38,682 bases of DNA from a virus, in the IMG/VR virus record IMGVR_UViG_3300025929_000032, positions 1 through 38,682 of that record; one strand, written 5' to 3'. The stretch's first letter is position 1. The number at the start of each line of letters is the position of its first letter. Position numbers and translations under genes: made by a program. The notes below the pieces were generated by a model. That model saw only the letters and a list, made by a program, of their open reading frames with translations, was not told where the DNA came from and searched no databases. Below are positions 1-38,682 of this stretch, piece by piece.

Positions 1-1
1 T

Positions 2-301
2 GGGAAGGTCGTGGAAAAGCACGGCGACAACTTCATGTTCCAGCACTACGTCATTTCCGACAGCCTATCCGACCGCCTCCTCCACCCCGTGACTGGCAAA
101 TACCACGATTCCAAATCGCGCTTCCGGCAAGACACCAAAGCCGCCGGCTGCGAAGAGGTTGGCAACGAAAAGATGGAAACGAAGCGCACCCCGCTTGACC
201 GGGAGAAGCGCCGGTCGGTGCTGCGCGAGCAATTGAAAACCATGAGCGACAGTCAAGCCGGCGAAATCATGAACCAGCTTGAGCGGCAATACCGACGCTA
301 A
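2..301 (+). CDS. Conserved phage protein, 5'-truncated copy at the window start
   Basis: This is the 3' part of the gene seen complete at 38322-38651. The reading frame enters at base 2, before any true start; the GTG at 11 is internal. The protein is charged and rich in Lys, Arg and Glu, with a helical C-terminal half of about 50 residues (from roughly EKRRSVLREQL to the end) and no recognised domain. It lies between portal and scaffold on the circular map, so a head-assembly role is possible but only inferred from position. Compared with the complete copy there are 19 base differences over 301 bases but only 4 residue changes (H/R, M/T, V/L, L/I), as expected of two natural variants under purifying selection. 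Confidence 0.85.
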   Translation, partial: GKVVEKHGDNFMFQHYVISDSLSDRLLHPVTGKYHDSKSRFRQDTKAAGCEEVGNEKMETKRTPLDREKRRSVLREQLKTMSDSQAGEIMNQLERQYRR

Positions 302-322
302 CCCCCACAGGGAGACGCCAGG

Positions 323-1348
323 ATGGCATCCGAAGAAGGAACAGTAGTTCCGCCCGCAGACGAACCAGTAGACCGCAGGGACACCCTGCGCGATGCCTTT
401 GACGCAATCGATCAAACCCCAGCCCCAGCCGCACCCGCACCCGCACCAAAGGCCGCCGGCGAGCGCGCCCGCGACGAAACCGGCAAGTTCGCGAAGGTCG
501 AAGCGAAGTCCGTTGACGCGCCGAAAATCGAAGCCGACCCGCAAGAGCCTGTCTGGAAGCGGCCGCCGAAGTCGTGGAAGAAGGACTACCACGAGGTCTG
601 GGCCACCGCCGACGACCGCTTGAAGGAATACGCCTACCAGCGCGAGGAGCAAATGGCGGCGGGCGTTCAGCCGCTCCTCACCAAAGCGGAATTTGCCGAC
701 AAGATTCAGGCGGTGATCGAGCCTTACGCGCAGCTCATGAAAGGGCTTGGCGTCGATGCGCCGACAGTCATCAAGGAGTTCTTCAACGCCGACCACATTC
801 TGCGGAACGGGCATCCACAAGAAAAACTTGCATATCTCGTCAAATTAGCACAAAATTACGGTGTAGATTTACGGGGACTGACCGGCGCGGCCCAACAGGT
901 GGCACCGGTCGATCCCAACTACCACGCGCTGCTGAACGAGTTGAACAAGCTGCGCGGCGAGGTCAAGACCCGGTGGGAGCGCGAGGAAGAAGCGCAAAAC
1001 CAAGTCTTGATGAGCGACATTCAGAAGTTTGCTCAGGCGAACGAGCATTTTGAGACGGTTCGCCCGACCATGATCGCGCTCCTACAGAGCGGACAGGCCG
1101 AGAACTTAGACGACGCCTACAAGAAGGCACTACGACTGGACGACACGCTCTTTGAATCCGAGGTCCAGGCCACACAGGCCAAATTGGACGCGGAGAAAAG
1201 AGCGGCGGCAGATAAAGCCGCAAAGTCTGCACGGTCGGCGGCGGTGAGTGTCAGAGGGTCCACACCCGGCTCCAACACGGCTCCCAAAGCGCAAAACAGG
1301 CGTGAAGTGCTTGCCGAGCAGTTCGGCAGCATCGATTCGCGTCTTTGA
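323..1348 (+). CDS. Putative capsid scaffolding protein
   Basis: 341 residues with an SD-like AGGGAG upstream. The N-terminal 60 residues are low complexity, with an Ala/Pro repeat (PAPAAPAPAPKA). A region with PPKSWKKDYHE follows (about 80-92), then long charged helices, including a DAEKRAAADKAAKSA stretch near 290, and a basic C-terminus. Acidic, helical, low-complexity proteins just upstream of the major capsid gene are typically scaffolds that direct procapsid assembly and then leave the head. Identification rests on composition and position. A locally AT-rich patch at about 820-875 stands out from its surroundings. Confidence 0.75.
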   Translation: MASEEGTVVPPADEPVDRRDTLRDAFDAIDQTPAPAAPAPAPKAAGERARDETGKFAKVEAKSVDAPKIEADPQEPVWKRPPKSWKKDYHEVWATADDRLKEYAYQREEQMAAGVQPLLTKAEFADKIQAVIEPYAQLMKGLGVDAPTVIKEFFNADHILRNGHPQEKLAYLVKLAQNYGVDLRGLTGAAQQVAPVDPNYHALLNELNKLRGEVKTRWEREEEAQNQVLMSDIQKFAQANEHFETVRPTMIALLQSGQAENLDDAYKKALRLDDTLFESEVQATQAKLDAEKRAAADKAAKSARSAAVSVRGSTPGSNTAPKAQNRREVLAEQFGSIDSRL

Positions 1349-1366
1349 TGATCACAGGAGCCGAAC

Positions 1367-2368
1367 ATGGCATTCGCCAACAGTTCGGTCAGTGACATCA
1401 TTGCGACGACGATTCAGAGCCGCAGTGGTGATCTGGCCGACAACGTGACCAACAACAATGCGCTTCTTGCCAAACTCAAGATGCGCGGCAACATCAAGAC
1501 CTTCTCGGGCGGCAACGTGATCTTGGAAGAGATCATGTACAACGACCCGAACACGAACAACACCAACAGCTATTCCGGCTACGAGGTGTTGAACGTGTCG
1601 CAGAACTCGCCGATCAGCGCGGCGCAGTACTCGATCACCCAGTACGCCTCCGCCGTCACCATCTCGGGCCTGGAGATGATTCAGAACTCGGGCAAGGAAG
1701 CCATCATCGATCTTCTCGACGGTCGCATGGAGGTCGCGGAAGCCCAGCTCGCCAACCGGTTGGGTGGGGATGTCTACCTCGACGGCACCGGCAACTCGGG
1801 CAAGAACATCACCGGCCTCGCGGCCGCTGTCCCGGACGCCCCCTCGTCGGGGACTTACGGCGGCATCGACCGGGGGACGTGGACGTTCTGGCGCTCGGTG
1901 AAATACTCGGGCGTCTCCGATGGCGGCGGTGCCGTCTCGGCCTCCAACATCCAGTCCTATATGGATGCCCTGGCCGTGCAACTCATCCGCGGAACGGACA
2001 AGCCCGACCTGATCGTCACCGACAACAACTACTACCGCTTCTATCTCCAATCCCTCCAGAGCATTCAGCGTATCACCGAGTCCGGCTCCTCGATGGCCGG
2101 AGCCGGTTTCGCGTCGCTGAAATACTTCGGGGCCGGGATGGCGTCGGATGTTGTTCTCGACGGCGGTATCGGGTCCGACGCCACCGCGAATCACATGTGG
2201 TTCCTGAACACCAAGTACATCAAGTTCCGGCCGCATGCGGATCGCAACTTCGTGCCGATTGGCGGCGAGCGCCAGGCGGTCAACCAGGACGCCATCGTCA
2301 AACTGATCGGCTGGGCCGGGAACATCACCACGTGTGGTTCCCAGTTCCAGGGCGTTTTGATCGCCTAG
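1367..2368 (+). CDS. Major capsid protein
   Basis: 333 residues; the start is fixed by AGGAG a few bases upstream, 18 bases after the scaffold stop. The protein has no long charged stretches and is rich in Asn, Ser, Gly and beta-branched residues. Features seen in capsid proteins of this phage type include the N-terminal MAFANSSVSDIIATTI region, the SQNSPISAAQYSITQYA segment (about 80-95), and an ANRLGGDVYLDG segment at about 130-141. It probably forms the icosahedral shell with an HK97-like fold, judged from family resemblance and position. The 342-aa ORF exactly antisense to it is a codon-bias shadow. Confidence 0.88.
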   Translation: MAFANSSVSDIIATTIQSRSGDLADNVTNNNALLAKLKMRGNIKTFSGGNVILEEIMYNDPNTNNTNSYSGYEVLNVSQNSPISAAQYSITQYASAVTISGLEMIQNSGKEAIIDLLDGRMEVAEAQLANRLGGDVYLDGTGNSGKNITGLAAAVPDAPSSGTYGGIDRGTWTFWRSVKYSGVSDGGGAVSASNIQSYMDALAVQLIRGTDKPDLIVTDNNYYRFYLQSLQSIQRITESGSSMAGAGFASLKYFGAGMASDVVLDGGIGSDATANHMWFLNTKYIKFRPHADRNFVPIGGERQAVNQDAIVKLIGWAGNITTCGSQFQGVLIA

Positions 2369-2381
2369 AGGAGAAAACAAA

Positions 2382-2918
2382 ATGGCCTACTCTTTCATCG
2401 ATCCCGTCCTCGGGCAGTTGCAGATCGCTCAGGTCGATTCGGGTGTCACACCCCCGAACCAGTCCGCGGCGATCCCGACCCCCCCGGCCACTCTCGGCAA
2501 GATCGTTCGCGCGGTCGATCCGACGTATGGCACGGCGGAGTTCATCTGCCTCAAGGGCGTTGCCAGCACGGCCGTCGGTTCGGTTGTGACCTACAACACC
2601 TCATCGTTCACCACGGCTTTGGCGCCGGTCGGGACCAACAAGCCCCAGCCGATCGCCATTGCGATGTCCGCTAACACGGCTGCGACCACCTTCGGGTGGT
2701 ATCAGATTTCCGGTGTTGCAGTGGTGGCCAAGACCTGCACGGTCTCGCTCGCCGCCAATGCGGCGGTTGGCGTGCTGACCACCGGCCTGATTGCCGGAAC
2801 CGGTTCGGGCAAGGAAGTCGAGGGGGCGCTGGTCGCCGCCGTGGCCTCCGCGACTGCCGGCCGGACCACGGTCCAGGTCGTCATCAACCGCCCGCACATG
2901 CAGGGGCGCGTGACCTAA
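2382..2918 (+). CDS. Probable capsid decoration / head-stabilising protein
   Basis: 178 residues, 13 bases after the capsid gene with GAGGAG upstream. The sequence is rich in Ala, Thr, Val and Gly with almost no predicted helix, as expected of a beta-barrel virion protein. The segments TFGWYQISGVAVV and the alternating hydrophobic C-terminal strand ending VQVVINRP are characteristic of small head proteins encoded next to capsid genes. It probably binds the outer shell and stabilises it after DNA packaging. No enzymatic motif is visible. Its stop codon TAA overlaps the SD-like AAGGAG (2917-2922) discussed for the next gene. Confidence 0.65.
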   Translation: MAYSFIDPVLGQLQIAQVDSGVTPPNQSAAIPTPPATLGKIVRAVDPTYGTAEFICLKGVASTAVGSVVTYNTSSFTTALAPVGTNKPQPIAIAMSANTAATTFGWYQISGVAVVAKTCTVSLAANAAVGVLTTGLIAGTGSGKEVEGALVAAVASATAGRTTVQVVINRPHMQGRVT

Positions 2919-2925
2919 GGAGAAC

Positions 2926-2947
2926 GGGGGCGGGGAAACTCGCCCCC
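2926..2947 (+). promoter_or_regulatory. Perfect GC hairpin between distant SD and start codon; possible terminator or split ribosome-binding site
   Basis: GGGGGCG (2926-2932) pairs perfectly with CGCCCCC (2941-2947). The stem can extend by a G-U and a G-C pair to a GAAA tetraloop. It is followed by TTCTTTC and directly by the ATG at 2955. The only SD-like sequence, AAGGAG at 2917-2922, lies 32 bases from that ATG, but only about 10 bases once the 22-base hairpin is folded. The alternative reading is a rho-independent terminator with a short, impure T-run that would reduce expression past the capsid genes. Confidence 0.6.
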
Positions 2948-2954
2948 TTCTTTC

Positions 2955-4313
2955 ATGCAACTGCCGTATCACAATACCCAGATCAAGCACTGGAATCCCG
3001 GCGCGGAAATGCCGCTGATCCTGCCGGTGCATCTCGTCTGCAATACGTCGGACGAGCAGATTTTCGACAACATCCGCATCAACTCCCGGCGTCCGGGAAA
3101 GTGGATTTCGCTTCAGCCCGAGCATGACGGCGTGGCCGTCCTATGCGGGTCTGGACCGAGCCTGAAAGAGTCGCTGGGCGAGATCACCGAACGTCACGCT
3201 GCCGGGGCCACAATCTTCGCCATGAACGGCGCGGCCAAGTTCCTGTCTGCCAACGGCATCTTTGCCGATTACCAAGTGATGATCGATGCCCGGGAACAGA
3301 CGGCCGATCTTATCGGCCCGGCGCAAGCGCACCTGTTCGCCTCGCAGGTGCATCCGAAATGCTTCGAGCGGGCACCAGATGCTCAAGTCTGGCATTTGCA
3401 GATTGGCGGCATTGAACAGGCTTTCCCGGATTATGACGGCCCATATGCCCTCATTGGAGGCGCTGCATCTGTCGGCAACACAGCAACCTGCCTCGCCTTC
3501 ACCATGGGATTCCGGAATCTCCATTGCTACGGCTATGACTCTTCGCATCGGGACGGCGATGGTCACGCCTTCCATCAGGCGATGAATGACGGCGAGCCGT
3601 GCGCCTATGTGGATTTCAACGGCAAGCCCTACCTCACGTCGCTCACCATGAAATTGCAGGCGGAGAAGTTTCAGGACACCGCCCGCGCGTTGATCGCCTC
3701 GGGTTGTCATATCGAGGTGCATGGCGACGGGCTTCTCCCCGACATTTTCCACGCGCCGAAGGAAACCCTCACCGAGTGCGAGAAATATCGCCGCATGTGG
3801 CAACGGCCCGAGTATCGCATCTGCGCGCCGGGGGAAAGCGCCGTGGAGGAGTTTCTGGACAAGGCCAAGCCCACAGGCCCAATCATCGATTTCGGCTGTG
3901 GCACGGGGCGAGCCTCGATCAAGCTGGCATCCCTTGGCTACGACGTGACGCTGGTCGATTTTGCCGACAATTGCCGCGACGATGAAGCGCGCCATCTGCC
4001 TTTCGTTCAGGCGGATTTGACGCAGCCCATTCCGGTATCGGCTTCATTCGGCTTTTGCACAGATGTCATGGAGCACATCCCCACGTCGGACGTGGAAACC
4101 GTGATCCGCAACATCATGGCCTCTGCCGAGCGGGTGTTTTTCCAGATCAGCACCATCCCCGATTCATTCGGCGTCACCATTGGTGATTGTCTGCACCTCA
4201 CCGTGCGGCCTCATGCGTGGTGGCTGGGTCTGTTCACTCGCCTGGGCTACGCCGTTCAATGGCAGCGTGAAGGCGAAATCGATTCCCGGTTCTTGGTCGG
4301 GAGACAGTCATGA
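2955..4313 (+). CDS. MptE-like (DUF115-type) domain fused to SAM-dependent methyltransferase
   Basis: 452 residues in two halves. Residues about 58-265 resemble the MptE-like/DUF115 group: a nucleotide-binding-like GSGPSL (65-70), AMNGAAKFL (89-97), QVMIDAREQ (107-115), and GGAASVGNTATCLAFTMGF (168-186) with GYDSS (193-197). Residues about 305-450 are a class I methyltransferase: motif I DFGCGTGRAS (312-321), the acidic strand end LVDF (333-336), and TDVMEHIP (369-376). Family members act on pterins or in glycan modification; the substrate here is unknown. It sits in the head-gene module but is unlikely to be structural. The first ATG lacks a nearby SD (see the hairpin at 2926-2947). It overlaps the next gene by ATGA. 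Confidence 0.8.
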   Translation: MQLPYHNTQIKHWNPGAEMPLILPVHLVCNTSDEQIFDNIRINSRRPGKWISLQPEHDGVAVLCGSGPSLKESLGEITERHAAGATIFAMNGAAKFLSANGIFADYQVMIDAREQTADLIGPAQAHLFASQVHPKCFERAPDAQVWHLQIGGIEQAFPDYDGPYALIGGAASVGNTATCLAFTMGFRNLHCYGYDSSHRDGDGHAFHQAMNDGEPCAYVDFNGKPYLTSLTMKLQAEKFQDTARALIASGCHIEVHGDGLLPDIFHAPKETLTECEKYRRMWQRPEYRICAPGESAVEEFLDKAKPTGPIIDFGCGTGRASIKLASLGYDVTLVDFADNCRDDEARHLPFVQADLTQPIPVSASFGFCTDVMEHIPTSDVETVIRNIMASAERVFFQISTIPDSFGVTIGDCLHLTVRPHAWWLGLFTRLGYAVQWQREGEIDSRFLVGRQS

Positions 4314-4663
4314 TCCCGTCGCGGGTTCTCGCCTCCGGGCTCAATTCTCTCACGTCTCTTTGTGTCTGCGGCGACGGGGTAACCGGGCTTACTGCGACTG
4401 GATCGAGTGCCGCTGATGCCTTGGCCATGACCTCTGTGTTCAACCGCGTCACCACCACCGGCGCCTCAACAGGGGTCATTCTGCCGACCACGGAAATGGG
4501 CGCCGACGTCGTTGTTGCCAACGACGGTGCCAACGCCCTCACCGTCTACCCGCAATCCGGCTCGACCATCGACGGAAATTCTTCGGTATCGATCGCCGCC
4601 GGCAAGCGGCGGGTTTTCTTCGGTTTCAGCAATTCCCTTTGGATCTCACTCTTAGGAGCCTGA
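4310..4663 (+). CDS. Small beta-rich protein of unknown function, probably virion-associated
   Basis: 117 residues, starting in an ATGA overlap with the preceding gene, which implies coupled translation. It is rich in Thr, Ser, Ala, Gly and Val with alternating strands (VVVANDGANALTVYPQSGS, then SIAAGKRRVFFGFSNSLW), a pattern seen in small phage surface or head proteins. No catalytic motif or membrane helix is visible. The N-terminus contains a Cys pair (LCVCGDG). It is similar in style to the 101-residue protein at 35906-36211, which also has a single beta-domain appearance. A structural role is inferred. Confidence 0.7.
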   Translation: MIPSRVLASGLNSLTSLCVCGDGVTGLTATGSSAADALAMTSVFNRVTTTGASTGVILPTTEMGADVVVANDGANALTVYPQSGSTIDGNSSVSIAAGKRRVFFGFSNSLWISLLGA

Positions 4664-4664
4664 C

Positions 4665-5192
4665 ATGGACAGCGATACGCCCAACGCCGATTCCCACCTG
4701 CACGTCGAGTTCTATGCCAACGACCGCGCCCCCTATGTCGGGGTGCCGTTCGTCCGCATCATGGTTCCCGGCGACAAGACCAACATCATCGACCAGCCCG
4801 TCCGGGAGAGCCACAAGCAGCGGTTTCCACGCCAGTGGCTCTACTTCCAGATGCAGAACAGCGGCTCCCAGGCCATCGGCACCCCGTTGCAGGAATGGGC
4901 CAAGGACCGCCCCGACGACATGAGCGAAAACCAGCTTGCCGAGCTCTCCATTCTGAAATTCCAGACTGCGGAGCAGGTGGCGACGATGACCGACGCCCAG
5001 GCGCAGAAGGTCGGCATGGGCGGCATTGGTCTTCGCGAGAAGGCCAAGGCGTATCTCGGTGCGAAGAACCAGAAAGCCTCCTCCAGCGAACTTGAGGCCA
5101 CCAAGGCGGAACTGGCGGAAGTCAAAGCCATGATCGCCGAGTTGATGGCAAAGCCCAAGGTCGGGCGCCCGGCGAAGTCCGCAGAGGCGTAA
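4665..5192 (+). CDS. Phage protein of unknown function with C-terminal coiled coil
   Basis: 175 residues; the ATG at 4665 follows AGGAG and starts one base after the previous stop. The N-terminal 90 residues contain VPFVRIMVPGDKTNI and WLYFQMQNSG and look like a compact beta domain. The middle has TAEQVATMTDAQAQKVGMGGIGL (about 102-124), resembling a short helix-hairpin. The last 40 residues form a Lys/Glu/Ala coiled coil (ELEATKAELAEVKAMI) with a basic end KVGRPAKSA. It lies between capsid and head-tail adaptor genes, so a head-completion role is plausible but not shown. Confidence 0.72.
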   Translation: MDSDTPNADSHLHVEFYANDRAPYVGVPFVRIMVPGDKTNIIDQPVRESHKQRFPRQWLYFQMQNSGSQAIGTPLQEWAKDRPDDMSENQLAELSILKFQTAEQVATMTDAQAQKVGMGGIGLREKAKAYLGAKNQKASSSELEATKAELAEVKAMIAELMAKPKVGRPAKSAEA

Positions 5193-5195
5193 GCC

Positions 5196-6104
5196 ATGTC
5201 CAGCACTATGCTCCAGCTTGTCGATCAGGCGGCCAATGAGTTGGGAATCCCCGCGCCTGCGTCGGTCGCGGGGAACGCCAATCAGGACGTGGTGCAAACG
5301 CTAGCCCTCATGAACGCCTGCGGCTATGAGCTGCTGCGCGCTCATGCATGGCGAGCCATGACGATCCCATATCTCTTCTACACGCAGTTTCTCACCACGA
5401 CGGGCAACTGGACGACGTCCGCTCGGACGATCACCGGCATCCCTTCCACGACGGGGCTGGATTCGACCTATCAAGCGATCGGCACGGGGATCAATCAATC
5501 GGCCTTTATCGTCTCGGTCGATTCGTCAACGCAGGTGACGCTCAACCAGGACTTCTCCGCTGCCGGCGGGGCAAACGCCACGGTCTATTTCCAGAAGATG
5601 AAATACGCCCTGCCGTCGGACTATGATTCGCTCGTGCCACGGACGATGTGGGACAAGTCGAAGCATTGGGAAATGCTCGGCCCGGAGGATGCCCAGCAAT
5701 GGGAATGGCTGCTGTCGGGTTACATCTCGACCGGCCCTCGGATTCGCTGGCGGCTGCTCGGAGACTATTTCCAGATTTGGCCGGGCTTCTCGAGCGCGGA
5801 ATTTCTCGGCTTTGAATATCGCTCGAAAGGCTGGGCCAGGGACGCCAGTGGCGTGGTGAAAAACTCCTTCACCGCCGATACTGACACCTGCATCTATCCC
5901 GACCGCTTGATGGTCAACATGACCAAGCTCAAATACTTCGAGGGAAAGGGCTTCGACACAACGGCGATGTATCGGAATTACCTCACGCAACTAGAAGCCG
6001 CGATTGCTCTCGACATGAGTTCGGCCAATCTCTCGTTCGCGCCGCGCCCAGAAACGGTTCTGATCGGGTTTGAAAATATTCCCGATTCGGGTTACGGGGC
6101 GTGA
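5196..6104 (+). CDS. Head-tail adaptor, P22 gp4-like tail accessory protein
   Basis: 302 residues, starting 3 bases after the preceding stop. The helical N-terminus (LQLVDQAANELGIPAP) and the central conserved pattern PSDYDSLVPRTMWD (about 138-151) with RIRWRLLGDYFQIWPG (183-198) and FEYRSKGW are characteristic of podovirus gp4-type adaptors. These bind below the portal ring and close the channel after packaging. It overlaps the gp10-like gene by ATGA, which reproduces the P22 order of gp4-like and gp10-like proteins. Function is inferred from resemblance and order. Confidence 0.75.
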   Translation: MSSTMLQLVDQAANELGIPAPASVAGNANQDVVQTLALMNACGYELLRAHAWRAMTIPYLFYTQFLTTTGNWTTSARTITGIPSTTGLDSTYQAIGTGINQSAFIVSVDSSTQVTLNQDFSAAGGANATVYFQKMKYALPSDYDSLVPRTMWDKSKHWEMLGPEDAQQWEWLLSGYISTGPRIRWRLLGDYFQIWPGFSSAEFLGFEYRSKGWARDASGVVKNSFTADTDTCIYPDRLMVNMTKLKYFEGKGFDTTAMYRNYLTQLEAAIALDMSSANLSFAPRPETVLIGFENIPDSGYGA

Positions 6105-7636
6105 TGGCGCTCAAGCCGCTCATCCAGAAAACGGCGGCGAGTGTTGCTTCGATCCCCGCTCCGGTTGGGGGATGGAACGCTCGGGACAGCCTCGCCAACA
6201 TGGCGCCGACCGATGCCGTGACGCTGGAGAATTTCTTTCCCTCCGTCTCCAATGTGGTTCTGCGCGGGGGCTATACGCAATACGCGACGGGCCTGGGATC
6301 GCAGGTCGAAACCCTGATGGCCTATTCCTCAGGCACCGCGAGCAAACTTTTCGCCGCCGCGGGAACGAAGATTTACGATGCGAGTTCGTCTGGCGCCGTG
6401 GGAGCGGCGGTCGTCTCGGCTCTATCGAATGCCCGCTGGCAATATTCCAACATCACCACGGCCGGCGGAAGTTTCCTCATGGCCGTCAACGGCGCCGACG
6501 CGGCGCTCCTCTATGATGGCACGACATGGAGCAACCCGTCGATCTCGGGAGTCACCGATTCGACGCTCGACAACATCACCCTGTTCAAGCATCGCCTGTG
6601 GTTCCACCAGAAGAATACACTGAAGGCGTGGTATCTGCCGACCGACTCCATCGGTGGGACGGCGCAGGAATTTGACCTCAGCTCCATTGCGCGGCTGGGC
6701 GGAAAACTCGTCGCTATCGGTACATGGACGGTCGATGCAGGGTATGGCTCCGATGACAACCTCGTCTTTGTCACCTCGAAGGGCGAAGTCATCATCTATC
6801 GCGGAACGGACCCGGCGAACGCCTCCACATGGTCGCTGATCGGCGTCTGGACGCTGGGAGCCCCCGTTGGGAATCGCTGCCTGATCAAATACGGCGGCGA
6901 TCTTCTTCTCCTCACCCTGAACGGCCTGTTCCCACTTGGTCAGACATTGCAGAGCGATCGCGTGGACCCGACCGTGGCGCTCTCGGACAAGATTCAGGGC
7001 GCCATCTCGTCGGCCACCGCGATCTATAAGGACACCTTCGGCTGGCAAGTCGTCTTTTCTCCATTGAACAACGCCGTGTTCGTTAACGTGCCGTTCTCGG
7101 TTGGAACCCAGCAGCAGTTCGTCATGAACACCATTACCCGGGCGTGGTGCAACTTCACCGGATGGGCGGCCAACTGCTGGGAAATCTACAACGACAATCC
7201 CTATTTCGGCGGCAATGGATTCGTCGGTAAGGCGTTCGATACGGGCTATGTCGACAACGCCACGAACATCGCCACGAATGCTCTTCAGGCGTTCAACTAT
7301 TACGGTAGCCGGGGGGTGAAGAAGTATTTCACCCGCGCCCGGCCGAGCATCTTCACCAACGGCACGCCCTCGATTTCGATGGGCATGAACACCGACTTCA
7401 ACACCGCCAATGTTTCCGCGCCGTTGTCGTTCTCGCAGACAGTTTACGGCGTGTGGGATGTGGGGCTTTGGGACACTGCCATCTGGGGCGCGGGACTCGA
7501 CATCACCAACAATTGGCAGGGCATTACCGGCCTCGGCTATTGCGGCGCGATCAACCTGCAAAGCGCCAGTCAAGGAGTCCAGATCGAATGGGCATCGACG
7601 GATGTGGTCTATCAGAAGGGCTGGGGCGGGATTTAG
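6101..7636 (+). CDS. P22 gp10-like tail hub / packaged-DNA stabilisation protein
   Basis: 511 residues. The N-terminal SIPAPVGGWNARDSLANM segment and TLENFFPSVSNVVLRGGY (about 41-58) are typical of the gp10-like group, where strands form a propeller-like hub plugging the portal channel. Further support: LWFHQKNTLKAWYLP (about 166-180), DDNLVFVTSKGEVIIYRGT (218-236) and the Trp-rich C-terminus (VWDVGLWDTAIWG). Its 3' end contains the SD and start of the acetyltransferase gene (7588). The 383-aa ORF antisense to it is a shadow. Confidence 0.8.
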   Translation: MMALKPLIQKTAASVASIPAPVGGWNARDSLANMAPTDAVTLENFFPSVSNVVLRGGYTQYATGLGSQVETLMAYSSGTASKLFAAAGTKIYDASSSGAVGAAVVSALSNARWQYSNITTAGGSFLMAVNGADAALLYDGTTWSNPSISGVTDSTLDNITLFKHRLWFHQKNTLKAWYLPTDSIGGTAQEFDLSSIARLGGKLVAIGTWTVDAGYGSDDNLVFVTSKGEVIIYRGTDPANASTWSLIGVWTLGAPVGNRCLIKYGGDLLLLTLNGLFPLGQTLQSDRVDPTVALSDKIQGAISSATAIYKDTFGWQVVFSPLNNAVFVNVPFSVGTQQQFVMNTITRAWCNFTGWAANCWEIYNDNPYFGGNGFVGKAFDTGYVDNATNIATNALQAFNYYGSRGVKKYFTRARPSIFTNGTPSISMGMNTDFNTANVSAPLSFSQTVYGVWDVGLWDTAIWGAGLDITNNWQGITGLGYCGAINLQSASQGVQIEWASTDVVYQKGWGGI

Positions 7637-8064
7637 CCTTTGGTCCGGCGGTCGGTCACTGGACCGCCCCGAAAGTGGGCGGCCAGTATTTCGAGGCCAA
7701 TTCCCAGGCCATCGGATTGAAGAAGGACGGCCGGATAATCGCGGGCGTCATCTACGAGCATTGGAATGGGAAATCCGTCGTCTGCCACATGGCCATTGAG
7801 GGAAGATTAAACAGAAAATTTCTGTGGATTATCTTCGATTATGCCTACAATGTGTGTGGAGTTGAAAAAGTCCTACTGCCTATTGCAAGTAGCAACGTAA
7901 AGTGCATAAAATTAGTGTTAAATATGGGCTTTAGAGAAGAGGCCCGTCTGACCAACGCTCACCCCACAGGTGACCTGGTGTTTTTCACGATGAAACGCAC
8001 AGATTGCCGATTTTTGGGAGTGAGATATGGGCAAAGGTTCGCCGTCGCCGCCGCCGCCGCCTGA
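7588..8064 (+). CDS. Putative GNAT-family acetyltransferase
   Basis: 158 residues. The start at ATG 7588 is supported by AAGGAG at 7572-7577, inside the upstream gene, so the two overlap by 49 bases; the longer ORF from 7453 is not supported. A strand-rich centre (DGRIIAGVIYEHWNG, then VVCHMAIEG) and an EKVLLPIASSNVKCIKLVLNMGF segment before a final strand (DLVFFTMKR) fit the GNAT fold, which transfers acetyl from acetyl-CoA. Substrate unknown. Bases about 7800-7950 are strikingly AT-rich (under 40% GC by eye) compared with about 60% around them. The end runs through a CCG repeat and encodes poly-Ala, overlapping the next gene by 38 bases. Confidence 0.68.
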   Translation: MGIDGCGLSEGLGRDLAFGPAVGHWTAPKVGGQYFEANSQAIGLKKDGRIIAGVIYEHWNGKSVVCHMAIEGRLNRKFLWIIFDYAYNVCGVEKVLLPIASSNVKCIKLVLNMGFREEARLTNAHPTGDLVFFTMKRTDCRFLGVRYGQRFAVAAAAA

Positions 8065-8932
8065 TTACGTCGGCGCCGCACAGGCCCAAGGCGTTGCCAA
8101 CGTCGATGCGGCGCGGACTACTGCCAAACTCTCCAACCCGAACATCATCGGCCCGTTGGGCAATCAGACCGTTACCTACGGCACCGGGGACCAGCAAGAC
8201 GTTCCCACGATCACTCAGACGCTGACGCCGACCGCGCAGGCTACCCTTAACTCGCAGCAGCAGGTGCAGAAGTCGCTGGCCGATCTCGGCCAGCAAGGAG
8301 TGGGGACGGCTCAGAAGGTTTTGGGCTCGGCCTTCAATCCGAATCTGCCGAACATGCAGACCAGCATCGACACGTCCAACGTGGCGAAGATGCCGGTCAA
8401 CGCCGGGACGACTGCGCAGCAGGCGATCATGTCGCGGCTCGATCCCGAAATCCAGATGCAGGAAAAGGCGACGGCGCAGACCCTCGCCAATCAGGGGATC
8501 CCGCAGGGCAGTGAAGCCTACAACAACGCCATGCGCCAGCAGGGCCAGCAGGAGAACGACCTCCGCACCCAAGCGGCTCTGCAAGGCATCAACGTGGACA
8601 TGGGCGCCAATCAACAGGGCTTCAACGAGGCGACCACAGGCGCGCAGTTCGGCAACACGGCGATCAACAATTCGCTTCAGGAACAACTGGCGCTCCGCAA
8701 CCAGCCGCTGAATGAAATCTCCGCGCTCGAATCCGGTTCGCAGATTCAAATGCCGCAGTTCCAGGGCTACCAGGGAACCAATGTGACTCCGCCGCCGATT
8801 TTCGGAGCGACGCAGGCCCAGGGAAATGCGGCGATGAACCAGTTCGGCATTAATTCGGCCAATGCCAATGCGGGCAATTCGGCAACGGCGGGGCTTGCCG
8901 GCGCCGCCGCCACCGCGGCGATTGTCCTCTGA
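8027..8932 (+). CDS. Putative internal virion / ejection-type protein
   Basis: 301 residues with GGGAGTG as SD. It begins MGKGSPSPPPPPDYVGAA, then NPNIIGPLGNQTVTYGTG, and is very rich in Gln, Asn and Ala, with few charges. The C-terminus (about 280-301) is a small Ala/Gly hydrophobic segment. This composition and its place between the tail hub and other low-complexity genes fit podovirus ejection proteins, carried inside the head and injected to help form a DNA conduit through the envelope. No peptidoglycan-hydrolase motif is seen. The stop overlaps the next start (TGATG). Confidence 0.65.
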   Translation: MGKGSPSPPPPPDYVGAAQAQGVANVDAARTTAKLSNPNIIGPLGNQTVTYGTGDQQDVPTITQTLTPTAQATLNSQQQVQKSLADLGQQGVGTAQKVLGSAFNPNLPNMQTSIDTSNVAKMPVNAGTTAQQAIMSRLDPEIQMQEKATAQTLANQGIPQGSEAYNNAMRQQGQQENDLRTQAALQGINVDMGANQQGFNEATTGAQFGNTAINNSLQEQLALRNQPLNEISALESGSQIQMPQFQGYQGTNVTPPPIFGATQAQGNAAMNQFGINSANANAGNSATAGLAGAAATAAIVL

Positions 8933-9627
8933 TGCTCGGCTTGGCCTTCTCAGGCGGGAAAGACTCCCTGGCGTGCTGGTATCTCCACCGGGATCAGCAA
9001 CCCGTGGTTTTTTGGGTCAACACCGGGAAGAACTACCCCGAGGCACTGGCGCTGATCGATGAAGTCCGAAGCGACGCCAAGACGTTCATCGAAATCCATT
9101 CGGACCAGCAAAAGCAGGTCCGCGAAAACGGCCTCCCGTCCGATCTCCTCCCCGTCGATTGGACCGGCGAAGGCATGATTTTCACGGGAGAAAAGCCCGT
9201 CAGGCTGCAAAGCTATCTGCATTGCTGCTTTCAGAACATCGCAGTGCCGCTGTTCGGCGCCGTCAAGACCTACGGCATCACGCACTTAATCCGTGGCCAG
9301 CGAACGGCCGAAGCGCACAAGTCCACCGCACGGGACGGAACGATCATCGACGGCATCACCATTGTCCAGCCCATCGAGGATTGGACCAAGCAGCAGGTTC
9401 TCGATTTCATTCTGGAGAAGCGCGGTTCCATCCCCGCGCACTACGCCATCGATCATTCGAGCCTCGATTGCTACGACTGCACGGCGTTCCTCGGCCACTC
9501 CCAGGACCGGGTTGCGTGGATGAAGGAAAAGCACCCGAATCTTCACGCGAAATACGCAGAGAGCATGCGGCTCGTGAAAACGGCTTGCGCGCCGACAATC
9601 CGCAGACTGGAGACGGCCGATGCCTAA
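8932..9627 (+). CDS. PP-loop ATP pyrophosphatase, PAPS-reductase-like
   Basis: 231 residues. The PP-loop SGGKDS (7-12) lies in the first strand-loop as in ATP pyrophosphatases, followed by VVFWVNTGKNYPEAL (25-39), LIRGQR (119-124), PIEDWTKQQVLDFI (147-160) and a Cys pair CYDC (180-183), all typical of PAPS-reductase-related enzymes. The family adenylates or reduces sulfate donors or activates carbonyls; here the substrate is unknown. The extra CC at 98-99 and the CxxC may bind metal or act in sulfur transfer. It sits between ejection-type genes with a TGATG coupling, an odd place for a metabolic enzyme. A second, divergent PP-loop gene is at 24185-24970. Confidence 0.8.
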   Translation: MLGLAFSGGKDSLACWYLHRDQQPVVFWVNTGKNYPEALALIDEVRSDAKTFIEIHSDQQKQVRENGLPSDLLPVDWTGEGMIFTGEKPVRLQSYLHCCFQNIAVPLFGAVKTYGITHLIRGQRTAEAHKSTARDGTIIDGITIVQPIEDWTKQQVLDFILEKRGSIPAHYAIDHSSLDCYDCTAFLGHSQDRVAWMKEKHPNLHAKYAESMRLVKTACAPTIRRLETADA

Positions 9628-9871
9628 CCAAATCGTCAGTCTTACGAGCCCGCAGCGGCTGGCCCAGGCGCTGCAAAGCATGGGACAGAACGCGCTCCTC
9701 CCCAATCCGGGCGTGAACATGGCAGCGGCGTCCAGCCCCAACATGCCGAGCCTCGGGGACATGATGGCGCTGAAAAGGATGATGGCCGGGCAGCCGTCCT
9801 CACCGATGACCCCCGGCGATATTCAGGCCGCGAATCTCCGCGATTCCGAAGACATGAGCTGGGGGCGGTAA
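9620..9871 (+). CDS. Small Met/Ser/Pro-rich protein, possible ejection accessory
   Basis: 83 residues, overlapping the PP-loop gene by 8 bases and the next gene by 1 (TAATG). No domain is recognised; it is rich in Met, Ser, Pro and Ala with one short helix (GDMMALKRMMAG). Its first residues, MPNQIVSL, nearly repeat the start of the following protein (MPNQVVSL), and the DNA is alike over about 24 bases. It may be a relic of a partial tandem duplication or a small partner of the large ejection-type protein. Confidence 0.65.
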   Translation: MPNQIVSLTSPQRLAQALQSMGQNALLPNPGVNMAAASSPNMPSLGDMMALKRMMAGQPSSPMTPGDIQAANLRDSEDMSWGR

Positions 9872-11751
9872 TGCCGAACCAAGTCGTCAGCCTGAACACC
9901 GCCGTCTCGCCCTACGAGGCCGATCTCGCGCAGATCGCCCAGCGCCAGAAGCTGGCCGATCTCCTGATGAACCAATCGGCTCAGCCGGAGGAGCGGTTCA
10001 GCTACAATGGCATTCAGGCGGTCAATCCGCCGACCGCAGGACTGACGAAAATTCTCCAGGGCCTGACCGCCGGGTATGCCCAGCGCAAGAACATCGAGGA
10101 TCAGCGAGCCCTCAGCCAGAAGGCACAGGCCGACGCCTCGGACTGGATTACAAAACTCACTCAGGGCACGCCGGCCACGCCCGAAGTCCCCGGCTCCGTC
10201 GCCGCGACTCCTGCGGATGTAGAGGATCGCCAGCAGGGCATCGATATGGGCTCGGGAGCCCAGCCGATGACCAGCGGCCAGTCCATTCCCACTCCAGGTG
10301 GGATGGGCGAAGGCGATACCGTTGGCTCTCCGGCTATCCCCGGTCATGCTACGACCGATGCGGAGCGCATGGCCCTTCTGATGAAGGGCGCCAGCAATCC
10401 GATCACCTCCAGTTTCGCCGGCCCTATGCTGATGCAGGAAGTCCAGCGCCAGCGGCTGCTCGCAGCCTTGGGCGCCGCATCCGCTGCGCCTTCTGCCCCG
10501 GCTACCCCGGCGTCTCCTGCCGCTCCGGGGGCTTCTCCCGCGCCCTCCGGCATGCCGATGCCTGGTGGAGCGCCTTCTGCCGGCACACCAATGCCCGGAG
10601 GGGGCGCTGCGTCCGTGCAGCAGCAGACCTCGATCGGCGGTCCCGCAGGCGGAATACCCATGTCGGTCTGGCTGGCGACCGATCCCAGCGGCAAAGCCTA
10701 CATGGACCAATTGGCGAAGGACAATGCGCCGGTTTCGACCCGCTACGGCATTTTCACCCGCGACCCCAACAACCGGAATCAGTTTTTGCCTGCCGGTGGC
10801 GCTATGCCCGCCAATGCGCTTCCCTATCACATGGGGCCGAATGGTCAGGTGGATGTCAGTCCCTACCCGGGTCAGGTGCAGGGCGCTGCCGCAATGGCGG
10901 GAGCGACCGCTGGAGCGCAGGCCGGAGCGAAGTTCCCGTATCAGACCGTCACGACGCCTACGGGCGCACAGGTTCCGGCGTTCACAGTTCCGGGACTCGT
11001 TCGCGGCGCCCCCGGTGCGCCTTCTCCAGCCACGCCATCGGGTGCTCCAGCGGCGGGGCCGACCGCCTCACCATCCCCGCCTACGCCTCCGACCGCCGCC
11101 CCCATGCCGCCGCAAAAACCCGGCGTCGGTCAAACCACCACCGACAAAACCTACGGCGAGGATGCTGGCAAGGCGGCGGTCGAATACGAGAACAACGTCA
11201 ACAATGCGGCTTCCGGTGCGGTGTCTCAAAACCGCATGCTGGATGAGCTGACCAACAACCTGAAGGACATGAACCCCGGCAAGCTGGCTGCGATTCAGAA
11301 GTCGATCGCGGAATGGAAAGTCGCCGTCGGCATGGGCGACGACAACGACAAGAGGATCGCGGCCTCAAGCGAAGTCACGGACAAGATCACCGGGCAATTG
11401 GTCTCAAGTGCCCTGAAGAGCATGACTGCCCGGCCGACGCAATCGGAGTTCCAAATCTTCCTATCGAAGTTCGTGCCGAATATGGAAATGACTCCGCAAG
11501 GCGCCAATGCGGTGATCGGGTTCATGCGCCAGCAGAACAATCTGAACCTGCAAAAGCAGCAAGCCTTTCAGGCGTTCAAGAAAACCACGACACCCGATCA
11601 TTACCGCGATTTCGAGACGCAGTGGAATCAGCAAGTCGCGGGCTCGCCACTTTCCTCGGCCGGAAGTTTCGGCGCTCCGCCAACCAATACGCCCGCAATC
11701 GATCCGGACGCGGCCACGGCTGAATTGCGCCGTCGCGGAGTCATCAAATAA
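9871..11751 (+). CDS. Large ejection-type internal virion protein
   Basis: 626 residues, overlapping the previous stop (TAATG) and the next start (TAATG at 11751). Residues about 1-110 are helical (ADLAQIAQRQKLADLLMNQ). Residues about 100-425 are Pro/Ala/Gly-rich low complexity with many PAAPGASPAPSG-type stretches. The last 200 are again helical and charged. This matches podovirus pilot or ejection proteins, which are loaded inside the head through the portal and ejected ahead of DNA. Assigned from composition, size and context; no enzyme domain is seen. Confidence 0.68.
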   Translation: MPNQVVSLNTAVSPYEADLAQIAQRQKLADLLMNQSAQPEERFSYNGIQAVNPPTAGLTKILQGLTAGYAQRKNIEDQRALSQKAQADASDWITKLTQGTPATPEVPGSVAATPADVEDRQQGIDMGSGAQPMTSGQSIPTPGGMGEGDTVGSPAIPGHATTDAERMALLMKGASNPITSSFAGPMLMQEVQRQRLLAALGAASAAPSAPATPASPAAPGASPAPSGMPMPGGAPSAGTPMPGGGAASVQQQTSIGGPAGGIPMSVWLATDPSGKAYMDQLAKDNAPVSTRYGIFTRDPNNRNQFLPAGGAMPANALPYHMGPNGQVDVSPYPGQVQGAAAMAGATAGAQAGAKFPYQTVTTPTGAQVPAFTVPGLVRGAPGAPSPATPSGAPAAGPTASPSPPTPPTAAPMPPQKPGVGQTTTDKTYGEDAGKAAVEYENNVNNAASGAVSQNRMLDELTNNLKDMNPGKLAAIQKSIAEWKVAVGMGDDNDKRIAASSEVTDKITGQLVSSALKSMTARPTQSEFQIFLSKFVPNMEMTPQGANAVIGFMRQQNNLNLQKQQAFQAFKKTTTPDHYRDFETQWNQQVAGSPLSSAGSFGAPPTNTPAIDPDAATAELRRRGVIK

Positions 11752-13295
11752 TGGATCTGAGCCAAGTCCCCACGGAGGAGCTTTTAAAGGCAGCCGGGAC
11801 TTCGCAGGCGCCCACGCCCGACCTTTCCGGCGTCTCCAACGACGACCTTATGAAAGCCGCTGGGGTTACACCGCCTTCGCCCATGAACAGCCTCCAGGAT
11901 TATGGCAAATCCGTCTATGGGTGGAATGATTATCCCGTCCGCGCCACGTTTTTGCCGATGGCCGAGGACAACGAAGGGAACGCGCATTTTGCGATGCCGC
12001 AAATCGGTGTCGATGCGTTGAACAGCATCCTTCTGCCGGGGTTCGCGGCAAAGGGAGGCCAATACACCTACGGCGACACGCTGGGGCTCGCGGGCATGGC
12101 GTCGCCCCTATCCGCAGGTGCCCGAGCTGGAGAGTATGCTCCGGCCTTGTTGGCCCCCGGAGCAAAAACGGTTAAGCCCAAAGTTCCCACGACCGAAGAA
12201 CTGAAAACGGCTGCCAGCACCGGGTATGATACCGCCCGCGATATGGGGGTGACATACCCATCGCCGTCCGTCAAGAATATGGCGGACGATATAGCCAACA
12301 GTTTGAACGAAGAGGGTCGCATTGGCGAACTCAACCCGGAACTCTTTGCCCTCATCGGCAAGCTCCAGAACCCGCCTTCCGGCTCTTACGTCACGCTCGA
12401 CTCCCTCCAAGCGCTCCGCCGTCGCTTCGGCGACATTGCCGGGTCGCCCGACCGCGCAAAATCCGCAGCCGCAAGTATCGCTATCGATAAGCTCGATAAT
12501 TTTCTGGATCGTAGCGCTCCCCGTGACGGTGCCCTTGGGAATACTGCTGGTGCTGAAGGGTATAGTGCGGACGCTGCTGTGGCTGGACCCGCTGCCGCCC
12601 AAGGTGGTCCTTTCCCCGGAGGAGTTGGAGGCGTGTCGGGAGAGGGCGCTCCCGACCAAGCTGCTCAGATTCTTAAAGAGGCTCGCGGCAACTCTGCGGC
12701 AGCCTTCCGATCCGATCGCGTTGCCGACCTCGAAGACGCTACAGATTTGCGCGCCAGTGCCTCAAATTCCGGTCACAATCTCGGTAACACCATCCGTCAG
12801 CGGCTGGCGTCGCTTTTGTTATCTCCACAGAAAACGCGCGGATTCTCCGACGACGAACTAGACGCGGCGCGGCAAATCGTCCAAGGGACCACAGCCACCA
12901 ATACATTGCGCGAAGTCAGCAACCACCTCGGCGGTGGGGGCGGCTTAGGGCACTCTTTGATTGGCGCGATTGGCGCCGGCACCGGAGTCGCCATGGGTGG
13001 TGGCCTTGAGGGGGCGGCGCTTGGAGCGACTGTCCCGACCATCGTTGGCAGCGGGGCCCGCTCGCTCGGCAATCTGCTCACCAACAATCAGTTGGTTAAA
13101 CTTCAAGAACTGCTGCGAAAACGCTCACCGCTATATCAAGCGCGCATCGACAATCCTCAGACCGCCCCCACGGCTACCATTCCTGGCGTTTTAGGCGAAA
13201 CGGCGCGGCGGCTTGCGATGGTCCGCGCCCTGCAAGGCTACGGGCAGAACACCGGAATGGTTTTGCCGAATACCGATAACTCGCCGTCCATGTAG
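11751..13295 (+). CDS. Ejection-type protein with N-terminal repeats and glycine-rich membrane segment
   Basis: 514 residues. The N-terminus has two copies of a short motif, DLSQVPTEELLKAAG (2-16) and DLSGVSNDDLMKAAG (24-38), a repeat type common in phage virion proteins. Near residues 395-440 is a Gly/Ala-rich hydrophobic stretch (HSLIGAIGAGTGVAMGGG and on) that could insert into membrane. Residues about 260-300 are an unusual Gly/Ala/Pro linker whose codons have low third-position GC while the next frame has very high third-position GC. It probably forms part of the DNA-translocation conduit; inferred. The 3' end overlaps a mini-hairpin (13286-13298). Confidence 0.66.
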   Translation: MDLSQVPTEELLKAAGTSQAPTPDLSGVSNDDLMKAAGVTPPSPMNSLQDYGKSVYGWNDYPVRATFLPMAEDNEGNAHFAMPQIGVDALNSILLPGFAAKGGQYTYGDTLGLAGMASPLSAGARAGEYAPALLAPGAKTVKPKVPTTEELKTAASTGYDTARDMGVTYPSPSVKNMADDIANSLNEEGRIGELNPELFALIGKLQNPPSGSYVTLDSLQALRRRFGDIAGSPDRAKSAAASIAIDKLDNFLDRSAPRDGALGNTAGAEGYSADAAVAGPAAAQGGPFPGGVGGVSGEGAPDQAAQILKEARGNSAAAFRSDRVADLEDATDLRASASNSGHNLGNTIRQRLASLLLSPQKTRGFSDDELDAARQIVQGTTATNTLREVSNHLGGGGGLGHSLIGAIGAGTGVAMGGGLEGAALGATVPTIVGSGARSLGNLLTNNQLVKLQELLRKRSPLYQARIDNPQTAPTATIPGVLGETARRLAMVRALQGYGQNTGMVLPNTDNSPSM

Positions 13296-13320
13296 GACAG
13301 CAAACAACTCCAGGTAGGAG
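13286..13320 (+). promoter_or_regulatory. Two mini-hairpins before the tail-fibre gene, one containing its SD
   Basis: GTCC-ATGTA-GGAC (13286-13298) includes the stop codon of the upstream gene, and CTCC-AGGTA-GGAG (13308-13320) contains the SD, GGAG, of the tail-fibre gene starting GTG at 13328. Stem sequences differ but the five-base A-N-G-T-A loop is shared with the hairpins at 35837-35899. They may control translation of the fibre gene. Confidence 0.5.
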
Positions 13321-13327
13321 AACACAG

Positions 13328-14512
13328 GTGTCTTACGACGGCTCGGGGACTTTCAACATCAACACGACGGGGCAGCCCGTCGTCACCGGAACGACTATCA
13401 GCTCGACGGCATTCAACGCCCTGACGGCTGATTTGGCAACGGGCCTGTCCACGGCCATGACAAAGGATGGCCAGACCACGCCCACGGCCAATATACCGAT
13501 GGGCAACAACAAAATCACGGGTCTAGCGGCCGGAACAGCGTCCACCGACGCGGCAAATTTCGGGCAGCTCCAGACGTTCGGGGTGCCGGGTTACGCCACC
13601 ACGGCCACGGCGGCGGGGGCCACCACACTCACCGTCGCCGACAAGATCAACCAGTTCTTCACCGGCACGACGACGCAAACCGTCGTTCTCCCGGTCACGT
13701 CCACGCTCGTCCTGGGATTTCAATTCCGCATCGTCAACGAATCGACGGGGCTGGTGACGGTCAATTCCTCGGGGGCGAATCTCGTCGTTGCGTTGACGGC
13801 CAATTCCCAAGCGACACTGACCTGCATCGCCATCACCGGCACCGATGCGGCATCGTGGGATGTGAAATACACCGGCATTACCTCCGTCACCGGAACGGGA
13901 GCGATGGTCCGTGCAACTTCTCCTGCGCTTGTCACGCCCTCCCTCGGGGCGGCATTGGCCACCTCGGTCAACAAAGTAGCGATTACCGCCCCGGCCACCG
14001 GCGCTACGCTTACAATCAGCGACGGCGCGACCTTAACCATCACCTCATCTACGTCTATTGGAGCCGGTCAATACACCGGGACGTCCACGAATGACTCCGC
14101 CGCTGCTGGACTCCTTGGGGAGTACGTCGTCTCCACCATCGCATCCGGGAGCGCGGTCTCCCTGACAAACAACACAGACGCCAACGTAACTAGCATTTCC
14201 CTAACTGCGGGTGATTGGGATGTAAGGGGGCTGGTGACTTTTACCGGAGGGGGCACGACCAACGTCACCGGCGCTCTTATCGGTGGGATCAACACCACAA
14301 GCGCCACGCTTCCGACACCTGGTCCAGGCTACTCGAACGTCTTTGCCTTAAGCACCGGCACCTTCGCCTCGGACGGAGCGATCACTGCTCAAATCGTCCC
14401 CATGAGACTCAGCCTAAACGCGACCACCACGGTCTATCTAATTGCCCGTGCGGTATTCACCACAAGCACCTGTTCGGCTTATGGCTCTATTTCCGCTCGA
14501 CGCGTTCGGTAA
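13328..14512 (+). CDS. Tail fibre / receptor-binding protein
   Basis: 394 residues; GTG start with GGAG 8 bases upstream. The N-terminus MSYDGSGTFNINTTGQPV followed by ISSTAFNALTADLATGLS and PMGNNKITGLAAGTASTDAANFGQL is a recurring pattern in phage fibres, where the first part binds the tail and the NKITGL/DAANFGQL repeat precedes the shaft. The rest is Thr/Ser/Gly/Val-rich beta structure and the C-terminus (about 270-394) is probably the receptor-binding domain. It ends 0 bases from the convergent methyltransferase stop at 14513. Confidence 0.8.
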   Translation: MSYDGSGTFNINTTGQPVVTGTTISSTAFNALTADLATGLSTAMTKDGQTTPTANIPMGNNKITGLAAGTASTDAANFGQLQTFGVPGYATTATAAGATTLTVADKINQFFTGTTTQTVVLPVTSTLVLGFQFRIVNESTGLVTVNSSGANLVVALTANSQATLTCIAITGTDAASWDVKYTGITSVTGTGAMVRATSPALVTPSLGAALATSVNKVAITAPATGATLTISDGATLTITSSTSIGAGQYTGTSTNDSAAAGLLGEYVVSTIASGSAVSLTNNTDANVTSISLTAGDWDVRGLVTFTGGGTTNVTGALIGGINTTSATLPTPGPGYSNVFALSTGTFASDGAITAQIVPMRLSLNATTTVYLIARAVFTTSTCSAYGSISARRVR

Positions 14513-15487
14513 TTATCCATGCAAATCGATAAAATCGAAAAAGCCGTAGCTATCCAAGATTTTTCCTCGATCTACCGGGAGAAAATCGACCGCCCGCGTT
14601 TTCATTTTCGCAGTCTGAAGGGATTTCGACGCGAGCGGACTCAAAGAAAAAGCCGTTACATCGCCCAGCGTCGTCTTGGCAAAGCCAGCGGCGGCGAAGC
14701 GATCTTCGATGTAGGACATCGAATTAATCCTCTGTTCGCCGATGTGGCGAAACAGAAAAGCGCCAATGTCGGAGTCGGCGAGCATTTTCGCGGCGAGCCG
14801 GATGACGTAGTTGGCCGCGAACGGGTCCATCTCGCCCATGGCGGCGTCGCAGATCACAATGTCGAATTGCGGTGGGTTCTTGTAAAGCTCGGCGAACTGC
14901 CACCACGGCATCAGGCTGACGCGGGAATTTCCGGGGGCCGATTTCTCGCCAGCAAGATCGGTGAAGCTGGTGTCGAGCGCCGAAAAGAATCGGCTCTGCC
15001 AGAGATAGAGGGCCTGCGTGTTATCGACAGCGCAATATCGCTTCGTGAGCCGAACGGTGAGATCCCCGTATCGTTCCAAATTGCGGATCAGGTAGGCGCC
15101 GAGATAGCCGGAGCCCGGCCCTATCTCCATGACGGACAGGTTCGATTCCCCCAACGAGTGGATCGCCCGAAGCACTGTGATTGGTGCGAACAGGGACATG
15201 AACGGTCTCACAGCGCGCCCGAGGGTTTTCGTCACCGCCTCCACCTTATCGGAAACATCACGCATCAGGTCGATCTCGGCGGTGGAATAAAGCGCCTCCG
15301 TGTAGAGATGCCTGTCCTCCAACTCGCTCATGATATCGGCGTAGCGGATCAGTTCCCGTTCGTCGGTCACGCGCGTCGGAAAATTCGCCATCTGGAAGGC
15401 AGCGGGGCGAAACGCGCGGATTGTCGGATAGCTGGCGTCGATGATCGCTCGACGCTCGGCTTCGTCATACGCAGGGATTGAAATCAT
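14513..15487 (-). CDS. SAM-dependent methyltransferase, sugar O-methyltransferase-like, antisense in late region
   Basis: 324 residues. SAM motif I is EIGPGSGYLGAYL (about 141-153), with an acidic strand later (FDIVICDAAMGEMDPFAANY). The N-terminal extension (MISIPAYDEAERRAIIDASYP) and overall length fit putative sugar O-methyltransferases, which methylate surface glycans or their precursors. An SD-like AGAGG precedes the ATG. It is the only - strand gene in the late region and lies between the tail fibre and a secreted protein. It is therefore a candidate moron that alters the lysogen surface, expressed apart from late genes. Its promoter must lie inside the neighbouring gene. The 320-aa ORF opposite it lacks motifs and is rejected. 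Confidence 0.75.
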   Translation of the reverse strand: MISIPAYDEAERRAIIDASYPTIRAFRPAAFQMANFPTRVTDERELIRYADIMSELEDRHLYTEALYSTAEIDLMRDVSDKVEAVTKTLGRAVRPFMSLFAPITVLRAIHSLGESNLSVMEIGPGSGYLGAYLIRNLERYGDLTVRLTKRYCAVDNTQALYLWQSRFFSALDTSFTDLAGEKSAPGNSRVSLMPWWQFAELYKNPPQFDIVICDAAMGEMDPFAANYVIRLAAKMLADSDIGAFLFRHIGEQRINSMSYIEDRFAAAGFAKTTLGDVTAFSLSPLASKSLQTAKMKTRAVDFLPVDRGKILDSYGFFDFIDLHG

Positions 15488-15514
15488 GATCGAACCTCTA
15501 AGGAAAGAAAGACA

Positions 15515-16525
15515 ATGAAACGCACGGTGTTTTTCTGGGCACTGGCAGTCTCCGGAGTGCTCGGGATTTCTCAGGTCCAGTCCGTCGCGGCGAGAACAAT
15601 ACCGACCGCTGATCTGGTCTTCAATGTCGCCCTTCCTTCACTTGGGGGCGTCGACAATCCCGGCTGTACGGTCCAGCCGCAGACCAATCCGTGCGCCACG
15701 CCGCAATATGCGTTCGATGCGCTCTATGCCGACTACGACCTGCAATGCCGATTCAAGGCGACGATCCAGCTCGCCGCCGCACCCGCGCCGGGGCAGAACT
15801 ATTACCCGGGAGTCAATATTTCCGGTCGGCCGGTCGGCCAGTGCGGAACCCTCAAACCCTTGACCGTCGGGTCCGGCAAGGCACCCTTCTACATCGGGAA
15901 ATATCTCCCCATAACCCTTCAGGGAGACCCCGCGAATCCGCTCGGCGCGTTTATCAATCCCGGTAACGGCGGCCGCCCCGGCGGCGCGTGTATTTCACTG
16001 TCGGACGGCGCGTCGCTGCGCGTGACCGGCGTTGCCTGCGACACGGCGTTCGCCGCCCAGGACGGCTTCGACATTTATTCCGGGTCGTTCATGGATATGT
16101 CCCATGTCTGGTTCGGCAATGCCGGGATGCCGGGCTCGACCTATAGCAACCACATCAGCGTCGGCTTCAGTTCGACGCTCATCATCACGGGCGATTATGG
16201 GCTGAGCGGCAGCGCGTCGGCGCACATCAACGGGGGAGCCAACGCCACCATCGACTACGAGAACAACGGCGACCCTGCCCTCCCGATAACGGTCACAGTC
16301 CAAAATAACCCAACGTTCACGGCCGGGTTCATGCTTATCGACAACTCCCTGCTGTACGCCCAGGCCGTCAATTACGTCGGGGGCGCCGTCGGGCCGCGGG
16401 CGACCGTTCTGAGAAACGGCGTCATCGAGACCAACACCGGAAACGGAACCCCACACAGTTGCTCGGCGACTTATTTCCCCGGAACAACGGCGCCGGTCAT
16501 TCTCGACAATGCGGTCTGTCGCTAA
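15515..16525 (+). CDS. Secreted beta-rich protein with Sec signal peptide
   Basis: 336 residues; SD-like AAGGAAAG before the ATG. Residues 1-26 form a classic signal peptide: MKR, hydrophobic core FFWALAVSGVLGI, and likely cleavage after the SVAA motif. The mature part has short strand-turn repeats with many Gly, Asn and Ser (GACISLSDGASLRVTGVACDTAF, then GFDIYSGSFMDMSHVWFG), suggesting a right-handed beta-helix such as those of polysaccharide-binding or lyase proteins. Cysteines (about 46, 54, 71, 108, 162, 174, 319, 335) could form disulfides outside the cytoplasm. Signal peptides are unusual for virion proteins, so it may be an exported conversion protein; a tailspike-like function is possible. 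Confidence 0.7.
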   Translation: MKRTVFFWALAVSGVLGISQVQSVAARTIPTADLVFNVALPSLGGVDNPGCTVQPQTNPCATPQYAFDALYADYDLQCRFKATIQLAAAPAPGQNYYPGVNISGRPVGQCGTLKPLTVGSGKAPFYIGKYLPITLQGDPANPLGAFINPGNGGRPGGACISLSDGASLRVTGVACDTAFAAQDGFDIYSGSFMDMSHVWFGNAGMPGSTYSNHISVGFSSTLIITGDYGLSGSASAHINGGANATIDYENNGDPALPITVTVQNNPTFTAGFMLIDNSLLYAQAVNYVGGAVGPRATVLRNGVIETNTGNGTPHSCSATYFPGTTAPVILDNAVCR

Positions 16526-16596
16526 CGCACCGCCGACCTTATCAGAAAGGCCAATCCATGACGAACCGAGTGTCCAGGCGAAGGGTTTAACGAGCC

Positions 16597-16803
16597 ATGA
16601 ACCAAGAAACCATCGCCAGCGTCAAACAGGCCGGGGACTGGCTGGCCGGCGGAATCACCCTGGCGGTGATCATCGGCTGGCTCCCGACTATCGCCTCGCT
16701 GCTCACCATCGTCTACATGACGATCCGCATTTGGGAGAGCGCCACGGTGCGGCGGCTGCTCCGGGCGGTATGCAACGACTGCGCGGCGTGGTGGGAACGA
16801 TGA
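16597..16803 (+). CDS. Putative holin
   Basis: 68 residues. A polar N-terminus (MNQETIASVKQAGDW) precedes a hydrophobic region of about 28 residues (residues 17-45), enough for one long or two tight membrane helices. A basic, Cys-containing C-terminus follows (RRLLRAVCNDCAAWWER). Size, charge layout and overlap with the endolysin start (ATGA at 16800-16803) fit a small phage holin that times inner-membrane hole formation. The 71 bases upstream hold no gene longer than a 10-codon ORF. Confidence 0.72.
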   Translation: MNQETIASVKQAGDWLAGGITLAVIIGWLPTIASLLTIVYMTIRIWESATVRRLLRAVCNDCAAWWER

Positions 16804-17219
16804 TCCTGTTCGACGTCGAATCCCTCATCACCGACCTGATGCGCGACGAAGGGGTCAGGCTCAAGCCCTACGTCGATACGGTGGGCAAGTGGACGATTGG
16901 GGTCGGGCGGAATTTGACCGATCGCGGGATCTTGCGCTCGGAGGCGGAAGTCATGCTCCGCAACGATATCGCCATCGTAGCCGATGATCTTGACGTCAAC
17001 GTCCCATGGTGGCGAACGCTTTCTCCGAACCGCCAACTCGCGCTTGCGAACATGACCTTCAACATGGGCTGGCCGCGCCTGTCGGGCTTCAAGGTCATGC
17101 TCGCTGCGTTGGAGCATGGCGACTTTGAATCCGCAGCGACGGAATGTCTCAACTCAAAATGGGCGGCCCAAGTCGGGGAGCGTGCCACGCGCATCAGCGA
17201 TTTAATCAAGGAAGGATGA
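16800..17219 (+). CDS. Endolysin, T4-type lysozyme (GH24)
   Basis: 139 residues. Glu17, Asp26 and Thr32 are spaced 9 and 6 residues apart, exactly as the catalytic Glu11/Asp20/Thr26 of T4 lysozyme, within DEGVRLKPYVDTVGKWTIGVG-like sequence. Further family features are ALANMTFNMGW (about 82-92) and the C-terminal RATRISDLI. It cleaves the glycan between MurNAc and GlcNAc. There is no signal peptide or SAR segment, so release should depend on a holin. The ORF can extend upstream to 16509, but the ATG overlapping the holin stop is the natural start. Confidence 0.93.
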   Translation: MILFDVESLITDLMRDEGVRLKPYVDTVGKWTIGVGRNLTDRGILRSEAEVMLRNDIAIVADDLDVNVPWWRTLSPNRQLALANMTFNMGWPRLSGFKVMLAALEHGDFESAATECLNSKWAAQVGERATRISDLIKEG

Positions 17220-17223
17220 AACC

Positions 17224-17775
17224 ATGGCATCCGTCATCGATCAGGGCCTCGGTATCCTCGAACAGATCGCGCCGACACTGGCGACGATGATTGGCGGCCC
17301 ATTCGCCGGAACGGCAGTCGCCGCTATCGAAAAGGGTCTCGGACTCAACGCCACGGGCGATCAAGCCGCGGCTCTGACGGCCGTCGCCGGCGCCACCCCG
17401 GAACAACTCCTCGCGTTGAAAGCAGAGGACAACCGCCATCAGGAAGCGATGGCTAAACTCGGGGTGGACCTGCAGCAATCGGCAGAGCAAGGCCGCGCGA
17501 GTGCCCGTGCACGTGAAGCGGCGGTAAAGGACAAAACCCCGTCCCGCTTGGCCTATACGATCATCGGCGGTTTTCTCTCCGTCTCGATGGCGCAGCTCAT
17601 TGCAATCATGGGCTGGCCCGATTTGATCAACAAAATCCCCGGTCAGGGATGGCTCCTGATCGGACAGGTCACCGGCTATCTGGCGAATGAGGCGAAGCAG
17701 GCGGCCAGCTACTATTTCGGCTCATCCGCCGGCAGTCAGGCCAAAGACGCGACGATCAAGGCGCTCTCTCAGTAA
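17224..17775 (+). CDS. Holin-like membrane protein, GTA/3TM-holin type
   Basis: 183 residues; GGAAGG before the ATG, 4 bases after the endolysin stop. An amphipathic N-terminus (QIAPTLATMIGGPFAGTAVAAI) is followed by a charged helix (LALKAEDNRHQEAMAKL) and hydrophobic segments at about 108-130 and 140-156, with the C-terminus YYFGSSAGSQAKD. This layout resembles holins associated with gene-transfer agents and phages of alphaproteobacteria. It may be a second holin, an antiholin or an envelope-disruption partner; no clear spanin pair is seen nearby. Confidence 0.65.
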   Translation: MASVIDQGLGILEQIAPTLATMIGGPFAGTAVAAIEKGLGLNATGDQAAALTAVAGATPEQLLALKAEDNRHQEAMAKLGVDLQQSAEQGRASARAREAAVKDKTPSRLAYTIIGGFLSVSMAQLIAIMGWPDLINKIPGQGWLLIGQVTGYLANEAKQAASYYFGSSAGSQAKDATIKALSQ

Positions 17776-18021
17776 ATGCGCCGCGACACCCAGCTTGAAC
17801 GCGAGCTGGCCGACCGGCTTCAGCGTGCTCGGCTTGCGGCGCTCAATGCCACGGGCGATCGGGAACGCTGGGGCGGTTCAGCGATAGCCAAGCGCATCGG
17901 CGTAACCAAGCCCTGTCTTTGCCAGTGGGAGAACGGTCGCTCGCTACCGTCGTCGTTCAAACTGTGGCGGCTGTGGGGGAAGGCGGTCGATATGGAGTTC
18001 AGGGTAGGGTTGGGGGAGTAG
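17776..18021 (+). CDS. Small helix-turn-helix protein
   Basis: 81 residues, beginning immediately after the preceding TAA. The segment AIAKRIGVTKPCLCQWENGRSLPSS (about 36-60) is a helix-turn-helix of the Cro/XRE type, with WENGR as the typical end of the recognition helix. The N-terminal 30 residues are a charged helix rich in Arg and Glu. It is the last late gene before attP. It might regulate late genes or integration, but nothing in the sequence identifies its target. Confidence 0.7.
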   Translation: MRRDTQLERELADRLQRARLAALNATGDRERWGGSAIAKRIGVTKPCLCQWENGRSLPSSFKLWRLWGKAVDMEFRVGLGE

Positions 18022-18031
18022 AGACGGGAAG

Positions 18032-18060
18032 GTAGTGCTCTTTAGTATCAATTGCACAAA
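18032..18060 (+). repeat. Left attP arm-like direct repeat
   Basis: First copy of a 29-base repeat whose second copy is at 18231-18259, with 24 of 29 bases identical and the same orientation. It lies 91 bases left of the tRNA-like core. Likely an integrase arm-type binding site. Confidence 0.6.
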
Positions 18061-18151
18061 CGCGGTTTCATGTTCCTCTCATGTTCGCGTTAGATTCACG
18101 GCGGCGCTTCTGCAAAAATCCAGCATATCCGCCGATGTTCTCGTAGGTAGA

Positions 18152-18200
18152 TACCTTGACATGGTAGGGGTCACAGGTTCAATCCCTGTCGCGCCCACCA
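18152..18200 (+). other. 3' half of tRNA-Val(GAC), probable attP core
   Basis: The sequence fits a tRNA from the anticodon stem to the end: TACC-TTGACAT-GGTA gives the anticodon loop with GAC, followed by a 5-base variable loop, the T-arm ACAGG-TTCAATC-CCTGT, the acceptor strand CGCGCCC, discriminator A and CCA. The 5' half is missing upstream, so it is not a working tRNA gene here. Integration at this core would rebuild the 3' end of the host tRNA-Val gene. Confidence 0.85.
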
Positions 18201-18230
18201 CTCAAATCAATGACTTAGGTTGCTCCGCGG

Positions 18231-18259
18231 GTAGTGCTCCGCAGTATCAATTGAACAAG
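18231..18259 (+). repeat. Right attP arm-like direct repeat
   Basis: Second copy of the 29-base repeat, starting 31 bases right of the core and ending directly at the stop codon of the 70-aa gene of the - strand operon. Likely an integrase arm-type binding site. Confidence 0.6.
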
Positions 18260-18472
18260 TCACGGCCGCCATTCGTGGGCGTACTCGCATTTCTCGCCGC
18301 GCATCTTCTCGAACGCCTCTTTCCCCTCTTCATACAGAACGCGCACGGCCGTAACTGGGTCGTGGATTGGGCTTAATCCCAGGGCCATGCGGATGAGCAT
18401 TAACTGATTCCGCATATTCTCAGCGTTGCTGGGCGCTCCATTGATCATAGTGAAGTGTGGATTTTGCATCAT
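18260..18472 (-). CDS. 70-aa protein downstream of integrase, unknown
   Basis: 70 residues; the ATG at 18472 overlaps the integrase stop (ATGA), so translation is probably coupled. The sequence is MMQNPHFTMINGAPSNAENM, then helical (RNQLMLIRMALGLSP) and a charged end (YEEGKEAFEKMRGEKCEY). No domain is recognised. Its stop borders the right attP arm repeat. It is small and may act with the integrase, but the position could equally reflect hitchhiking. An upstream extension of the frame inside the integrase has no support. Confidence 0.6.
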   Translation of the reverse strand: MMQNPHFTMINGAPSNAENMRNQLMLIRMALGLSPIHDPVTAVRVLYEEGKEAFEKMRGEKCEYAHEWRP

Positions 18473-19437
18473 ATCGTCTCCAATGCCTTCGATGCCTTCC
18501 GCAAATAGTCTGGGCTGAACCGAGCATAGACCATTTCCGTGGTCCGCGAATTGCTGTGCCCGAGGTATTGCGCGATCTCCGGCATGCTCACCCCGGCTTC
18601 CGCCATCCATACCGCCGCGCTGTGGCGCAGGACATGGGGCGTGACCCCCGCAATCCCCGCCCGCCGACACGCGGCCGCGAATCCCTTCTTGACGCTCCCC
18701 ACCTTATGCCCGGCCCACTCGATTACGAAGTCGCTCAGAGCGCCTTCCTTGGCCATCAGCAGCGCGTTTCGCGCTTCCTGAGTCATGGGCACGGTGGCGC
18801 GGCCCTTGCGCCGTCCAGCCTCACCGGAGAGTCGAATAATCCCCCTCTCGAAGTCCACTCGATCCCACGTCAAATCGAGAATGGCCTGTGCCCTCCCGGC
18901 CGTTGAAAGCGCGAGAATGGCGAACAGCTTTATGTGCGGCTCTTTCTCGCCAGCGGCGATGAGTGCGCGGTATTCGTCTCGCGTGAGGTGGCGTTCCTTG
19001 GGCTGGGGGTTGGCCGGGAATAAAAATACAGCCCGCGCGAGAGGCCGCGCCCAGCGCACTCCGGCTCGAAGCGTTCCCAGTTCCCGCCGGATGGTCCCTG
19101 GACCCACACCCATAGCGACTCTGGCGCTGGCATATCGGCGGCATTGAGAGCGGTCGATTTGATCCGCGGCAAATCCCCCGAAGAACGGCTTGAGCGCTTT
19201 CCAGTTGTATTCGAGGGTTTTGTACCCGGTGGCATGGTGCTTTCGGTCCTCCAAATAGGCCGCCATGATTTCGGCAACGGTATCGCCTATGCGGACTGCG
19301 GCGTTCCGCCAGTCCCGGAATCGTCGCTCGGCTTCCTGTTTATTGCCGGTACGAAGGGAGGATCGCTTCGGCGTTTCGCCGTCCCACCAGCTGACAGCGT
19401 ATTTCCCCCGGTATCGGATGAGCCTTGGTTCCCGCAT
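18469..19437 (-). CDS. int: Tyrosine-recombinase integrase
   Basis: 322 residues. The N-terminal part (RLIRYRGKYAVSWWDGE, about 5-21) resembles arm-binding segments and residues about 50-145 form the core-binding SAM-like region. The catalytic domain shows Arg182 (STAGRAQAI), a likely Lys211, His268 and Arg271 in HVLRH, His294 in LGHSNSRTT and the nucleophile Tyr304 in EMVYARF. It should join attP with a host tRNA-Val site. It is encoded last but one in the leftward operon, directly beside attP, and overlaps the excisionase-like gene by 151 bases. Confidence 0.95.
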   Translation of the reverse strand: MREPRLIRYRGKYAVSWWDGETPKRSSLRTGNKQEAERRFRDWRNAAVRIGDTVAEIMAAYLEDRKHHATGYKTLEYNWKALKPFFGGFAADQIDRSQCRRYASARVAMGVGPGTIRRELGTLRAGVRWARPLARAVFLFPANPQPKERHLTRDEYRALIAAGEKEPHIKLFAILALSTAGRAQAILDLTWDRVDFERGIIRLSGEAGRRKGRATVPMTQEARNALLMAKEGALSDFVIEWAGHKVGSVKKGFAAACRRAGIAGVTPHVLRHSAAVWMAEAGVSMPEIAQYLGHSNSRTTEMVYARFSPDYLRKASKALETI

Positions 19438-19586
19438 TCGATCTTCTCCACTACGTCGGCTCTGATCCGATACTTGCTTCCGACCCGGAAATGCTCAAGT
19501 TCCCCCATCCTACAACGGCGGCGGATGTTGGCCGCCGAGCAATCCCAACGGTCGGCTAAACTTTCAGGAGTAAATGGCTTAGTCAC
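19287..19586 (-). CDS. Excisionase-like HTH protein
   Basis: 99 residues. The N-terminal 50 residues hold a winged-helix/MerR-like motif: TPESLADRWDCSAANIRRRCR (6-26) and a wing HFRVGSKYRIRADVVEKIE, typical of excisionase-type DNA-binding proteins. After residue 50 the sequence becomes low complexity (SDTGGNTLSAGGTAKRRS) and is encoded over the start of the integrase gene in another frame. It would bend DNA at the att sites and turn the integrase toward excision. Assigned from fold motif and position immediately upstream of int. Confidence 0.75.
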   Translation of the reverse strand: MTKPFTPESLADRWDCSAANIRRRCRMGELEHFRVGSKYRIRADVVEKIECGNQGSSDTGGNTLSAGGTAKRRSDPPFVPAINRKPSDDSGTGGTPQSA

Positions 19587-19598
19587 GTCCCGCCCTCT

Positions 19599-19844
19599 CT
19601 AGCGGTCGTTGGGTGGCTGGGGTAAGGGCATCCAGTGGGTGGGCCGCCAGAGATTCTGGTTCTCAACATCGCGTCCGAAGTTCCATCCGTAGAGCGGGAC
19701 ATGAGAGGTCTTCCCCCACCATGTGATGCGCTTTTCATATCGCAGCGCGCCGGAATACCGATCCGCATATGCTCTGCGCCCGCGTATCCGCGTCCCATCT
19801 TTCGGCGCCGTCTCAATCGCTTGCCATTCACTCACGATCAGCAC
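19599..19844 (-). CDS. DUF551-like small protein
   Basis: 81 residues. The N-terminus SEWQAIETAPKDGTRI is the hallmark of a small-protein family widespread in phages and proteobacteria (DUF551-like, function unknown). The rest is rich in Trp, Tyr and Arg (WWGKTSHVPLYGWNF; THWMPLP). It overlaps the upstream gene by 17 bases. Confidence 0.75.
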   Translation of the reverse strand: MLIVSEWQAIETAPKDGTRIRGRRAYADRYSGALRYEKRITWWGKTSHVPLYGWNFGRDVENQNLWRPTHWMPLPQPPNDR

Positions 19845-20310
19845 TCCTCAGCTTCATCAGTTCGCGGGCCTTTACGACCGCCTCGTAATTCCGGAACGGC
19901 AGGTCGAAGGAGCCTTGGCGTATGACCGGATTCTGTTCCTCGATCGCGCGCAGGACGGCGGCGAGAGTGTCGTGGAGTTCCTGTTCGTCGGGGGTCATGG
20001 CGGGCTCGTCGGGAATTTTGACAATTTCGATAAGCTGGCCGTCGGTAAATTTGGCGTTGAACTCGCGCCATTCGCCATCGTCGCCACCGTAGAAATTTAG
20101 GTAGCCGTGGAAGTTCATATCGATCGATCCCGTTCGCTTGTCGGGCGGATCAATGTCATATCGGACGGCGTTGTGAACCAATCGTCCCTGGGCGGTGATC
20201 GTGTAAGTCTCCATGTAAGGACAATCGAAATCCTTCGTCTGAAACTCACAATCGTTCGCTTTTCCGTCCGGCAGTCCGACTTCGCATTTCACGTAATCGA
20301 ACAATCCCAT
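19828..20310 (-). CDS. Early-operon protein of unknown function
   Basis: 160 residues; the start ATG at 20310 follows AAGGAG, so the longer frame to 20391 is rejected. The N-terminus is MGLFDYVKCEVGLPDGKAN, with CEFQTKDFDCPYMETYTIT (about 21-39), suggesting a compact domain with three nearby cysteines. The second half is acidic and helical. The gene begins 4 bases after the preceding stop. No function can be assigned. Confidence 0.75.
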   Translation of the reverse strand: MGLFDYVKCEVGLPDGKANDCEFQTKDFDCPYMETYTITAQGRLVHNAVRYDIDPPDKRTGSIDMNFHGYLNFYGGDDGEWREFNAKFTDGQLIEIVKIPDEPAMTPDEQELHDTLAAVLRAIEEQNPVIRQGSFDLPFRNYEAVVKARELMKLRSADRE

Positions 20311-20314
20311 CGTC

Positions 20315-20896
20315 CTACTCCTTGACCATCGTGGAGGTGGTGATAACCGGCACGCGCACGAGGGGGTCGGCGGCGTTGTGCGGGCGATCATCTATGACAG
20401 TGGCCCCAATCTTCCCCTTCGCGTTCAGGTAGACCATCAGGCCGTGTTCCTTGGGATGCTCGTAGCAGCCCATCCACCATGAGTTGCCGCGCATTTGCTC
20501 AAGGTGAAAGACGCACTGGCCACTAACCGTGATAAAGACCTCATCGAGCGAGCCGTCATCGTTGTTGCGGATTTCGATTGCAGCGCGTGTCTCCCGCAGC
20601 TGCGCGTTCTCCGCTGCGAGGGCTTGGAGGAGGGTGGCGGCCCGTCGCATTTCGGCCAGCATGTCGCGCACCGATCCATTGCACAGCGGGGCGGATTGGC
20701 TCGGCTCATCGCCGAGCGCGATTTGCTGAAACAGATTGAGCCCGAGGACCACCTTCCCCACCTCCTCCGGGAGTGTGAGGGCGGAGAGATAGGCGGCGAT
20801 GGCGGCGCGCAGGCCGTCGCGTGGCGCCTTGGAACTTAGCTGCGCTTCCAAAAATTCGCCCCACGCCGCCTCCAGCGCCTTCTCGTTCTCAGCCAT
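20315..20896 (-). CDS. Early-operon protein of unknown function
   Basis: 193 residues. The N-terminus is helical (EKALEAAWGEFLEAQLSS) and a short coiled coil follows (LQALAAENAQLRETRAAIEI, about 92-111). The end resembles a beta domain (VFITVSGQCVFHLEQM; LMVYLNAKGKIGATVID). No family is recognised. It overlaps the upstream 57-aa gene by 8 bases and belongs to the leftward operon. Confidence 0.7.
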   Translation of the reverse strand: MAENEKALEAAWGEFLEAQLSSKAPRDGLRAAIAAYLSALTLPEEVGKVVLGLNLFQQIALGDEPSQSAPLCNGSVRDMLAEMRRAATLLQALAAENAQLRETRAAIEIRNNDDGSLDEVFITVSGQCVFHLEQMRGNSWWMGCYEHPKEHGLMVYLNAKGKIGATVIDDRPHNAADPLVRVPVITTSTMVKE

Positions 20897-21062
20897 GGTC
20901 AGTTCCGTCCTTGGGTTTGTGCTCGCCGCACGTATTATTCTCGCCTTCCAACTTCATGCCTTCGTTCCATGCGCGAGCAGGGAAGTCTGGGCACATGCAG
21001 AGCCCAGCATGACCCGGGGAAAGTCGCGCCCAGAACCGGCACGTCTCGCACGCCTCACCCAT
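20889..21062 (-). CDS. 57-aa Cys-rich putative zinc protein
   Basis: 57 residues. The frame is open from ATG 21062 to TGA 20889, with GGCGGGA upstream. Cysteines fall in CETC (5-8), CMC (22-24) and CGEH (45-48), which could bind zinc. The layout CxTCxFW ... C ... CGEH is shared with the 65-aa protein at 22803-23000, so the two look like paralogs. It overlaps both neighbouring genes by 8 bases. Function unknown. Confidence 0.65.
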   Translation of the reverse strand: MGEACETCRFWARLSPGHAGLCMCPDFPARAWNEGMKLEGENNTCGEHKPKDGTDHG

Positions 21063-21969
21063 TCCCGCCCTCCTGTGCTGCGAGGGCGCTGGTCTTCATT
21101 TGCGCATTTGCTGACCATCGATCGACCCCGATCGATTGCATTGCGGTGATCCCGGCGTCCACCTCGGGAAGCATATAGCCACCGAATGCATCCAGCATTC
21201 CTGCGAGCGCATCGCCGAGAACCCGGCGCGCTTCGTCGCGCTCCCGTTCGGCGGATTCGGCGCGGGATTTCAGGTCGAGCATGTGTTGGTTCAGGTACTC
21301 ATAGGCATCGCCCGCCGAGACGCCTTCGGAATTATCATCGAAATCGAAGCCAGGAATTTTTGTGAGGATCGACCTGACTTTAACCCACAAGTCTTTCTCA
21401 AAATCATCGGCGTCTGACTTCGCCTCCTCGACCTGTTCCGCTACGCAATCATCGAAGTGCGCTTTGATCGGTCGCAAATCTTCGAGTTCCGCCCGCGCTT
21501 CCACGAGGCTGGCTTCCAGCTCTGCCACCTTGGATTCGGCGGCGATGGCGCGCTTCTCGGCCTTCACTTTGCCAACCATCGTTTCGTGGTGGTGGTTTCT
21601 CCGCTCGCGCACAAACTCGACGACAGCTTGAGGCGTCATAAATTCCGAGCCACCCGGCGTGAACGTCTGCGCGGCTTTACGCCACTCGATCATATCGACG
21701 TGGGCTTTCTCGGCGCGAGCTTCGGCCCCGACAGCGACGGCCGTTAGGTGCCCATTCTCCGCTTCCAGTTCCGCCACCCGTGCGGTGAGGCGGATGAGTT
21801 CGGCGTCGTCGGCAAGGATAACCGTCGCCAGCGTGCTTAATTCTGGAAGTGAGAATCCGTGGCTGCACGTTTCGTTGCAGGACAACACCGCGAGAGCCAG
21901 ACGCTTGGATTCTGCCCGAATTTGATCGGTCAGAGTTATTGACCATTTTTCTGCCACGTTTTCGCTCAT
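21055..21969 (-). CDS. Coiled-coil protein of unknown function
   Basis: 304 residues, mostly long Ala/Glu/Leu/Arg helices: ELIRLTARVAELEAEN (about 57-72), AAESKVAELEASLVEARAEL (about 145-164) and SRAESAERERDEARRVLGD (about 236-254). Two segments appear globular, around residues 100-125 (TFTPGGSEFMTPQAVVEFV) and 190-230. It overlaps the upstream gene by ATGA. It might be a scaffold or partner for host proteins, but no specific role is visible. Confidence 0.7.
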   Translation of the reverse strand: MSENVAEKWSITLTDQIRAESKRLALAVLSCNETCSHGFSLPELSTLATVILADDAELIRLTARVAELEAENGHLTAVAVGAEARAEKAHVDMIEWRKAAQTFTPGGSEFMTPQAVVEFVRERRNHHHETMVGKVKAEKRAIAAESKVAELEASLVEARAELEDLRPIKAHFDDCVAEQVEEAKSDADDFEKDLWVKVRSILTKIPGFDFDDNSEGVSAGDAYEYLNQHMLDLKSRAESAERERDEARRVLGDALAGMLDAFGGYMLPEVDAGITAMQSIGVDRWSANAQMKTSALAAQEGGNG

Positions 21970-22484
21970 TTCGTCGTCTGCTCGGAGGCGGGGAGGGTGC
22001 GAAACTCTTTCGCAAGGCGCACCGCGAACTGATGAATGGCCAGGTCTGCCACGCGACTGAAAAATCCTCTCGCTCGTGGCGCTCTGCTGACGGCATCGCA
22101 GAACAGGGCTGCACGCTCTAGGCCGAGCCGCTCGCCGCGCTCGTAGGCGTCGCGCCGTTCGTCACGCAGGGCTTGGGCCACACGTTCCGCGAACGGATGC
22201 TCGTGGTGGCAAAGCACCTCTCGCGCCTTCTCATCCGCCCAGTCGGGACTCGTGGTGGTCATGACCGCACCGCCGATGCCATTGGCGCGGTCATATTCAC
22301 GCAGCCGCTTCGCTTGCTCTGACTTGCAAATTGCAATGATCCTTTCGGCGCCACCATGTGATTCCGAGTGCACGTGGCCGCCTTCAAGAATTGTCACAAC
22401 TGCGGCGAAAGTATTCAGGTCGGAGAGAGCGCGAGCGGCGGCTTCGACGGCCTTAGCCAGTTCCTTGCTTTTATCGTTGTTCAT
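21966..22484 (-). CDS. Early-operon protein of unknown function
   Basis: 172 residues. The ATG at 22484 follows GCAGGAGG. Helical N-terminus (KELAKAVEAAARALSDLN), a His-rich central part (HEHPFAERVAQALRDERR) and an Arg-rich C-terminus. No domain is recognised. It overlaps the upstream and downstream genes by 4 bases each, as elsewhere in this chain. Confidence 0.68.
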   Translation of the reverse strand: MNNDKSKELAKAVEAAARALSDLNTFAAVVTILEGGHVHSESHGGAERIIAICKSEQAKRLREYDRANGIGGAVMTTTSPDWADEKAREVLCHHEHPFAERVAQALRDERRDAYERGERLGLERAALFCDAVSRAPRARGFFSRVADLAIHQFAVRLAKEFRTLPASEQTTK

Positions 22485-22684
22485 CGCTTCGCCCTCCTGC
22501 GCTTCGGTACAGTGACGAGAAGGGGCTTTATCGCCTTCTCCATGTCGCAACGGAGGTTCCATACGTTGATCGGGAGGGCGATCTTCGGGTGCCACTCCGC
22601 GCACGAGGCCCACTCACGTTCGACTGTCGGTTTCGCGTTGCAAAACGGGCAACGCTTCACGGCCTTCGGCTTCCTCACGCTCAC
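22481..22684 (-). CDS. Lar-like small zinc-ribbon protein
   Basis: 67 residues, GTG start overlapping the upstream stop (GTGA). The segment KRCPFCNAKPTVE (10-22) followed by ASCAEWHPKIALPINVWN resembles Lar-type restriction-alleviation proteins and related small phage zinc ribbons, with CxxC at 12-15 and another Cys at 28. Lar proteins modulate host type I restriction; that function is only a possibility here. Confidence 0.65.
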   Translation of the reverse strand: MSVRKPKAVKRCPFCNAKPTVEREWASCAEWHPKIALPINVWNLRCDMEKAIKPLLVTVPKRRRAKR

Positions 22685-22806
22685 TTCTTCCTCCTGCGCT
22701 TCGGTGCAAGGGGGATGGCGGGCTGGACCCGCTCCAACTGCTCGCGCAGAATTTCTTCCATGCGCTCACGGATCGCAGCTTCGTCCTCCGGCTTCCTCGC
22801 TGTCAT
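22681..22806 (-). CDS. 41-aa charged peptide
   Basis: 41 residues from ATG 22806 to TGA 22681: a Glu/Arg-rich helix (DEAAIRERMEEILREQLERV) then a Pro-rich, strongly basic tail (PLAPKRRRKK). It overlaps the upstream gene by 4 and the downstream start by 4 bases, and GAGAGGAAG precedes it. It could be a nucleic-acid binding or antirestriction accessory peptide; unproved. Confidence 0.55.
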   Translation of the reverse strand: MTARKPEDEAAIRERMEEILREQLERVQPAIPLAPKRRRKK

Positions 22807-23000
22807 GACTTCCTCTCATCCTGTGGGGCGGCCTGATGCTCTCCGCAGTAGTGGGACGACACCGTTACTTCCCACTTCGGAAAGCGGACGCAGCCACGCC
22901 TGAAATCCGTATCGGCAATCTTGCCGCCAGCCCCGTATCGGACCCCTTCGACAACCGGCTCTTTCCAAAACCGGCACGTCGAGCACGTCGCCTCCGTCAT
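22803..23000 (-). CDS. 65-aa Cys-rich putative zinc protein
   Basis: 65 residues; ATG 23000 is preferred because GGAAAGAG precedes it and it lies 3 bases after the upstream stop. It contains CSTC (6-9) followed by RFWKEPV, then RRGCVRFPKWE and HYCGEH near 50-55, the same scheme as the 57-aa protein at 20889-21062. Probably a small zinc-binding fold of unknown function. Confidence 0.68.
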   Translation of the reverse strand: MTEATCSTCRFWKEPVVEGVRYGAGGKIADTDFRRGCVRFPKWEVTVSSHYCGEHQAAPQDERKS

Positions 23001-23002
23001 GG

Positions 23003-23185
23003 CTACTCTTTCCATGCTGACCAACCCCAAATGATCGGCTGCGCGATCAGAAAGGCGACGCAGCAAAGAAAACACAGAGCCATCGTTACGCAGACCCAAC
23101 ACGGACCGGAGATAGGCAGCGTCAATAGGAACGATCTGCGCAGCCAGCGCGGCCAAGTGTGGAGGTCAAACCAGTCGCTTCTCAC
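23003..23185 (-). CDS. 60-aa membrane protein
   Basis: 60 residues; GTG start overlapping the upstream stop (GTGA). An aromatic, basic N-terminus (SDWFDLHTWPRWLRRSF) precedes a long hydrophobic run (residues about 18-55) with several cysteines (CWVC; LCFLCC), long enough for one or two membrane helices. It could act in superinfection exclusion or envelope modification; nothing specific is shown. Confidence 0.6.
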   Translation of the reverse strand: MRSDWFDLHTWPRWLRRSFLLTLPISGPCWVCVTMALCFLCCVAFLIAQPIIWGWSAWKE

Positions 23186-23844
23186 CGTCCGCCCTCCCGG
23201 TCAGCGCCGAGGCGGGGTGGTGCGGCGGCGATCATGGCGCCGTAAATAGTAGCCAATGTGGTCGCACGCCAATCACCAGGAAGATCGCCCGGCAACCAGT
23301 CGTCGCCAGCCTTCAATTGCGCGGAAGTTGCCTCTTTCGGCACCAGCACGAACCCCTCCGGCACCGGGCGTGAGAGGGCGCGGGTGTTCCATGCCTTTGC
23401 GGCCTCACACTTTCTCGGGAATTGCGCCATCGACTGAAAGCCAAGGCAATCCGGATCGCCGCAGCCGATGGACCACGCCGATGTTTCCGGCCTCGCGCCA
23501 GCAACTTCCTCGTAGATCGCCTCACCGCCACAGAACGGGCAGCGCGCCAGCACGTCAGCATCGTTGGTATTCATGGCTGCTCCTTGATCAAGCAGGTCGA
23601 TGACGGATGGGGCGGCGTCCCAACCTTTTTTAAATGCATCCGCCGCCTCGTAATCGGGTCCGCTGGTATTCGCCCATAGCTGGAACCCCATGGGGCCAGT
23701 CGGTTCGCGGGCTATGATCTTGAAGCCGGATGCCTCTAGAGCGCGCAGAAAATCGACGGACCATGCGGGCGACACACGACACTTTGGATGCTGGACGCAC
23801 GTATCCGCGAGGGCTTTTCCGAGCGCGCTATTAAACGTCGTCAT
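23182..23844 (-). CDS. Protein with Lar-like zinc ribbon
   Basis: 220 residues. The middle carries CPFCGGEA (about 102-109), then CGDPDCLGFQS (about 128-138) and CEAAKAWN (145-152), the arrangement of Lar-like zinc ribbons in which the last conserved part is a W-N-R motif. The N-terminal part (about 1-90) has CVQHPKCRVSPAWSVDFLRALEASG. The C-terminus reads like a small PEGFVLVP motif protein common in phage early operons. It overlaps its neighbours by 4 bases. Confidence 0.7.
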   Translation of the reverse strand: MTTFNSALGKALADTCVQHPKCRVSPAWSVDFLRALEASGFKIIAREPTGPMGFQLWANTSGPDYEAADAFKKGWDAAPSVIDLLDQGAAMNTNDADVLARCPFCGGEAIYEEVAGARPETSAWSIGCGDPDCLGFQSMAQFPRKCEAAKAWNTRALSRPVPEGFVLVPKEATSAQLKAGDDWLPGDLPGDWRATTLATIYGAMIAAAPPRLGADREGGR

Positions 23845-24185
23845 GGCTGCTCCTTGGTGGCGAGGGCGTCACGTCGCGAGAACCATTCGCATCGGTCGGA
23901 CGACTGAACGAGGTATGACTGCTGGCAAAGGCCGCGCATCAACGCATCGCCAAGCCCGCAGGCCGTCGCCCACAGCGACTCCGCATTAGAGGGGAAGCGC
24001 GGGTAGTTGATGAGCCCGACACAGACACCGGTTTCCGCCCCGCCCGTGTAGATGAACTCTGTCGGCGTGACCGTGACGCAAAGGCCAACGGCAAATGTGT
24101 GTTCGCGGCAGATGCGGCGCGCGTCACTCAAATCGCCCGCAACGTAGATGCTCACCGGGTAGGGAGGGCAAGTTTTGTGTTCCAT
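23841..24185 (-). CDS. Nucleoside-processing-like or unknown small protein
   Basis: 114 residues; ATG 24185 overlaps the upstream stop by one base (TGATG). The opening PPYPVSIYVAGDLSDARRICREH (about 7-29) and the strand TVTPTEFIYTGGAETGVCVGLI resemble small alpha/beta phage proteins in which a regular N-terminal strand-glycine turn precedes a helix. No definite family can be named. The C-terminus is basic and helical. Confidence 0.6.
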   Translation of the reverse strand: MEHKTCPPYPVSIYVAGDLSDARRICREHTFAVGLCVTVTPTEFIYTGGAETGVCVGLINYPRFPSNAESLWATACGLGDALMRGLCQQSYLVQSSDRCEWFSRRDALATKEQP

Positions 24186-24970
24186 CAGGCATTCTCTCCT
24201 TCCGGGGGCACCATGCAATTGCAGCCGCCAATGTCGAGCCGGTCGATGAGGCTGGGCTGTTGCTCGTGGCGTTCACGAAGCTGACGTAGCGTGAGGGGCT
24301 TTGTCTTGCCGCCGGTCCGGTCACGAAGAATAGAAACGTCTTTGCCGGTGAAACGGCGAAAGGCTTCTTCTTTTCCCTCGTGTAGCGCGTAGCGGGCAGC
24401 ACGAGTTTCCAGCAGCCGCACAAACTGGCCTTGCCCGGCTTTGATGCAGAACCCGCCGCAGTTGTCGTGCGGCGCACCTTGGTCGTAAGAGCGCGATAGA
24501 CGAAGCCCGCTCGCCTTCACCAACTCCAGGGCGCGCTCCTTCCAGATTCCGCGCTCGATTAATGGGGAGCGAACGGTCCATGGTGATAGGCGTGCCTGGA
24601 CGCCTTTGAGGCGGTGTTCCTCGTTGGCATCCATGCCAAGGAAAATCACGTCGTTTTCGGGCGTCGTATTGGCGATGCGCCACGCATCAAGGACCTCGCG
24701 TTTCAGAATGCGCGAGCAGTGATCGGCGCGCGAATTGCCGATCATGCGTTCCGAGAAGAACACCTCCCAGGGCGTCCGACCTTCGCAAAGACGAGTAATC
24801 TTAATGCCAAGTTTGCGTTCTACGTCGGCGTTGAACCGATAAAGGTCCTCGTCCTCCATCAGCGTGTCGGCAAAGAGAAGAACGACGTTTTCCCGCCCAA
24901 ACTCCTCAACTGCGAACTGGGCAGAAAGCGCGCTGGCCGCTCCGCCCGAGTATTGAACGATGCAGCGCAT
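24185..24970 (-). CDS. Divergent PP-loop ATPase, PAPS-reductase/DndC-like fold
   Basis: 261 residues; ATG 24970 follows GGGGGAG and overlaps the upstream stop (TGATG). The N-terminus VQYSGGAASAL (5-15) sits where PP-loops have SGGKDS, but the Lys and Asp are replaced by Ala, as in some phage relatives. VLLFADTLMEDEDLYRF (30-46), VIFLGMDANEEHR (108-120) and SPLIERGIWKERALEL (135-150) support the fold. Cysteines at 85, 171, 175, 250 and 252 suggest a metal or Fe-S site (CGGFC; CNC). Possible roles are DNA or nucleotide modification through adenylation; the catalytic capability is uncertain. Confidence 0.75.
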   Translation of the reverse strand: MRCIVQYSGGAASALSAQFAVEEFGRENVVLLFADTLMEDEDLYRFNADVERKLGIKITRLCEGRTPWEVFFSERMIGNSRADHCSRILKREVLDAWRIANTTPENDVIFLGMDANEEHRLKGVQARLSPWTVRSPLIERGIWKERALELVKASGLRLSRSYDQGAPHDNCGGFCIKAGQGQFVRLLETRAARYALHEGKEEAFRRFTGKDVSILRDRTGGKTKPLTLRQLRERHEQQPSLIDRLDIGGCNCMVPPEGENA

Positions 24971-25587
24971 CACCGCTCCCCCTTCTCTGGCGACGAGAGG
25001 GCGGCTTTGAGTGCATCTATGGACGGCTGGCACTTAAAATCCTCGACGCCGACAATCTGCGCGATTTGGTCAAGAGCCTCGCTGATTGATTCGATGCGCG
25101 ACGTATCGAAGTAGGTGCTGCCGCCGGGGACTTCGTCGAGTGCGAACGCAACCCGCAAGGCTAAATCAGAGATCCATGCGATCAGCCTTTCGTCTGGCCC
25201 CGTCCCCGTCGAGGGGAGGGCGGCGAGGAGGTCGCGGATCAGGTTGCGGGCCTTGAGCAAATGGGTTTGCGTCCAGCGGTCGGGATCGCTCAGAACGTCC
25301 GTAAGCTCGCGGTCCACCTTCTCCGCCCGCTCCCGCAGCGCCGCTGCGTCCGGTGCCGGGGTGGGAAAGCCTACGCATTTCCGTGGATCACCAACGAACT
25401 CTTGCGCGGTCGTCTCGGTCGGCGCGGCCTCTATGTGGTCGGCGAGGCGGGTGAGGAGATCGGCTACAAGAACCGTGGCTTTTACGCGAAGGTTGCTCGC
25501 GTTCATTTCGTCGCGGTCGCCATCAGCGCGCCGAATCAGTATCGCTGCTTCCCGCGCCTCTCGCACGAGAGTTTCTGTGGGGGTCAT
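24970..25587 (-). CDS. Helical protein of unknown function
   Basis: 205 residues. Charged helices dominate (TETLVREAREAAILIRRADG; VADLLTRLADHIEAA; LRERAEKVDRELTDVLSDP), and the C-terminus has ISEALDQIAQIVGVEDF. No motif is recognised. The ATG overlaps the HNH gene stop by 4 bases. Likely an accessory protein of the early operon. Confidence 0.66.
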   Translation of the reverse strand: MTPTETLVREAREAAILIRRADGDRDEMNASNLRVKATVLVADLLTRLADHIEAAPTETTAQEFVGDPRKCVGFPTPAPDAAALRERAEKVDRELTDVLSDPDRWTQTHLLKARNLIRDLLAALPSTGTGPDERLIAWISDLALRVAFALDEVPGGSTYFDTSRIESISEALDQIAQIVGVEDFKCQPSIDALKAALSSPEKGER

Positions 25588-26105
25588 TTCACCCTCGCAA
25601 ATTCGCCGAACTGCTGTTTGGCCGCTGCTGCGTAGGCAGCGGCGGCGGCTTCGGGTGTGTCGTAAAGGCCGAGATAGATTAACTTGCGGTTAAAGTGGAT
25701 TTGAGCTTGGAATTTCTGGCAGCCCTTATTGAAGGTGACGCCCTTAAAGCCGCTCGTGTTGTTCTTAAATCGCGCTTTGTTCCCGGCATTCTGTGAGTGC
25801 GTCGCTTCGCGTAGATTCGCCCAGCGGTTGTTCAGGCCGTCGCAGTCGCGATGGTCGATATGGCCGATCGGCCAAGAGCCGGTCATGTAGAGCCATGCGA
25901 GGCGATGGGCGAGATAAGATTCTCCGTTGACGCCGATATAACGATAGTGGGGGCCATGGGAACCGCGCTTGATGTATCCCGCCTCGCTTCCCGCGTGCCC
26001 ATGCGAGCCCAGCGTTATGCGCCATCTCCATACGCCCGTCTCCGGGTCGTAATGGAGGAGAGCAAGCAGCCTCTCATGCGTGAGTCTGATTGATGTCTCG
26101 GTCAT
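25584..26105 (-). CDS. HNH endonuclease with AP2-like domain
   Basis: 173 residues. HNH-type core: YLAHRLAWLYMTGSWP (about 64-79), HIDHRDCDGLNNRWANLREA (about 82-101) and SQNAGNK. A C-terminal AP2-like DNA-binding part follows: TSGFKGVTFNKGCQKFQAQI (about 116-135) and YDTPEAAAAAYAAAA. This domain pair is typical of free-standing homing or nicking endonucleases of phages that copy themselves into allelic sites. The gene is embedded in the operon with an overlap of 4 bases downstream and immediate start-stop contact upstream. No intron is visible. Confidence 0.85.
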   Translation of the reverse strand: MTETSIRLTHERLLALLHYDPETGVWRWRITLGSHGHAGSEAGYIKRGSHGPHYRYIGVNGESYLAHRLAWLYMTGSWPIGHIDHRDCDGLNNRWANLREATHSQNAGNKARFKNNTSGFKGVTFNKGCQKFQAQIHFNRKLIYLGLYDTPEAAAAAYAAAAKQQFGEFARVK

Positions 26106-26390
26106 CTACTCCCCCTTTCCTGTGCGGGCCTTTAGAGCGGCGCGGCCTTCAATGGTTATGACCCATCGCGTTTTGTGGACGGAGTTATGCGGCTCATAGG
26201 TCGTGATGTAGCCGAACACATGGCAGAGACGATGCGCGGGGCCGGACGGCAGCGAGTCGTAAGTCATGCCCCGATACATTCCCAAGCCGATAGCGTCCGT
26301 GGCGGCCTTGATCTCTGCGAGCCATTTCCGATCGCGTGCCCTAAGCGGACGCGCCACGTCCATCGCAGTAAGGCTGGGCTGGACTGTCAT
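26106..26390 (-). CDS. Early-operon protein of unknown function
   Basis: 94 residues; the ATG at 26390 is chosen because GGAGG lies 6 bases upstream and the preceding gene stop overlaps it (TAATG). The first half is helical (RARDRKWLAEIKAATDAIG), then GMYRGMTYDSLPSGPAHRL and a beta-like end (TRWVITIEGRAAL) reminiscent of small winged-helix proteins. Function unknown. Confidence 0.66.
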   Translation of the reverse strand: MTVQPSLTAMDVARPLRARDRKWLAEIKAATDAIGLGMYRGMTYDSLPSGPAHRLCHVFGYITTYEPHNSVHKTRWVITIEGRAALKARTGKGE

Positions 26391-26512
26391 TAAAACCTCC
26401 ACCGATCGCCATGTTCCTCATCGGGCCAAATCCATGCCGTCACGATCAACGCGACGACAACGAATCCAATCGCGGCGAAAGCGGCTTCGAGGTAGGGGAA
26501 AAGGGTGGTCAT
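26390..26512 (-). CDS. 40-aa single-pass membrane peptide
   Basis: 40 residues, with the ATG at 26512 inside the end of the upstream gene and the stop sharing a base with the next start. A hydrophobic helix (AAFAAIGFVVVALIVTAWIW, residues 10-29) precedes a charged tail ending DRWRF. A membrane peptide of unknown role; tight overlaps favour real translation. Confidence 0.58.
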   Translation of the reverse strand: MTTLFPYLEAAFAAIGFVVVALIVTAWIWPDEEHGDRWRF

Positions 26513-26928
26513 GCGATCATGTCCTGTATTTCCTTGCGCATCTGTTCGTTCGTAATGCCGGGCAGCCAGCGTTCGCAAACGGCGTTGATCGCGGCATCGA
26601 AGAACGGAACGAAATCGGCTTGGCTCATGTTGGCAAAGCTGATGCTCTTGGCCTCGGTGATGACTTCCCCGGTTCCCGGTATCACCATGATCTCGACATG
26701 CCCGGTGGCCCATTTGACGGCCTTCAAAGCGGCCTTCGTGGTCGGGAAACATCCGGCGTTGACGAGCATTTTGAGGAGCGCAAATAGGAGCCGGTGCTGA
26801 TTGGGATTGCGGGCCGTCGTGATCTCGAAATACGCCACCCGTCCCAACGGCACCCGGCGAAACTCCTCCTCCGCTTCATGGTCGGCGGGGATGAAACCGG
26901 ATGCCGTGCGGCGGGCCAACATGCGCAT
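26509..26928 (-). CDS. DUF1367-like protein
   Basis: 139 residues; the ATG at 26928 overlaps the upstream stop (TAATG), so the longer frame is rejected. The pattern TASGFIPADHEAEEEFRRVPLG (about 8-29), then VAYFEITTARNPNQHRLLFALLKMLVNAG (about 31-59) is typical of DUF1367 proteins that occur in recombination/replication neighbourhoods of temperate phages. The second half has KAVKWATGHVEIMVIPGTG. It probably assists recombination or nucleic-acid handling; the exact role is unknown. Confidence 0.78.
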   Translation of the reverse strand: MRMLARRTASGFIPADHEAEEEFRRVPLGRVAYFEITTARNPNQHRLLFALLKMLVNAGCFPTTKAALKAVKWATGHVEIMVIPGTGEVITEAKSISFANMSQADFVPFFDAAINAVCERWLPGITNEQMRKEIQDMIA

Positions 26929-27173
26929 TAGAACGGGATGGCGTCGGAATCGCGGGCATCGGCCGACTCCGCCTTCTTGCGCGGATCGCTGATTTTCCCA
27001 GAGTAGAAACCGCCGTTCGATCCGTCGCGCTTCCACATGGCGAGTTCGACTTTCTCCCCGGCTTTCAGATCCCGGTGGGCGAGCACATACCCGCGCATGT
27101 CCGGGGCCTTTTCATTCCCGCGCTTGTCGTTGGGGAAAATCGCGGCGTCGCCGTTCTTCGGTTCGTAGGCCAT
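26928..27173 (-). CDS. Small protein with SSB-like acidic C-terminal tail
   Basis: 81 residues. TAGGAG precedes the ATG, overlapping the stop of the Erf gene region. The middle has APDMRGYVLAHRDLKAGEKV and ELAMWKRDGSNGGFYSGKIS, possibly a small beta-barrel, and the C-terminus SADARDSDAIPF resembles the DDDIPF tail by which bacterial SSB recruits partners. Together with the neighbouring Erf-like gene this suggests a single-stranded DNA-binding or partner-recruiting protein. The OB fold itself is not demonstrated. Confidence 0.6.
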   Translation of the reverse strand: MAYEPKNGDAAIFPNDKRGNEKAPDMRGYVLAHRDLKAGEKVELAMWKRDGSNGGFYSGKISDPRKKAESADARDSDAIPF

Positions 27174-27181
27174 GTTTTCTC

Positions 27182-27868
27182 CTAAGCCGCTTGAAGCGGG
27201 TTGTTGGAAAGGGCGGTTTCCTGATCCATCAGGACGGCCTCCAGGCGGTCATACCAATCGGGGAGGTCCACCTGAGCCTGATCGACAATCGCTTTGTTGT
27301 CGGCCCATACGCCCTGCGCAGTGGGAAGATCGGTGCAATCCTTGAGGTCTTTGACCAAGGCCGTGATGGCGTTCTTGAGCGCCATCTTCTTCAGCGGTCC
27401 CGTCCAGGCATTGGACGGCGCATCCCGCGCTCCGTCGTTGACGGAGAACGTCTCCTTGGGGGTGCGGGGCTGATTGCCGGACGCCACGTTGCCGTCGTCA
27501 TCTTCCGGTGCCACGCCGACGATGGCCGCCAGTGCATACCGACGGGCGTAGGTGATTGCCGAACCAACGCCCTGCGGATCGTTCTTGACCGGCTTCAGCG
27601 TCAGCCGCCCGCGAATCCACTCCCCAGAAGAATGGGAAAGCGTCGTGACGACGGTCGCGCCATCCGGGCTGTCTTCGGTCGTCTGGATGACCGAAAGCCC
27701 GTGGGTCGAAAGCTGATCCCGGCAGGCATCCCAAACCGATGCCAAATCGGCGTATTTCGATTTGAAGAACGGGTTAGCCGTGTCCTTGGCCGCGCCCTTG
27801 ATCTTGCCCTGCGCCTTCGACAGTGCCTCGGACAGCTTGGCGATCGATTCGCTTTGCATGTCGCTCAT
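27182..27868 (-). CDS. erf: Erf-type single-strand annealing protein
   Basis: 228 residues. The N-terminal domain is typical of the ERF superfamily: KLSEALSKAQGKIKGAAKD (about 10-28), NPFFKSKYADLASVWDACRDQL (about 32-53), GLSVIQTTEDS, LSHSSGEWIRGRL and QGVGSAITYARRYALAAIVGV (about 99-118) followed by DDDGN. These proteins anneal complementary strands in phage recombination and help circularise DNA. The C-terminal 90 residues are variable and helical. It starts in the ATGA overlap with the small protein upstream. Confidence 0.92.
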   Translation of the reverse strand: MSDMQSESIAKLSEALSKAQGKIKGAAKDTANPFFKSKYADLASVWDACRDQLSTHGLSVIQTTEDSPDGATVVTTLSHSSGEWIRGRLTLKPVKNDPQGVGSAITYARRYALAAIVGVAPEDDDGNVASGNQPRTPKETFSVNDGARDAPSNAWTGPLKKMALKNAITALVKDLKDCTDLPTAQGVWADNKAIVDQAQVDLPDWYDRLEAVLMDQETALSNNPLQAA

Positions 27869-28038
27869 GTGAAACTCCTTTCCGTTTCGTGTGCCGCTTC
27901 GATTTCCGCGTCTATGTCGGATTCCGCATATCCGAGAGCCGACAGCCGCGCCCGAAATTCATGCTCGGTAATCTCGCCCGATCCGAACAGGTCACAGGCG
28001 CGCTCGTATTTGACGAGCCAGAGCTGTCCGGTTCCCAC
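27865..28038 (-). CDS. 57-aa protein of unknown function
   Basis: 57 residues from GTG 28038 to TGA 27865. AAGGAGG lies 10 bases upstream, and the start overlaps the upstream stop (TAGTG). It reads as a helical protein with LVKYERACDLFGSGEITEH and RARLSALGYAESDIDAEIEA, the second half resembling helix-turn-helix or UBA-like folds. It overlaps the erf start by 4 bases. Function unknown. Confidence 0.62.
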   Translation of the reverse strand: MGTGQLWLVKYERACDLFGSGEITEHEFRARLSALGYAESDIDAEIEAAHETERSFT

Positions 28039-28214
28039 TACGCCGCCTCCTTAACGAAAGTGTAAGGGATGCCCGCGAGGAGCGTGCCGTCGGGAAGGCG
28101 CACGTCATAGCGGGGCTCGGATTCGATGGTGCGTCCGACAAGAACGGCCTGTTTCCACTCGACGATATTCCCGGCCAGGATTCCGACCTTCACGGGCTTG
28201 AGAAGAGCTATCAT
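28038..28214 (-). CDS. 58-aa small beta-rich protein
   Basis: 58 residues from ATG 28214 to TAG 28038. The segment KQAVLVGRTIESEPRYDVRLPDG (about 21-43) resembles the corresponding part of the next protein upstream (28211-28447), suggesting a small SH3-like barrel and a tandem duplication. It overlaps that gene by ATGA. Its 3' end carries the AAGGAGG SD for the next gene. Confidence 0.6.
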   Translation of the reverse strand: MIALLKPVKVGILAGNIVEWKQAVLVGRTIESEPRYDVRLPDGTLLAGIPYTFVKEAA

Positions 28215-28447
28215 GCTGCGCTCCCTTCATTCGGGTTGAATGGATAGGCGTTGTTCACCACCAGCCGGAGATACGGCCGCGCCATCGGACGGGCGGGGAT
28301 CAAATGGTATCCAAGGCACTTGACCTCGGAGCCATCGTCCAGCCGGACGCGGTAGAGCGGGATGCCCATCGAAGATGCGATGCCGATGACGGTCCCATGC
28401 CGGTCGATTTCATCGACGTAGACGCGATCCGTGAGAGCGGGCGCCAT
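28211..28447 (-). CDS. 78-aa small beta-rich protein
   Basis: 78 residues. VYVDEIDRHGTVIGIAS (about 9-25), then PLYRVRLDDGSEVKCLGYHLIPA form strands of a small barrel, similar in order to the 58-aa neighbour. The C-terminal PYLRLVVNNAYPFNPNEG may pack on the barrel. It overlaps the following gene by 4 bases and the preceding stop by one (TAATG). Function unknown. Confidence 0.64.
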   Translation of the reverse strand: MAPALTDRVYVDEIDRHGTVIGIASSMGIPLYRVRLDDGSEVKCLGYHLIPARPMARPYLRLVVNNAYPFNPNEGSAA

Positions 28448-28533
28448 TATTGCGGCACCGCGAGACAGGCCAGCGCAAGTAAGAGCGCAGCGGCGAGCCC
28501 GAAGGAAACGATGGAGCTGAAGAGGGTGCGCAT
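28447..28533 (-). CDS. 28-aa hydrophobic peptide
   Basis: 28 residues: MRTLFSSIVSFGLAAALLLA and a short LACLAVPQ end, from ATG 28533 to TAA 28447. It overlaps the upstream stop (TGATG) and the downstream start (TAATG), the coupling style of its neighbours, which is the chief evidence. It resembles a membrane peptide or a signal-like peptide; a lipobox-like LACLA is present but a short lipoprotein is not convincing. Confidence 0.5.
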   Translation of the reverse strand: MRTLFSSIVSFGLAAALLLALACLAVPQ

Positions 28534-28778
28534 CACGCCACCTGCTTCGCCAGCATCAGCGCGTGGAACCGATCCAGGCCGCTCAGATATGCGGTGCTGA
28601 CCGCCGCCTGACCCTTCAACACCGGCTCGGGGTCGCGGTAGCTCGGGAAGGGCTCCTTGGGGCTATCAAGCCACTCGCGGATTTCCGCGCAAGTCGCCTG
28701 ATCGGATTCCATGCGCTGATGGAGATATTCGGCGCGGGAGCGGGTTGGCTGATTGAGGAGTGGGCTTGAGGCGGGCAT
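28533..28778 (-). CDS. 81-aa protein of unknown function
   Basis: 81 residues. Polar N-terminus (MPASSPLLNQPTRSRAEYL), a helix with CAEIREWLDSPKEPFPS and a C-terminal helix ALMLAKQVA. GGAGAGACG-like SD upstream. It is the second gene of the leftward operon and is unlike any family I recognise. Confidence 0.64.
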   Translation of the reverse strand: MPASSPLLNQPTRSRAEYLHQRMESDQATCAEIREWLDSPKEPFPSYRDPEPVLKGQAAVSTAYLSGLDRFHALMLAKQVA

Positions 28779-28799
28779 CTTCGTCTCTCCGAGGGTGGG

Positions 28800-29108
28800 T
28801 TAGACCTTTGGCCCGAAGGCATAGCTGTCGCGCCACGGCGTTGCCGTCTCGGCAAGCTGCGTGATCGTGATGCCGTCCAGAAATGCTTTCGTGCGGGCTT
28901 TGCGCGCTTCATGCGCCGCAAGCTGTTCGGCCGTCATATCGAGCGTGGAGATAACGCAGCCGTTACGCTTGCCCATCTTTGCGTTCGCAAAACTCTCAGC
29001 CGCATCGCGGCTATCGAACAGACGGGACTTCGGGGCCTGCGCGCCCTGCATCCATGTCACGCGGAAGTCGCACTCGCCTGCGCGGTCGATTTCAACTGTA
29101 TGCGCCAT
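28800..29108 (-). CDS. First gene of leftward operon, small protein of unknown function
   Basis: 102 residues; ATG 29108 follows GGAGAGAACG. MAHTVEIDRAGECDFRVTWMQG is strand-rich, then SRLFDSRDAAESFANAKMGK and an Ala/Glu helix (AAHEARKARTKAFLDGI). As the promoter-proximal gene behind the operators it should be among the first products after induction. Function unknown. Confidence 0.66.
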   Translation of the reverse strand: MAHTVEIDRAGECDFRVTWMQGAQAPKSRLFDSRDAAESFANAKMGKRNGCVISTLDMTAEQLAAHEARKARTKAFLDGITITQLAETATPWRDSYAFGPKV

Positions 29109-29152
29109 CGTTCTCTCCATGGGGGCGGCTCCTGCGCCCCTGCGATGGCTCT

Positions 29153-29198
29153 ACAAATCGCATAATCATCGAAACCTGTCAATGCAATTTGCATAATC
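29153..29198 (-). promoter_or_regulatory. Leftward early promoter (pL-like) with two operators
   Basis: Within 136 bases between the operon start and the repressor stop lies TTGACA on the - strand (29182-29177), flanked by two similar 15-base repeats, 29153-29167 and 29184-29198, both ending GCATAATC on the + strand and 31 bases apart (about three helical turns). The second includes the near-palindrome ATGCAATTTGCAT (29182-29194). A -10 at the usual distance is weak. These fit repressor operators overlapping the promoter. Confidence 0.6.
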
Positions 29199-29244
29199 CA
29201 TGGACGAATTTATGACCGGCTAAAAAGCCAGTATTCACAGGGTT

Positions 29245-29889
29245 TTATGCCTTGGCGACGTATCGGACGCGAGAGGCCCAGACGATTTTTACATCCCGGA
29301 TCGGGGTCGCGTTGTGGCTGTTGAGGCTGAAATATCCGGGCTTGGACCCGACCTCTAAGGTCTTGACATACATTTCGTCGGTTTCGAGTTTCACGACAAC
29401 CTCTCGGCCGATCAGCTCTTTGGGCGGCTCGTGCTCGCCGTAGAAAAGGATATCGCCGTCGCGATACGCGGGATACATCGAATCGCCACGCACCTTGACA
29501 GCAACTAATCCTCGATCGCTGGCGCCTGGAGGCGCATCCACCGGATCGAGCCCAGCGCCTCGTGAATGGTCATCTATTGGAAAGATTTTTTGACCCGCCC
29601 CGATAAAGCCTGCGATTTCTATCTTGTTTGAGGCTGTAGGCTGGCCTTCACCCGTTAACAACCATTCAACATTGACGCCGAATTTAGCTGAATAAAACCG
29701 GACGTGCTTAACAAATCCCCGTGAACCGTTTTCATGGGCTAAATAGGTTTGTTCTTTGAGCCGCAGTTTTTCGGCCGCCGCCGTAGCAGTAGAAAATTGC
29801 GCATGGGCGCGAGCCCAGCGAAGGCGTTTCGCTCTGGCGTGACGTTCTGCGATTTCGTGTTTGTTTTCAGGCACCCCCGCACTATGCAT
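29245..29889 (-). CDS. LexA-like CI repressor with S24 peptidase domain
   Basis: 214 residues from ATG 29889 (29904 is also possible). An N-terminal DNA-binding region (about 15-60) leads to a LexA/CI-type C-terminal domain: a likely cleavage Ala93-Gly94 in IEIAGFIG, Ser137 in VRGDSMYP, and Lys176 in MYVKTLEV, 39 residues later. Self-cleavage on RecA activation would induce the prophage. No good SD precedes either start, suggesting weak or near-leaderless translation. Its start codon lies inside the operator-like TATGCATA at 29883-29890, implying autoregulation. Confidence 0.9.
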   Translation of the reverse strand: MHSAGVPENKHEIAERHARAKRLRWARAHAQFSTATAAAEKLRLKEQTYLAHENGSRGFVKHVRFYSAKFGVNVEWLLTGEGQPTASNKIEIAGFIGAGQKIFPIDDHSRGAGLDPVDAPPGASDRGLVAVKVRGDSMYPAYRDGDILFYGEHEPPKELIGREVVVKLETDEMYVKTLEVGSKPGYFSLNSHNATPIRDVKIVWASRVRYVAKA

Positions 29890-29958
29890 ATTCCCGCTAT
29901 GCATTGGGCGTTGCGATGCTTGACTTTCGGTTATGCGTTTTGTAGTGTTGCCTGACAA
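29883..29958. promoter_or_regulatory. Divergent promoters and operators between repressor and Cro-like gene
   Basis: Rightward promoter: TTGACT (29920-29925), 17-base gap, TAGTGT (29943-29948). Leftward repressor promoter: TTGTCA (- strand of 29953-29958), 17-base gap, CATAAC (- strand of 29930-29935). They overlap. The 15-mer GGTTATGCGTTTTGT (29929-29943) matches the reverse of the operator at 29153-29167 in 13 of 15 bases. Two TATGCAT elements lie at 29883-29889 and 29898-29904. This is a classic repressor/Cro switch layout. Confidence 0.65.
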
Positions 29959-29967
29959 AGGACGCTC

Positions 29968-30162
29968 ATGAACCATACTCGAATCATCCGCCTCTGGAAG
30001 TCCGCGAAGGAAATGTCCGACGCTTTTCAGGTGCCTTACCAGACGGCCGCCGCGTGGCGGGCCAGAGGCAGAATCCCGTCGAAACATTGGAAAAGGGCGG
30101 TTGAGCTTGCGAGCCATAAGGGCCGGAAGATAACCCTTCTACATTTTGTAGAGGCCGCATGA
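29968..30162 (+). CDS. Cro-like regulator
   Basis: 64 residues with AAAGGA upstream. The segment KSAKEMSDAFQVPYQTAAAW (about 11-30) is a helix-turn-helix, followed by RGRIPSKHWKRAVELASHKG, a pattern of small Cro/YdaS-type proteins. It is the first gene transcribed rightward, divergent from the repressor, where lambdoid phages have cro. It should bind the same operators and favour lytic growth. It overlaps the next gene by 4 bases. Confidence 0.78.
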   Translation: MNHTRIIRLWKSAKEMSDAFQVPYQTAAAWRARGRIPSKHWKRAVELASHKGRKITLLHFVEAA

Positions 30163-30590
30163 TGGCGGTGGCTTTCCCGTGTCCGACTTTGGACGCCATT
30201 CATCGGCGCCCCTCATTTCACCTTCCGCTCGCTGGCCGCGCCTCCCTGGCTACAGTTGATGCGGTTAACTGCGGGGGTCGCACGGTGACTCAATCCGGCG
30301 ACCTCCGCTTTTCCTTCCCCACTGGTCCGCGAGCCCCCTTTGACCGGGACGGTTCTCACGCCAGCGGAAGCGGCCAAGACGCGGATAGCCGCTTCCACTC
30401 CGGCTCTCTCTTTCTTCATCTCCGCCCTACGCCTGAAAACATGTCGCATGACGGTCGACGTTACAGCGTCGAGCCGTCGCCAGTGATCGCGTGTGTCGTC
30501 CGTTTCCATGGCTCTCAAACTGCCATTGGAGACGGATTTTGTTTTACGCCACGAACCGCAAGTTCCCCGGATGTTCCGAGGCAAAGCTGA
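30159..30590 (+). CDS. Uncertain 143-aa ORF between Cro-like and HTH genes
   Basis: 143 residues, rich in Ser, Arg, Pro and His with no domain. Its start overlaps the cro-like stop by ATGA and its stop touches the next start (TGATG), and its third codon positions are fairly C-rich; these favour real coding. Against it are the odd composition and an equally long - strand ORF (30213-30584). No motif on either strand settles it. If neither is real, this is a 428-base gap with no other features that I can see. Confidence 0.45.
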   Translation: MMAVAFPCPTLDAIHRRPSFHLPLAGRASLATVDAVNCGGRTVTQSGDLRFSFPTGPRAPFDRDGSHASGSGQDADSRFHSGSLFLHLRPTPENMSHDGRRYSVEPSPVIACVVRFHGSQTAIGDGFCFTPRTASSPDVPRQS

Positions 30591-30901
30591 TGTTTAAGCG
30601 CCGCCTAGCCGAAAGTTTGCGGAAGCGTCTGTTTCCGAACACAAACCTGACCGCCAAGCAACTCGCCTCGGCGCTCAACGTATCGGACGACACGATCTAT
30701 CACTGGCAGCGCGGCGAAAATTCCGCCGATGGCGAGAACGTTGGGGCGTTGGTCGAGTTCTTCACCTCACAATCCGACCCGTCGTTTGTCTGCGAGCTGT
30801 TCCCCGGCGTCGTTCCTCTCATTCAGAAGAATCACAAGGCTGAGCGCGCATTGGCCTTCGTCGAGGGATTCCGCGACGTATTGGCGGAGGCGGCAGCATG
30901 A
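30590..30901 (+). CDS. HTH regulator or replication-region protein
   Basis: 103 residues from ATG 30590 (the longer frame from 30491 is rejected). LTAKQLASALNVSDDTIYHWQRG (about 20-42) is a clear helix-turn-helix with recognition helix DDTIYHWQRG, followed by ENSADGENVGALVEFF and an FVCELFPGVVPLI segment. It is placed like CII-type or replication-control proteins. It overlaps the following gene by ATGA. Its target is unknown. Confidence 0.72.
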   Translation: MFKRRLAESLRKRLFPNTNLTAKQLASALNVSDDTIYHWQRGENSADGENVGALVEFFTSQSDPSFVCELFPGVVPLIQKNHKAERALAFVEGFRDVLAEAAA

Positions 30902-31188
30902 CCAAACGCCTAACGAAAAAGCGCCCCATGAAGCGCGCAGTGAAACCGGCTCCGAAACCCTCTCTGGTGCAGACCGGTGACTATGCCGAGCCCATAGTCA
31001 TTGCCAAGCCCATCCGCGACGTTCTCAAACTGCCGAAGATCGGCAAGTTCGCTCGTGCGCTGGCGTGGATCATGCGGAAGCAGCCCAAGCGCGCATCGGA
31101 TTCCGCCGTCTCGATCATCCCATCCGTTCCGGCAAAAGCCACGGGGCATAGGGGTAAGGCGGCTCATGCGAAAGAGGGATCATGCTGA
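30898..31188 (+). CDS. Basic small protein of unknown function
   Basis: 96 residues with a very basic N-terminus (MTKRLTKKRPMKRAVKPAPK), then YAEPIVIAKPIRDVLKLPKIGKFARALAWIMRKQ and an Ala/Lys-rich end. The charge suggests nucleic-acid binding, but no fold is recognised. It overlaps the HNH-like gene by 7 bases. Confidence 0.6.
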   Translation: MTKRLTKKRPMKRAVKPAPKPSLVQTGDYAEPIVIAKPIRDVLKLPKIGKFARALAWIMRKQPKRASDSAVSIIPSVPAKATGHRGKAAHAKEGSC

Positions 31189-31499
31189 AACAGCCGATCC
31201 TGCGCGACAAAAAATACCTGCTTTGGCTTCGCACCCAGCCCTGCATCGTGACGGGCCTGTGCGGGACCGAACACGAAGCGGTGGACCCGGCGCACATCGG
31301 CACCTTGGGGAAAGGTCTTAAGTCTCCGGACAACGAAGCCCTTCCGCTCCTCCATTCGCTGCACGTCCACGCTCATCAACATGGCGAGATTTCCATGTTC
31401 CGCGAGAAGGCGCCGGACTGGCTAATCCGCGCCGCACTTCGGGCTTATGCCCGCGAGCTTTACGCCGATTGGAAAGCCGGGACGGAGATGGCGGCATGA
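31182..31499 (+). CDS. HNH-like / DUF968-type nuclease candidate
   Basis: 105 residues; GAAAGAGGG precedes the ATG. YLLWLRTQPCIVTGLCG (about 12-28), then VDPAHIGTLGKGLKSPDNEALPL (34-56) and HSLHVHAHQHGEISMF resemble small phage nucleases with a Cys/His-rich metal site, in which the first cysteine pair is reduced to Cys21 and Cys27. A role in resolving or trimming recombination intermediates is plausible. It overlaps the next gene by 4 bases. Confidence 0.65.
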   Translation: MLKQPILRDKKYLLWLRTQPCIVTGLCGTEHEAVDPAHIGTLGKGLKSPDNEALPLLHSLHVHAHQHGEISMFREKAPDWLIRAALRAYARELYADWKAGTEMAA

Positions 31500-31786
31500 C
31501 CGATCTTTTCAGCTTCATCCCGGCCCGAACATCCGATCCGCAGACGAGCGTTGATGCTGGTATCCGCTCGCAGCATTTCGCCCCCGATCATCGCGCCAAG
31601 ATTCTCGCGTTCCTCGGCACCGCGACCGAGCCATCCCATTACATCGCGATAGCGGAAGGAACGGGCCTGGATCGTCACGCGGTCGGACGCCGGTTAATCG
31701 AGCTTCAACGCGACGGACAAATCACATGCGCGGGCATCGGCCGACTGCCGAACGGCAACCGCGCTCGGGTATGGGTGGCGCGGTGA
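31496..31786 (+). CDS. Winged-helix-like small protein
   Basis: 96 residues from ATG 31496. TSDPQTSVDAGIRSQHFAPD, then HRAKILAFLGTA (about 33-44) and EGTGLDRHAVGRRLIELQRDG (about 54-74) form a winged helix, followed by strands QITCAGIG and RARVWVAR. This layout is common in small phage DNA-binding proteins in the ninR-like region. It overlaps the resolvase gene by GTGA. Confidence 0.68.
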   Translation: MTDLFSFIPARTSDPQTSVDAGIRSQHFAPDHRAKILAFLGTATEPSHYIAIAEGTGLDRHAVGRRLIELQRDGQITCAGIGRLPNGNRARVWVAR

Positions 31787-32145
31787 GCTGGCGTGGCACA
31801 ATTTTCGGCCAGCCGTATAGCAAGGCCAACTCGCGCAAACTGGTGACTATCAAAGGCCGTCCGGCGTTCATCAAGTCCGACAAGGCGCGGGGCTATGCCG
31901 CGGACGTGGCGCGGCAGGTGCGGCCACTCGCGCACTTGCTTGATGGCGATCTGAAATTCACCGCCACGCTGTTCTATGCCTCGCGTCGGCCTGATCTTGA
32001 TCCCTCCGTCCTCCTCGACGCCTTGCAGGGGCGGGTGTTCAAGAACGACCGGCAGATTCGCGTGATCCACGTCACCCACGCCATCGACAAACGCAACCCG
32101 CGTGCGGAAATCGTCATCGAGCCCATTCCGATGGTGGTGGCATGA
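31783..32145 (+). CDS. rusA: RusA-type Holliday-junction resolvase
   Basis: 120 residues from GTG 31783, which overlaps the previous stop (GTGA); ATG 31771 is an alternative. RRPDLDPSVLLDALQG (68-83) and VFKNDRQIRVIHVTHAI (85-101), then PRAEIVIEP fit RusA, with acidic residues Asp71, Asp73 and Asp89 corresponding in position to the metal-binding aspartates. It resolves branched DNA in recombination and before packaging. The gene sits in a ninR-like segment, as in lambdoid phages. Confidence 0.85.
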   Translation: MSWRGTIFGQPYSKANSRKLVTIKGRPAFIKSDKARGYAADVARQVRPLAHLLDGDLKFTATLFYASRRPDLDPSVLLDALQGRVFKNDRQIRVIHVTHAIDKRNPRAEIVIEPIPMVVA

Positions 32146-32285
32146 CCAAGCCCTACGACCCCGCCCAGAACTCACGTGACGGCTACACACTGGCCATCCT
32201 GGAAATGCGCCACGCCAAGCTGGCCGAGCGCGCCGCACAGAAGGCTTCTGCACCGCCCAGCGACGACGAAGCGGAGGCCAAGTAA
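32142..32285 (+). CDS. 47-aa small protein
   Basis: 47 residues: MTKPYDPAQNSRDGYTLAIL, then helical LEMRHAKLAERAAQKA and an acidic end DDEAEAK. ATGA overlap at the 5' end and TAATG at the 3' end make it a credible member of the operon. No function is visible. Confidence 0.58.
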   Translation: MTKPYDPAQNSRDGYTLAILEMRHAKLAERAAQKASAPPSDDEAEAK

Positions 32286-32542
32286 TGCCCGCTATCTACG
32301 CCCAGGATCGCCTACGCCAGCGGCCTCCGCAAGGCAATGCACCGCGGACCATGACCATCGGCTCCTGCGGCCGCGCCTCCATGCCCGATCTCGCGTGGCG
32401 GAAAGAAATCGTGGCGCGGATGTGGAAGGCCAATGAGCCAGTCGAGAAGATACGAGCGGCCGCCGGATATTCCTCGACACAAAGCGTTTATTCGATGGTG
32501 ACGCGGCTCGGGCTGCCGCAACGGAAGATGGTGAGGGGATAG
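32285..32542 (+). CDS. Small HTH-like protein
   Basis: 85 residues. The C-terminal part WRKEIVARMWKANEPVEKIRAAAGY (about 38-62) followed by STQSVYSMVTRLGLPQRK resembles a homeodomain-like helix-turn-helix, as in GcrA-like or phage transcription factors. The first 35 residues are a basic, Pro/Arg-rich stretch. It directly abuts the replication gene, so it may be a replication or transcription regulator. Confidence 0.64.
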   Translation: MPAIYAQDRLRQRPPQGNAPRTMTIGSCGRASMPDLAWRKEIVARMWKANEPVEKIRAAAGYSSTQSVYSMVTRLGLPQRKMVRG

Positions 32543-33373
32543 ATGGCGCGGGAACGTCACAGCTACATTGCGTTCTACCCATCCGACTGGGTAGCCGGGA
32601 CCGCCCGCATGACGCCCATGCAGGAGCTCGTTTACTTCCGCGTGTGCCTGTTTAATTGGGACAAGGGCGAGCCATGCCCGGCGACGGAACTGCCGCTCAT
32701 GCTCGGCTCTGTGCCCGATTGGCGCGTGATCCTGATGGACCTCGTTTGCGGCGGGAAATTGGTCGAGAGTCCCGACGGGAGTGTCGCCAACACTCGCGCC
32801 GTGACTGCCGCGAGAGAGGCGTTCGATCTTTGGGCCAAGAAGTCGAAGGGGGGGAAAACCGGAGCGGAGAAAACCAACGCTCGCAAGAGTCCCGACGCCA
32901 CTCCCGCCAAGAGTGCCGACATCACTCCCGTCGAGACTCACGCCGCCAGTGGCGACGTGAGTGGCGACGGCACAAGGCCGGGAGTCTCGACGCATAACCT
33001 GAACCATAACCTGAACCATAACCAGATAGCTTTAGACGCGCCGCCTCCGGCAGCGCCGCCAGCCATGACGGAAATTCACTCGGTCGAAGGCAAGAAAACC
33101 GCCGACGCCGAATTGCTGAATCTCCCAGATCACCTCCGAGCGCGAAAGCCGGCGGCAAAGAAAACGCGGCTGGAAACCTGGGACATTGCCGAGGGCGATC
33201 CTCACGTCGCCTACGCCCGCGAGTGCGGCATGGACACGGCGATGATCGCCATTGAATGCGAGAAATTCGAGAATCACCATAAGGCCGCCGGAACCCTGAT
33301 GGCCGATTGGGATGCGGCGTGGAAAACGTGGTGCCGCCGCTGGCAAACCTACGCGCAACGGAGGGCTGGGTAA
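32543..33373 (+). CDS. DUF1376-type replication protein
   Basis: 276 residues. The N-terminal YIAFYPSDWVAGTARMTPMQELVYFRVCLFNWDKG (about 8-42, broken here only by space) is the DUF1376 signature seen in phage replication modules. A linker of about 4-residue repeats (SPDA, TPAK, SADI, TPVE, THAA, SGDV, SGDG; residues about 115-150) follows, encoded by 12-base DNA repeats. The C-terminal domain (about 195-276) is helical. By analogy with lambda O, it may bind the repeats within its own gene to start replication; inferred. Confidence 0.75.
   Translation: MARERHSYIAFYPSDWVAGTARMTPMQELVYFRVCLFNWDKGEPCPATELPLMLGSVPDWRVILMDLVCGGKLVESPDGSVANTRAVTAAREAFDLWAKKSKGGKTGAEKTNARKSPDATPAKSADITPVETHAASGDVSGDGTRPGVSTHNLNHNLNHNQIALDAPPPAAPPAMTEIHSVEGKKTADAELLNLPDHLRARKPAAKKTRLETWDIAEGDPHVAYARECGMDTAMIAIECEKFENHHKAAGTLMADWDAAWKTWCRRWQTYAQRRAG
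32767..33025 (+). repeat. 12-bp iteron-like arrays, candidate replication origin
   Basis: Units of 12 bases in register, consensus about GAGTSCCGACGC, start at 32767, 32779, 32791, 32803 and again at 32887, 32899, 32911, 32923, 32935, 32947, 32959, 32971 and 32983. The two groups are 120 bases (ten units) apart. A different 12-mer, CATAACCTGAAC, is repeated at 32993 and 33005 with a partial third at 33017 and is more AT-rich. Iterons followed by an AT-richer stretch inside a replication gene recall the lambda ori inside O. Confidence 0.6.
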
Positions 33374-33753
33374 TGGCGTTCAAATCCGAGACGATACAGC
33401 GGTTTTCCCCGATGGACGATAACCCGACGTGGGGCGAGATTTACGACCGCCTCTCGGCAGCGATCGGGGCGCCTCACGCCTATTCGTGGTTTGCCCATTG
33501 CCGGTTTGTCCGGCTGCAAAGCGACACCCTGGAACTCTCGCACTGGAACGCCTTCTCGGCCCGCGAGTGTCTGCACAAATTCGGCGAGCAGCTTTGCGCC
33601 GCCGCGAACGTCAACACCATCCGCATGAATCGCACCGGAGGCTCGAAGCCCGTTACGGTCGAGACGATGGTGAGCAATCGACGCGGCTTCGAGCTGTTCT
33701 ACAAACCACAGCCTCGGATGGAGCCGATTCCGGCACAGGATACCGCCGCATGA
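33373..33753 (+). CDS. DnaA domain-I-like small protein
   Basis: 126 residues from ATG 33373, overlapping the previous stop (TAATG). PTWGEIYDRLSAAIGAPHAYSWFAHCRFVRL (about 18-48), then DTLELSHWNAFSARECLHKFGEQL (51-74) follows the spacing of the DnaA N-terminal domain: W20, the YxWF at 37-40, strand LEL and the xNxF-like WNAF. In DnaA this domain binds DnaB helicase and other partners. No ATPase domain follows. It may recruit the host helicase to the nearby iterons, or sequester DnaA partners. Confidence 0.66.
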   Translation: MAFKSETIQRFSPMDDNPTWGEIYDRLSAAIGAPHAYSWFAHCRFVRLQSDTLELSHWNAFSARECLHKFGEQLCAAANVNTIRMNRTGGSKPVTVETMVSNRRGFELFYKPQPRMEPIPAQDTAA

Positions 33754-33836
33754 CCCGCGCCGGCTGGACGGCGGCAGAGGACCGGGCGGCGTTTAGCGAG
33801 GGGTGGGGCGCGCCGAAGCAGGACATGGCCGCATGA
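33750..33836 (+). CDS. 28-aa peptide
   Basis: 28 residues (MTRAGWTAAEDRAAFSEGWG and a short end). It overlaps both neighbours by ATGA. Its existence rests mostly on this coupling; it is amphipathic and could be translated only as a linker. Function unknown. Confidence 0.45.
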   Translation: MTRAGWTAAEDRAAFSEGWGAPKQDMAA

Positions 33837-34033
33837 CGTTTCACGTGGAACAGAAACAAAATCCCATGTGCTCGCGCTGCGGCGAGAATCCCCGCCGTCC
33901 TGACGGCAGTTGGTGCAATCCGTGCCGCGCCGCTCACCTCCGGGCATGGCGCGCCCGTCATTCGGAACGGAAACTCATCCGGGCGTCGGTCATCAACGAC
34001 ATCCGCCAGTTGCCGAGCGTGAGGGGGGCATAA
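33833..34033 (+). CDS. Zinc-finger-like small protein
   Basis: 66 residues from ATG 33833. CSRCGENPRRPDGSWCNPC (about 13-31) is a CxxC ... CxxC zinc site, followed by a basic helix RAAHLRAWRARHSERKL and RASVINDIRQL. The pattern is similar to the zinc-binding parts of phage recombination or HNH-like proteins. It ends directly before the promoter at 34035 and is the last gene of the rightward early operon. Confidence 0.7.
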   Translation: MTFHVEQKQNPMCSRCGENPRRPDGSWCNPCRAAHLRAWRARHSERKLIRASVINDIRQLPSVRGA

Positions 34034-34034
34034 C

Positions 34035-34063
34035 TTGAAATCCACACGCGCAAACTGTAATAT
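34035..34063 (+). promoter_or_regulatory. Near-consensus sigma70 promoter for the late region
   Basis: TTGAAA (34035-34040), a 17-base gap and TAATAT (34058-34063): each box matches the consensus in five of six positions. It overlaps the stop region of the zinc-finger gene and lies 27 bases before the next ATG at 34090, ideally placed to transcribe terminase, head and tail genes. No operator match is obvious. Confidence 0.7.
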
Positions 34064-34089
34064 CCACGCACAACCACCGAGGAATCACC

Positions 34090-34269
34090 ATGCCGAGTAA
34101 ATCCCCCGCGCAGCATCGAATGATGGAAGCCGTCGCGCACGACCCCGCGTTCGCCGCCAAGGTCAAGGTTCCCCAAGCGGTTGGCAAGGAATACGTGGCC
34201 GCCGACAAGGCGAAGCCCAAGCCCACACCAGGCAAGCTGGCAACTGCTCTGAAGGGCTACCGGGGCTGA
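34090..34269 (+). CDS. 59-aa conserved phage protein
   Basis: 59 residues; CGAGGAA precedes the ATG. MPSKSPAQHRMMEAVAHDPA, then KVKVPQAVGKEYVAADKAKP follows a pattern widespread in phage genomes near packaging genes (basic N-terminus, VPxxVGKEY, ADK). Role unknown. It is the first gene after the late promoter. Confidence 0.72.
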   Translation: MPSKSPAQHRMMEAVAHDPAFAAKVKVPQAVGKEYVAADKAKPKPTPGKLATALKGYRG

Positions 34270-34289
34270 AACTGAAACCCAGTAACGCC

Positions 34290-34514
34290 ATGAAAGCACC
34301 GACCGATATTCGCTCTTTGGCGCGCTCCCATACGGAGGCGGCGATTCGTACGCTCGCGGGCATCATGCGCCAGCCAAAAGCACCCTCTGCCGCTCGTGTC
34401 GCCGCCGCTCAAGCATTGCTCGATCGCGGCTGGGGCAAGGCCGCTCAGTCCATGACTGGTGAGAGTGGAGAGGGTCCGGTCGAACTGGTCATCAAGTGGC
34501 AGTCCGAGAAATAA
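34290..34514 (+). CDS. Possible small terminase subunit or packaging accessory
   Basis: 74 residues. RSLARSHTEAAIRTLAGIMRQ (about 8-28), then SAARVAAAQALLDRGWGKAAQ is a helical motif seen next to large terminase genes in alphaproteobacterial phages. Its end overlaps the terminase start by 19 bases. A short DNA-recognition protein is possible, but it lacks a full small-terminase architecture. Confidence 0.6.
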   Translation: MKAPTDIRSLARSHTEAAIRTLAGIMRQPKAPSAARVAAAQALLDRGWGKAAQSMTGESGEGPVELVIKWQSEK

Positions 34515-35836
34515 CCATCCCCTACACGCCGCGCCCGGCGTTCAGCCCGTTCCACAACCGCCATCAGCGATGGGCCTGTCTGGTCCTGCACCGGCGAGCA
34601 GGAAAAACAGTCTCAGGGATCAACGACCTGATACGAGCTTCGATCACCTGCAAGTTACGCGATCCCCATTTCGCCTACATCGCGCCCTATCGCAGTCAGG
34701 CCAAATCGGTGGCCTGGGATTACCTCAAGCGATATTCGGAACCGATCAGGAGTGCGACCAATGAAGCGGAGCTCAAAGTCACGCTCGTTAACGGAGGGCG
34801 AATCAGTCTTTTTGGAGCAGATAACGCGGATGCTATGCGAGGGCTGTATTTCGATGGCGTCTTTCTTGATGAGTTTGGAGACTATCGTCCGTCAGTCTGG
34901 GGAAATGTCATTCGGCCTACTCTGTCGGATCGACAGGGATGGGCAGTTTTTAGTGGAACTCCAAAGGGCAAAAATCAATTCTGGTCGATCCGCGAGCAAG
35001 CGCGCAAAGACCCGAAGGAATGGTTCCTCCTGACCCTGCCGGCGAGCGTATCCGGCTTGCTTCCTCGATCGGAATTGAGTGCGGCTCGTGCCCAGCTATC
35101 GAAGGACCAATACGAACAGGAATACGAGTGCAGCTTCGAGGCCGCCATCATGGGCGCGTTCTACGGCATCGAGATGCGCGAGCTGACGTTGGCAGGCCAG
35201 ATTACAAAGGTCGAGTGGCAGAAGGATTTACCCGTCTACACCGCATGGGACATTGGGTATCGAGATGACACGGCCATTTGGTTTTATCAGTGCGCCGGGA
35301 ATGAAATTCACGTTATCGACTACTACGCCGTCAGCGGCGCTGATATCTTGGACCTCGCAACTACCGTTGTTGCGAAACCTTATCGCTACGGGAAGCATTT
35401 CCTCCCCCATGACGCCCGCGCAAAGACGCTGGCTGCTGCTGGTAAAAGCGTCATCGAGCAACTTGCCGAACATCTCGGACTGAAGAATCTCGCCATCGTC
35501 CCCGGTCTTTCGGTGCAAGACGGTATTCAGGCTGCCCGCGCCTTATTGCCGAACTGCTGGTTCGACGACGGCAAATGCAGCGAGGGGATCGAGGCGTTAA
35601 GGCAGTATCAGCGCGAATATGATGAGGACAAAAAAGCCTATCGGCAGACGCCACGACACGACTGGACTTCGCATCCCGCCGACGCCTTCCGCATGTTGGC
35701 CATCGCCCATCGTGTGGAACCTTTACAAAAGACACCTGATCCTGGTAGAATACTAATGGTAGGGCCTGATAACCAAGTGACCCTCAACGACATGTGGGCT
35801 GCCCATAAGGCCCAGAGCAATTCGCGGCGCATTTGA
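34496..35836 (+). CDS. terL: Terminase large subunit
   Basis: 446 residues; GTG start at 34496. The ATPase domain has a Walker A-like HRRAGKT (32-38) and Walker B VFLDEF (about 121-126), with SGTPKG as motif III. The nuclease domain shows AWDIGYRDDTAIWF (about 248-261), with metal-binding aspartates, and HDWTSHPADAFR (about 398-409) near the end. It cuts concatemeric DNA and pumps it into the prohead. Middle bases about 34780-34900 are somewhat AT-richer than their surroundings. Confidence 0.93.
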   Translation: MAVREITIPYTPRPAFSPFHNRHQRWACLVLHRRAGKTVSGINDLIRASITCKLRDPHFAYIAPYRSQAKSVAWDYLKRYSEPIRSATNEAELKVTLVNGGRISLFGADNADAMRGLYFDGVFLDEFGDYRPSVWGNVIRPTLSDRQGWAVFSGTPKGKNQFWSIREQARKDPKEWFLLTLPASVSGLLPRSELSAARAQLSKDQYEQEYECSFEAAIMGAFYGIEMRELTLAGQITKVEWQKDLPVYTAWDIGYRDDTAIWFYQCAGNEIHVIDYYAVSGADILDLATTVVAKPYRYGKHFLPHDARAKTLAAAGKSVIEQLAEHLGLKNLAIVPGLSVQDGIQAARALLPNCWFDDGKCSEGIEALRQYQREYDEDKKAYRQTPRHDWTSHPADAFRMLAIAHRVEPLQKTPDPGRILMVGPDNQVTLNDMWAAHKAQSNSRRI

Positions 35837-35899
35837 GCCAGGTAGGCTAGGCCAGGTAGGCCACTCGCCCAGTAGGGCGGGGACATAACCCAGGTAGGG
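35837..35899 (+). repeat. Four mini-hairpins with similar AGGTA loops
   Basis: GCC-AGGTA-GGC (35837-35847), GGCC-AGGTA-GGCC (35850-35862), CGCCC-AGTA-GGGCG (35866-35879) and CCC-AGGTA-GGG (35889-35899) fill the space between terminase and the next gene. Stems differ in sequence yet pair, loops are nearly constant. The last includes the SD of the gene at 35906. Similar ones precede the tail-fibre gene. They may be RNA control or processing elements, or terminase-recognition DNA repeats. Confidence 0.5.
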
Positions 35900-35905
35900 G
35901 ACGCT

Positions 35906-36211
35906 ATGAGCGGAGTGAATCAGCCTTACGGCTATGCGTATGAGACGGTCGCCGCCAGCCAGACCGCGCAGGTCCTGGGGGGCACCGGGGCTGCGGGCGA
36001 TTATCTCCACCGGGTCATTGTCTCGGTAGCCACGTCAGCAACTGGAACCGTCACCCTCCTTGACGGCTCAACTTCAATCATCCTCACCGTCGCCAACACC
36101 CCGGTCGGGATTTACAGCGTCGAGTGCAACATGCTCGCAAGCACCGGGCCGTGGAAGATCACCACCGGCGCTGGCGCCACGGTTATCGCAGTCGGCAAGT
36201 TCTCGGCATAG
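35906..36211 (+). CDS. Small beta-rich virion-type protein
   Basis: 101 residues with GTAGGGG as SD. Thr/Val/Gly/Ser-rich strands (HRVIVSVATSATGTVTLLDG, about 35-54; IILTVANTPVGIYSVE) give a single beta-sandwich appearance. Proteins like this are common between terminase and portal genes in podoviruses and may be head or decoration proteins. No motif identifies a function. Confidence 0.68.
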   Translation: MSGVNQPYGYAYETVAASQTAQVLGGTGAAGDYLHRVIVSVATSATGTVTLLDGSTSIILTVANTPVGIYSVECNMLASTGPWKITTGAGATVIAVGKFSA

Positions 36212-36213
36212 CG

Positions 36214-38325
36214 ATGCCCGAGATCGAGGCCGAGACCCCGCTTCAACGCTATCTTAACGGCATTGCGCTTTATGAACGCGAGTTCAAGAAGTGGGAGACT
36301 CGCGGCACGAAGATCATCAAGAAATACCGCGACGACAATCGCCCCGCCAACAATGACGGGACGGCGAAGTTCAATATCCTATGGTCGAACGTCCAGACGC
36401 TGATTCCAGCGGTCTATGCCAAGCTGCCCAAAGCCGATGTGTCGCGCCGGTTCGGTGATAACGATCCGGTCGGACGGGTAGCCTCGCTCATCATCGAGCG
36501 GGCATTGGATTACGAAATCGAGCATTACCCCGACTTCCGGGCGACAATGAAACATTGCGTCGAGGATCGCTTCCTCCCCGGTCGGGGTGTGTCGTGGGTG
36601 CGCTATGAGCCGCACGTCAAGACACAGGATATTCCCGAGGATGGTCTTGAGGTCACCGAGGATATCGAGACGGGCGAAGGCAAAGACGACGCTGGCGAAA
36701 GTCCAGAGCCGCTCTCAGATGTTGCCGGCCAGCAGGAAGCCCCGGAGGAAATCGATTACGAGTGCGCCCCTACCGATTACGTCCATTGGAAGGACTTCGG
36801 CCATCTTCCCGCCAATGCCCGAACATGGGAGGAGGTAACGGCGGTTTACCGCATCGTCTACATGTCGAAGGACGCACTGGTCGAGCGGTTCGGTGAGAAG
36901 AAGGCCGAAACCATTCCCCTGGATACAGGACCGACCGCACTTAACGGCAACGCCAACAAGAAGAACAACACCCAGGCGCAGATTTACGAGCTGTGGGACA
37001 AGGAAAAGAACACCGCCTATTGGTTCTGCAAGGGCGTCTCCGAGTTCATCGACGAACGCGACGATCCGCTGGGGCTTGAAGGCTTCTTCCCGTGCCCCAA
37101 ACCTCTCTATGCCACCACCACAAGCGACAGCTTGGCCCCGGTGCCGGATTTCGTCCTCTACCAAGATCAGGCCAACGAGCTCGATATTCTCTCGGATCGC
37201 ATCGATGGCTTGGTGAAAGCCCTTCGGGTACGCGGTGTCTACGACGCCTCTGTCCCCGCTCTTCAGCGGCTGATGACCGAGGGTGGCAACAACGATCTTA
37301 TTCCGGTCGCCAACTGGATGGGCTTCAGCGAGAAAGGGGGACTCAAAGGGGCGCTTGATCTTCTGCCACTCGACATGCTCGCGTCTGCTTTGGCGGAGTG
37401 CTATCAGGCCCGCGATAACATCAAGAGCCAGATTTACGAGATCACCGGCATATCCGACATCATCCGGGGTGAAACCGCCGCTTCGGAAACCGCCACCGCG
37501 CAGCAGATCAAGGGCCAGTATGCAGGTCTCCGTCTCCGCTCGATGCAGGACGACGTGGCGCTGTTCGCCACCGAGCTATTGAGGCTCAAAGCCCAGATCA
37601 TCTGCACCAAGTTCCAGGATAAGACCATCTTGGCCTACGCTGCCGCCGATCAACTCAACATCGCCGATCAGCAGATGGTCCCGCAGGCGATGCAGTTGCT
37701 GCGGAGCAACCCGCTCCGAACCTTCCGCATCGATGTCGCGGCCGATTCGCTGGTCCAGTTGGACGAGCAGCAGATGAAGCAGGATCGGACCGAGTTCCTG
37801 ACCGCCATTGGCGGATTCATGGAAAAGGCACTTCCGGTGGCGCAGTCCTCCGCTGCTATGGGACCGGTCATTGCCGAGCTTCTGAAATTCGGAGTGGGTG
37901 CCTACAAACAGGCAAAGCAAATCGAGGGTGTAATTGATCAGGCCCTCGATCAGATGAAGGCCCAGGCCGCTATGCCCCAGCAGCCCCGGCCCGATCCCGA
38001 AATGATCAAAGTCCAGGCTCAGGCGCAGGCCGATCAGCAACGCGCCCAGATCGACGCTCAGTTGCAGCAGGCCAAACAGCAGGCCGAGACGGCCCAGGAA
38101 CAACAGCGGATTCAGATGGAATCTCAGATGGAGGCGCAACGTCTGACGATGGAATCGCGCCTCAAGGCTCAGGAGGCGTCCACGAATGCACTCCTCGATC
38201 AGTGGAAAGCCCGACTGGACGCCGCGACCAAGATCGAGGTCGCTGAGATCACCGCTAAGGCCGGAATCGACGCGGCTGCCCTGGCGGCGGCAAACCAGAC
38301 CGTCAGTTCGGACCTTTCGAAATGA
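36214..38325 (+). CDS. Portal protein, P22 gp1-like
   Basis: 703 residues from ATG 36214 (the 733-aa frame begins in the previous gene). EREFKKWETRGTKIIKKYRDD (about 18-38), FNILWSNVQTLIPAVYAKLPKADVSRRFGD and RALDYEIEHYPDFRATMKHCVEDRFLPGRG are typical of the large podovirus portal family. The C-terminal 130 residues are a Gln/Ala coiled coil (QAQADQQRAQIDAQLQQAKQ), like the helical barrel of P22-type portals. It forms the dodecameric DNA channel at one vertex. ATGA overlap with the next gene. Confidence 0.9.
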   Translation: MPEIEAETPLQRYLNGIALYEREFKKWETRGTKIIKKYRDDNRPANNDGTAKFNILWSNVQTLIPAVYAKLPKADVSRRFGDNDPVGRVASLIIERALDYEIEHYPDFRATMKHCVEDRFLPGRGVSWVRYEPHVKTQDIPEDGLEVTEDIETGEGKDDAGESPEPLSDVAGQQEAPEEIDYECAPTDYVHWKDFGHLPANARTWEEVTAVYRIVYMSKDALVERFGEKKAETIPLDTGPTALNGNANKKNNTQAQIYELWDKEKNTAYWFCKGVSEFIDERDDPLGLEGFFPCPKPLYATTTSDSLAPVPDFVLYQDQANELDILSDRIDGLVKALRVRGVYDASVPALQRLMTEGGNNDLIPVANWMGFSEKGGLKGALDLLPLDMLASALAECYQARDNIKSQIYEITGISDIIRGETAASETATAQQIKGQYAGLRLRSMQDDVALFATELLRLKAQIICTKFQDKTILAYAAADQLNIADQQMVPQAMQLLRSNPLRTFRIDVAADSLVQLDEQQMKQDRTEFLTAIGGFMEKALPVAQSSAAMGPVIAELLKFGVGAYKQAKQIEGVIDQALDQMKAQAAMPQQPRPDPEMIKVQAQAQADQQRAQIDAQLQQAKQQAETAQEQQRIQMESQMEAQRLTMESRLKAQEASTNALLDQWKARLDAATKIEVAEITAKAGIDAAALAAANQTVSSDLSK

Positions 38326-38651
38326 CGACCTACGTTTTCGACAAGCAGCTTGGGAAGGTCGTGGAAAAGCGCGGCGACAACTTCACGTTCCAGCACTACC
38401 TCATTTCCGACAGCCTATCCGACCGGCTCCTCCATCCCGTGACGGGCAAATATCACGATTCCAAATCCCGCTTTCGCCAGGACACCAAAGCCGCTGGCTG
38501 CGAAGAGGTCGGCAACGAAAAGATGGAAACGAAGCGCACGCCGATCGACCGGGAGAAGCGCCGGTCGGTGCTGCGGGAACAATTGAAAACCATGAGCGAC
38601 AGTCAAGCCGGCGAAATCATGAACCAGCTTGAACGGCAATACCGACGCTAA
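38322..38651 (+). CDS. Conserved phage protein, complete copy
   Basis: 109 residues from the ATG overlapping the portal stop (ATGA). N-terminus MTTYVFDKQLGKVVEKRGD, then FRQDTKAAGCEEVGNEKM and a charged helical end with EKRRSVLREQLKTM. It follows the portal and, on the circular map, precedes the scaffold, so a head-assembly role is possible. No known domain. The stop is followed by ACCCCC, where the true sequence of the other copy continues ACAGGGAG. Confidence 0.82.
   Translation: MTTYVFDKQLGKVVEKRGDNFTFQHYLISDSLSDRLLHPVTGKYHDSKSRFRQDTKAAGCEEVGNEKMETKRTPIDREKRRSVLREQLKTMSDSQAGEIMNQLERQYRR
38351..38651 (+). repeat. Terminal overlap with positions 1-301
   Basis: Positions 38351-38651 correspond to 1-301 with 19 differences, mostly at third codon positions. 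It shows the map is circular or circularly permuted with a unit of about 38350 bases; the mismatches mean it is not an identical replicated terminal repeat. Confidence 0.9.
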
Positions 38652-38682
38652 CCCCCCCCCCCCCCCCCCCCCCCCCCACCCC
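38652..38682. other. Poly-C tail, probable sequencing/assembly artefact
   Basis: Twenty-six C residues (38652-38677), one A and four C. The other copy of this site has only five C before ACAGGGAG. A run like this is a common result of poly-G read ends in assembly and carries no gene. Confidence 0.8.

Follow-up and report, generated by a model that had tools for sequence, protein, structure and literature searches.

A private array of short AGGTA-loop palindromes between the terminase gene and a 101-aa gene of a tailed phage

A tailed-phage genome from IMG/VR, whose 38,682-bp record is analysed here at its full length as the window, carries four consecutive mini-hairpins with a common AGGTA loop (once AGTA) in the non-coding spacer behind the gene of the terminase large subunit. 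These hairpins are real and a chance origin is unlikely. In 50 of 52 distinct relatives the same junction has no spacer at all, and the array is absent from every one of the 52. Most likely, the array is a slightly unusual palindrome expansion, which is private to one phage lineage and either neutral or passively used.

The array and its genomic setting

The array lies in a stretch formed by the terminase gene, a gene for a protein of 101 aa and the portal gene. The features of this region are as follows.

34496..35836, + strand: terminase large subunit (TerL), 446 aa; stop TGA at 35834-35836; PHROG phrog_2, E 4.9e-34
35834..35838, + strand: TGAGC to the left of the insert, one of two 5-nt direct repeats; direct reading
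35836..35848, + strand: mini-hairpin 1, AGCC-AGGTA-GGCT, 4 bp; palindrome search and RNA fold
35850..35862, + strand: mini-hairpin 2, GGCC-AGGTA-GGCC, 4 bp; palindrome search and RNA fold
35866..35879, + strand: mini-hairpin 3, CGCCC-AGTA-GGGCG, 5 bp; palindrome search and RNA fold
35889..35899, + strand: mini-hairpin 4, CCC-AGGTA-GGG, 3 bp, 3' arm within the Shine-Dalgarno sequence (SD); palindrome search and RNA fold
35896..35900, + strand: putative SD AGGGG, 5 nt upstream of the ATG at 35906; direct reading, role assigned from its position
35902..35912, + strand: possible fifth small hairpin, CGCT-ATG-AGCG, with the start codon as loop; RNA fold
35906..36211, + strand: protein of 101 aa, function unassigned; homologues at most 73% identical, on IMG/VR contigs
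35907..35911, + strand: TGAGC to the right of the insert, second copy of the repeat, partly within the start codon; direct reading
36214..38325, + strand: portal protein, 703 aa; PHROG phrog_12082, E 3e-185

From the stop of the terminase gene (35836) to the next start (35906) the spacer measures 69 nt, and the array is confined to it; the sequence of 35831-35905 is ATTTGAGCCAGGTAGGCTAGGCCAGGTAGGCCACTCGCCCAGTAGGGCGGGGACATAACCCAGGTAGGGGACGCT. Antisense open reading frames cross the array, with no support for any of them as a gene. Searches of PHROG and Pfam with the 101-aa protein gave no match, and the position of its gene between terminase and portal is kept in relatives. The terminase reaches about 73% identity to its IMG/VR relatives, and the phage group has only distant relatives among annotated phage records.

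The ends of the window resemble each other, as positions 1-306 match a part of the last 500 bases over 306 bp with 94% identity, including most of a 109-aa gene, and the right end (38652-38682) consists of about 31 consecutive C. Either two strain variants of a circular or permuted genome were joined in the record, or the ends are an artefact of the assembly.

The sequence-only reading had described four consecutive stem-loops, which keep the AGGTA (once AGTA) loop while the stems change and stay paired, and this description was confirmed by palindrome search and RNA folding. The same holds for its observation that the last hairpin contains the SD of the next gene, since the 3' arm of hairpin 4 overlaps AGGGG. 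For hairpin 1 the proposed GCC/GGC pairing stood, and its length had to be corrected to 4 bp by an extra A-T pair. The units thus form a palindromic repeat with constant loop and variable stems. An RNA fold of 35825-35920 returned exactly the four hairpins of the array and the small CGCU-AUG-AGCG hairpin (z = -2.1), and a DNA fold of the array region gave z = -2.6. As RNA, hairpin 3 extends to 7 bp (35864-35881) by adding a U.G and a C-G pair, where the gain by U.G is present solely in the + strand RNA. The energies of the two strands of the array are nearly equal (-28.5 vs -26.8 kcal/mol).

The junction in related phages

Relatives were collected from IMG/VR by terminase (23) and by portal (80), and the junction was counted in those distinct relatives whose sequence allowed both gene borders, the end of terminase and the start of the 101-aa gene, to be placed (n = 52). 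Here, stop and start overlap by 4 nt (ATGA) in 50 of the 52, and most relatives carry their SD (AGGAG, GGAG or similar) within the C-terminal codons of the terminase. The TerL end of the window aligns with that of the relatives; the 69 nt are therefore an insertion and not extended coding sequence. Other private inserts occur at this junction, a 9-nt spacer in relative L184 and an insert of about 786 nt in L010/L011, which suggests that the junction may tolerate insertions.

The only other copy of the array is found on contig 3300005435_000075, which is identical over 7.1 kb. This copy carries no information on conservation; the stems can be compared only between units of a single array, and their compensation is of this kind. 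The nearest relatives beyond this contig share about 73% TerL identity. With 52 distinct relatives lacking it, the insert resembles a local, possibly recent, expansion of a repeat more than a control element kept by conservation.

These counts also bear on the proposal that a regulatory, processing or packaging element is under selection here, which was not supported: the paired stems are missing in the relatives, which the sequence-only reading itself had named as a refutation, the predicted accessibility of the SD is not reduced (see below) and no Rfam family was found. A conserved cis-regulatory RNA was rejected on the same 50 relatives with a 4-nt overlap in place of a spacer and on the Rfam scan of the array, which yielded only sub-threshold chance matches (11.5 bits vs a gathering threshold of 37.8). 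As pac and cos sites often lie near terminase genes in known phages, a packaging (pac/cos-like) or terminase-binding site adjoining the terminase gene might come to mind. Such a site would be expected in relatives with up to 73% terminase identity as well, yet no such sequence is present there, and we regard this explanation as extremely improbable.

The insert is flanked by TGAGC on both sides, while relatives with ATGAGC have TGAGC once. This is a weak indication that the target was duplicated on insertion or that a tandem duplication left a trace, as the 5-nt repeat includes the stop codon and may be a coincidence.

The terminase genes of two relatives (L017, 2989-5193; L018, 928-3117) carry an in-frame insertion, which starts with CFTGDTEV and ends with VHN-C. 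Matches to the Pfam family Intein_splicing (E 3.5e-8 and 1.3e-7, respectively) lie slightly below the curated cut-off, and the insertions are probably mini-inteins.

Repetition, pairing and translation of the downstream gene

Part of the array is plain direct repetition, with three exact copies of CCAGGTAGG and two of GCCAGGTAGGC, so that the four units are not independent of each other. An explanation at this simplest level would be that CCAGGTAGG is palindromic by coincidence and was duplicated, the outer pairs being coincidental as well. Indeed, repetition of the core alone yields a 2-bp stem in each unit, and in 4 of 300 shuffles of the complete window, made with dinucleotides preserved, some three hairpins with the same loop (4-6 nt) fall within 75 nt. 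However, all triples among the shuffle cases listed have 4-nt loops and none a 5-nt loop. Furthermore, when the repeated CC(AGGTA/AGTA)GG cores were kept fixed and only the other bases of the spacer were shuffled, the extra pairs outside the cores (2, 2, 3, 1 or more) were reached with P = 0.0015, and with P = 0.005 for units 2-4 alone. Repetition by itself therefore does not account for all of the pairing in the stems, for which a single sequence provides moderate evidence, and pure coincidence is rather improbable as the source of the array. A count of such hairpins in shuffled sequence had been suggested together with the first description, and in this comparison the array exceeds the shuffles.

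In a set of 226 sequences (1.77 Mb), which includes the window and copies of its own locus and of which many were chosen for carrying CCAGGTAGG pairs, the only same-loop triples with different stems besides the array are one coding-type repeat and one at 27219 in the window. The latter triple (27219-27273, loop TCCA) was dismissed, as its frequency is no higher than in shuffles.

The ATGA overlap of the relatives suggests that their 101-aa gene is translationally coupled to the terminase gene. The insertion broke this overlap and now supplies the leader and the SD-like sequence of the 101-aa gene, and within 35834-35897 the stops TGA, TAG and TAA cover all three frames. The predicted mean unpaired probability of the SD region is 0.57 in the window vs a mean of 0.51 in 48 relatives, and the start ATG at 35906 is predicted to be 0.88 unpaired. 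Since the predicted accessibility of the SD resembles that of the relatives, an OFF-switch hiding the SD is not indicated, and a translational operator sequestering the SD was rejected because the prediction shows no loss of SD accessibility compared with relatives that lack the array.

A more general version would be a selected leader RNA of the 101-aa gene, whose AGGUA-loop hairpins are bound by a phage or host protein as a translational operator or a processing site. The constant loop above different yet paired stems, the position of hairpin 4 over the SD and the U.G pairing of unit 3, possible in the + strand RNA alone, would fit such a role, as would a solitary AGGTA palindrome at 13308, which likewise covers an SD, namely that of a tail-fibre gene. 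On the other side, the array is missing from every relative at a conserved junction, the predicted accessibility of SD and AUG matches that in those relatives, hairpin 4 has merely 3 bp, Rfam gave no match and both strands fold nearly equally well. Taken together, a selected leader is unlikely, although it would represent a new type of leader control if true.

Phage translational operators, such as the coat hairpins of MS2, PP7 and Qbeta or the RegA and gp43 sites of T4, have a known protein. The array shares with them a small fixed-loop hairpin at the start region; in contrast to them, it consists of four tandem units, is not conserved in relatives and has a hypothetical protein partner. CsrA/RsmA leaders also display several small hairpins with one over the SD. 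CsrA/RsmA sites require GGA in the hairpin loop, and a leader of this kind was discarded since the loops of the array are AGGUA or AGUA and contain no GGA.

The solitary palindrome mentioned above is listed here:

13308..13320, + strand: CTCC-AGGTA-GGAG, 3' arm forming the SD of the tail-fibre gene at 13328

It is the only further AGGTA palindrome with a stem of at least 3 bp on the + strand of the window outside the array, and its position over the SD is possibly due to chance. Relatives of the gene upstream of it were sought to assess conservation, and none were found. On the - strand one AGGTA palindrome with a stem of at least 3 bp is present (8169), AGTA palindromes occur in the window at 338, 22407 and 18279, and CAGGTAG is counted six times on the + strand and not at all on the - strand. 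Dispersed copies of the array were not found in the window, where the palindrome at 13308 is the sole + strand outlier.

Origin of the array and similar palindromes elsewhere

Our preferred explanation, to which we give somewhat better than even credence, is a private insertion of a short palindrome, which was multiplied by local duplication and hairpin-templated copying and now serves as a passive structured leader. We observe the insertion and the repetition; how the stems were copied and that the leader is passive are inferences. A palindrome of the CCAGGTAGG type would have been inserted or duplicated at the ATGA junction and then extended through local duplication, to which the three exact CCAGGTAGG and two GCCAGGTAGGC copies point. 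Hairpin-templated copying, i.e., a strand switch inside a palindrome as it is replicated, could have kept the stems complementary, so that their complementarity would not necessarily come from selection on function. As a consequence, the 101-aa gene would have been unlinked from the translation of the terminase, ribosomes finishing the latter would no longer be at the next start, and initiation would depend on the new SD. If the array has any function, it would then act as a leader that is structured and passive.

Speaking for such a palindrome expansion are the empty sites in 50 of 52 relatives, the TGAGC on both sides and the extra pairing (P 0.0015). Against it, the search brought up no shorter array as an intermediate. 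Furthermore, the position of the last unit, directly on the SD, and an array that makes up the whole leader would fit a selected element too. The constancy of the loop is partly expected from duplication and would follow from a binding protein as well.

Objects of this kind are known from organelle genomes. In the organelles of Volvox carteri, palindromes with a common loop of 3-5 nt and stems of 4-37 nt multiply in spacers, where one may be inserted within another; these short palindromic repeats have a TAAA/TTTA loop and an average length of about 50 nt, and are regarded as selfish DNA (PMC2670323). The array resembles them by hairpin units in a spacer, a constant loop, variable stems and adjacent copies. 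In contrast to these longer and genome-wide repeats, it is GC-rich, with units of 11-14 nt in four copies at one phage site. It has the unit architecture and the spacer location of the organelle repeats, and not their dispersal.

The array represents a clean example of tandem short palindromes arising in a tightly packed phage operon, for which many relatives provide the empty site. It could show that seemingly compensatory stems arise by the mechanics of copying and not by selection on structure, and it cautions against taking the compensation of stems within one array as proof of function.

Alternatively, the array could be a mobile palindromic element (double-hairpin or MITE-like), which inserted at ATGAGC, thereby duplicating TGAGC, and is maybe shared with bacterial hosts. 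Small double-hairpin elements with evidence for mobility have reportedly been found in Allomyces mitochondria, going by the title of a work by Paquin from 2000, which is cited in PMC2670323. Set against the elements named in that title, the array has no second genomic site and just a 5-nt flanking repeat. The TGAGC flanks, if they are a target duplication at the site that is empty in relatives, would fit a mobile element, and so would AGGTA-loop pairs with other stems, which a targeted search revealed in two Kiloniellales MAGs and in a freshwater virus. In the MAGs (L231 627-660 and L232 2241-2272) they read GCC-AGGTA-GGC N6-8 GCGCCC-AGGTA-GGGCGC and lie outside clear coding sequence, with the pair of L232 falling in an open frame of 273 codons, the status of which is uncertain. 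In the virus (one virus, represented by L035, L055, L058, L089 and L098), TGCC-AGGTA-GGCA GGG CTACC-AGGTA-GGTAG stands upstream of a gene.

Searches on a larger scale argue against mobility. A pattern specific for the array (units 2 and 4) matched only the identical contig in IMG/VR, and no second array was found in the window or the other loci examined. In GTDB genomes this array-specific pattern hit seven contigs, of which five appear coding, as judged from large covering frames or a coding-type context, and two are the Kiloniellales pairs. Such pairs occur in just 3 of 61 genomes of this order, two of them being the seeds, and a class-wide check of 385 genomes returned the seed genome alone. 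Among the matches listed for CCAGGTAGG N0-30 CCAGGTAGG in IMG/VR, most resemble pentapeptide-type or other coding repeats; the mixed-loop pattern CCAGGTAGG..CCCAGTAGGG was found on five other contigs, none with the array, and BLAST of the array against phages gave nothing meaningful. Terminal inverted repeats beyond the units are absent, and the 5-nt repeat with its stop codon is weak evidence. Therefore, a mobile element is hardly more probable than the coincidental repeat discussed above.

Less probable still, and in our view quite doubtful, is that the phage, the L035-type viruses and the Kiloniellales MAGs share an undescribed recurrent class of AGGTA-loop arrays, in which a protein would read the loop while the stems drift under compensation. 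A control loop, ATGGA, was found on 3 contigs compared to 10 for AGGTA. An enrichment of AGGTA is not claimed from these numbers, since five of the ten contigs are one virus, others look coding and the control search was small.

Several GGCC-CAGGTA-GGCC palindromes, nearly identical and spaced by TATGCA or TGTGCA, are located immediately 5' of a gene in another phage (L066, around 432-520).
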